A program made the translations under genes and the position numbers. DNA of 38,780 nucleotides from a virus: IMG/VR virus record IMGVR_UViG_3300030103_004972, positions 1-38,780 of that record; one strand, written 5' to 3'. Under the pieces are notes generated by a model. The model was given only the letters and a program-made list of their open reading frames with translations. It was not told where the DNA came from and made no database searches. Each line of letters begins with the position of its first letter. Within the stretch, counting starts at the first letter, position 1. This document shows, piece by piece, positions 1-38,780 of the stretch.

Positions 1-218
1 TCAAGCTCATCGGCCAGATTGGCGCCAAATTCAACTTGCGGTGACAGCATTTCACCCTCACCGACAAGGATACTGCCGCTTTCCAAGGGCGTAATGGGAA
101 CATCTTCACCATTAAACTCGGCTAATCTGGGGTCTTCCAGTTCAATCGTCTTGGAGTCATCCATAATATCGACAGGTTCTTCCTGTGCAGGATAAATCCG
201 TTTTTCGATATCCGCCAT
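1..218 (-). CDS. Portal protein, N-terminal fragment (cut by window edge)
   Basis: The open frame starts with ATG at 218 and runs off the window with no stop, giving 72 residues. It begins MADIEKRIYPAQ and is acidic. It ends in FGANLADEL, which resembles the stretch just before the structured part of portal proteins in uncultured marine podovirus-like phages. That match is from memory of the family, and the portal core itself is not in the window. Position supports the call: TerL, one virion protein, then this gene, all on the minus strand, is a common packaging-module order. An AAGGG Shine-Dalgarno (SD) lies a few bases upstream. A portal forms the dodecameric DNA channel at the capsid vertex and docks the terminase. 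It could instead be another head protein with an acidic N-terminus. Confidence 0.55.
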   Translation of the reverse strand, partial: MADIEKRIYPAQEEPVDIMDDSKTIELEDPRLAEFNGEDVPITPLESGSILVGEGEMLSPQVEFGANLADEL

Positions 219-232
219 ACTACGCCCTTGTG

Positions 233-319
233 CTAATTCATTAATCTAAACAACAAACTACTGATCCAGTTACGCCATTGAACCGAGAAGCTCAAAACAG
301 TTTTTTCCATTCTACCCAT
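233..319 (-). CDS. Possible 28-aa coupled peptide
   Basis: This small frame encodes MGRMEKTVLSFSVQWRNWIS followed by SLLFRLMN. Its ATG overlaps the TAA of the upstream 539-aa gene as TAATG, an arrangement repeated at real gene junctions in this phage. It ends just before the ribosome site of the portal gene. The peptide is basic and amphipathic to hydrophobic, with no recognised family. No strong Shine-Dalgarno is visible, so translation would depend on coupling. It may be a chance frame filling the 100-bp gap. Confidence 0.25.
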   Translation of the reverse strand: MGRMEKTVLSFSVQWRNWISSLLFRLMN

Positions 320-1938
320 TAAATGTATCTTTCGCCACCAACAATCGCTTTGTCGACGATGCCGCCGTGAGCTTTTCCTTCCGCTTTTCGTTTGGCATCG
401 AGGCGTTTCCATGTGTTCCCCGGCGAACTCTCATCAATTATTTTTTGTACTTTCTCAGGGAGTGGGATAGCTTTAGTTTCCTCAACAGCTTTAGCCATAA
501 TAGTTTCAACATTTTCAAAAATATAGTCGTTCCTAGCGGTAGCCTCCGCTTCATTCAATGGCGGTTTTTCTGTAAGTTTTGGGTGCTCCCCTTCTGTAAT
601 TCGTTTCATGCCTTTTGAATTGGGAAACAGTATTCGATCATCTGGACCATATCTCCTTGAACGAACAATGGGGATGCCATCTATTTCAAAAAGCTCCACT
701 TTCCTTCCAACGCCTGACGGCGATTTTTCGCCTAAAGTAACTGTTCCAAGATAGCGGTCTGTTTCTTTAGCAAGATTTGCTATTCTTCTTCTTTCTGTTG
801 GCCCTTGCGTTGCCCAGTGGAGACTATAACGCTTTAATTTTTTAAGTGCCATTGAAGGGTTTTTTGTTTTATCCACAAGATAATCAAGCCTTGTGTCCCA
901 TAAGGCGCCCAAATCCTCTGCGCCGTGGAAACCCACAAGCTCATCAAGATCTGCTCCCAAGCTATGTGCTTCCTCTACCAAATCATCATAAATAGCCTTG
1001 CTTGAGCGCTGTTGTGGTTTCCCGTGTGCCCATAATTTGGAATCAACCATTAAATCATTCCATGTGCTTAAAGATGTAATTTCATTTGGCTCTAAACCAT
1101 ATTTCTCAAAATGAGGACGAGTGGCTATCATGATGTCGTCAACATGTGGATCATGCTCTCTTCCAAGGCTTCCTTGAAGAAATTTTCTTGTTTTCTCTAC
1201 CTGTTCCTTTTTAGCGCCCCAGTCTTTGTTCCAATAACTGTTTGGAGGAAATATTCCACCGCCTGATTTATCCGATAAATGAAGGTTTTTAAAAGTTGCA
1301 GTTCTTGAAGCGGCACCAGGAGGCACCATGTTCAAAAATGAAATTGCACTCTTTACCGCGACAGGAGCTTTAGTGGCAGCAGTACCGAGCTTCCATGCCG
1401 CACCAGGCACTGCCAATGTAGCGATACCAGCACCTCCAGTTTGAAGAACTTCCCTTCTTGTCATTCCCATGGCTTCATTGACCGCAGCATCAACCGTGGT
1501 TTGTGGCTTACTCTCAAAAATACTTTTTATTTTGGTGACGGCCAAGGGACCGTACTTCCTGATAAGGTCAATGGCCTGCTTGCCAATGACTCCAATGCCG
1601 GCAAGTTCGGTAAGCAGCTGGCTTCCATGGACTCCGCCTGCAACAGTTTCCCCGGGAACCATGGCTTCGCCTATGTTTTCCAGATAATCTTGTCTTGATT
1701 CACCATAACCTTTATATTCCGATTCGGGCGCCCAAAACTTAGGCCCCAAACCCATTCCACCAAGTCTAGGAGGTAATAAGCGTTCACCAAGAGCAGGAAT
1801 GTCTGCCATTCCGGTAAGGCTGGCGATGCCCTGCACCGGGCCACGGACTGTTGACCGCATGGCAATCGGCATATTTTCCCGATATGCCCTGGCTTCTTCC
1901 TGGGTTTGAAACGGCTGTATTGAAAATTCGCTTGGCAT
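319..1938 (-). CDS. Virion-associated protein, 539 aa, unknown function
   Basis: The start is taken as the ATG at 1938 because it forms TGATG with the terL stop; a TTG one codon earlier is also open. The N-terminus has STVRGPVQGIASLTG, resembling VQGPVRGAIEGLV near the start of the 1338-aa virion protein at 19672-23688, so the two may share an N-terminal element. Residues about 157-180 contain a twin-arginine-like stretch (MTRREVLQTGG, then a small-residue hydrophobic run), but it is internal rather than N-terminal. The C-terminal half is charged and helical, and the protein ends with HGGIVDK, a motif also found in other virion proteins here. Lying between TerL and portal suggests an internal or ejected head protein. 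No enzyme motif was recognised. Confidence 0.65.
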   Translation of the reverse strand: MPSEFSIQPFQTQEEARAYRENMPIAMRSTVRGPVQGIASLTGMADIPALGERLLPPRLGGMGLGPKFWAPESEYKGYGESRQDYLENIGEAMVPGETVAGGVHGSQLLTELAGIGVIGKQAIDLIRKYGPLAVTKIKSIFESKPQTTVDAAVNEAMGMTRREVLQTGGAGIATLAVPGAAWKLGTAATKAPVAVKSAISFLNMVPPGAASRTATFKNLHLSDKSGGGIFPPNSYWNKDWGAKKEQVEKTRKFLQGSLGREHDPHVDDIMIATRPHFEKYGLEPNEITSLSTWNDLMVDSKLWAHGKPQQRSSKAIYDDLVEEAHSLGADLDELVGFHGAEDLGALWDTRLDYLVDKTKNPSMALKKLKRYSLHWATQGPTERRRIANLAKETDRYLGTVTLGEKSPSGVGRKVELFEIDGIPIVRSRRYGPDDRILFPNSKGMKRITEGEHPKLTEKPPLNEAEATARNDYIFENVETIMAKAVEETKAIPLPEKVQKIIDESSPGNTWKRLDAKRKAEGKAHGGIVDKAIVGGERYI

Positions 1939-3461
1939 CAATAATAAACATGCCTTTTGGGCACGCTCTCCTCATCTTCCTCATCAGAGTATAACCGAAC
2001 AAAGTTGCCTTGGCGAAATCTCATCACCGCCTGGGTCATGGAATCCACATAATCATCGTTCTCCCCGAACGGAAAGGCCGCACATTCCTCGATCACATCC
2101 TCGGCAAAGCGTTTCTTCGGCGCCCACACCATCCCCGCCTCAAACACGGGACTCACGGCATGCACCCGGGTCACTTTGTCATTACCCCTCGAAGGCCGGT
2201 AGTTGACTACCGGGATGCCCATATTCCTCAATTCCTGAGTCAAAGGCATACCTGATGCCTGGGACTCCACCAATACCATCTCCGGTTCCCAATACTTATA
2301 TTCATCGCTCGCCATCGACTTCAGCACCGGGAAATCCCAGCGCCCACGCTTGGCATCGAGGAGAATAATCGCATCACCACTGTCCTCATTCGGGCGAAAA
2401 ATGCCCCAGGTGGTAATCGCCGAATAATCGGCAGTCTCACTGCGCGAGAACGCAGTATCATAACTCTGAATAATATACTCAACAGGTGGGATCTTATCGC
2501 CCTCCCACAACTGCCACCAGTCGCGCTTAATAATCGCACCTTCCTCGGAAGTCGGGTTCTGCATATACTGCGCATTCCACTTCGCCACCGGCAGTGACGC
2601 CTTAACACTCTCCAATTCCTTGAGACTCCAATAGCCCGGCCACAAAGCATTACCGGTATCCTCAAAAATGGCCGGCAGTTCCACCACCTGCCACTGATCA
2701 GCATGCGCTTCCGTCTGCCGCTTCAGCAGTTTCGAGGTCAAATCAAGTGTCGACCAACGAGTCATGACAATCACAATCGAGCCGCCCGGCTGCAACCGTT
2801 GCCTGGGTCCGGAGGTATACCATTCATAAGCACTCTCCAAAGCCGAGGGTGAGAGCGCGTCCTGTTCCGAGTGCGGATCGTCAATGATCAGCAAATCGGC
2901 GCCCCTTCCGGTAATGGCGCCGCCCACTCCAGCAGCGAAATACTCACCGTTGCGGTTGGTTTCCCAACGCCCGGCGCTTTTCGAGTCGGCACTGAGTGTG
3001 ACTTTGGGAAAAACGGCCTTATACTCCTCGGAATCCATAAGATTCCTTACTTTGCGCCCAAAGCGCACGGACAGCTCCGAGGTATGCGTGGTCTGCATTA
3101 TCTTCATGTTCGGGCGGAGTCCCATCATCCATGAGGGGAAATAAACGGAGGCGAACTCGGATTTGGTGTGTCTGGGCGGCATGTTGATGATGAGGCGCTT
3201 GGTGTCGCCATGGGCGATTTCATCGAGCTTCTCGGCAAAGATTCGGTGGTGTTCGCCTTCGATGAACTCAGGCCAGATATAACGGATGTAATCCAGGAAG
3301 GATCTCTGGATGACTTCCTGGGTATCAAAGTTCTCCAAGCGATTTTGCAGCAACAGGATCTCGCGCATGGTATCGATTGGAACATGTCCTAAATCGGCAG
3401 GCATAGGAGTCACTATAGTTTCAAATGTTTTTTTGGGCAAATTATTTGTGTTGAACGTCAT
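1938..3461 (-). CDS. terL: Terminase large subunit (ATPase-nuclease)
   Basis: This 507-aa protein has the standard TerL architecture. The ATPase half shows a Walker A-like MPPRHTKS (residues 94-101), Walker B LLIIDDP (190-196) and a TRWS coupling motif (234-237). The RNase H-fold nuclease half shows its acidic residues at YDTAFSR (D335), VESQASG (E399) and ENDDYVDS (D470/D473). It drives ATP-dependent DNA translocation into the procapsid through the portal and cuts the concatemer. The length is normal for the family. The start follows an AAAGGA ribosome site, and the stop overlaps the next gene as TGATG. Its partner TerS (8706-9293) is 5 kb upstream on the same strand, separated by an oppositely oriented island. 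Confidence 0.96.
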   Translation of the reverse strand: MTFNTNNLPKKTFETIVTPMPADLGHVPIDTMREILLLQNRLENFDTQEVIQRSFLDYIRYIWPEFIEGEHHRIFAEKLDEIAHGDTKRLIINMPPRHTKSEFASVYFPSWMMGLRPNMKIMQTTHTSELSVRFGRKVRNLMDSEEYKAVFPKVTLSADSKSAGRWETNRNGEYFAAGVGGAITGRGADLLIIDDPHSEQDALSPSALESAYEWYTSGPRQRLQPGGSIVIVMTRWSTLDLTSKLLKRQTEAHADQWQVVELPAIFEDTGNALWPGYWSLKELESVKASLPVAKWNAQYMQNPTSEEGAIIKRDWWQLWEGDKIPPVEYIIQSYDTAFSRSETADYSAITTWGIFRPNEDSGDAIILLDAKRGRWDFPVLKSMASDEYKYWEPEMVLVESQASGMPLTQELRNMGIPVVNYRPSRGNDKVTRVHAVSPVFEAGMVWAPKKRFAEDVIEECAAFPFGENDDYVDSMTQAVMRFRQGNFVRLYSDEEDEESVPKRHVYY

Positions 3462-3558
3462 TATACTATCCTTTCAGTAGGAGTCCCAAATAGCATAGGG
3501 GGGGGTTGGGGTCGCGAATAAAAAAATCTGAGATTTTCGACCTCAGAATAAAAAGAAT

Positions 3559-3587
3559 CCGCACGTTGAATGAACATCAACGCGCGG
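3559..3587 (-). terminator. Rho-independent terminator after ardC-like gene
   Basis: CCGCACGTTGA pairs with TCAACGCGCGG, a 10-bp stem with one A-C mismatch and a 7-nt loop. Read on the minus strand the stem is followed by ATTCTTTTTATT, a convincing T-tract. It sits 19 bases past the ArdC stop and would insulate ArdC from terL. Confidence 0.75.
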
Positions 3588-3605
3588 TTTCTTGGGGCTG
3601 AATGA

Positions 3606-4541
3606 CTAGGCTGTATTGTCAGAGATATACTCCATCGCTTGCTGGGCTAAATGACTGGCCTCGAATAAACTTTGAGAATCGCTTTCCAATGCTTTGATCC
3701 AGCCGTCGATGTAGCTGGCATGGTTCTCAGTTTTGCCACTAATACCATACTTATGGCCTAGCATGACCGAGCCGATCTCAGCTATTAACTCTTCAAAGGC
3801 GTATGACCTAGATCCAAAGTATTCAAACTTGACAATACCGGGCCGGTTGTTTCTGGACTCGGCACCGGTCCAATGCACCAATTCATGCAGCGCTGTCGCC
3901 GTGTAGCCGCTGGGTTTTTTGAACATGGAATAGTTGGGTAGATGGATCATATCTTTGCTCGGTGAATAGTACGCTTTACTCTCGGTAGTATGCTTAACAT
4001 CTACATCTAGGTTAGTGTAGACACTATCCACCCATTGAACGCCAGCATCGGACTGCATAAGCAGCTCCCGAGCTATCGCAGCCTCTATTCTTTTTTGCTC
4101 GGCCTTGGGTAACTGTACATTTTCAGTTTGCTCAATATTGAATATTGGATATTCATTCAGATAACCCACATAGATTTTAACCGGCTTACCGTTGTCGTCG
4201 GTAACAACGCGGCCGTCGTCGTCCTTTTTGTTAAACTCTATAGTTTTAACAAAAACAACGCGAGTAGCCTTTGAGCCTTTGATAACGCTACCTTTGTTTT
4301 TTCTGACATTGTCAAAAGTTAGCCATTGATCGGACTGCCAGCCATTTTTTTCTTTGGCATAAGCAAGTATTGAGATATTGATGCCTTGGTAACTATGGCC
4401 GCTGTAGGCATTGTGATCACCTAAAGACTGGCCAGCGGTCCATGGTCTATTCCATGGATTAACGCCGTCCTTTAATAACTCAAGTATCTCTGATACAACG
4501 CGGTCCCGTATTTTTTTATTTTTTTCTTTTGATTGTTTCAT
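3606..4541 (-). CDS. ArdC-like anti-restriction protein with zincin domain
   Basis: At 311 aa this matches the two-part ArdC family. The N-terminal ssDNA-binding domain (about 1-135) has the typical NPWNRPW, SYQGINIS, WLTFDNVRK and KGSKATRVVF segments. The C-terminal zinc metallopeptidase domain has HELVH (H219-H223) and the downstream FEELIAEIG (250-257) supplying the third metal ligand. Plasmid ArdC proteins protect incoming DNA from host restriction; in a phage an early protective role is likely. The gene has its own terminator and lies at the head of a divergent region facing the plus-strand accessory island. A GGAGAG ribosome site precedes the ATG. The family call is firm; the protective role here is inferred. 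Confidence 0.88.
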   Translation of the reverse strand: MKQSKEKNKKIRDRVVSEILELLKDGVNPWNRPWTAGQSLGDHNAYSGHSYQGINISILAYAKEKNGWQSDQWLTFDNVRKNKGSVIKGSKATRVVFVKTIEFNKKDDDGRVVTDDNGKPVKIYVGYLNEYPIFNIEQTENVQLPKAEQKRIEAAIARELLMQSDAGVQWVDSVYTNLDVDVKHTTESKAYYSPSKDMIHLPNYSMFKKPSGYTATALHELVHWTGAESRNNRPGIVKFEYFGSRSYAFEELIAEIGSVMLGHKYGISGKTENHASYIDGWIKALESDSQSLFEASHLAQQAMEYISDNTA

Positions 4542-4601
4542 AATCGCTCTCCATTTAGTTTGTATCTATCATTTTACACGATAAGTAAACTATTTAATAC
4601 A

Positions 4602-4619
4602 ACTATCTACTCAGATAGT
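4602..4619. promoter_or_regulatory. Inverted repeat in the ardC/island divergent region
   Basis: ACTATCT and AGATAGT form a perfect 7-bp inverted repeat with a 4-base ACTC spacer. It sits 61 bases upstream of the ArdC start and is not followed by a T-run on either strand, so an operator is more likely than a terminator. Just beside it, 4587-4598 on the opposite strand reads TTAAATAGTTTA, resembling the sequence at the palindrome near the HTH gene (12805-12815). Apart from this, 4542-4819 holds a repeat doublet and a promoter but no gene. Confidence 0.4.
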
Positions 4620-4676
4620 GAGTTTATTTTCACAGCCGCACAACAGCGCAATCACATGGTCCCTTTACTTTCAATA

Positions 4677-4692
4677 GACCGCAGACCGCAGA
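4677..4692 (+). repeat. Overlapping doublet of GACCGCAGA repeats
   Basis: Two copies of GACCGCAGA overlap by two bases (4677-4685 and 4684-4692), with a weaker GCGCAGATC at 4714-4722. The same core (CCGCAGAT) recurs five times at 5827-6030. All copies are in the same orientation and outside genes. This is a likely protein-binding repeat. Confidence 0.5.
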
Positions 4693-4778
4693 CGCCTGAA
4701 GATTATACCAGGGGCGCAGATCGGGGCCGGTTCACCAGGCCGCCAGCTGCAAATAGTAGTATACGCATCGTGTAAAAA

Positions 4779-4787
4779 TGTTATAAT
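4779..4787 (+). promoter_or_regulatory. Extended -10 promoter for the accessory island
   Basis: TGTTATAAT is a perfect TATAAT box with the TGn extension and no good -35. It is followed by ACAAGGGTA. The promoter of the C5 methyltransferase gene (18315-18323) is nearly the same through TGnTATAATA and AAGGGT, suggesting co-regulated early promoters. The first gene starts 33 bases downstream. Confidence 0.6.
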
Positions 4788-4819
4788 ACAAGGGTATTTA
4801 AAATTAATTGGAGGACGAA

Positions 4820-5458
4820 ATGCATACTCATTTTAATCTAAAAAGCGGCAATAAAAAATTGGGATTAATACCAGTCAGCACAACCGAGCGCACCAGCTGC
4901 CCACCCAGCTGCCCTTTAAATGATGGATCATGTTATGCCATTAGTGGTTATTTTATTAATCACCATTGGAAACAAGTTACCAACAAAACAAGGGGCAACA
5001 ACTACGGGGATTTTTTAGCCTGTATTAATACACTAAAGCCGGAAACATTCTGGCGACACAACCAGGCTGGCGATTTAGCCGGAAGTGGCGAGACTATAAA
5101 CTTCAACAAGTTAAAAGAACTAGTGGATGCCAATAAGGGAAGGCGCGGGTATACCTACACCCATAAACACAAAAACACGGGCAACTATAAAAAGATTAAA
5201 TATGCCAATGACAACGGTTTTACCGTCAACTTATCAGCTGATTCAATAAAGGAGGCCGATAGACTGTTGGCCCTGGAAATTGCCCCCGTTGTCGTTATAT
5301 TGCCCAGCACCGAGAACTATAACCATACAATTACCACGCCGGCGGGTAACCTGGTCAACATATGCCCCGCTACTTACAACGATAAAATCACCTGTAAAAA
5401 TTGCCAGTTGTGCCAGGTCCGGAACCGGCCCAACATTGTGGGCTTTCCATTACACTAA
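4820..5458 (+). CDS. Cys-rich phage protein, DUF7227-like
   Basis: The start is set at the ATG at 4820 because GGAGGA lies immediately upstream; the in-frame TTG at 4808 would place the ribosome site inside the gene. This gives 212 aa. The N-terminus has LKSGNKKLG, then cysteines C27, C31 and C38 in a CPPSCPL...SCYA pattern. The middle has WRHNQAGDL and GYTYTHKH, and the C-terminus has CPATYNDKITCKNCQLC and ends VGFPLH. This pattern resembles a family of uncharacterised phage and plasmid proteins I recall as DUF7227. The two cysteine clusters suggest metal or Fe-S binding. Function is unknown. It leads the plus-strand accessory operon, and its stop overlaps the next start as TAATG. Confidence 0.65.
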   Translation: MHTHFNLKSGNKKLGLIPVSTTERTSCPPSCPLNDGSCYAISGYFINHHWKQVTNKTRGNNYGDFLACINTLKPETFWRHNQAGDLAGSGETINFNKLKELVDANKGRRGYTYTHKHKNTGNYKKIKYANDNGFTVNLSADSIKEADRLLALEIAPVVVILPSTENYNHTITTPAGNLVNICPATYNDKITCKNCQLCQVRNRPNIVGFPLH

Positions 5459-5658
5459 TGAAAACCCTGGGCAAAAATAAGTTATTGTCTATAACTGAAA
5501 AAAACATAGATAAAGTTTTTGACTACGTTCTTGATCAAATGGAAGAGAACAACGGCCGAGGAGAGTTTGACCATTTAACGCCATTATCTAGTGCCATTGA
5601 AAGAACAATAGAATCATTTGAAGAAGAACACTTCAACGATTTAGATTATATCCCATGA
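5458..5658 (+). CDS. Small acidic protein, 66 aa
   Basis: The start ATG at 5458 shares a base with the upstream TAA (TAATG), so translation is probably coupled. The product is acidic, rich in Glu and Asp, and probably helical (LLSITEKNIDKVFDYVLDQM). The first 14 bases, ATGAAAACCCTGGG, are identical to the start of the next gene at 5655. No family was recognised. Similar short acidic helical proteins are common in early phage operons, but no role is evident. Confidence 0.6.
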   Translation: MKTLGKNKLLSITEKNIDKVFDYVLDQMEENNGRGEFDHLTPLSSAIERTIESFEEEHFNDLDYIP

Positions 5659-5813
5659 AAACCCTGGGTATTTTAACAGCTCTGGCCGGCGTCTATGTCC
5701 TGGCGTCGGCCTTCCTGCTGTTCTTTCCTTATGACCGGGTGCTCGGGTCCTTCTATGCGGCCATGTCCCTGGTTATGGTCTGGGCTGGCCTGCTAATGAC
5801 CAGGGTAAAATGA
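5655..5813 (+). CDS. Small two-helix membrane protein, 52 aa
   Basis: ATG at 5655 overlaps the previous stop as ATGA. The product MKTLGILTALAGVYVLASAF has a first hydrophobic segment (about 4-25), a short polar FPYDRVLG turn, and a second segment (about 31-49) ending in TRVK. It is a likely inner-membrane hairpin protein. It is the last gene before the repeat region at 5827-6030. No family was recognised; superinfection exclusion or a membrane accessory role would be guesses. Confidence 0.6.
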   Translation: MKTLGILTALAGVYVLASAFLLFFPYDRVLGSFYAAMSLVMVWAGLLMTRVK

Positions 5814-5826
5814 TTATTTCAGCAGC

Positions 5827-6030
5827 CCGCAGATTGACAGAGCGCAGACCGCAGATTACACTACACTTCTCCCAAAGGATAATTCGTATTTTGTCCTATG
5901 AGCTCGCCGGGTTCGTTTCGTTCTCCAAACAAAACCTGAACCTGGCGAGTGAATGCACCAGAAATTCCAAGCGACAGGCCGCAGATTAACTATTCAACAG
6001 ACCGCAGATTGATTGATGCAGACCGCAGAT
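5827..6030 (+). repeat. Iteron-like CCGCAGAT(T) array, candidate origin or operator
   Basis: Five direct copies of CCGCAGAT(T) start at 5827, 5849, 5979, 6002 and 6023. Spacings within the two groups are 22, 23 and 21 bases, close to two helical turns, so bound proteins would line up on one DNA face. The groups flank a 12-bp hairpin (5903-5949). Consensus context is GRCCGCAGATTRA. The region 5814-6250 has no convincing gene. Phased direct repeats plus a hairpin fit a replication origin or a multi-site operator; sequence alone cannot separate these. Confidence 0.65.
5903..5949. other. 12-bp stem hairpin between iteron groups
   Basis: CTCGCCGGGTTC (5903-5914) pairs with GAACCTGGCGAG (5938-5949), with one G-T wobble. 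The 23-base loop holds a nested GTTT/AAAC pair. There is no T-run after it, so it is unlikely to be a terminator. It could be an extruded cruciform in an origin, or part of a structured RNA. Confidence 0.6.
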
Positions 6031-6088
6031 GCAATCCGCTGCTCTCAGCTGTCCGAACTGACATCCCCCCCCGGTTTGAAATGAAAAA

Positions 6089-6110
6089 GGAGAGGGGGAG
6101 GGGGGTTGGG
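6089..6110 (+). other. G-rich tract with quadruplex potential
   Basis: The tract reads GGAGAGGGGGAGGGGGGTTG then GG, enough G-runs for a G-quadruplex, with a run of eight C at 6065-6072 nearby. A related G8-TT-GGGG tract occurs at 3498-3511 upstream of terL. Confidence 0.4.
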
Positions 6111-6168
6111 TCATTTCCAAATCGAAAATATACAGTTACAGATTCTTTTCTAAACCTGTATAAACTGC

Positions 6169-6197
6169 TTGTAATAAAGGGATAGAGGTGAGATAAT
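6169..6197 (+). promoter_or_regulatory. Promoter for the second half of the island
   Basis: TTGTAA (6169-6174), a 17-base spacer and GATAAT (6192-6197) with an upstream TG extension make a credible sigma-70-type promoter. It lies 54 bases before the start of the next gene, whose ribosome site TTGGAGGACGA is identical to the one before 4820. Confidence 0.55.
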
Positions 6198-6250
6198 ACA
6201 CTCATGGTAAAAAACATTTTATTATTTAGTAACTTAATTTGGAGGACGAT

Positions 6251-6583
6251 ATGAGCACCAACTACAAACCATTGAAAGACCTTTCATATAAAAAGGTTAA
6301 GAAACTATGCTCGGAAATAGCGTTTGTTAAGACTTCAAGCGCAAGCAACAAGCGGGGAGAAGTCATGCAACTGGGTGAAGACTATATGCACTTCTACGAA
6401 TACGATAACAAAATAACCGAGTTCACCAGGTATGGAGAAAATCGAGTGGGTGATATGATTTCCTTAATCCAGTTTCGTTTGGCAACTCCTATCTATGACG
6501 AATACTCACCTGAGTTTGAACAAATGCATCTGGAGAACCTTACCGAAGAAGAAAGAAAAGAATTTCTGGGAGAAGCATCATGA
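6251..6583 (+). CDS. Hypothetical protein, 110 aa
   Basis: The ATG at 6251 is preferred over an in-frame TTG at 6239 because GGAGGA lies between them. The product is soluble and mixed-charge: a basic N-terminus (YKKVKKLCSEIAF) and an acidic C-terminus (NLTEEERKEFLGEAS). The segment GEDYMHFYEYDNKITEFTRY looks like a beta sheet. No family was recognised. It heads a chain of overlapping small genes through 8477, so it is probably co-expressed early. Confidence 0.65.
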   Translation: MSTNYKPLKDLSYKKVKKLCSEIAFVKTSSASNKRGEVMQLGEDYMHFYEYDNKITEFTRYGENRVGDMISLIQFRLATPIYDEYSPEFEQMHLENLTEEERKEFLGEAS

Positions 6584-6756
6584 TTGAACCAAACAAAACA
6601 CTATGTTGCAATGAGTGTGGCAACGACAACATCGAATTTCAAGTATGGGCAGATGAAAACAACAACGTATTAAATAGTGCCTCGCTATCTAAAGATGTTT
6701 GGTGTAATGACTGCGAGTGTGAAACAAGACCAGTTTCAAAAGGAGAACCATCATGA
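6580..6756 (+). CDS. Small zinc-ribbon protein, 58 aa
   Basis: Starts at an ATGA overlap with the upstream stop and ends at an ATGA overlap with the next gene. The product has two Cys pairs, LCCNECG (C9/C10, C13) and WCNDCEC (C42, C45, C47), about 30 residues apart, typical of a zinc ribbon. Nothing else is recognisable. Candidate roles are nucleic-acid or protein binding. Both coupled junctions support a real gene. Confidence 0.6.
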   Translation: MIEPNKTLCCNECGNDNIEFQVWADENNNVLNSASLSKDVWCNDCECETRPVSKGEPS

Positions 6757-7067
6757 TTGAAATTAAAATTCACCAAATCACAGTAATGAAAGCCATTGAG
6801 GCGTATGTGAAAAAACAGCATGGTCTTAATGTCAACCTTGATGTCTGGTCAGACGGCTGCTCAATATCAGAGGGATCGGTCCTGATTGACTACAAAAAAC
6901 TAGACCCGGTCTATAAAAAATACAAGAACGGACGCATAATCAAGGGCGAATACGGACATCCAGTCATTGACCATAAAAAATCCAAACTTGTAGACAAGTG
7001 GATAGAGTTTGATGGGTCTTGCGAGATTACTTTTCACTTAGAAGAACAGGAGAATCCTGATGAGTGA
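6753..7067 (+). CDS. Hypothetical protein, 104 aa
   Basis: The ATG follows AAGGAG and overlaps the upstream stop. The product starts MIEIKIHQITVMKAIEAYVK and contains LNVNLDVWSDGCSISEG, a lysine-rich middle and an acidic tail (HLEEQENPDE). It is predicted soluble alpha/beta. No family was recognised. The stop overlaps the next start by 8 bases. Confidence 0.6.
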   Translation: MIEIKIHQITVMKAIEAYVKKQHGLNVNLDVWSDGCSISEGSVLIDYKKLDPVYKKYKNGRIIKGEYGHPVIDHKKSKLVDKWIEFDGSCEITFHLEEQENPDE

Positions 7068-7344
7068 ACCAACAACAGCAGTCTTTAAAGACAACAACAG
7101 TGTTTGGCGAATAGAAAAAATTACTTGGTGGTCTGAGGAACTAGATATTTGGTATCGCAAAAACGATTGCTCAGAAAAAATCTGGAAAGACAATGAGGGT
7201 ATGCCCTACGGAATTGCAGGGGTTGACGGCACAAGTGGAGAAACTGATTTTCAATGGTTTCCTACTGTAGAAGAAAGAGACAAAGAGTTTACTGAAACAT
7301 TAAACACCAACAGCGAATATGTTGGGGAGAAAAACAATGACTGA
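7060..7344 (+). CDS. Hypothetical Trp-rich acidic protein, 94 aa
   Basis: The product is acidic and unusually rich in tryptophan (VWRIEKITWWSEELDIWYRK, KIWKD, FQWFP). The ATG follows an AGGAG ribosome site inside the previous gene. No known domain was recognised. Small acidic aromatic-rich phage proteins are often inhibitors or DNA mimics, but that is only a possibility here. Confidence 0.6.
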   Translation: MSEPTTAVFKDNNSVWRIEKITWWSEELDIWYRKNDCSEKIWKDNEGMPYGIAGVDGTSGETDFQWFPTVEERDKEFTETLNTNSEYVGEKNND

Positions 7345-7567
7345 CAAGGAAGAATATAGCACCGCCAAAGCCTGGGAAGGCGCAGAAAATACCGAAACAA
7401 AATACTGGCGCAACATGGCGCGATATTTCAGAGGTCAAGCCAAGAACTTTGAAAAAGAAAACAAAAGACTAAAGGAAGAAAAAAAAGATAGCTACATTAA
7501 ATCAGTTGTCTTAAAAGGAAACAGCTACATTAAATCAGTTCTTTCAAAAGAAAAAGACAATGAATAA
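7337..7567 (+). CDS. Lys/Glu-rich coiled-coil protein with internal duplication, 76 aa
   Basis: The ATG at 7337 lies within the end of the upstream gene and after GGGGAG. The earlier in-frame start at 7319 lacks a ribosome site. The middle (YWRNMARYFRGQAKNFEKEN then KRLKEEKK) should be helical or coiled-coil. The C-terminus carries SYIKSV twice, from a perfect 18-base repeat (7490-7507 and 7523-7540, period 33). No family was recognised. Confidence 0.55.
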   Translation: MTDKEEYSTAKAWEGAENTETKYWRNMARYFRGQAKNFEKENKRLKEEKKDSYIKSVVLKGNSYIKSVLSKEKDNE

Positions 7568-7802
7568 AGAAAACAAATACCTGATAGAGCTGGAAGTATC
7601 TTCCAGGGAAATCTACCGCATCAACTCTGACATACCACTCACCAAAGGAGAAGTCCTTGCCAGAGTCAACACACATAAGCCAGATGAAATTGACACAGAC
7701 CGTGATTCCATTTCACCAAACATACTAGTCATCAAGGGTAGCTTGGAAGAAGAATACATACGACCTGTGAATGTTTACCCAGCAACCGAGAAAGGTGGAT
7801 GA
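7560..7802 (+). CDS. Hypothetical protein, 80 aa
   Basis: Overlaps both neighbours by a few bases, consistent with translational coupling. The product begins with a beta-like YLIELEVSSREIYRINS and later has DSISPNILVIKGSLEEEYIR. It is mildly acidic and soluble. No family was recognised. Confidence 0.55.
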   Translation: MNKENKYLIELEVSSREIYRINSDIPLTKGEVLARVNTHKPDEIDTDRDSISPNILVIKGSLEEEYIRPVNVYPATEKGG

Positions 7803-7957
7803 ACGAAAAATATAAACCAGAATATGTGGCTTCAAAGATTCCCCTAGACCAACACGAATATCAAGGGTGGTTCTGGCACATGGCTACTAAGAAATTTTAC
7901 AGATGGAACGACTTACCGCACAGAAAGGATGCGATAATTAATGAACGAGCTAATTAG
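7799..7957 (+). CDS. Small aromatic basic protein, 52 aa
   Basis: ATG at 7799 overlaps the previous stop as ATGA, after AAGGTGG. The product MNEKYKPEYVASKIPLDQHE continues with YQGWFWHMATKKFYRWNDLP and is rich in Trp, Tyr and Phe. No known family. Coupling on both sides supports expression. Confidence 0.5.
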   Translation: MNEKYKPEYVASKIPLDQHEYQGWFWHMATKKFYRWNDLPHRKDAIINERAN

Positions 7958-8003
7958 CATAATCGTTGACGTTTTAGAGTTAATTGCCATAATAAAACAA
8001 TGA
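7941..8003 (+). CDS. Possible 20-aa hydrophobic micro-protein
   Basis: The frame encodes MNELISIIVDVLELIAIIKQ, a single amphipathic or hydrophobic helix. It starts inside the end of the 52-aa gene and its TGA overlaps the next ATG as ATGA. AAGGAT lies upstream at workable spacing. It could serve as a translation bridge to 8000 or act as a tiny membrane peptide. It could also be chance. Confidence 0.35.
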   Translation: MNELISIIVDVLELIAIIKQ

Positions 8004-8263
8004 CAACACTAACCACAGCAGAGCAAAGAGAGCTTGAGTCATTCAGACTTGACGAGGAAGAAGCGCTGAAAGATTTCGACCACATACTCTGGCCAGCAGA
8101 ATATCAACTCCAGGCAGATGAAATCCAATGGTTTCTTTTCGGCAAGATTGCAGTGCGCCTGGAAACCAGGAAAGGCAAGCTCGCCCTCATGGTCATGACT
8201 GATCGTGGTGGCGACAATGCCAAGTGCATACTCAACCTGCCCCCCATCGATGTCGGACTCTAA
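8000..8263 (+). CDS. Hypothetical acidic protein, 87 aa
   Basis: Starts at an ATGA overlap. The N-terminal half is acidic helical (AEQRELESFRLDEEEALKDF); the second half alternates beta strands (FLFGKIAVRLETRKGKLALM) and ends LNLPPIDVGL. No family was recognised. The last 14 bases overlap the next gene. Confidence 0.55.
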   Translation: MTTLTTAEQRELESFRLDEEEALKDFDHILWPAEYQLQADEIQWFLFGKIAVRLETRKGKLALMVMTDRGGDNAKCILNLPPIDVGL

Positions 8264-8477
8264 AACAAAAATAGCCGAACTGATTACCGACACCCTGTTG
8301 GATCAGCTCGAACGTGATGCAACCATCACCGTTGACTGTAAGGTTCACGGCCGCTTCAAGCACTCACCTATTGCAGACATAGAGCCTGGCGCCTGCCCGG
8401 ACTGTCACTTCGAGAATGAAATGCTTAAGGAACACGCCAGGTCCGCAGACTGGATCGACCCCTCAAAGCTACACTAA
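8250..8477 (+). CDS. Small zinc-ribbon-like protein, 75 aa
   Basis: Start ATG at 8250 (MSDSKTKIAELITDTLLDQL) was chosen because it gives a compact domain and the usual short overlap; the frame is open further upstream. It contains CKVHG and, about 25 residues later, CPDCH, a plausible four-ligand zinc site. The C-terminus is DWIDPSKLH. It closes the plus-strand island and ends two bases from the stop of the converging zinc-ribbon gene at 8479, with no terminator hairpin between them. Confidence 0.55.
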   Translation: MSDSKTKIAELITDTLLDQLERDATITVDCKVHGRFKHSPIADIEPGACPDCHFENEMLKEHARSADWIDPSKLH

Positions 8478-8478
8478 C

Positions 8479-8709
8479 TCACCACTCATCCGGCTCATCG
8501 TCCCAGCCATTCTTCATCCTCTGGACAATCCTCTCCGACAATCCCCGCACAAAGTGCCCGTAGAACTCTTCATCGCTCGGTGATTTGCACTTCTTACAGA
8601 GGCGCAAGCTCACTGACAGACCCTTCCTCTGCCGCACCACTCTCGGAGAAATATCAACCGCCTCAAACTGTTGATGACAGCTCTGGCAATGAGCGAGCTT
8701 CTTTATCAT
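8479..8709 (-). CDS. Zinc-ribbon protein downstream of terS, 76 aa
   Basis: ATG overlaps the terS stop as ATGA. Two CxxC knuckles (C8/C11 and C38/C41) bracket a basic segment (SPRVVRQRKGLSVSLRL), and the C-terminus is acidic (GWDDEPDEW). It may bind DNA or help TerS, but this is inferred only from coupling. No named family was recognised. Confidence 0.6.
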   Translation of the reverse strand: MIKKLAHCQSCHQQFEAVDISPRVVRQRKGLSVSLRLCKKCKSPSDEEFYGHFVRGLSERIVQRMKNGWDDEPDEW

Positions 8710-9293
8710 TCCTCTTCTCCATCTTCCTCATCTCCATCTTCCTCATCGACAACAACTCCAGGCTCGACCTCATCATCGTCCTGTTCAAAGCCATCCTGTT
8801 CAAAACCATCATGCTCAATCACTTCCGGTTCCGGAGTTACGTTCTTCTCGACATTGCCGATCTTGTTCTGTTCCATCAGGTTCCGCAACCTTGCCTCAAC
8901 TTCCTTGCGGTCCATCTGGTCGATCTTCCCATACTTCACTTCCTTCCTGTCCACCATCAACCCCGCCAGCTTCGCCCGTCCCAGCTCTGCCGTTACCGCT
9001 GCGCCGAATGAGCCATCTGCCAGGGCGGCATCGCGTATTGTTTTCAAATCCGATGCCACCTTCTCGAACGTGATCTCATACCGTTGCCTCTGCCGTGCCT
9101 GCAAATCCCTGATCTTTTCCTGCACATGTTTATAATTCTCATTATGCAATAACCGATTGGCAATTATCTCCGGATGCTTATAGCCGGCCCTGAATGCACA
9201 TTGACTCTGATTCAAATCCTCATACACATACATGTCAATAAAAGCCCGTTGCTTTTTTGTTATCCTTTTTTTCGTATACTTTGCGTAACTCAT
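8706..9293 (-). CDS. terS: Terminase small subunit
   Basis: This 195-aa protein opens with a TerS-type helix-turn-helix: ITKKQRAFIDMYVYEDLNQS followed by QCAFRAGYKHPEIIANRLL (about 11-49). A helical oligomerisation region follows (residues about 55-130, including RQRYEITFEKVASDLKTIRD). The C-terminus is extremely acidic (DEEDGDEEDGEEE). TerS rings recognise the packaging site and regulate TerL. GAGGTG precedes the ATG. The 271-bp palindromic region just upstream (9294-9564) is the obvious candidate binding region. The acidic tail may contact TerL or the portal. Confidence 0.85.
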   Translation of the reverse strand: MSYAKYTKKRITKKQRAFIDMYVYEDLNQSQCAFRAGYKHPEIIANRLLHNENYKHVQEKIRDLQARQRQRYEITFEKVASDLKTIRDAALADGSFGAAVTAELGRAKLAGLMVDRKEVKYGKIDQMDRKEVEARLRNLMEQNKIGNVEKNVTPEPEVIEHDGFEQDGFEQDDDEVEPGVVVDEEDGDEEDGEEE

Positions 9294-9334
9294 TATTTCT
9301 TCACCTCTCTACTTGGAGTGAGCGGTAGAGGGGA

Positions 9335-9374
9335 GGTTGTTCTATACAACCCTTTCCTCTCTCCTTTAGGAGAG
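9335..9374. other. Two adjacent perfect hairpins upstream of terS
   Basis: GGTTGT/ACAACC with a 5-base loop (9335-9351) is followed by CTCTCC/GGAGAG with a TTTA loop (9359-9374). Neither has a T-run, so they do not look like intrinsic terminators. They sit next to the CATACCAC array and may belong to the same binding region. Confidence 0.5.
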
Positions 9375-9538
9375 CATACCACCATACCACCATACCATGT
9401 GCATTCCATAAGGGTTTCAAGCGTGGTGGTATGGTGGTATGGCATGGTATGATCATACCACCATACCATGTATACTTTCCTTATTATATAGGGGTTTCAG
9501 AGGCACATGGTATGATTTGCGTAAAGTAACCATACCAT
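9375..9538. repeat. CATACCAC/GTGGTATG palindromic repeat array
   Basis: Eight-base units CATACCA(C/T) occur three times in tandem (9375-9398). They then occur inverted as GTGGTATG twice (9426-9441) and ATGGTATG (9444-9451), forward twice (9454-9469), inverted once (9507-9514) and forward once (9531-9538). The first and second blocks can pair over 16 perfect bases. Nothing in 9294-9564 looks coding. The array is directly upstream of terS, a position typical for packaging sites, but an operator for terS is equally possible. Confidence 0.75.
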
Positions 9539-9553
9539 CGTTTTTTACGCAAA
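9516..9553. repeat. TTTGCGTAAA / TTTACGCAAA inverted repeat
   Basis: Perfect 10-base arms (9516-9525 and 9544-9553) surround the last CATACCAT unit. The same TTACGCAAAG word appears a third time across the first codons of terS (9279-9288, minus strand), so the site may be bound by a dedicated protein. Confidence 0.55.
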
Positions 9554-9564
9554 GTGACCCTATT

Positions 9565-9783
9565 TTAACGCCCATTTTCATCCCCCTCTTTTTCACGCTC
9601 GGTAAACATATCGTGCCATTTCTTCCCCGAAACAATGCCCAGCTTTACTGCCTTATTATAGGTTGTCCGTGCGACCTCCGATGGGAACGCCACGAAATTT
9701 CTGAGCAATGGGCAACGCATCTTGTCTGCCAGGCGATTAGCCCTTTCATAGTTCGGTATGTATTTGTATTTATCTTCTTTCAT
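9565..9783 (-). CDS. 72-aa protein sharing a motif with the giant virion protein
   Basis: Start ATG at 9783 follows GGAGACAACAA; the longer upstream frame has no ribosome site. The product contains RNFVAFPSEVARTTYN (about 28-43), very like GNFIAFPAETVRTAVN in the 1338-aa virion protein (residues about 884-899). The rest is basic and helical, with an acidic tail. It overlaps the methyltransferase gene by 14 bases. It may be a degraded fragment or a small partner of the virion protein; function is unknown. Confidence 0.55.
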   Translation of the reverse strand: MKEDKYKYIPNYERANRLADKMRCPLLRNFVAFPSEVARTTYNKAVKLGIVSGKKWHDMFTEREKEGDENGR

Positions 9784-10504
9784 TTGTTGTCTCCTTTTTT
9801 TGTCGCACATCAGCAAACAAAGGTGCATCGTTATAAATCCTATTCTTTGCCATTTCTGCATACTCTGGGTTTAATTCTATTCCAACAAACTCTCGACCTA
9901 ACCTCTGACAAACAACCCCTGTTGTGCCACTTCCCATGTAGGGATCAAGCACAGTCTTTGCATCAGGAAACACCGCTAAAATATCTGTAACCATTTGTTC
10001 GGGAAAAGCTCTGGTATGATTACCCCTTGTTCCTACAGGTTTCCATTCCCGCCAATCAAATACATCATGTTTATTAAGAATGTTTTTTAGTTTTGTTTTT
10101 GGGCTTTTTGATAACCAATATAATCTTTCAGTCCAAGGATAAAATCTTATTTTGTCAAAGTTTTGGCTACGGGTTATCCAGACAATTTCCTGTTTGATTA
10201 TAAATTCCGATTTCAATAACCACGCATAAGGAGATATTTGAACTCCTTTTTTTATTCTGTTCTTGTGATTATAAAGCAAACTTCCTTTTTCCTGTAAAAC
10301 CCTAAAACACTCTTTTAAAAAGCATACTTGAACAAATTGATATTTTTCTTCAGGTAAATCATCATCATACGCTTGGTGTCTTTTGTTTCCTGTGTGATGG
10401 TTGTTCCCCAAGTTATAGGGAGGAGAAGTAATTATAAGATCAACAGAACTATCTTTTATTTCTTTCATTACCTCTAGACAATTTCCTGTTTTAATTTCGA
10501 TCAT
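9770..10504 (-). CDS. Beta-class DNA methyltransferase (N4-cytosine or N6-adenine)
   Basis: This 244-aa protein has the amino-methyltransferase motifs in beta order: catalytic TSPPY (26-30) near the N-terminus and the SAM-binding DPYMGSGTTG (187-196) near the C-terminus, followed by FVGIELNPEY. TSPPY favours N4-cytosine, though some N6-adenine enzymes share it. There is no companion restriction endonuclease, so it is a solitary phage enzyme that probably masks sites from host restriction or affects packaging or replication. Its ATG overlaps the primase stop as ATGA. The lower GC content compared with the flanking primase gene suggests later acquisition. Confidence 0.9.
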   Translation of the reverse strand: MIEIKTGNCLEVMKEIKDSSVDLIITSPPYNLGNNHHTGNKRHQAYDDDLPEEKYQFVQVCFLKECFRVLQEKGSLLYNHKNRIKKGVQISPYAWLLKSEFIIKQEIVWITRSQNFDKIRFYPWTERLYWLSKSPKTKLKNILNKHDVFDWREWKPVGTRGNHTRAFPEQMVTDILAVFPDAKTVLDPYMGSGTTGVVCQRLGREFVGIELNPEYAEMAKNRIYNDAPLFADVRQKKETTNERR

Positions 10505-12516
10505 TCTTCCTCCCAGGGTTTTACCCCTTCGTTATTAACCAACCAATGCCACGTCTGTTTGCCCGGTATCGCATGAGTCAGCACGCGGCCACCGAGGTAT
10601 TTCTGCACAAAACTCACGGCTTCTTTTCCTTTCAACTGACCGCTTGCCAAGCCTCTGTCTTTGAGAGCCTTGCGTGCCAGCAATTCAAGCTCGGCACGGG
10701 TGTAGAATTTTGTCTTGTCCATTGAGTTCGCCACTGTGTGTGCAATGTCGACCTCATCAATCTGTTTTTCTGTGTCAAAGTCCACGATGTTCCAGAAGCC
10801 TGTGTCAAAATTGAAGTACGCTGCATGACTCTCAGGCTCCCTTGCGTTCCGTGCTTCATAGAACAGGGTGACGTTCGGCTTGTCGCCGAGTAGCTTGACG
10901 CCTGAGTCAAACCATCCCGCAAATGCCGAACCACCACGGGCGGACATGAAACTCATGTCGTCCTGGCGTTCCTTGCCGGTGTGATGGGCGAGGATTGCGG
11001 TCACTCGGTAGGTGTCGATCAGCTTATCCACCCTTGACAGAAACTTCTGCACATCTTCATTCTTGTTTTCCTCTCCGGAAAAGAAGTTGATCACCGGATC
11101 AATCATGATCATGTCGGGCTCATGGAACTCGATCGAGCGTGCCACCATGTCGATGTCAGCATCGCGCATCAGGTTTTTCTGCAAGCGTCCCGTGACCACC
11201 AGGTTCTGGTCAATCAGCTCTATCATTTCCGAATGCTGTTCATAGGATTTGAGGTAGAGTTCCACTCGATCCCTGATGTAGGCATCGATGATCTCGGCCT
11301 GCAACCACATGACTTTCATCGGTCTTGGAAACTCCTTGCCCATGAATTTGCTGCCGGTCGAGGCTGCTGTTGCGAAGGCGCCGATCCAGTGGGACTTGCC
11401 GATCTTCGGCTTGCCCAGAAGCAACACCCGTCCACGTTCAAAGATAAATTTGTCGCCCCAATACTCGGTCGGTGTGGGAATCTCCAGTTGGCGGAAGGCG
11501 CCCCAGGGTAAAAGGCCGAGGGGATCAACCTTTGCCGGTTTGTCTTCCGCCAGGTTCTCGATCGGGTCTTCCTGTTCGAGAATTTCTTTCTGCTCGTCTT
11601 CGAGATGCACTTCCCACTTGCTCGTTTCCCATCTGAGCATGCCCATCTCTACATCTTCGGGATGTCTTTTTATGTGTCCATTGACAATAGACATTGTGGT
11701 TGTGGTCACTTCAATCGGCGACATGGGGGGCACATTGTTTTGATTCCAGTCCTGTGCCTTGATCAGTATTTCCCGCTGTCCCCAACCTTCACGGACCCAT
11801 CGCCCGACCAGTCGCGCCAGCTTGTCATTGCGGGTGCCAATATCGGTGCCGACATCATCGAGTCTATCGACGATAATACTTTCAACCTTGCCTATATTAT
11901 TGAACTCTCCGATCTTATGCAAATCCCCCTGTTGCAAACAGGGCAAGTCATCCATGGAACCGACCGGGATGTGGCTGTTGTTGATAAAAAAATAGTCATG
12001 GGAGGGACACATCATCACATAACCTCCGACTCCGCGCACATCAAGTTTGTTGGTGCCAGCTGAGTTACGAATCTCAAGGTTGGGATTTACACTATAAAAG
12101 AAATGCATCCCGCCTCTCGGAGTAGTCTGGCGTAATTGCGTATTGGTTATGTGTCCGTTGCTGACAAACTCCACCGCCTCTTCCGAGTCGGCATCGAGAA
12201 CCACGAAATTAATGCCAGTCAAAGCTGCCCAGTTGGAACGCGGAAACTTTCTCAGCCACGCTTCCATCTCCTCACGGGTAGGTTGAGCGCGTTGATAAGA
12301 CTCCCATTTCACTCTCGGCGCTTTGGCCCAGCGTGATTTTATCTCTTCTTCGGTATCAAACGTGTGGCGTTTGCGGAAATATTCAGGGATGTATTCGTCT
12401 TTTGAACCGCAGGGAATCAGGTGTAACCCATTTTCCCAGTAGCTTTCAAGCATTTCATCTTTAACTTCCTGACTGATGTCCACCCACGTCTGATTCGTGT
12501 TTAGAATCAAACTCAT
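10501..12516 (-). CDS. Primase-polymerase fused to RecA-fold helicase
   Basis: At 671 aa, two domains are visible. The N-terminal Prim-Pol domain (about 25-190) has VVLDAD (D108, D110), TPRGGMHFFY (132-141) and DVRGVGGYVM (159-168), the usual catalytic set. The C-terminal RepA/DnaB-type ATPase (about 335-570) has Walker A GKPKIGKSH (368-376), Walker B MIMIDPVINF (469-478), an AHHTGK sensor and ARGGSAFAGW. It should make primers and unwind the phage DNA. It overlaps the methyltransferase stop/start by 4 bases and follows the HTH gene by 11 bases, so all are probably one transcript. Confidence 0.9.
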   Translation of the reverse strand: MSLILNTNQTWVDISQEVKDEMLESYWENGLHLIPCGSKDEYIPEYFRKRHTFDTEEEIKSRWAKAPRVKWESYQRAQPTREEMEAWLRKFPRSNWAALTGINFVVLDADSEEAVEFVSNGHITNTQLRQTTPRGGMHFFYSVNPNLEIRNSAGTNKLDVRGVGGYVMMCPSHDYFFINNSHIPVGSMDDLPCLQQGDLHKIGEFNNIGKVESIIVDRLDDVGTDIGTRNDKLARLVGRWVREGWGQREILIKAQDWNQNNVPPMSPIEVTTTTMSIVNGHIKRHPEDVEMGMLRWETSKWEVHLEDEQKEILEQEDPIENLAEDKPAKVDPLGLLPWGAFRQLEIPTPTEYWGDKFIFERGRVLLLGKPKIGKSHWIGAFATAASTGSKFMGKEFPRPMKVMWLQAEIIDAYIRDRVELYLKSYEQHSEMIELIDQNLVVTGRLQKNLMRDADIDMVARSIEFHEPDMIMIDPVINFFSGEENKNEDVQKFLSRVDKLIDTYRVTAILAHHTGKERQDDMSFMSARGGSAFAGWFDSGVKLLGDKPNVTLFYEARNAREPESHAAYFNFDTGFWNIVDFDTEKQIDEVDIAHTVANSMDKTKFYTRAELELLARKALKDRGLASGQLKGKEAVSFVQKYLGGRVLTHAIPGKQTWHWLVNNEGVKPWEEE

Positions 12517-12527
12517 AAATGAACGTC

Positions 12528-12782
12528 CTAGGCAACTTGAGCTTTATCATTTTTAGGCCTGACTGCGCGGTCGCTGTCGCCCTCATAGATGGTTCCATAA
12601 ATGGATTCCCATGTAAGCAACCCATGTGAGGTTCGCATTAAGCGTTTTGCTTGCTTGATCCTGGGAACTCGGTTATGATATCTCCATGCCTTGACGGTGG
12701 ACTCGGAGGCGTTTGCATTTTTCGCAACGACCGAAACCCCGACGTCCTGGATATACTCGGACAGGGTTACTCTTATTGTCAT
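12528..12782 (-). CDS. Cro/CI-like HTH transcription regulator, 84 aa
   Basis: Start ATG at 12782 is preceded by GGGAG; the frame is open to 12842 but that extension would run through the promoter. The helix-turn-helix spans about 14-40 (VSVVAKNANASESTVKAWRY), resembling YdaS/Cro-type proteins. The C-terminal third is basic and disordered. It is the first gene of the minus operon and lies at a divergent promoter pair with a perfect palindrome just upstream, so it probably controls itself and the plus-strand operon. No integrase is seen, so it need not imply lysogeny. Confidence 0.75.
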   Translation of the reverse strand: MTIRVTLSEYIQDVGVSVVAKNANASESTVKAWRYHNRVPRIKQAKRLMRTSHGLLTWESIYGTIYEGDSDRAVRPKNDKAQVA

Positions 12783-12805
12783 CAGATTTTTCTCCCAAAT
12801 GTAAT

Positions 12806-12822
12806 TAAATAGTTTGTATTTA
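12806..12822. promoter_or_regulatory. Palindromic operator candidate
   Basis: TAAATA and TATTTA form a perfect palindrome with a GTTTG spacer. It sits between the minus-strand -10 and the HTH start codon, a typical autorepression position. ATTAAATAGTTT at its left edge recurs inverted upstream of ArdC (4588-4599). Confidence 0.5.
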
Positions 12823-12824
12823 GA

Positions 12825-12853
12825 ATAATAAAGGCTTGACAAACAAATTGCAA
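12825..12853 (-). promoter_or_regulatory. Promoter of the HTH/primase operon
   Basis: On the minus strand TTGCAA, 17 bases, TATTAT. It overlaps the plus-strand promoter, so the two would compete for polymerase. Confidence 0.6.
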
Positions 12854-12864
12854 GTGTTTATCGT
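12836..12864 (+). promoter_or_regulatory. Promoter of the recombination operon
   Basis: A perfect TTGACA, 17 bases, then TATCGT, giving a transcript starting about 50 bases before the 136-aa gene. It is interleaved with the divergent minus-strand promoter. Confidence 0.65.
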
Positions 12865-12922
12865 TAAGGGGTAGTTAGGTTTAGAAGAAACTGAGTAAGA
12901 ATAATTCTTTGGGAGAAGAATC

Positions 12923-13333
12923 ATGGAAAATCTTGAAACGCTACGGTCGGAGCGTCAAAAATTGCTGACCCTAAAATCGGAGACTGAACAACAAATCAAA
13001 TGGGTGAACAAAGAAATTCTGCAGCACCCTGATCTGGGCATAGACATCGAAACCCTACAGAACAAGGGCGGTTCGTCAAACCACAACGGTCTTCACATAT
13101 CATTCAGCCGTTCCATCAGCTGGGATCAGGATTACCTGGCCAGCATCAAGGGACAGATACCATCCAACGACTGGCCATTTGAAACCAAAGAAGTCTTAGG
13201 GCTTCGTGGTTTCCAGAATTTTGCCATGGAAGCCCCCGCCTTGGCGGAGGTTATCCAGAAAGGCGCAATCACCAAAGTCACCAAGACACCACAGTTTGTG
13301 GAAAAGGAGGTGTCCAATGACTCTAATGGATAA
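12923..13333 (+). CDS. Coiled-coil protein, 136 aa, start of recombination operon
   Basis: The ATG follows TTTGGGAG. Residues 1-40 form a coiled coil (ETLRSERQKLLTLKSETEQQ). The rest includes LHISFSRSISWDQDYLASIK and a segment reading GLRGFQNFAMEAPALAEVIQ. Similar small proteins occur before AAA ATPase genes in phage recombination operons, but I cannot name the family with confidence. It overlaps the ATPase gene by 17 bases, implying joint function. Confidence 0.65.
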   Translation: MENLETLRSERQKLLTLKSETEQQIKWVNKEILQHPDLGIDIETLQNKGGSSNHNGLHISFSRSISWDQDYLASIKGQIPSNDWPFETKEVLGLRGFQNFAMEAPALAEVIQKGAITKVTKTPQFVEKEVSNDSNG

Positions 13334-14132
13334 CATCAACAAACAGACTGCGTATACAAAAGTGAGAATGAATGTTACCGGAACAGACGGCATCGGCAAA
13401 AGCACCTTTGCTGCCGGCGCCCCCGATCCCATTTTCATCTGCGCCGAGGATGGCTTGCGCTACATCAGCGTTGACCACTTCCCGGTTTGCGAAACCTACA
13501 ACGACATGGTGCAACAGGTCAAGGAGCTGGCTAATCAAGACCACGATTATAAAACCGTAGTCCTTGACACCACCGATGCGGCTGAACGGCTGTGCCAGGA
13601 ACAGGTCAAGGAAACGCACAACATCAAGACCATTGAAGCCTTGGGCTATGGCAAAGGGTTCACCGAGAGTTACGAACTCTTCTGCCATATATTAAGGAGC
13701 CTTGAAGCGCTGTCGGTAGCCAAACAAATGCATGTGATCCTGTTATCACATGTGCAAATCAGAACTTTTTCCGACCCAGAGCACGAGCCATACGATCGCT
13801 ACGAACTCAATACCCATAAGAAAGTAGCGAGTTACATACGTGCCTGGGTCGACTTCAACCTATTCGCTAACCACGAATTTACCACCGTTAAGTCTGGTCA
13901 AGGCTTCAACGAGAAGCATCGTGGCAAAACATTTAGCGACAATCGCTATCTCTTCACGCAACGGACAGCCGCGTTTGACGCCAAGTCAAGGCTCCAGTTG
14001 CCTCCGAGAATAGATCTTGCATGGCCTACCTTCATAACTGCATGTAAAGCAGTTGTGAAAAAGATTGAGGATGCAAGCAAACCAGTAGTAAATAAAAATC
14101 AACCAAACAAACAAGGAGGACAGCATGTCTAA
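13317..14132 (+). CDS. AAA_24-type (Sak4-like) phage ATPase
   Basis: Start ATG at 13317 sits right after AAGGAGG; the frame extends further upstream without a ribosome site. The 271-aa protein has Walker A GTDGIGKST (22-30), Walker B KTVVLDTTD (79-87) and the usual LSHVQ sensor. It matches the phage nucleotide-binding family (PF13479), whose Sak4-like members are short RecA-related proteins for single-strand annealing or recombination. It is followed by a DUF669 SSB-like gene, the standard partner. The last 8 bases overlap that gene. Confidence 0.82.
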   Translation: MTLMDNINKQTAYTKVRMNVTGTDGIGKSTFAAGAPDPIFICAEDGLRYISVDHFPVCETYNDMVQQVKELANQDHDYKTVVLDTTDAAERLCQEQVKETHNIKTIEALGYGKGFTESYELFCHILRSLEALSVAKQMHVILLSHVQIRTFSDPEHEPYDRYELNTHKKVASYIRAWVDFNLFANHEFTTVKSGQGFNEKHRGKTFSDNRYLFTQRTAAFDAKSRLQLPPRIDLAWPTFITACKAVVKKIEDASKPVVNKNQPNKQGGQHV

Positions 14133-14628
14133 TGATTTTGATTTCAACATCGACCTCAATGCCATTGAGGAACCGGATAATGACTTTTCTCCCATTGAAG
14201 AAGGCACCTATGAATTGGCGGCTGAAGAGTGGGAACAGAAAGTATCCAAAAACAACAACACTTATCTTAAGGTAAAATACCGGGTGTTGGGTCCCAACTA
14301 CGCCAATCGCGTACTGTGGGAAAACTTCACCATTACCGGTGCCAATCCAGCCGTCGCCATCAGGCGTCTCAAGGAATGGATTGTCGCCGTAGGCCAAGAG
14401 CCTGGAGTTCTCAGCGCCGAGCGTATGCCAGGGCTGATGAACCAGTCGTTCTTTGCCAAGGTGGGGATTGAAGAATCCAAGGACTACGCTCCACAAAACA
14501 AGATCGTGTCTTTTCTGCAGCCTAAAAACACCGTTACGGTGACGCCACAGAAAACCCAACCCCAGGCAACACCAACCCAATCCGTGCCCACTGCCACGGG
14601 CGCGTCAATTTCAGCTGATTGGGACTGA
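14125..14628 (+). CDS. DUF669 ssDNA-binding-like protein
   Basis: The 167-aa protein starts after AAGGAGGACAGC. It has EEGTYELAAEEWEQKVSKNN, then TYLKVKYRVLGP and WENFTITG typical of DUF669 (PF05037). A Pro/Thr/Gln-rich linker leads to an acidic aromatic tip (SADWD) like the protein-interaction tails of SSBs. It probably coats ssDNA and works with the AAA ATPase upstream and the nuclease downstream. Confidence 0.8.
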   Translation: MSNDFDFNIDLNAIEEPDNDFSPIEEGTYELAAEEWEQKVSKNNNTYLKVKYRVLGPNYANRVLWENFTITGANPAVAIRRLKEWIVAVGQEPGVLSAERMPGLMNQSFFAKVGIEESKDYAPQNKIVSFLQPKNTVTVTPQKTQPQATPTQSVPTATGASISADWD

Positions 14629-14663
14629 TTGATCGCCTCCGATCACGAGTTTAAGGCTTCTCG

Positions 14664-14692
14664 TTTATCAAAAAGCCGGACTGCATTATAAT
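14664..14692 (+). promoter_or_regulatory. Internal promoter before the helicase genes
   Basis: TTTATC, 17 bases, TATAAT (14687-14692) in the only real gap of the operon (14629-14712). A perfect TGATCG/CGATCA hairpin with a CCTC loop lies just upstream at 14630-14645 and may be regulatory. Both are suggestive only. Confidence 0.45.
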
Positions 14693-14712
14693 TCATAGAA
14701 TCAGGAGCGATC

Positions 14713-14979
14713 ATGAGCAAAAAGAAAGACGCCGTTGTTGAAGGCATTGAAACCGCAGAGGTCATCGTCAGTGATTTATATGACATGATCGAGGAATGGA
14801 AAAAGCGCGGCATCTCCGAGGACAACATCACCAAAGTCCTAATATTTCTGTTACCAGAGGTGGTTCTCAACACCGCTCCCAACCAAAAAACCGCCTATCG
14901 TTTGTTGGATCTCGCTTTCTCCCGGATCGGCTCGATGTTAAATGGCGAAGACCCGGACGAAAGCGAGAGCATCCACTGA
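14713..14979 (+). CDS. Small helical protein, 88 aa
   Basis: ATG follows CAGGAG. The product is acidic and helical (VEGIETAEVIVSDLYDMIEE, AYRLLDLAFSRIGSMLN) with an acidic tail. The stop overlaps the helicase start as TGATG, so it may be a helicase or recombination cofactor. No family was recognised. Confidence 0.65.
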   Translation: MSKKKDAVVEGIETAEVIVSDLYDMIEEWKKRGISEDNITKVLIFLLPEVVLNTAPNQKTAYRLLDLAFSRIGSMLNGEDPDESESIH

Positions 14980-16643
14980 TGCAATTACGCTATTACCAGG
15001 AAGAATCACTGGCGGCACTGTTGGCTTACTTCAAGACCAAGCCCATAGACAGCAATCCCTTACTGGTGTTGCCAACCGCTGCCGGCAAGACCATCGTATT
15101 TTCCCACCTTATTAAAGAGCTGAACGGGAACGACCGGAGGTTCATGATCTTGGCACACCGCCAAGAGCTGGTTTCACAAGCCAAAGACAAGCTGTTAAAG
15201 GTTTGGCCAGAGGCGCCCGTCGGTATTCTCGCAGCCTCGCTCAAGAGTTATGACACTGAGGCGCCAGTATTGATAGCATCCAGGGACACTCTGGCGTCAT
15301 CTAAGCGTTTGGATGCAGTTCCGGGAGTAGACTACATCATTGTAGATGAAGCGCACCATATCGCGCCTATAAAGACCACACGCTACCGCAAAGTGCTGGA
15401 TGCAATGCGCGAGAAAAAGCCGTGCCGGATCGTTGGCGTCACCGCTACGCCCTACCGCATGGGTCAAGGTTATATTTATGGCGACAAGCTGGATCATTTT
15501 TTCAAGGACATCGCCTACCAGATTTCAATACCGCAACTGGTGCAGGACGGCTATCTATCTCGGTTGTCGGCATTCGCGGTAAAGAGCCAAGCGGTAATCG
15601 ACACCAAGGACGTGCGTCTCAAGTTCAAAGGCGGCGATTACCGTGAGGGCGATCTGGAAAAAGTTGTCCTAAGCGAACCCCTGATCATGGAAATTTTCAA
15701 TGACTGGATGGACAAGGCCTACTTAAAGGGGAGGTCGGCTACGGTATTCTTCTGCGTGTCGGTGCTCCATGCCGAGAAAATGTGTTTGTTTCTGCAACAG
15801 CAGGGCATCAAGGCTGAAGTAGTTACCGGCGACACCCCAACCAAAGATCGTGAGCGCATATTAAAAGAATTTGATAGTGGCGTTATCCACGCCCTGTGCA
15901 ATGTGGGAGTATTGACGGAGGGCTGGGATGCGCCACGCACTGATTGCCTGGCACTGTTGCGACCCACGCAAAGTCTGGGGCTCTATGTCCAGATGTGTGG
16001 ACGTGGCATGCGCCCCTATCCTGACAAGGAAAACTGCCTGATGCTGGACTATGGAGAGAACATGGTCCGTCATGGCTGTCTTGATGAAGCAGTGCCACAG
16101 GACGAGCGCGTGGATGCGAAGATCAAGGTCTGTGAGCTCTGCTTTGGCGTCAGCCCCACGTCATTCAAGGAGTGCCGTGAGTGCGGTGAGCCTTTCCCGG
16201 AACCACAATCGTTTTATTTTCAGCCGGAAAAAAACGCGCCCAGCCTGGCAAAACAGGGGACTGCCAGTGCTGGGTTCGTGCTTTCTGATGAGAAACAGGG
16301 CCAGAACAAAGAAAAAATATCCAATGTGCGCCGTATTTCAGCTCACCCCACCACCTCCAAGAACGGCAACTTCTATTGCAAGGTGATCTTTGAGTGTGAA
16401 AACCTGTTTGAAAGCTATCAGTTGCCACTGATGTTTGAGCATCCGAAAGTGAATCGGTTCGCTAAAAGCCGATGGAAACAAATTACCCTCGACCTGTTTG
16501 CACCAAGCACCGTCAAGCAAGCAGTCGAGTTGATCAACACCCATGGTGCCTTTGACCATATTGATGGCATCATGACCCAAAAAGAAGGCAAGTATGACAA
16601 CATCAAGGTGATGTATTCAGGAGAAAGGAGGATTAAGTTATGA
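14979..16643 (+). CDS. SF2 DEAH-box helicase with C-terminal zinc finger
   Basis: The start is ATG at 14979, overlapping the upstream TGA; the frame extends upstream only because the previous gene is open there. The 554-aa product has motif I LPTAAGKT (31-38), DEAH (123-126), TATPYR (155-160), LTEGWDAP (312-319) and motif VI QMCGRGMRP (338-346). A CELC...CREC zinc finger (385-402) and a further C-terminal region follow. It resembles the phage/UvsW/RadD-like SF2 group that unwinds branched DNA in recombination-dependent replication. Its overlap with the small gene before and the 66-aa gene after supports operon expression. Confidence 0.9.
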   Translation: MQLRYYQEESLAALLAYFKTKPIDSNPLLVLPTAAGKTIVFSHLIKELNGNDRRFMILAHRQELVSQAKDKLLKVWPEAPVGILAASLKSYDTEAPVLIASRDTLASSKRLDAVPGVDYIIVDEAHHIAPIKTTRYRKVLDAMREKKPCRIVGVTATPYRMGQGYIYGDKLDHFFKDIAYQISIPQLVQDGYLSRLSAFAVKSQAVIDTKDVRLKFKGGDYREGDLEKVVLSEPLIMEIFNDWMDKAYLKGRSATVFFCVSVLHAEKMCLFLQQQGIKAEVVTGDTPTKDRERILKEFDSGVIHALCNVGVLTEGWDAPRTDCLALLRPTQSLGLYVQMCGRGMRPYPDKENCLMLDYGENMVRHGCLDEAVPQDERVDAKIKVCELCFGVSPTSFKECRECGEPFPEPQSFYFQPEKNAPSLAKQGTASAGFVLSDEKQGQNKEKISNVRRISAHPTTSKNGNFYCKVIFECENLFESYQLPLMFEHPKVNRFAKSRWKQITLDLFAPSTVKQAVELINTHGAFDHIDGIMTQKEGKYDNIKVMYSGERRIKL

Positions 16644-16840
16644 ACGAAGAAAAAATAATAAAGTTTTTAAAAAACAACCACGACGTGTGGAAAAGAGTTG
16701 CGACTATGTATTATGTTTTACAAAGAAAAAAGCTAAAAGAATTAGAGAAAGAACTAGGAGAAGAAAACTTTTTGTCTTGGTATTCATCAAGACTACTAGC
16801 CGAAACTTGGAGAATCAACAATCAAAAATCGGAGGATTAA
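16640..16840 (+). CDS. Small basic helical protein, 66 aa
   Basis: ATG overlaps the helicase stop (ATGA) and follows AGGAGG. The product is Lys/Glu-rich and helical (VLQRKKLKELEKELGEENFL). It is more AT-rich than the genes beside it, which hints at separate origin. No family was recognised. Confidence 0.6.
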   Translation: MNEEKIIKFLKNNHDVWKRVATMYYVLQRKKLKELEKELGEENFLSWYSSRLLAETWRINNQKSED

Positions 16841-16843
16841 GTT

Positions 16844-17902
16844 ATGACTTTAGTAGATGAGTTTGATGAATTAGAAGTGTATGGACAACGAAGGCGCCAA
16901 CATCTTGGCATGAGTGTAATCGGCGGTGATCCGCGCAAGCTGTGGCTTGAGTTCCGTTGGTCGTTTCCGCTGTTTGAGAACGGTCGCATCCTACGCCTGT
17001 TCGATCTGGGCAACCGCATTGAAGATCAGGTAGTGGATCGCATGAAGAAAATGGAAGGCCTCAAGGTTTCTGCCAAGGACAAGGACGGCAATCAATACCG
17101 CTGTTCTTTTCTCGGTGGCCATTTGGGTGGCTCCGTGGATGGCGTAGTCAAGGACGTTGACCCTGAGAACCCGGAGGAGGTCATGATCCTGGAGGTGAAG
17201 TCAGCGAACAACAACCGCTTCAGGGATCTACAACAGGGGGAAAGCTATGAGGAGTGGTCCAAGGATTACTCAGCACAGATCCAGTGTTACATGGCCGCCT
17301 TTGATCTAAAGCGTGCCCTGATCATTGTCTACAACAAGAACGACTCCGACCTTTATATCGAGATTGTGGAAGCGCGAGATGGCATCCTGGACGAAATGAC
17401 AGAGAAAGCGAAACTCATTATCCAGGCTGATTCGCCCCCGCCATCGCCCTATTCCTCAACCGATTACCGCATCCGTAAGTTCATGACTCCGAAACAGCAG
17501 GCCATTTACGGACTGGAACAACTGCCGGATGACATCAACTGCCGCAACTGTGCTCACAGCGAGCCTGTGTTTGACGGTGATGGTGGTTGGCGTTGCAATA
17601 ACTTCAACAAGCCTCTCGATGAAACAACACAGCGTCAGGGGTGTGAGCAACACATCTGGCTATCCTCATTGGTGAGCCTACCAATAGACGGCATTGGCGG
17701 TGGTGTTACCACCTATGCCAAAGGCAAAGTCCTACTTACCAATGCACCCAAAGATCAGGCAGGGAAAAATACCTACACCAGTAAAGAGATGCGTGAGCTG
17801 TCCAAGGTCAACTACGATCCGGAGGTCATCAAGAAACTGATGCGGTTCCGGGAAGAGTTCGGAATCAACACACGCCTGGAAGAACTGACCAGAGATGAAT
17901 GA
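16844..17902 (+). CDS. PD-(D/E)XK exonuclease with C-terminal metal-binding module
   Basis: The 352-aa product has the Cas4/RecB-type core: DPRKLWLEFR (29-38) and FDLGNRIE (53-60) at the front, catalytic VDG (D99), EVKSAN (E117, K119) and AQIQCY (145-149). A C-terminal CRNC...CNN...CEQH set (C233, C236, C251, C267/H270) suggests a metal site. It probably resects DNA ends for annealing by the ATPase/SSB pair. Ribosome site GGAGG precedes the ATG. It overlaps the DUF3310 gene by 8 bases. Confidence 0.82.
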   Translation: MTLVDEFDELEVYGQRRRQHLGMSVIGGDPRKLWLEFRWSFPLFENGRILRLFDLGNRIEDQVVDRMKKMEGLKVSAKDKDGNQYRCSFLGGHLGGSVDGVVKDVDPENPEEVMILEVKSANNNRFRDLQQGESYEEWSKDYSAQIQCYMAAFDLKRALIIVYNKNDSDLYIEIVEARDGILDEMTEKAKLIIQADSPPPSPYSSTDYRIRKFMTPKQQAIYGLEQLPDDINCRNCAHSEPVFDGDGGWRCNNFNKPLDETTQRQGCEQHIWLSSLVSLPIDGIGGGVTTYAKGKVLLTNAPKDQAGKNTYTSKEMRELSKVNYDPEVIKKLMRFREEFGINTRLEELTRDE

Positions 17903-18137
17903 CGATCCAGTCAACCACCCCGCACACTATACCCAGGGACGCATAGAAGCGCTCGATGCCATTGGTGCTGCGCTCGATCCGAAAGAGTTTGTCGGCTATC
18001 TAAGAGGCCAAGTCATCAAGTATATGTGGCGGGCACCACACAAAGGAAAGGCCAGCGAGGACTACCGCAAAGCCAGGTTCTATCTGGACATGCTGATTTC
18101 CAGGGAAGAGGCGATTGATCTCACCAAAAAAATATAG
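17895..18137 (+). CDS. DUF3310 family protein, 80 aa
   Basis: VNHPAHYTQGRIEALDAIGA, GYLRGQVIKYMWRAPHKGK and DYRKARFYLDMLI match the conserved core of DUF3310 (PF11753), frequent in phage nucleotide and replication operons. The exact biochemical role is not established. It is the last gene before two terminators. Confidence 0.88.
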   Translation: MNDDPVNHPAHYTQGRIEALDAIGAALDPKEFVGYLRGQVIKYMWRAPHKGKASEDYRKARFYLDMLISREEAIDLTKKI

Positions 18138-18173
18138 TCCGAAATTCTAGTTTGTTGTTGCGCGACAACTCCG

Positions 18174-18201
18174 AAAGCCTTTAGCCAAAGGCTTTTTCTT
18201 T
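18174..18201 (+). terminator. Rho-independent terminator of the recombination operon
   Basis: AAAGCCTTT and AAAGGCTTT form a 9-bp stem with an AGCC loop, followed by TTCTTT. It lies 36 bases past the DUF3310 stop. Confidence 0.85.
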
Positions 18202-18229
18202 AGACTCATTCTAAAAAAATACCCCAAAT

Positions 18230-18252
18230 CGATCCAAACAAGGATCGTTTTT
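18230..18252 (+). terminator. Second, backup terminator
   Basis: CGATCC/GGATCG (6 bp, loop AAACAA) followed by TTTTT and CTC. Placed 28 bases after the first, it would further isolate the methyltransferase gene. Confidence 0.65.
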
Positions 18253-18314
18253 CTCAATTTTGTAAATTCTTAAGTTCCGTTTTCTCTTTGTAAATCAAGG
18301 ACTTAGAGCGCTCA

Positions 18315-18323
18315 TGGTATAAT
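18315..18323 (+). promoter_or_regulatory. Extended -10 promoter of the C5 methyltransferase gene
   Basis: TGGTATAAT with no strong -35, followed by ATAAGGGTG, closely matching the island promoter at 4779-4787. The roughly 85-base leader to the ATG contains TGCGTTCTTTAACAA (18348-18362), which looks like a BoxA element. Confidence 0.6.
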
Positions 18324-18411
18324 ATAAGGGTGCCTTAAAAAGCACACTGCGTTCTTTAACAACCAGACGCCACCGAGCGAAATTTTAATCTCAATTCAAT
18401 GGGAGGATAAA

Positions 18412-19284
18412 ATGAATATTAAATTAAATTCATATTTTTCCGGTGCGGGATTACTAGACATTGGACTACTCAATGCCGGTATCAACATCCAGGCAAGCTA
18501 TGAGCTTGACCCAATCGCCTGCCAGGTGCAACGCGATAACGGTCATAGCGTGAGTCAAATTGACCTCACTCAGAAACTTGTTGAAGATGATGTTCTAGCT
18601 GATGTTCATGCCTACACTTATCCATGCACCAAGTATTCAGCAATCGCTGATATACACGGAACCAGGACAGGCGAAGATTTATTTCTACACGCGTTTAGGC
18701 ACATGGCCATCGCAAGACCAGAAATTTTTATTATCGAGAATGTTCCTGGAATGAGAAAATTTAAGGTGGTAATGGAAGCCATGACAAAACTTCCAGATTA
18801 TTACACTACCACTTTCTGTCCAATCAAATCTGAATTTTGGTTGCCACAAAAGAGAGATCGACTGATCATTATTGGATCTAAGAAAAACTTTAGTTGGCGC
18901 GAACCAAAAAAACGTAGAGCAAAAAAACTCTCTGAGCTTTTACTCAACGAACCTCAGATTGATTATCCAAAGGCATTGACCAATCGAATGAAAGGGAAAT
19001 ATCGTGATCTTCCGATCATCAGTGATCCCGACAAAAACGATATTGCTCCCTGCTGTGTTGCGCATTATTCAAAAGATCGCAGCACCAGGGTAGTGGTTGA
19101 TAAAAGATACCCCCTTGGAGTCCGGCCATACGCCGTTAGAGAGTATGCAAGACTACAAGGTGTTCCAGACAGTTATAGCTTTAATTGCTCAAACAATGAA
19201 GCCTACAAACTGATTGGTAATGGAGTATCCGTGCCGATAGGTGAATGGCTTGGTTCTGAAATAACCAGGTACTTCATCAATTAA
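18412..19284 (+). CDS. C5-cytosine DNA methyltransferase
   Basis: The 290-aa protein has motif I YFSGAGLLDIGLLNAG (8-23), the catalytic Cys in YPCTKYS (C72; PCT where most enzymes have PCQ), ENVPGM (109-114), QKRDR (146-150) and the closing GNGVSVPIG. The target-recognition region between QKRDR and the end is short. It transfers a methyl group from SAM to cytosine C5. A ribosome site GGGAGG precedes the ATG. It is monocistronic between terminators, so its expression is separately timed. It has no cognate nuclease, hence probably protective. Confidence 0.9.
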   Translation: MNIKLNSYFSGAGLLDIGLLNAGINIQASYELDPIACQVQRDNGHSVSQIDLTQKLVEDDVLADVHAYTYPCTKYSAIADIHGTRTGEDLFLHAFRHMAIARPEIFIIENVPGMRKFKVVMEAMTKLPDYYTTTFCPIKSEFWLPQKRDRLIIIGSKKNFSWREPKKRRAKKLSELLLNEPQIDYPKALTNRMKGKYRDLPIISDPDKNDIAPCCVAHYSKDRSTRVVVDKRYPLGVRPYAVREYARLQGVPDSYSFNCSNNEAYKLIGNGVSVPIGEWLGSEITRYFIN

Positions 19285-19288
19285 ACAG

Positions 19289-19322
19289 AAACCCACATCA
19301 AGAAATTGGTGTGGGTTTTTTT
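19289..19322. terminator. Bidirectional terminator between converging operons
   Basis: AAACCCACA and TGTGGGTTT form a perfect 9-bp stem with a 12-base loop, followed by T-runs (TTTTTT on the plus strand, TTTCTGTTTAA on the minus). It ends both the methyltransferase and the late minus-strand operon. Confidence 0.85.
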
Positions 19323-19671
19323 ATGACACCACAAAGAACCGGGGGTTCTTTACAATCTGAATCTTGACCCCTGGGTACAGGGATTCCACCAGCTTTTTCT
19401 TCAGCTTGAACACTGCTGTTTCCACGCCCTTGACATCTTCCACCACGGTGTCCCCGTTCTTCAGCCGGTAGCGGAAGTCGGCGATGTAGGTGCAGATCTT
19501 CTTGCCGTTGACCTCACATGGATACTTCGGTTGCAGCTCCAGATGCGAGAGTTCCCTGGCGCTTTCCATGAGTTTAAGCTGTTTGTATCTGGCGGCTTCG
19601 AGCTTGCTGTCAAATTTGTGGCCGTCGTATTGAACCTTGATGGCCCCGTATTTGTTTTTGCGTCGGCGCAA
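19321..19671 (-). CDS. DUF1064 endonuclease-like protein, 116 aa
   Basis: NKYGAIKVQYDGHKFDSKLE, LELQPKYPCEVNG, YIADFRY and VVEDVKG match DUF1064 (PF06356), a restriction-endonuclease-fold family of phage nucleases. Candidate catalytic residues are E25, D65 and the EDVK group (78-81). It may trim or resolve branched DNA during packaging. It is the last gene of the late operon, directly following the 1338-aa virion gene with no gap, unusual for a DNA enzyme. Confidence 0.82.
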   Translation of the reverse strand: MRRRKNKYGAIKVQYDGHKFDSKLEAARYKQLKLMESARELSHLELQPKYPCEVNGKKICTYIADFRYRLKNGDTVVEDVKGVETAVFKLKKKLVESLYPGVKIQIVKNPRFFVVS

Positions 19672-22600
19672 TTAACGGATGCCCAATAGTTTTTCGAGCT
19701 CTTGCTGTCTTAACATAACACCAGCAGAGCTTTTCGGAGCAATCGCGGCCTTTGTTCTTCTGGTCATTCTTGGTTGCGTCGCTGTTGGAATTTGAGGTGG
19801 TCCGCCCACAAAAGATTCTTGGGGCAGAAGAGGTTTAATGTCTTGTATCCAGGCTTGGCGCAATGCGTCTTCCGGGAAGAAAGCAGGTTGTTCCGCGCCT
19901 TCTTTTGACAACGCCTCTCCAATTGCGAACTCGGATGGGAAATACGGGATAAAGGTGCGGTTCATAATTGCTCTTGGGCTCGCAATCTTGGTTCCCTTCA
20001 ATACTTTATATACTTCTTGGTCAGACATCCCCAGTCTTTTTGCGTCCTCGACTGCCATTGATACATCTTTTAATGCCTCGAAGCGGGCTTCATTGGTTTT
20101 TAACAGGGCCTTGACATGTGCTTCCGGGTCCTGAACGTTTGGATTCTTGGCAACCTGTGTGTAAAGCGATGCCGCATCCCGCATCTGTTCTTTTGCATCG
20201 AATGCCCTGAACCTAAGTGTTCTTTCCATGTTGGGTCGAATGGTTTTCAGCCCGGTAAAGGACTCCGCGAGCTGACTGTAAATGTCTGGCTTTCTTCCTG
20301 ACCGAGACAAACCCTGGTCGGTTAGTCCCAAGGAATAAAGGGTTGCTCGTGGAAGGTCTTTTAAAAATGGTCCTTCTTGCCCTGGTTTGAACTTAACAGG
20401 AACCACAGGGGGCGCAAACAAATTAACCCAGTGTGCCAATACCTTACCAGTTTTAATCGCAGCAGAGTCAATTTCCGAATTATAAATAGGACGTGCTGTT
20501 CCGGAAGCATAGGTTACATTTCTTGTAGCGTCCAATATTCCCTGACTCGCAATAGACCAGCCAAAAAAAGGCGTGAGATATTCAGCAAGCGCACCAGGAT
20601 TCTGTTGAGAACCGACAAGCCCTTGCCAAAGTTTTTCATGGAGCTTGTCTCCTCTTTTTTCTCCATTTAAAAATGCATTTAAAACTGCCGCAATGGGCGT
20701 CCGTAAATATTCGTATGGATTGGTGTAGGTGTAGTTGTAAAACTCTACGATGTTGCCATCCTTGTCGGTGCGTATTGGAATGAGGTCTGCATTCTTTTCC
20801 CATGGAGTGGCGAAACTTCTTTTGTAAGCCTGAACCTGTTCATCGCTGGCGCCGGTCATGAACTTTCCAAACTCGTAAGTAGCTTTTGGAGCAGCATACA
20901 TAACCGCCATGTTCCCCATCAATCGACGCATGCCAATCTCCGCAATCTCAGGAACACCGCTGGCAAGCTCATCGATGGCACGCGAGGTTGAGTTGACTGC
21001 TGTTCTGACAGTTTCAGCAGGGAAGGCAATAAAATTACCGAAAGGGCTACGTCTAAGTGACTGAATTATAGAACCAACCTTTGCATAGTTCGGAACCGTA
21101 TCCCTGACAATGGCTGCGCTGATGTCTTCAACGACCTCGGCTTGCACTTCTTTGGAAAGAGCCGACCATTGGCCGCCCTTTTTCTCCAGTTCACGAATGT
21201 TTTTGGGAGAAATGTTTTTGTAGGATCCTTTTGAAATTTTGAAACTTGCGTTTCTTTTTGATGCGTTTTGAAACGCTCGCATCATCCTGCCTTTTTCCAT
21301 CTCCCAACTGAATATTTTCCAGACATCATCAGAGCCTTGGTAGACTTTGGAGAAAAAGTTATTTCTGCTTGCATCGAGAAGTTTAATTGTTTTTTGGGTT
21401 GCGTTGCTCCACGCCCCTGGCTCGGAAGCCTCCAGTGCTCTGGCAGCATCATCAATCACTGCATCTATTTCACGCAACTGCGCTCCAGTATTGACGATCC
21501 CTTTTCTCTGGGCGTTTGCATAATACTTTGCCAACGATCCCTTGTTTGTTCTTTTCAGCGCATCAAACACAATCATGGCAGAGTCCTGCAAAGTTTGGGC
21601 GTTGCCCACATTGCCATTCATGAGTGCAAACAAGGACGCACTGGTTGCGTTTCTGATTTGGGTAATGGGGCTGTAAATGGTTTTGGCTTGTTGTACCAAT
21701 CCTTTGCCTGCCAAAAAGGTTGACCATACTCTGGAGACAACACCTGGTGACTGTTCCAACCAGCCATTCTGGGCGCCGATTAATGCATCCCTTATCCTTT
21801 GCGTGGTTACCTGTCCTGCCAAGCTACCAAACTTTTGAGGTTTGTTCGGAATAATTATTGGATCCCCAAGCTCGTCTAAAAATTGTGGTCTTATGCTTTC
21901 ATCAACCTCATCAATGCTGTTGTAAAGAAACCTTTCCTTGCTGCCAGAATTTATCAAACGGTTGTTTATTCCTGCAACCTCATCCATATATCTGGCGCTT
22001 GCCACCAGCCTTGACAGGTTATCGACCGTGGATCTCGTCTTAAGCATCAGGTCTGGAACTGTTTCTCCAGTAACTTCGCCCAAGAATTTCCTGACGGCAG
22101 GTAAATTATCCAGCTTTCTGTTCTTTAAAATACCAGACTTGATGCCCTCAATTGCAAACTCAGGAGCCATAATGGCGTTGTCGAAATTTCCAGTTTTTAG
22201 CAACCTCGTTAAAAGAGCTTTGCCATCATCAGCAGTAGCTACAACTTTCATTTTCAACAATTCAGCAACCGCTGCATCCCTATCTACTCTAGTGGGAAGA
22301 TAGCGCTCCCCCTTCAACATCGACTTATATGCTCTATAACCGTAGCTTCCCATATTTTTTTCCATCGCTGCCAAATATCCTGGAGACAACAACTCTATTC
22401 CTAGTTTTTTTGAGAGCTCCGCCACTTCTTTCAGTTCCAATGTTAAATCATCAATCTGTTTCCTGGCGGTGTCAACATTTTCAACAAAGCTGGTTCTTGG
22501 TTTCTCAACCTGCTTGTATATCATTTCGCCGGTTTGTTTGTTTCTAAGTTTCGCAACGTATTTTAATGTCCCGTACTGGTTCATGTATTTGTTGTCATAT

Positions 22601-23688
22601 ATTTTCAACAAATTCATGGCGGCGTTCTTTTGAGATTTGTTCGTGCCGTAGAGGGCTGTCCTCAATGCGGAGTCCAACTCTCTCAGTTTTGCATCTCCAA
22701 CCTTGCCGCTTTTGACCAACCAATCATAACCTCCCCATAGGTTCCTCATGTTCGTGTCCAGCAAAGTTTGGTGTTTGTTCAACAGTGCTTGCTTTGAATA
22801 CCTTGCGTTGCTTACCTCGTTTGTTGGAAGGTCGCCTCTTGATCTGAGCTTGGATAAAACTTTATTTGCCGTAGCCCACTTGGTTCCCGCTTCGTATTGT
22901 CCCTGGTTAATTGCTTCGGAAATTCTTTCTCTTTTGTTGCGGGTAAATTTTGCGAGGTTCTGTGTTGTCTCAAGTTTGGACAGTCCTTTGGCCGCACCGG
23001 CAACCGGAATCTTTATTCCTTTCCACAGGGTGGGCAACGCCAACAACATGGCTGCCCCTGTGCCAGCGGTAACGAGACGCTTTCTTAGTCTGTCCCCAGC
23101 AGTGATTTGTTCATCAAGAACTTTCTCGTCATCCTCCCTCGATGCCGAAGTGTTAAAAAATCCCTCATCAATAAACTCGTCAAAAATGCCAAAGGTTGGA
23201 ACATCCTGGCCTGTAGCCAAATAATCCGCCGCAAAGGTGGGTGCAACCGTGTGTTTTAACCAACTCGGTTTTGTTTTATAAACAGCTTCTTTAGGTGCAA
23301 ATAGCCGTTTCTTTGTAGCCTTTTTGGTAATGGCTTTTTTAACCATTTTTTGTGCAACCCCGGCAGGAGCGCCGAAACGAAACAGAAGCTCGGATACTTG
23401 ACCCGCTGTGCTTACTGGCTTGTCAGGCTTTATCCGTTCAAAACTTTTTTCAACTTCTGAGGTGAAGTCCGTACCGGCAGTAAGATCCACAAGTGAAGTT
23501 GCAAACTCTATGGGACCCTCAACCAAACCCTCAATGGCACCCCTAACTGGACCTTGAACAAGCGTTTCTCCTAGAGTGGAAAAGTCTCCCTCTTGTTCTT
23601 TTCGATAGCGTTCAGCAGTTCTCTTGGCAACCTCTGGGTCGTTGGTCTTTATATAAACAACCTTGTTTCCGACTAGAACGGGAATCAT
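19672..23688 (-). CDS. Giant virion protein, 1338 aa (probably internal or ejected)
   Basis: This is the second largest gene. The N-terminus has VQGPVRGAIEGLVEGP, resembling the 539-aa protein near TerL. Long helical stretches dominate, with YSPITQIRNATSASLFALMN in the middle, SPFGNFIAFPAETVRTAVN (about 881-899) and a possible membrane-interacting segment after it (RLMGNMAVMYAAPKATYEFG). No lysozyme, transglycosylase or polymerase motif was recognised. Size, position in the late operon and helical content match the large internal or ejection proteins of podovirus-like marine phages, which is the basis of the call. The GNF-AFP motif recurs in the 72-aa protein at 9565-9783. Confidence 0.6.
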   Translation of the reverse strand: MIPVLVGNKVVYIKTNDPEVAKRTAERYRKEQEGDFSTLGETLVQGPVRGAIEGLVEGPIEFATSLVDLTAGTDFTSEVEKSFERIKPDKPVSTAGQVSELLFRFGAPAGVAQKMVKKAITKKATKKRLFAPKEAVYKTKPSWLKHTVAPTFAADYLATGQDVPTFGIFDEFIDEGFFNTSASREDDEKVLDEQITAGDRLRKRLVTAGTGAAMLLALPTLWKGIKIPVAGAAKGLSKLETTQNLAKFTRNKRERISEAINQGQYEAGTKWATANKVLSKLRSRGDLPTNEVSNARYSKQALLNKHQTLLDTNMRNLWGGYDWLVKSGKVGDAKLRELDSALRTALYGTNKSQKNAAMNLLKIYDNKYMNQYGTLKYVAKLRNKQTGEMIYKQVEKPRTSFVENVDTARKQIDDLTLELKEVAELSKKLGIELLSPGYLAAMEKNMGSYGYRAYKSMLKGERYLPTRVDRDAAVAELLKMKVVATADDGKALLTRLLKTGNFDNAIMAPEFAIEGIKSGILKNRKLDNLPAVRKFLGEVTGETVPDLMLKTRSTVDNLSRLVASARYMDEVAGINNRLINSGSKERFLYNSIDEVDESIRPQFLDELGDPIIIPNKPQKFGSLAGQVTTQRIRDALIGAQNGWLEQSPGVVSRVWSTFLAGKGLVQQAKTIYSPITQIRNATSASLFALMNGNVGNAQTLQDSAMIVFDALKRTNKGSLAKYYANAQRKGIVNTGAQLREIDAVIDDAARALEASEPGAWSNATQKTIKLLDASRNNFFSKVYQGSDDVWKIFSWEMEKGRMMRAFQNASKRNASFKISKGSYKNISPKNIRELEKKGGQWSALSKEVQAEVVEDISAAIVRDTVPNYAKVGSIIQSLRRSPFGNFIAFPAETVRTAVNSTSRAIDELASGVPEIAEIGMRRLMGNMAVMYAAPKATYEFGKFMTGASDEQVQAYKRSFATPWEKNADLIPIRTDKDGNIVEFYNYTYTNPYEYLRTPIAAVLNAFLNGEKRGDKLHEKLWQGLVGSQQNPGALAEYLTPFFGWSIASQGILDATRNVTYASGTARPIYNSEIDSAAIKTGKVLAHWVNLFAPPVVPVKFKPGQEGPFLKDLPRATLYSLGLTDQGLSRSGRKPDIYSQLAESFTGLKTIRPNMERTLRFRAFDAKEQMRDAASLYTQVAKNPNVQDPEAHVKALLKTNEARFEALKDVSMAVEDAKRLGMSDQEVYKVLKGTKIASPRAIMNRTFIPYFPSEFAIGEALSKEGAEQPAFFPEDALRQAWIQDIKPLLPQESFVGGPPQIPTATQPRMTRRTKAAIAPKSSAGVMLRQQELEKLLGIR

Positions 23689-23692
23689 GGTG

Positions 23693-26002
23693 TTACTGAT
23701 ATTGGGAAGGATCTACTACTGTTGAGCCACCTACGATCGGAATAGGGATGCCAAGCTCTGTAGCAATTTTTTCCAGAGACTCTGCTGGAAGTTCCATTAG
23801 TTTTGTTTTTCTTTCAACCGCCGTTATCTCGTCCAAGACCCCTTGTTCCACCAAATAGGCGATGATAAGCCCAGCTAAATCTTGTTGTCTAGCTTGACCA
23901 AGTTGAGCAAAGTAAGCGCCTTGAGGATTTTGCATCATCATTACTGTTTCCACTGGCAGTCCACTCATGCGAGCTAATTCTTCAACTTCTTTCGCAGCAA
24001 CCGTTTCAGCAGGAACCGTTCCGAGTCTTTCCTGTTCGTACATTCTTCCCAAGTCACCGATCGTTGTGGGTCTTTCATACATGAGATCCACAAAGCGACT
24101 GAGCGCTCTTGATCGATCTTTTTTGTCCTTGACCTTTTTCAGTCGTTCTTGTTCTTCGGCTACAGCCATCATCTGTTCTTCCGAGAGTCCTTCCAGCTTG
24201 GCCAGCATTTCTGCTTTTTCCTCATCGTTCAAACCAGACAGCAAATCTGTTACTACTGAACCAATGACGTAGGCTGCACCGACTCTTGTTCCCATTTTAA
24301 CGCCCCTTGCCAAACGTTCGTAAGCTCCAAGCTGTCCTTTTCCAAATGGGTTTATCTGCCCTGGTTTACCCCAAAAAACGTCTCTTGCTTTTGTTCCAGT
24401 TCTTTTAACTAAATCAGCCGCCTTCTGAGTTATGCTTGGGGGTAGTTTAGCGCCCTCTAAAACCGCTTGTGAACCACCGGTATACGGTCCTACTGGACGC
24501 GCAGATGGATCTCGTAGAGCTCTGGATGTAGGTCCTTGCGATACTGGTTTTCCTACTGGCCCTTTAAGAACACCTCCTTTTGGAGTAACAACTGGTTTCT
24601 GTGGTGTGGATACTTTGGCGCCTTTTGGAGTTATTCGTGGAGCTATCTGGGACAATATCTGTTTTGGCAACCCGGTTCTGAGCAAGCTAGTTATACCAGC
24701 AAGCCCTGGCGCAAACTCAAGCTCTCCTGACAAAAATGGATTTTCGCCACTTTCAGTTATTCTCGCCATCCGATCAAGAAACTCTTGATTTTTTCTTTTG
24801 AAAAACCCTCCAACCCCTTCGCTTATTTCTCCGGCTTGATTCGTTTGTAGCCATTCGATTGCAGCCATTCTTGTTCTAATATCACCAGATTCTAAAGCCT
24901 CAAGAACCCATTCTGGTATATCCATTTCTTCCACTTCTGGATCGCCACCATCCTGCATCTGTATGGGAACCAAGCCACTGACAATGCCACCCTCGTTGTA
25001 TTTTTTGGGCTTTTCAACATAGCCGCCTTCGCTACCAAAAAACATATCCCACAACTTTTTTAAGCCCGTTGTGGTTTCAATTGCACTTCCCAATCCTGTT
25101 GGTTCCGACTTAATCTCTGGTTTTGCAGACTCCGTCGTGTAGCCACCATAGATTCTTCCTGGATCCATTCCTTGAAGCAGTGCCTGTCCTCTCATGATTC
25201 TTTCCCAAGGCTCTTGCGATTTTTGAAGCGCGGCTTGATACATCCTTGACAATCCTTGTTGGTAAATGTCTCTTCCTTGTCCGCCATATTGGTTCATCAT
25301 GTTCAGCCAGTTCATCATTTCGCCTTGTCTCTGGCCGCCCATGCCTAACACTTGTCCGGCAATGCCGCCCAATCCGCCGGCAGCGCCACTGAGCGCAGCC
25401 ATACGTCTGGCATAATCATTCATCGCAGCTTCCTGTGCTCTCTGGAATCCTTGTCCCCTGATGCCAGCAAGTGCGCCTAATATTCCACGCTCGCTTTCTG
25501 CCTGCCTTTCTCCTGCCAGCAGCCTACCGCGTGATCCGCCAAAAGCCCCACTGCTTATGTCTTGTGCGCGTCCTGCGATGTCTTCCTGGGCTGATACGCG
25601 TCGCATTCGTTCCAATGTGTCTTCAACCACATCGGTTTCATAAGGGTTGTAATAGGGAGAGGTCATGGTGTAAGGATTGAAAGCCCCTGTTGAACCTCGA
25701 TAGCCGCCAGCTGCCTCACCCATCAATTGCGATGCGGTTCCGTATGCTGGTTGGTAAGGACCGGCTCCCATGACTCCTTGACGTGCCATCATTTCCAATG
25801 GCGTAAGACCAGCTGTTCCTTCCAATGGAATAGGCTGTGGTTGGTCCATGAGTCCGCCGTATTGTCCGGGTGCGCCGAATACACTGGCACCAAGACGGCG
25901 TTGGTAGTCTTCGTACCACGGCTGTTTAAATTCATAGCCCGCTTGGGGTGCTGTATAAATTGTTGGATCGTAACGCGTCCATTCAGATGTTTCTAAACCC
26001 AT
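23693..26002 (-). CDS. Virion protein, 769 aa
   Basis: The N-terminal 300 residues are rich in Gly, Gln, Tyr, Met and Ala (GYRGSTGAFNPYTMTSPYYN, GGLGGIAGQVLGMGGQRQGE), a composition common in membrane-inserting ejection proteins. NEGGIVSG follows around residue 335. The second half has an acidic PEW patch, a Pro/Lys/Gly-rich linker and a helical C-terminus. It is co-oriented with the other virion genes and one base downstream of the 470-aa gene. No enzyme motif was recognised. Probable tail or internal protein. Confidence 0.6.
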   Translation of the reverse strand: MGLETSEWTRYDPTIYTAPQAGYEFKQPWYEDYQRRLGASVFGAPGQYGGLMDQPQPIPLEGTAGLTPLEMMARQGVMGAGPYQPAYGTASQLMGEAAGGYRGSTGAFNPYTMTSPYYNPYETDVVEDTLERMRRVSAQEDIAGRAQDISSGAFGGSRGRLLAGERQAESERGILGALAGIRGQGFQRAQEAAMNDYARRMAALSGAAGGLGGIAGQVLGMGGQRQGEMMNWLNMMNQYGGQGRDIYQQGLSRMYQAALQKSQEPWERIMRGQALLQGMDPGRIYGGYTTESAKPEIKSEPTGLGSAIETTTGLKKLWDMFFGSEGGYVEKPKKYNEGGIVSGLVPIQMQDGGDPEVEEMDIPEWVLEALESGDIRTRMAAIEWLQTNQAGEISEGVGGFFKRKNQEFLDRMARITESGENPFLSGELEFAPGLAGITSLLRTGLPKQILSQIAPRITPKGAKVSTPQKPVVTPKGGVLKGPVGKPVSQGPTSRALRDPSARPVGPYTGGSQAVLEGAKLPPSITQKAADLVKRTGTKARDVFWGKPGQINPFGKGQLGAYERLARGVKMGTRVGAAYVIGSVVTDLLSGLNDEEKAEMLAKLEGLSEEQMMAVAEEQERLKKVKDKKDRSRALSRFVDLMYERPTTIGDLGRMYEQERLGTVPAETVAAKEVEELARMSGLPVETVMMMQNPQGAYFAQLGQARQQDLAGLIIAYLVEQGVLDEITAVERKTKLMELPAESLEKIATELGIPIPIVGGSTVVDPSQYQ

Positions 26003-26003
26003 G

Positions 26004-27416
26004 TCAACCGCCTCTCATTTTCTTTGCCATCTGTTGGCCAAGTGCTTGTTGCAGATACATCTGCCTTGCGCCTGCCAATCGTTGCTGTTCAGGGTCCATC
26101 ATCGTTTGTTGTGGTGCGCCCTGGTTCATTAATGCCATCAAGCCAATGCCTCTGTTCGCCTCGGCATTGGTTACAAATTCTCCATCGGACAACATCGCCG
26201 GGATGTCATCACTGGTTTCGGTGCCAGGTCCCTCGGTCAAGCCGTTGCGACGAACAAAAGCACCATCTGCTACATATTCTACACCAGGAACATTATCGTA
26301 TCCTAGGTTTTGTATCAAAGATCCCTGTGGTGGTCCTGTCGTAAATGAGAATGGACCGCCTTGGGCTACGTTATATTCTTTGGTTGGTTCCGAGGCAAAC
26401 GGGTAGTAAATAGGGGCTTGGTTTGGGTCTAAATAAATAGGCTGTCCAACACCGCCTCCAATCATGCTTGCATAATCAGCGCTTCTACCAGCTGGATCCC
26501 AACCGGCACTACCGAGGATTCCTCCGCCTCCGCCTCCGCCACCACCGTTAGAAGTCTGCGAAGAACCGGCTCCGAACAATCCTAACAAAGCAAGGATGCC
26601 TTTCAGCTTGTCCCAGTCAAAGCCTTCATCATCTTCCTCTTTGTCTGCTTGAGAATCTGCATCAATGTCTACTTCTTTGCCGGTTGCTACGTCTATCAAT
26701 ATTTCATTCACTGGATCCCAATAACGATCGTCATCATCTTCGTCTTCTTCTTCTTCACCTTCGCCACCAAACCACGGCCATCCTAATAAGTCCAATATTG
26801 ATGATTGGGAGTCTTCATCTACTTCAGCTGTTGCTTCAGCTGTTGCTGCTGCTTGTGCTGCATCTGCCGCCGCCTGTGCATTTGCTGCTGCTTGTGCATC
26901 TGCCGCCGCCTGTGCATCTGCCGCTGCTTGTGCATCTGCTGTACTCGTTGTGTCTGTTGTACCTGTTGTGCCGGATCCCTGTCCACCATACGGCCACCCA
27001 GGAGGCCAAAAACCGTAGTAAGGATCGTAAGAATCGTAGCCTTCCCCACCATCTCCAGTATCTGTCACATCACCTGTAACCTCCAAATCATCTGGAATTT
27101 GGTTTGCATTAGCATCAACAGAAGAAGTTCCAGAACTTGCTGTAAGCACACCGCTTGCTATCAAGTCTTCCATGGTGGGAATGTTTTCAGTGTTTATTAA
27201 AGGATCAGCTCCTGCTGTATAAGCGGCAATACCTGTAGGGAAATCGCCCTGGAACCCGCTTAAATAATCAGTGCCCGTTGCGCCAGACTGAGCATACCCC
27301 ATATAGTTTAACCAATCTTGCCACGCAAGATCCTCTTCAGAGGGACCGCCCCCCATGCCAGTTACATTAAAAACTGAGGCCCAAGGAAAAGCGCCGCCGT
27401 AAATATTTTCAGTCAT
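26004..27416 (-). CDS. Low-complexity virion protein, 470 aa
   Basis: Start ATG at 27416 overlaps the upstream TAA (TAATG) and follows GGGGAGGTGG, so the earlier ATG at 27431 is rejected. The middle carries tandem ADAQAAADAQAA repeats (roughly 26820-26940), then an acidic region, a run of nine glycines, and near the C-terminus TSDDIPAMLSDGEFVTNAEA, a motif typical of phage tail and tape-measure C-termini. The C-terminus is Gln/Met-rich. Probable tail-associated structural protein; exact role unknown. Confidence 0.6.
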   Translation of the reverse strand: MTENIYGGAFPWASVFNVTGMGGGPSEEDLAWQDWLNYMGYAQSGATGTDYLSGFQGDFPTGIAAYTAGADPLINTENIPTMEDLIASGVLTASSGTSSVDANANQIPDDLEVTGDVTDTGDGGEGYDSYDPYYGFWPPGWPYGGQGSGTTGTTDTTSTADAQAAADAQAAADAQAAANAQAAADAAQAAATAEATAEVDEDSQSSILDLLGWPWFGGEGEEEEDEDDDDRYWDPVNEILIDVATGKEVDIDADSQADKEEDDEGFDWDKLKGILALLGLFGAGSSQTSNGGGGGGGGGILGSAGWDPAGRSADYASMIGGGVGQPIYLDPNQAPIYYPFASEPTKEYNVAQGGPFSFTTGPPQGSLIQNLGYDNVPGVEYVADGAFVRRNGLTEGPGTETSDDIPAMLSDGEFVTNAEANRGIGLMALMNQGAPQQTMMDPEQQRLAGARQMYLQQALGQQMAKKMRGG

Positions 27417-29347
27417 TAGCCACCTCCCCATGTGGCAACTGGGGATTCATCCCAAGAGCCTGTTTGTTTGTAGTGGGCATAAATATCACTCCAATTAGCG
27501 GGTCGTCCTTTAGGATCTGCGTCAAAATATTGAACATCTTGTCCCATCGCACTTCTTTCAGCTATAGTGCCATATCCCACTCCTCTAGTCCCAAAGTTTT
27601 TGGCAGCCATCATGTCTCTGTAGCTCTCTCCGGTTCCATACGTTTGCATGAAGGTATCGGCATAATATTTGGCTTGCTCTGGCGGATAGCCTTGATCCAA
27701 GTAGGATTGTTCATTTCCGAACATGTCATATAAGTCAGCTCTCTTGTTTATTTTGTTTTGTTCTTTTCTTTGCATGCGTTGGCTTTGGCCATAAGTGCTG
27801 CCTGCTCCTCTGGCTTTTCCGGGGCCGCCTACATTATACATTGCATCGTAAACCGGCATCATCATCATTGCAGAGGCTCCTGTCATTCCTGCTCGCATGT
27901 CTTGTCCCGGAAGGGTTTTGAAAGTTTGACCAGTATCTGGATCATATCCTGGAATTGCGTAACCCTCAGTAGCTGTTTGAAATTCATCTGTTGACATGTT
28001 CTCGATTTTGTTCATCATTAGTTCAATTTCATCTCGTTCTGTTGGAGATGCATTGGCCCAAGCATTATTAAGCTCACTTAGAAGACGATCCCTTGATCCC
28101 ACTCCTTCCCACTTATTAGCACCCCATTGACCCACGTTTTTAAAAAGATTCCATATGCCTCCTGTGGCTGCACCAAGCCCTATATCTGCCCAAGGCATAT
28201 CCTTAATAGTTTGTCCAAATTCGCTCATAGCGCTTGGATATGGTGTATAAGGTTGAGTATTAAAAATGGGGTGTAATTGTGGATCTCCTTGATAATATGG
28301 TGAAAAAGGATTTGCTTGAGCAGCAGCAACTGCAGCAGCATCCCCTCTCTCGTATGGATTAATCAGTGGGGCCGATGCACCACCGCCTCTAGCACCACCG
28401 CCTCCAGCTAGATTGACAATGCCTCCTTCAGCCATCTTATTCCTGGATCTAAGTGGGCCCCTCATGGCGCTTATCCATGCCTTTTTTTCCATGTAATCTG
28501 GGGGTGCCCGAAATTCCCATTGCCTAGTTTCTTTGTTATATCTTTTGTTGCGGGCTTTCCAAGGACTATACTCTTCCGAAAAATTTCCAAACTGTTTCTC
28601 AAGATTGCCACTAAATTCCCCGTGTGGCGCTGTTCTTATTCGCCAACCTAACCTCAAAGGATCCAAAGTAACCCATTGTTCTTCTTGAACTTCAGGAGGC
28701 AGCGCATAACCTGTTTCGTCAATTGGAGCCTCGGCAGCAATCACCCCTCCTTCAAATAACGGGTCTTCTTGGACTCCGGTAAAAAAAGGCATTGCCAACC
28801 CCGGACCTGTGGCAGCACTGCTTTCACGCAATTCTCTGGCATTTTGAAGAAGGTCGCTGATGCCTCCGGTAATTGTTCCGAACACATCGCCTCCGAGAAT
28901 ATCTCTTGCCGCTGTGTCTGAGCCTGCATCTACAGCCTCTGCAAATTGATCCAGTTGGGCATCTGATGGAGGCTGTGCCATGCCTGTGGTGTCAGCAACA
29001 TTTACTCTGCCCAGGGTTTCAGCGATACCAGAACCAAAACCACGGAATCTTTTTTTAAGCCTTTCAAGCCTTAATCCTCTAAGCGCCTGGTTGATTCGTG
29101 TTTTTCTCTGGCTGTTTTCTCCGCTAAATCCTAATGATCTTTTTTCTTCTTTCAGTTCCTGTATCTGTTGGTTGTAGTCATCCAGCTCCCAGTCGTCTGT
29201 ATCGAAACCAGAACTGAGAGAGCCGCCCATTCTCAGATTGACAATGCCTCTGTCGTAATAGTTTTGAGTGTCTTGAAGTTGCAATAGCTTATCAATCCCA
29301 CCAGGAGTGGGGGTAATGCCTAATTGTTCAATGAGCTCTACTTTCAT
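27416..29347 (-). CDS. Virion protein, 643 aa
   Basis: Contains RGIVNLRMGG near residue 34, EGGIVNLAGGG near residue 310, and alternating acidic helices and Gly/Tyr/Pro-rich stretches (PFSPYYQGDPQLHPIFN). No catalytic motif is visible. It shares GGIV-type motifs with the 539- and 769-aa proteins, consistent with a common assembly role. The ribosome site is weak, but a promoter-like sequence lies upstream at 29400-29405. Confidence 0.6.
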   Translation of the reverse strand: MKVELIEQLGITPTPGGIDKLLQLQDTQNYYDRGIVNLRMGGSLSSGFDTDDWELDDYNQQIQELKEEKRSLGFSGENSQRKTRINQALRGLRLERLKKRFRGFGSGIAETLGRVNVADTTGMAQPPSDAQLDQFAEAVDAGSDTAARDILGGDVFGTITGGISDLLQNARELRESSAATGPGLAMPFFTGVQEDPLFEGGVIAAEAPIDETGYALPPEVQEEQWVTLDPLRLGWRIRTAPHGEFSGNLEKQFGNFSEEYSPWKARNKRYNKETRQWEFRAPPDYMEKKAWISAMRGPLRSRNKMAEGGIVNLAGGGGARGGGASAPLINPYERGDAAAVAAAQANPFSPYYQGDPQLHPIFNTQPYTPYPSAMSEFGQTIKDMPWADIGLGAATGGIWNLFKNVGQWGANKWEGVGSRDRLLSELNNAWANASPTERDEIELMMNKIENMSTDEFQTATEGYAIPGYDPDTGQTFKTLPGQDMRAGMTGASAMMMMPVYDAMYNVGGPGKARGAGSTYGQSQRMQRKEQNKINKRADLYDMFGNEQSYLDQGYPPEQAKYYADTFMQTYGTGESYRDMMAAKNFGTRGVGYGTIAERSAMGQDVQYFDADPKGRPANWSDIYAHYKQTGSWDESPVATWGGG

Positions 29348-29399
29348 TTTCGCATCATACTTAGTTGCGAAGACCCCATAAGCCGAGCATTTTCATAGT

Positions 29400-29405
29400 A
29401 TTATA
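29400..29405 (-). promoter_or_regulatory. Possible late promoter -10 box
   Basis: A perfect TATAAT on the minus strand in the only sizeable gap (29348-29414) of this part of the late operon. There is no good -35 at standard spacing (TTGATT is only 14 bases away). The following leader has a tiny ATG frame (MKMLGLWGLRN). Confidence 0.35.
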
Positions 29406-29414
29406 CTTTTTTAC

Positions 29415-29738
29415 TCACAAATCAATTGATATCGCACCATTGGTGCTGACCGACAGCGTGCCGACAGCCCCGGTTGCGCTCAATCCATTGTCTGATCCTG
29501 AGTAAATCTCGTTCCACTTGGCACCATCGTAGACTTGCAGGCTCTTGGCGTTGAGGTTCCAGATGACATCACCGGCATTGAACTTGTTCTGATTCATGGT
29601 GGTCAGTGTGTATTGTGGTGTTTCCGTGGGGTCAAAAGAACCTAGGTTCAGCTGTAAAATGCGAATCATCCTGTTGTAAAGATCAGGAGAAACCTCATTC
29701 ATAGCGTTTGGAAGTTGCGTTTCAAGCAATCTAGCCAT
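29415..29738 (-). CDS. Conserved virion-associated protein, 107 aa
   Basis: Begins MARLLETQLPNAMNEVSPDL and has FNAGDVIWNLNAKSLQVYDG, a beta-rich segment, then a Ser/Thr/Gly-rich C-terminus ending ISIDL. I recall similar proteins in marine podovirus-like phages next to the 600-aa-class tail protein. It is abutted by that gene here. Function unknown, probably a small tail component. Confidence 0.6.
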   Translation of the reverse strand: MARLLETQLPNAMNEVSPDLYNRMIRILQLNLGSFDPTETPQYTLTTMNQNKFNAGDVIWNLNAKSLQVYDGAKWNEIYSGSDNGLSATGAVGTLSVSTNGAISIDL

Positions 29739-31621
29739 CAGCGCCTACCATTCATCTTGATATCCATACGCGTTGCCCCAACCCTAAAACCCAGCCCCTG
29801 ACGTAAACCAGCCGTGTTGTCGTCATCAGACTCAAATCTCAACACCACCTGGCGTCCTCTTGCTCTTGTGTTTATTCTTGTAGTTGAAGATGTTATCGAT
29901 GTCGTTGAAGAGGTGCTTAAACTTTCTGCCGGCCAGTTGCGTTTCTTCAACACCACATTCATGGCTGCGTTTGAGTTTGATCCAGTGAACTTTATATCCG
30001 GGATAATGCGATTGACAAAGCTGAACTGTTCCCCTTCTTCAATATCGAGACTACTCGATTCTATATAAACGTTGTCCATGGGCGAGCCATCTGCATCGTA
30101 ACCAGTTTCTTGTTTGTAAAGATAGTTGGAGGTGTCAGTGCCGGTAGCCCTCGGATAATCTTCGATTCCCTCATCCAACCACGCGTGTCGTGTTAGCTGA
30201 CCGATTGACCAAGTGTTGTCAACATAGTTGTAAATGACGTAACGGTCTATCTCGGTTGAGCTACTTGATGGATAAAACCAACCAACCTCATCAAAGGCTT
30301 TGTTTAAAAAGCCGAACACTTTATAAGCCTGAGTAATGTTGATGTTGTTAAAAACATAATAATGCACTGAAGAAGGCAATGGGTTGACAGAACCGTTGTA
30401 AAAATAGAACCCCTTGAGATCCATCCAGAATATCCCTTCTGGTGCATTGATGACCGCGTTGGGACCAATGAGTCCCACCCCTTCATTGATAAGGTTGTTG
30501 CTGAAAGTATAGGGCGATCCAACAAACGCCATAGAATAAAGCGCAGAATCCGTCCACACTAGAGTTTCCTGACGAGCCCTTAATGCTCCAACAATCAAGG
30601 AACCTGATGACAACCTGAAAGACCCGGCTGTGTTGGTCAGCTTTGGCTCCCATTCGGGTGCGTTTTCCTGATCGCACCAACAAATAAACATGGGATCAAC
30701 TGATCCTGTCCTGGCAGTTCCGCCTGCATTCAATGGATCTGCACCGAAACAAATGATATGGCGATCAATGTCGCTGACCAAAATCTGAAACGCTTTGGTT
30801 GGCGGAAGGTTGGCACCGCTTAAATCAGAAAACGAAACAGCTCTAGTGCTTAAACCATTAGTGTTGTCCCAATAATAGATGCCCCCTGATCTTGGGTTTA
30901 TAAGCAAGTCCTCACCAAAATTGTCCTGGGTCCATAGCCTAAGTTGAGAGGTATCAGACAAAGCTGAAACTTCTCCCCAGCCTCCAGCACCCCAAGTACC
31001 GGCTCCCCAACCGGAACCTTCCACATAAACATCTAGTCCGACATTAATTTGATAAGCCCCAACTACACTGGAACCACCATTGCCGCTGTCGCTGCTATTC
31101 GCTGTTACTTCATCGCCATCTGTATCTTTGGCTTCAATGGTATAGCTGTTGACGTTAACAATAGTGGCTATCTGATATTCTTGATTGAGTACAGTAGCCG
31201 TAATTAATCCGCCTAAAGTTACTGCACCGCTAAAAGTAACAAAATCATTTTTAACAGCTCCATGTGCAGTATCGGCTACAGTAATTGTAGCGTCTCCATC
31301 AGAAGCAGAAAAAGTCACATCGCCCGCAGATGTAGTGGTTCTAATTGGGGTCACGTCATTAAAAGCGTTTCCAGACTCTATGTAATATTTATAGGTTGTT
31401 CCAATCCCCAAGTATTTAGTGGCCGCCAAATTAACCCAGCCATGAAGCGCCCTGCCCGTGCCAAGATAGGTGTTTGTGGTAGCTTTTTCCCAACCGCCTA
31501 TCTTCTCCGGCAAGCCTTTGCGAAAGCGCACCAAGTTGGCGTCGTACCAACCACCTTCATTGCTGTAATCAGTGCCTTCCCGGTTGATTCCTGGTTTGAG
31601 AATGTATTTTGCTAATGGCAT
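29738..31621 (-). CDS. Beta-rich tail/DNA-stabilisation protein, 627 aa
   Basis: The N-terminus (AKYILKPGINREGTDYSNEG, WYDANLVRFRKGLPEKIGGW) and repeated blade-like segments such as GRALHGWVNLAATKYLGIGT and YWDNTNG resemble the beta-propeller tail proteins related to the P22 gp10 packaged-DNA stabiliser. The middle contains an inserted Ser/Thr/Asp-rich domain (about 95-190). In a podovirus-like particle it would plug or extend the neck below the portal. Family resemblance is by pattern only. Confidence 0.6.
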   Translation of the reverse strand: MPLAKYILKPGINREGTDYSNEGGWYDANLVRFRKGLPEKIGGWEKATTNTYLGTGRALHGWVNLAATKYLGIGTTYKYYIESGNAFNDVTPIRTTTSAGDVTFSASDGDATITVADTAHGAVKNDFVTFSGAVTLGGLITATVLNQEYQIATIVNVNSYTIEAKDTDGDEVTANSSDSGNGGSSVVGAYQINVGLDVYVEGSGWGAGTWGAGGWGEVSALSDTSQLRLWTQDNFGEDLLINPRSGGIYYWDNTNGLSTRAVSFSDLSGANLPPTKAFQILVSDIDRHIICFGADPLNAGGTARTGSVDPMFICWCDQENAPEWEPKLTNTAGSFRLSSGSLIVGALRARQETLVWTDSALYSMAFVGSPYTFSNNLINEGVGLIGPNAVINAPEGIFWMDLKGFYFYNGSVNPLPSSVHYYVFNNINITQAYKVFGFLNKAFDEVGWFYPSSSSTEIDRYVIYNYVDNTWSIGQLTRHAWLDEGIEDYPRATGTDTSNYLYKQETGYDADGSPMDNVYIESSSLDIEEGEQFSFVNRIIPDIKFTGSNSNAAMNVVLKKRNWPAESLSTSSTTSITSSTTRINTRARGRQVVLRFESDDDNTAGLRQGLGFRVGATRMDIKMNGRR

Positions 31622-31954
31622 TTATTTTTTCGTCTTGTTCATAAACCCGATAACTGAGCGCACCCCAAAGGATGCCGCCACAATCACCGATAAGGTTATT
31701 TGATACCAGCCTGGCATCGTTTCAAGTACCGCAAAACCTTCTTTTACATAAGGCACAAGAAAAGGGATAAAACAGCAAATTAATGGAATCGTAAAAATAA
31801 TTGTAAGATATTCATCTTTCCAACTCGTTGAGCTGTTCTTCATCGCTTCCTGTTCCCATGAAGCGGCATTTGCTGCTTTAGCCTCGCCTTTGGCTATTTT
31901 TCCTTTAAGGAAAGTTGAACCGAGTTTGCCTATTAGTTTTAATGCTTCAATCAT
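31622..31954 (-). CDS. Holin-like membrane protein (GTA_holin_3TM type)
   Basis: The 110-aa product has an amphipathic N-terminal helix (EALKLIGKLGSTFLKGKIAK), SWKDEYLTIIFTIPLICCFI leading a hydrophobic segment (50-70), a short WY loop and a second hydrophobic segment (84-104) with a KTKK end. SWKDEYLT and the spacing match the PF11351 holin family. It overlaps the upstream peptidase gene by 4 bases. It should permeabilise the inner membrane at the end of infection. Confidence 0.65.
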   Translation of the reverse strand: MIEALKLIGKLGSTFLKGKIAKGEAKAANAASWEQEAMKNSSTSWKDEYLTIIFTIPLICCFIPFLVPYVKEGFAVLETMPGWYQITLSVIVAASFGVRSVIGFMNKTKK

Positions 31955-32325
31955 AATAAAGCCCCTTTGAGCATTTTTAATGCTACAACATAAGGCAAAT
32001 AATGAAACTTATGAAACTTGTAGCCATTGGCTTCCATTTCTTTTTTCTTAACCCACTTCTTAGTGCCGTTGTCAATGTACTTACCTTTATATTTCAACAC
32101 CGCATGACGATTACCATTGACTTTGCAATGCCTGATTTTTGACTGCCTTTTAATCAGGCTCAAAAACATTCTCAAAATGTTTCTGCCTTTTAGATTGTAT
32201 AAAACAGTCAGGGCATAATCTTCACAATCTCCCTTATAGGGTGGTTTTTTCATTATGCGCCAACGATCTCCTTTGTCTGGCGTATAAACAAAGCCATTGT
32301 TTAGTTCTTTTAACGCTTCAATCAT
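31951..32325 (-). CDS. Transglutaminase-like cysteine peptidase, 124 aa
   Basis: Start ATG at 32325 follows GGAGG; the frame is open to 32373. FVYTPDKGDRW, KGDCEDYALTVLY (C34), NGNRHAVLKY (H74) and GKYIDN (D85) give the Cys-His-Asp triad of BTLCP-like transglutaminase-fold peptidases (PF06035). In this location between holin-like genes it may be the muralytic or envelope-cleaving lysis enzyme, although the family is not classically an endolysin. The small size means only the core domain is present. Confidence 0.7.
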   Translation of the reverse strand: MIEALKELNNGFVYTPDKGDRWRIMKKPPYKGDCEDYALTVLYNLKGRNILRMFLSLIKRQSKIRHCKVNGNRHAVLKYKGKYIDNGTKKWVKKKEMEANGYKFHKFHYLPYVVALKMLKGALL

Positions 32326-32584
32326 TTCTGCTGCTACCTCCAATATAGAGCCCAAACCATGCTGCGCCAGCACCTATAATTACAGACACAAAAGCACTTT
32401 GGGCATTAGTGGGATCGGGTAGCTGCATGAACCATTCGGTGGTTCGATAAAAAGCTACACCGTAAAGAGTGATTAAAAGGCGAGGAAAAACCCGCCACTT
32501 GTCAAAGCCTTCTGCTAGGTTATACCATGTAGGAGACGCTGGATTTACTACAATTGTGGTCTGTTTTTTCTCGTTTGTGTCCAT
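32318..32584 (-). CDS. Two-helix membrane protein (putative holin), 88 aa
   Basis: A polar N-terminus (MDTNEKKQTT) is followed by WRVFPRLLITLYGVAFYRTT as a first membrane segment, a LPDPTNAQ turn, and SAFVSVIIGAGAAWFGLYIG as a second, ending SSRND. Such two-segment proteins are frequent beside lysis genes in marine phages. It overlaps the peptidase gene by 8 bases. Holin or antiholin is likely but unproven. Confidence 0.6.
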   Translation of the reverse strand: MDTNEKKQTTIVVNPASPTWYNLAEGFDKWRVFPRLLITLYGVAFYRTTEWFMQLPDPTNAQSAFVSVIIGAGAAWFGLYIGGSSRND

Positions 32585-32587
32585 GTG

Positions 32588-32719
32588 TTAAAGCCATCCG
32601 AAAACCCTGAACATGTCCCACATTAAATAAGCAAAACACACCCAGAATCCCTTTCTGTAAAAGACATAATCATTGTACGCTTCTTTAGATATTTTTCCGT
32701 CTTTGTAAAACTTCTCCAT
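32588..32719 (-). CDS. Small membrane-associated protein, 43 aa
   Basis: Found by reading the gap. The product is MEKFYKDGKISKEAYNDYVF then an aromatic hydrophobic C-terminus (FWVCFAYLMWDMFRVFGWL). AGGA lies 6 bases before the ATG. The gene ends 3 bases before the next. No family was recognised; placement in the lysis cluster and one hydrophobic end suggest membrane binding. Confidence 0.5.
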   Translation of the reverse strand: MEKFYKDGKISKEAYNDYVFYRKGFWVCFAYLMWDMFRVFGWL

Positions 32720-32737
32720 CCATATTCCTAATCTCCC

Positions 32738-32902
32738 TTATTTTCGTTTGGTTGTTGTGTAGGCTTCATTGACATCAGGAGTTGATTTGTCATCACCAAC
32801 ATATTGCCCTTTTTTATCCCTTGCTCGGACTTTTTCTGTGTTAAAAATAAAGCGTTTTACAAACCATTCACTTAGCCCACAGTTCCAATAATTTCTTTTC
32901 AT
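32738..32902 (-). CDS. Small basic protein, 54 aa
   Basis: Found by reading the gap. ATG overlaps the stop of the 53-aa gene upstream (ATGA). The product begins MKRNYWNCGLSEWFVKRFIF and is basic with a polar C-terminus (DKSTPDVNEAYTTTKRK). No membrane segment and no family were recognised. Translational coupling is the main support. Confidence 0.5.
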   Translation of the reverse strand: MKRNYWNCGLSEWFVKRFIFNTEKVRARDKKGQYVGDDKSTPDVNEAYTTTKRK

Positions 32903-33060
32903 TTTTGTTTAGCTTTCCAAACATTGAAGGCACATATATCCAGCACCTCGTAGAGTTTCTTTTTCCAACCCGTCTGTGGGGTTGGGGTTACTGCTGTTAC
33001 TATGCTGCTTACAGTTACGACCAGCATAAAAATAGCTATAATGTTTGCAATAATTTCCAT
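32899..33060 (-). CDS. Small single-helix membrane protein, 53 aa
   Basis: Found by reading the gap. The product starts MEIIANIIAIFMLVVTVSSI, a clear hydrophobic segment, followed by VTAVTPTPQTGWKKKLYEVL and DICAFNVWKAKQK. The TPTP...WKKKLYEVLDICAFN pattern recalls small conserved proteins of marine phage lysis regions. GAGGAT is upstream. It ends as ATGA into the next gene. Confidence 0.55.
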   Translation of the reverse strand: MEIIANIIAIFMLVVTVSSIVTAVTPTPQTGWKKKLYEVLDICAFNVWKAKQK

Positions 33061-33071
33061 AATCCTATCCT

Positions 33072-33371
33072 CTAATTATTTTCTAATCGTTGGTCGATCT
33101 TTGCCCCCAACGCCTCCTTTTCTTCTTTGATTGCCTCCAGATGAGCCTTTAGCTCTTCATTATCTGGACTCGCGGCAACCAACTTTAAAAATTCATAATA
33201 TTCCCTGTCCAATGTCCTTTTCTTCTCTACATCTATTCTAAGATGAATCTGGGACACCGACTGTTGCATTTCCTGTGCGCTCACATACCTGTCATCAACC
33301 GCCCACAATCCTGCAATTACTGCCAAAACAGTAGCAACAGAACCTAGGGTAATCTTGCTTCCCGTTTTCAC
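33072..33371 (-). CDS. Spanin-like membrane/coiled-coil protein, 99 aa
   Basis: A short cytoplasmic end, one transmembrane segment (about 7-25, ITLGSVATVLAVIAGLWAV), then a long charged helical region (about 31-97, ending with EAIKEEKEALGAKIDQRLEN) fit an inner-membrane spanin. No partner lipoprotein was found in the window. The topology is the main evidence. Confidence 0.5.
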   Translation of the reverse strand: MKTGSKITLGSVATVLAVIAGLWAVDDRYVSAQEMQQSVSQIHLRIDVEKKRTLDREYYEFLKLVAASPDNEELKAHLEAIKEEKEALGAKIDQRLENN

Positions 33372-33378
33372 TTATTCG

Positions 33379-33558
33379 TCAAAAAACCTGTCTTGTCAGA
33401 ATACTTGCCATGCCACCGATCATGGAACATAGAGTCATTATTATCAAAATTTCCAGTCTCTTGATCCTATAAATCGTTTCACGCCAGCGTTCTGCACAAA
33501 TAGCTTCATGCTTTTCTATTTTAGCGTCTACTTTAGCTATAGTTAGTTTTGCAACCAT
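33379..33558 (-). CDS. XhlA-like small membrane protein, 59 aa
   Basis: Found by reading the gap. The product has an amphipathic N-terminus (AKVDAKIEKHEAICAERWRE), RIKRLEILII and a C-terminal membrane segment (about 36-56). The HEAICAERW...RIKRLE pattern is like haemolysin XhlA-type phage proteins. It lies between coupled neighbours in the lysis region. Confidence 0.5.
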   Translation of the reverse strand: MVAKLTIAKVDAKIEKHEAICAERWRETIYRIKRLEILIIMTLCSMIGGMASILTRQVF

Positions 33559-33560
33559 TT

Positions 33561-33797
33561 TTACTCCTCTTCGGGGTCTAAAACCTCCCCCGCTTTTTCT
33601 TGTGTTGATTTGACAAAAGCCTCTTCAAAAACCTTCAGTGAGGCATTTACCTGATCCAGTTGAAAGCTGATCCTTGCTTTCTGGTTGCGTAAATCAACAA
33701 CTTGTGAATGGTAATATTTTTGCTCATCACTAAGGTCAGCTACCTTGATTTCCTTGTCGTCTAAAAAGACTACGTTTTCTTGTTGTGGTTCAGCCAT
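33561..33797 (-). CDS. Small coiled-coil protein (DUF6447-like), 78 aa
   Basis: The product reads VVFLDDKEIKVADLSDEQKY then YHSQVVDLRNQKARISFQLD, a short beta start followed by a long helix and an acidic end (LDPEEE). It resembles small DUF6447-type phage proteins, commonly found beside tail genes. Function unknown. Confidence 0.55.
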   Translation of the reverse strand: MAEPQQENVVFLDDKEIKVADLSDEQKYYHSQVVDLRNQKARISFQLDQVNASLKVFEEAFVKSTQEKAGEVLDPEEE

Positions 33798-33799
33798 GT

Positions 33800-34123
33800 C
33801 TAACTCGGTATCACATAACTAGGATCAGGCACAGGATTATCAGGCGGATTGGTAATCACGCTGTCATATTGGCTGTCGAATATATCATCCCACTGGCTTA
33901 TCGGGCAAAGTGCAGTCAATTGTGCCAATGTCCATGAGCCTTCCGCTTTAGGCGTGAAGTTCACTGTACCATCTATACCAGTCGCTGGGATTGATGTCAT
34001 AAAGCTAGAGGTATAATAAGTAGCATCCTCTCCTTCCTCGTATTTCATTTCAAAATCCCATTGCTGGACTTTGCTGCTTTTGTTATAGGGGATTGCTCCC
34101 GTTAAAGTTTTCGTCACTGCCAT
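33800..34123 (-). CDS. Small virion-associated protein, 107 aa
   Basis: The product starts MAVTKTLTGAIPYNKSSKVQ and continues QWDFEMKYEEGEDATYYTSS, then a Thr/Pro region and ends in a Pro-rich tail (PPDNPVPDPSYVIPS). Such proteins next to fibre genes are common in marine phages and may be fibre chaperones or attachment pieces. Two bases separate it from the fibre gene. No named domain was recognised with confidence. Confidence 0.55.
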   Translation of the reverse strand: MAVTKTLTGAIPYNKSSKVQQWDFEMKYEEGEDATYYTSSFMTSIPATGIDGTVNFTPKAEGSWTLAQLTALCPISQWDDIFDSQYDSVITNPPDNPVPDPSYVIPS

Positions 34124-34125
34124 TT

Positions 34126-37100
34126 TTATTCTCCGTTATTTAATTGTTGTTTTAATTGCTCGACTTCTGCCGAGAGTTCTTGGATTGCTTTGGTTAGGAT
34201 AGGTATTAACGCTGTGGCTGATAAAGCCTGTGTTCCATCATGCGAATCGCTCCAAAATTGAGCATTGTCTTTAACATCCTCTCTATCGTCTATAACTTCT
34301 TTAACTTCTTGTGCTATAAAGCCGTAATAATGTTCTTCTGTATTGCAGTTTGCTCTATCTTCTGAATCTTTTTTATAACCAGCTAATTCTTCTGGAACAT
34401 CTTTTCTTTTTTTCCATTTAAAACTTACAGGTCTTAGTTCATTTATAAAAGATAAACCAATAGTTGAATCCTCTATTTTTTCTTTTAATCTTACATCGGA
34501 ACTTGCTGCCCATGTAGTTGTACCAACTTCACACCTTGTATAAGTAGCAGTTCCATTACCTATAGTAATATAAGGCGTAGCAGTATCTACTGTTGACCTA
34601 GCATCATAACCTATAACTATTTGATTAGGATTGGTAGCCACTACGGGTCTAGAATATGCACCTAGAAACGTACACGCATCAGCAGTCGTTGTTCCAGTAA
34701 GATTATAGTGACCTGCTTGATAACCAACCGCAGTATTTCCATCCCCAGTTGTTAGGCTCCCCAAAGCAGTTTGACCAACACTCGTATTGGCTGTGCCTGT
34801 AGTGTTTGCTAATAAAGATGCATAACCAACGGCTGTGTTATTAGATGCTGTGGTATTTGCATACAATGCTTGATAACCAAGGGCTGTATTATAACCACCA
34901 GTACAAGATTGTAAGGAAGCTTTACCAACCGCTGTATTGCCCGCTGTTGAAACAAGAGCAGATAAAGCACCCTCACCTATAGCCACATTATTAGAGCCAT
35001 CGTCTGATGCATCTAAAGTTAAATAACCAATAGCAAGGTTGCTATTTCCTGTTGTATGTACAGCAAGTGCTTCTCTACCAATTGCTATGTTGTAAGACCC
35101 TGTGGTGTTAGCACCTAAAGCACTGTGACCCACTGCTGTATTCTGTGTACCTGTAGTGTTTGCGTCTAGAGCATAAGCACCCACTGCTGCATTGCCTGTG
35201 CCTGTGGTGTTTGCTGCTAAAGCACTTGCACCTATAGCCGTGTTATTTGATGCTGTGGTATTAGCGAACAAAGCTGAATCACCTACAGCTACATTAGATG
35301 CACCTGTGGTATTTGTTCCTAAGCTAGATTTACCAATGGCAATATTGTTGGATGCCGTAGTATTTGCATCTAACGCATATGCTCCTATGGCTACATTTTC
35401 TGTACCTGTGGTGTTCGCTGTTAAAGCCGCTCTACCTATTCCTACATTTGCTGCTCCTGTTGTGTTTGCTGCTAAAGCCCCATAGCCAGCAGCAGTATTA
35501 CCATCGGCAGTTGTATTTGCTGATAAAGCAAATGTTCCTAACGCTACATGATAGTGACCAGTCGTATTTGCATCTAATGCATAAGCACCCATTGCTATGT
35601 TGTTTATGCCTGTCGTATTTGCTCCTAAAGCACCTAAACCAATTCCAGTATTAGCAGAACCTGTCGTGTTTGCTCCTAAAGCACTTAAACCAACGGCTGT
35701 GTTGTTTGATGCGGTGGTGTTGGCATCTAAAGCATTAGCTCCAACAGCAGTATTAGATGCACCTGTGGTGTTTAGTAATAAAGCACTGCTACCAATCCCT
35801 GTATTGTTACTTGCTGTAGTTGTGGCTGTACCTGCTTCATACCCAAGAAAAACATTATAAGTTCCGTCTGTTATTGCATCTCCTGAATAATTGCCTATGG
35901 CAATATTTTGAGCACCTGTAGTGCTTGTCACTAGAGCGTTTAGTCCAATACCAATATTATTGGCTCCAGTAGTACTCGATGATAGAGCATTATAGCCAAG
36001 TGCTGTGTTTCCGTTTGCAGTGGTATTAGCATCTAGTGTATTAGCACCTACAGCAGTATTATAAGTACCTGTGGTGTTTGCTCTTAAAGCAGTATAACCA
36101 AGGGCTGTGTTGTTTGAAGCTGTGGTGTTAGCATCAAGTGCTGCATCACCCATTGCGGTGTTATTATTTCCTGTTGTATTAGTGTCTAAAGCACTTTTAC
36201 CAACTGCTGTGTTTGAAGCACCTGTGGTGTTTGCTGATAAAGAAGCATAACCAACAGCCGTGTTATCGTTTGCGGTTGTGTTAGCATCTAAAGCATAAGC
36301 ACCAACAGCTACATTTAGAGTACCTGTGGTATTTACGCCCATAGCGTGTCGCCCTACAGCAGTATTAAGTGCGCCTGTGGTATTGGCTGTTAGAGCATCG
36401 TAACCAATAGCAGTACCACTATCTGCTGTGGTGTTTGCATCTAGTGCCTCTCTACCAACAGCTACATTACTGGCTCCTGTGGTATTAACCAACAAAGCAT
36501 TATAACCAACAGCCGTGTTACTAGAGGCTGTCGTATTTGCTCCAAGAGCATCCGAGCCTATCGCTACGTTTGCACCACCCGTCGTATTAGCATCTAAGGC
36601 TTGTCTGCCTATACCTACATTATCGTTTCCTGTGGTAGTTGCTGCCATTGCGTTTTGCCCTATAGCAACATGATTTGTACCTGTGGTGTTTGCGGTTAAA
36701 GAATTATAACCAACTGCGGTGTTGTTATCTGCTGAAGTGTTTGAGCCTAAACTTGATATACCCACAGCGACATTATAATCACCGCCAACGTTAGCATCTA
36801 ATGATGCTCCGCCTATTGCTACGTTATATGCACCTGAAGTGTTGGACAATAATGCATTGTCCCCAATCGCTGTATTAGACGTTCCATTAGTGTTTGCGGA
36901 TAAGGCATATTTACCAACACCAACATTATTTGCTCCACTTGTATTAGCATCTAAAGAATACGCTCCTATTCCTATATTATTTGCACCTGTATTAGAACCA
37001 CCGATAGCATCATGCCCAATAGCTATGTTTGAGTGTGCTGTTGTATTTCCATCTAAAGCACCATAGCCAATAGCTACATTTTCTGTTCCTGTGGTGTTTG

Positions 37101-38780
37101 CTGCTAAAGACTTATAACCCACTGCTGTGTTGTTTGAAGCGGTTGTGTTAGCGTTTAATGCTTCAGTACCAACAGCAGTATTACTAGCCCCTGTGGTATT
37201 AGTTTTTAAAGAACTTTTTCCTATAGCAGTATTATTATCTGCTGTAGTGTTATTCTCTAAAGCAGAAATACCAACAGCAGTATTATAATCCCCTGTAGTA
37301 TGGTCTAGCATAGTTTTTCTGCCCAATGCAGTATTGCCAGTGCCTGTGGTGTTTACCAATAAAGCACTAGAACCCACAGCCGTATTGTTACTCGCAGTCG
37401 TATTCGCTCCTAAAGCGTTATCTCCAATAGCGGTGTTCTCGGCTCCAGTCGTATTAGCATCGGCAGCGTTTGAGCCTACGGCTACGTTGTCTGTACCTGT
37501 AGTGTTTGCTGTTAAAGCATCATAACCAACTGCGGTGTTATTATCTGCTGTGGTGTTTGCGTCTAAAGCAAACATTCCAATGGCGGTATTGTAAGTACCA
37601 GTAGTGTTTACCAATAAAGCGCCCCTACCTATTGCGGTATTTGATGTTGCCGTAGTGTTTGCTTTTAAAGCATCTAATCCAACTGCGGTGTTTGAGCCGC
37701 CTGTAGTATTCGCAGCTAGTGCATCTTTACCAACAGACACATTGTTTGTACCTGTGGTGTTTGCTACCAGAGCATTATAACCAACACCAGTATTATTAGC
37801 AGCGGTATTAACCTTTAAAGAATACACTCCAATAGCGGTATTTTGAGAAGAGGTAGCATTTGTTTTTAAGGCTTCAAAACCAACTGCAACATTATTATCT
37901 CCAGTAGTAATCGCAGTACCTGCTTCGTCACCTACAACGACATTATAATTACCACCACTTGCAATGCTGTTACCTGCGTTGACACCTGCTCTGAAGTTAC
38001 TTGTTCCTGCTGAAGCCGTAATTATATCTGCACCGTCTGCGTAAGTTACGTCCGCTGCAAAGTTGACAGCGCCATCTACATCTACGATGTCTAGGTTAGT
38101 CGTGCCGTCTATATCAATGTCTCCAGCAACTGTAAGTCCAGCAGCACCAACTAGCTTTAAATCATCTGCGGATTCATCCCAAAGCATATAAGCCCCAGAA
38201 GTTGCCCCGAAAAACTTTACGTCATAGCCTGTGTTATCGACTCCAACAGTGAGTGAACTATATTGCAGAACGCCATCAGCCGATTCATCCCACAGCCAGT
38301 ATTTTCCAGAGGTTGCCCCGAACAGTTTAACGTCATAGCCTGTATCATCAACACCGACTGTGACTTTGCCGCCAATGTTTATGTCTGCCAGTGCATCGAC
38401 TACTGCCGCGCCAGCGCCAGCACCATCCATATAAACCATTCTGGTTTCGCCATTGGGGATATTAACACTTGCCCCACTTCCTTGCGATATGGTTATGATT
38501 TGTGAGCCACTGGTCGCGTTTTCAATAATCTGAATACGGCTGACCGTATTTGGTGCCATAGTAAGAGTTCTGGTTGCGGTTAAGGAACCGCTTGATGTGA
38601 CTTTGAAATAGAAAGCGCGAGCAGGGTCTGCTGCGCCATCAGCTACAGTGGTTGTTGCGTCTGCGTCACTGGAAAAAGACTCTTGAGTTGCATAACTCAG
38701 CGCCTCTCCGATGAGCGATAGGTTCGTATTAGTTGATGTGCCCCACGTTCCCGATTCATCACCCGTGGTAATTTCCTTTA
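34126..38780 (-). CDS. Giant repetitive tail fibre with S74 chaperone domain (5' end outside window)
   Basis: The frame stays open through position 38778 with no stop, adding 73 codons before the ATG at 38559 that might be mistaken for the start, so the gene is 5'-truncated and at least 1550 aa. The upstream part (TTGDESGTWGTSTNTNLSLI) is typical of phage fibre N-terminal regions. From about 37966 to 34687 there are about 64 repeats of 17 residues (NTAxGxxALxxNTTGxx), like YadA-type beta-roll repeats. The C-terminus is a peptidase S74 intramolecular chaperone with SSDVRLKEKI and HYYGFIAQEVKEVI, ending in a coiled coil (EVEQLKQQL). It trimerises and self-cleaves, and probably binds the host surface. 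Confidence 0.9.
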   Translation of the reverse strand, partial: KEITTGDESGTWGTSTNTNLSLIGEALSYATQESFSSDADATTTVADGAADPARAFYFKVTSSGSLTATRTLTMAPNTVSRIQIIENATSGSQIITISQGSGASVNIPNGETRMVYMDGAGAGAAVVDALADINIGGKVTVGVDDTGYDVKLFGATSGKYWLWDESADGVLQYSSLTVGVDNTGYDVKFFGATSGAYMLWDESADDLKLVGAAGLTVAGDIDIDGTTNLDIVDVDGAVNFAADVTYADGADIITASAGTSNFRAGVNAGNSIASGGNYNVVVGDEAGTAITTGDNNVAVGFEALKTNATSSQNTAIGVYSLKVNTAANNTGVGYNALVANTTGTNNVSVGKDALAANTTGGSNTAVGLDALKANTTATSNTAIGRGALLVNTTGTYNTAIGMFALDANTTADNNTAVGYDALTANTTGTDNVAVGSNAADANTTGAENTAIGDNALGANTTASNNTAVGSSALLVNTTGTGNTALGRKTMLDHTTGDYNTAVGISALENNTTADNNTAIGKSSLKTNTTGASNTAVGTEALNANTTASNNTAVGYKSLAANTTGTENVAIGYGALDGNTTAHSNIAIGHDAIGGSNTGANNIGIGAYSLDANTSGANNVGVGKYALSANTNGTSNTAIGDNALLSNTSGAYNVAIGGASLDANVGGDYNVAVGISSLGSNTSADNNTAVGYNSLTANTTGTNHVAIGQNAMAATTTGNDNVGIGRQALDANTTGGANVAIGSDALGANTTASSNTAVGYNALLVNTTGASNVAVGREALDANTTADSGTAIGYDALTANTTGALNTAVGRHAMGVNTTGTLNVAVGAYALDANTTANDNTAVGYASLSANTTGASNTAVGKSALDTNTTGNNNTAMGDAALDANTTASNNTALGYTALRANTTGTYNTAVGANTLDANTTANGNTALGYNALSSSTTGANNIGIGLNALVTSTTGAQNIAIGNYSGDAITDGTYNVFLGYEAGTATTTASNNTGIGSSALLLNTTGASNTAVGANALDANTTASNNTAVGLSALGANTTGSANTGIGLGALGANTTGINNIAMGAYALDANTTGHYHVALGTFALSANTTADGNTAAGYGALAANTTGAANVGIGRAALTANTTGTENVAIGAYALDANTTASNNIAIGKSSLGTNTTGASNVAVGDSALFANTTASNNTAIGASALAANTTGTGNAAVGAYALDANTTGTQNTAVGHSALGANTTGSYNIAIGREALAVHTTGNSNLAIGYLTLDASDDGSNNVAIGEGALSALVSTAGNTAVGKASLQSCTGGYNTALGYQALYANTTASNNTAVGYASLLANTTGTANTSVGQTALGSLTTGDGNTAVGYQAGHYNLTGTTTADACTFLGAYSRPVVATNPNQIVIGYDARSTVDTATPYITIGNGTATYTRCEVGTTTWAASSDVRLKEKIEDSTIGLSFINELRPVSFKWKKRKDVPEELAGYKKDSEDRANCNTEEHYYGFIAQEVKEVIDDREDVKDNAQFWSDSHDGTQALSATALIPILTKAIQELSAEVEQLKQQLNNGE
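34687..37966 (-). repeat. About 64 tandem 51-bp coding repeats in the fibre
   Basis: Counted by eye from the translation: 64 units, nearly all exactly 17 residues, two or three of 16-18. Units with NTTG and NTTA linkers often alternate. Conservation is at the protein level; neighbouring DNA copies differ at many third positions, so the array is old or under diversification rather than freshly expanded. Such an array can change length by recombination. Confidence 0.85.

Follow-up and report, generated by a model that had tools for sequence, protein, structure and literature searches.

The question raised by the right end of the window (the whole stretch of viral DNA analysed, an IMG/VR record of 38,780 bp given as linear) is what kind of protein is encoded by its last gene, in which a short unit is repeated about 64 times, and whether such an array changes its length in nature. 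The open reading frame was located at 34126-38778 on the minus strand (1550 codons and a stop), with its 5' end open at the contig edge. Counted from the first ATG, the frame 34126..38559 (-) gives 1477 aa, and it is open for 73 codons further with no stop among them. The initial annotation regarded this ATG as internal, the protein as longer than 1550 aa and the contig as truncated within the gene; all three statements hold, as the frame runs to the contig end and the related proteins begin ahead of it. L007, L008 and L009, which are 90% identical to the window fibre over residues 1-228, as well as L005 and others, start with MATYVNDLRL or MASTYVN(N/D)LRL, 10 or 11 residues ahead of window codon 1. 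The ATG at 38559 is therefore internal and about 10 residues (MATYVNDLRL) are absent. Judged from these relatives, the contig appears to stop at codon 11 of the fibre gene and the full-length fibre is likely ~1560 aa. The idea that the genome is circular, with the fibre continuing at the left end of the contig, was rejected, since IMG/VR gives the record as linear and the first 600 bases, translated in the three minus-strand frames, lack the N-terminal motif.

The earlier assignment of the protein as a fibre agrees with its PHROG matches, phrog_4636 (tail spike, E 1.9e-194) and phrog_23837 (virion structural protein, E 2.9e-207); the repeats probably supply much of the score of these matches. 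Taken together, the protein is very likely a modular, presumably receptor-binding tail fibre with a docking N-terminus, two modules, a rod of 64 YadA-like coils and a self-cleaving S74 domain, belonging to a family in which the array is altered by recombination.

The array occupies residues 279-1364 (34687..37944, -) and has the consensus NTAVGYNALDANTTGTN; it is supported by the unit chain, the structural model and the fold match. The array is a single chain of 64 units, of which 62 have 17 aa and two have 16 aa. A position-specific score made from the array units recovered all 64 in one chain, whereas 200 shuffles of the array residues resulted in no more than 13 hits, with no chain longer than 3, so that the previous count of about 64 copies of a 17-residue unit was correct. 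The identity autocorrelation was 0.492 at lag 17, compared with a median of 0.089 over lags 1-59.

The mean pairwise amino-acid identity among the 62 units of 17 residues was 51%, and the identities at the three codon positions were 0.62, 0.67 and 0.40. Where two units had the same amino acid at a four-fold site, their third bases agreed in 39.1% of comparisons, 34.0% being expected from composition. The longest exact DNA repeat in the fibre gene was 22 bp. No clear trend of unit identity with distance was detected over 56 contiguous units and lags 1-20 (maximum absolute z 2.4 of 40 values). A recent tandem duplication in the window array was rejected, as there were no near-identical units and no lag stood out. 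The near-random synonymous sites, the missing distance trend and the 22-bp maximal repeat indicate that the array is probably old and maintained by protein-level selection. No close relative of the window array itself was found in the viral-contig scans.

The codon usage of the units was considered separately. Among the 10 four-fold phases of the window array, an excess of third-base identity was observed at phases 4, 5, 8 and 14, and weakly at phase 16. In all 7 arrays examined, those of HTVC111P and HTVC112P included, GCT was the most frequent codon at phase 8 and ACA at phase 14, and the third positions varied widely at the other phases of these arrays. This preference has its limits, as GCT makes up only 10 of 20 codons at phase 8 of L003 and two of the arrays, L002 and L114, are related.

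The fold of the array was approached with an AlphaFold2 model of residues 1077-1550 (14 sequences, single chain), which had a mean pLDDT of 79.6 and a pTM of 0.63. In the last part of the array, a strand was modelled approximately every 17 residues. The best Foldseek match in the PDB was the head of the trimeric autotransporter BpaC (E 0.011), followed by MyRF ICA, and none of the 92 matches reached E 0.001. With VIA-align on 264 chains, BpaC (7o23) was ranked first with Z 22.1, 310 aligned residues and an rmsd of 4.7, these values referring to a one-chain model. The other YadA-like heads CbpF, AtaA, BoaA and EibD had Z values of 14.6, 13.2, 12.6 and 12.0, respectively. Beta-solenoids outside the YadA type scored as well: curli CsgA 17.6, a ryegrass ice-binding protein 14.7 and YdcK 14.0, with the LpxD, GlmU and LpxA entries at about 10-13. 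The beta-roll guessed in the initial annotation is borne out by the predicted model and its match to solved YadA-like heads, and a beta-roll or solenoid fold of the array is well supported at the level of modelling. Since other beta-solenoids score too, the YadA-like head is the best but not the sole reading of the modelled fold.

The predicted beta-roll is common to the array and to the heads of BpaC, BoaA, EibD and AtaA. The coil of a YadA-like head has about 14 residues, whereas that of the window array has 17. In contrast to the YadA-like adhesins, the window fibre is expected on the virion; the Pfam YadA head repeat profile was not listed for it at E up to 0.1, and no C-terminal outer-membrane anchor was found in the Pfam scan, the C-terminus being an S74 domain. 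The single fibre sequence matched no solved structure in the PDB at E up to 1. In bacterial adhesins, ligands of the host are bound by YadA-like heads, and by analogy the array itself could be an adhesive, receptor-binding surface instead of a spacer shaft. The same is suggested by a pelagiphage fibre whose YadA-like part under-recruits reads, which is taken as host-recognition variability in PMC3909814. The strong constraint at most consensus positions over the window array suits a structural rod, yet positions 6, 7 and 10 are variable. On balance, the adhesive array is regarded as rather unlikely, and a stiff rod of 64 YadA-like beta-roll coils, expected to be a homotrimer, is preferred. With the usual rise of 0.48 nm per beta coil, such a rod would be ~30 nm long.

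A linker at residues 1365-1426 (34501..34686, -; defined by sequence and model) leads from the array to a Peptidase_S74 intramolecular chaperone at 34126..34500 (-), found by Pfam, profile and Foldseek, which the initial annotation had overlooked. Residues 1427-1498 match PF13884 with an E-value of 1.6e-11 and 44.8 bits, the cut-off being 22. Within the SDxRxK motif (S1427...K1432), the S, D, R and K are present in every one of the 14 aligned sequences. Searched with the profile of 14 related C-termini, the PDB yielded four sequences with E no higher than 0.1: MyRF ICA 7dc3 (1.9e-8), a distal long tail fibre subunit 6f45 (2.1e-4), a putative tail fibre protein 8jov (3e-4) and CA3 in 7ar9 (0.041), the last being aligned to the repeats. 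The MyRF ICA domain was also the Foldseek match of the C-terminus with a probability of 1.00, and the S and K of the motif align to it. The Pfam match and the motif are common to the endosialidase-type chaperones; however, those sit on an endosialidase, whereas the S74 domain of the window sits on a beta-roll fibre.

We take the S and K of SDxRxK to be the exact self-cleavage residues. The chaperone would drive the folding of the trimer and then cut itself off before S1427; this predicted cleavage would free 124 residues and leave a mature chain of ~1436 residues. Self-release of S74 domains through a conserved Ser and Lys, and their occurrence in tail fibres, spikes and other proteins, are described in PMC7824862. 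A C-terminal chaperone that is removed by self-cleavage is also present in T5 pb1, likewise a long lateral fibre (PMC12750041). Two further very long fibres with an SDxRxK end were noted, L003 (1862 aa) and L096 (1708 aa); the 31 units of L003 begin only at residue 1171.

At the opposite end, residues 1-132 of the fragment (38383..38778, -; about 10 more lie beyond the contig end) form the putative virion-attachment part, which is kept in the relatives starting with MATYVNDLRL and would dock the fibre to the virion. Its model was poor, with a mean pLDDT of 53.6. Residues 27-132 weakly resemble phage spike or connector domains (Solidus tailspike Z 7.0, CBA120 TSP4 Z 5.8, T4 gp9 Z 5.0), as well as other proteins (6o38 Z 6.0, StcE Z 4.9). 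Due to the quality of the model, naming of the N-terminal fold was rejected. The N-terminal part is followed by two VGVDxTGYDVKxFGATSGxYxLWDESAD modules, recognised by sequence (38134..38370, -), of which up to 6 copies were counted among related fibres. A connector conserved in L005 (residues 216-278; 37945..38133, -) joins them to the array. In L052/L053 the window-type N-terminus (79% DNA identity over 710 bp) occurs on a fibre without the array and with an S74-type motif near its end.

Whether shaft length varies at this locus was assessed with the gene of a 627-aa virion protein (phrog_3287; 29738..31621, -) as the synteny anchor. At least 80 loci with this protein were fetched, and the 46 with at least 2.4 kb upstream were scanned on the same strand. 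A fibre-like ORF was present in 24 of these, L153 had only a 213-aa ORF, and in 21 nothing was recognised by the criteria used. The distance between the fibre and the 627-aa gene was 2.5 kb in the window and varied up to ~8 kb among the matches listed. The small gene directly 3' of the fibre (33800..34123, -) is kept in L120 (84% identical) and L134 (51%). With L142 and L182 left out, 22 of the 24 fibre-like ORFs were examined further, and a chain of at least 3 units was present in 19 and lacking in 3. Seven fibres upstream of the 627-aa gene were complete among the matches listed: L134 with 74 units (chains of 29, 12 and 33), L160 with 61, L194 with 31, L189 with 30, and L133, L188 and L180 without units. 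The shaft, earlier described as very long, is at the long end of this range but not exceptional in view of L134 and L160. The earlier suggestion that its length varies is valid for the relatives, which carry from 0 to 74 units and differ by whole-unit blocks, but not for the window array, where no recent change was seen. The further proposal of the initial annotation, that shaft length tunes contact with the host, is kept here as a hypothesis. A different organisation was observed in L194, L156 and L158, where 72-residue super-period arrays start at residues 391, 201 and 347, respectively; each chain in them is short, with 3 to 5 units (usually 4), and most starts are 72 residues apart.

Fibres of the window's kind are already known, also from marine phages. 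Relatives were found at 54 loci in the protein scan of viral contigs, at 47 in the C-terminal scan and in 124 phage records with tblastn. Ten phage records were opened and their units counted: HTVC111P 31, HTVC112P 29, Venkman 33, P-SSM2 35, CRP-1 24, CRP-7 22, the uncultured LR756500 26, AG-345-E02 35, AG-345-L05 72 (longest chain 8) and SPO1 10 (longest chain 3). In the first six of these, the window's unit type lies in genes annotated as tail or adhesion genes. The Pelagibacter phages HTVC111P and HTVC112P have the same 17-residue unit, and the match extends to query residue 1543, into the S74 domain; however, they have about half of the window's units at 39-43% identity, and since the match begins at query residue 224 or 358, their N-terminus is not that of the window.

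These counts bear on the possibility that the 64 units are an assembly artefact, that is, an array of another length misjoined from reads. Contig ends are indeed frequent here: 17 of 29 fibres of the N-terminal family, several of them near-duplicate contigs, and 17 of the 24 fibre-like ORFs upstream of the 627-aa gene (among the matches listed) run off the contig. However, the 22-bp longest exact repeat and the nearly randomised synonymous sites of units averaging half-identical in protein make a collapse of the array unlikely. In addition, L134 and L160 hold both fibre ends on one contig, arrays of 22 to 35 units occur in six isolate phages and 10 units in SPO1. The artefact is thus considered highly improbable, and the frequent contig ends are likely explained by variation of the fibre gene.

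The part of greatest interest concerns the relatives, where near-identical contigs show in-frame differences of array blocks; these are candidates until confirmed by reads. L134 and L135 are 99.56% identical over 9982 bp from inside the fibre array onward, whereas the proximal fibre is a chain of 29 units in L134 and mostly unit-free sequence in L135. By contig name they come from samples 3300030098 and 3300030329, and L152, from a third sample, has the distal fibre in common with them at 97%. The position 1974 nt in L134 was rejected as an exact switch point, as it is the edge of the BLAST match. Similarly, L114 and L118 (both 3300028925) are 99.43% identical over 6.5 kb from the array onward and differ in the proximal array; L118 contains stretches resembling L002 units 25-26 and ~13-17, in reversed order relative to L002.

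A length difference was found in L004, L006, L010 and L014, which carry the L002 fibre minus ten units (L002 units 8-17). The DNA identity is 99.8% between L002 units 19-43 and L004 units 9-33 and 96.1% over units 1-6; the N-terminal parts are 94-97% identical. At the ten-unit junction lies a hybrid unit that combines L002 units 7 and 17, and these two have 12 identical bases in common at that point. L014 departs from the L004 sequence after unit 16. Upstream of the fibre, the DNA of L002 is 66-70% identical to that of L004, L006, L010 and L014, and L006 is 68% identical to L004, L010 and L014, which agree with each other at 93-99%. Nearly the same fibre gene (L002, L004, L006) is thus carried on backgrounds with 66-70% identical upstream DNA, and, as far as can be read from the contigs, the whole gene has probably moved between backgrounds by horizontal exchange. 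Because the L002 and L004 backgrounds are diverged (~66%), this pair displays fibre exchange together with a length change. Between the window and L002, no significant collinearity of unit order was found at three gap costs (at gap 4: observed 323.8, null mean 287.2, null maximum 353.4).

The nine contigs with block differences (L002, L004, L006, L010, L014, L114, L118, L134 and L135) might be assembly chimeras and not real recombinants. All nine are metagenome contigs from phages other than the window's own, five of them from sample 3300028925 by name, and the junctions fall in conserved unit DNA. Yet the parent units at the L002/L004 junction have 12 identical bases in common, with a tie interval of 15 bp, the ten-unit junction is found both in sample 3300028925 and in sample 3300028550, and L134 and L135 come from different samples. 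Chimeras are accordingly judged improbable. The closely related fibre genes appear to differ by whole unit blocks through natural change in shaft length and content, and recombination between units, which in the wider family would add, remove or exchange whole blocks in frame, would be the cause.

Six switch points were mapped, two of which are the same L114/L118 junction seen from both sides. In unit codons they lie at 12-17 (tie interval), 11-12.7, 12-12.7, 15.7, 15.7 and ~14.3 (converted from reversed coordinates), every one in or adjoining the ANTTG segment (codons 11-15). As the cases are few, not independent and placed in a conserved segment, this clustering is a lead and not a test. On conservation of the segment at the DNA level the picture is mixed: phase 14 within it shows an excess of third-base identity and phases 11, 13 and 15 show none. 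A more specific scheme is possible, though we would give it less than an even chance: the array may be a natural recombination platform with exchange of units at one fixed phase, at or adjoining ANTTG (typical DNA GCAAACACCACAGG). Near-identical phages would then make their shafts longer or shorter or exchange blocks of them, always in frame, diverged phages would trade shafts, and several haplotypes would occur per sample, the type of the N-terminal anchor being kept.

Several published observations are related to this fibre type. Mizuno et al. 2014 (PMC3909814) presented a pelagiphage fibre with YadA-like (3S6L_A) and S74 domains and an under-recruiting distal part. Like the window fibre, it has a conserved N-terminus, repeats, a YadA-like region and S74, with variability in its distal part; unlike it, that phage belongs to another group and has a T7-type N-terminal domain. 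The section of that paper on the fibre describes neither a 64-unit array nor a comparison of unit blocks. A YadA-domain structural protein is reported in virions of a cyanophage (PMC9146016), and YadA domains in structural regions of pelagimyophages (PMC7029224). Differences of bacterial trimeric autotransporters in length and repeat frequency are explained by recombination and duplication in PMC7688925. PMC9004378 cites a 1996 paper whose title states that the T4 host range is expanded by duplications of a small tail-fibre adhesin domain. In the openly licensed literature, no paper was found on unit-block exchange in the window's fibre type, on Hep_Hag together with phage tail fiber, or on repeat number together with host range.

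The genome context was compared with Pelagibacter phage HTVC027P, to which the terminase is 60.9% identical. The putative tail protein gp69 of HTVC027P is 30% identical to the window fibre N-terminus over 116 residues. The G+C content is 45.7% in the window and 34.9% in the first 50 kb of HTVC027P, and due to this gap a SAR11 host is not implied. The left end of the contig (1-3461) contains the terminase and a 540-aa gene, and the right end (38780) the fibre. As the PHROG scan of 16 window proteins named no capsid protein, the two contig ends may flank the part of the genome that is missing. An anti-restriction protein (phrog_7245) and two DNA methyltransferases were noted at 3606-4541 (-), 9770-10504 (-) and 18412-19284 (+), respectively. 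The structural gene run includes a 1338-aa protein (19672-23688, -) with no PHROG match at E up to 0.1 and no Pfam match above cut-off. A 475-aa protein (26004-27431, -) has a low-complexity AQAAADAQ stretch and a C-terminus matching the ends of tape-measure families.

The choice of the cells to which a phage attaches depends in part on its tail fibres. With blocks gained, lost or swapped in frame, the length and content of the shaft could change quickly; if such block exchange is real, the reach of the fibre and the content of its array would evolve without new genes, which would also help to explain why contigs end so often in the fibre gene. The natural length variants among the relatives make the question of fibre length testable.
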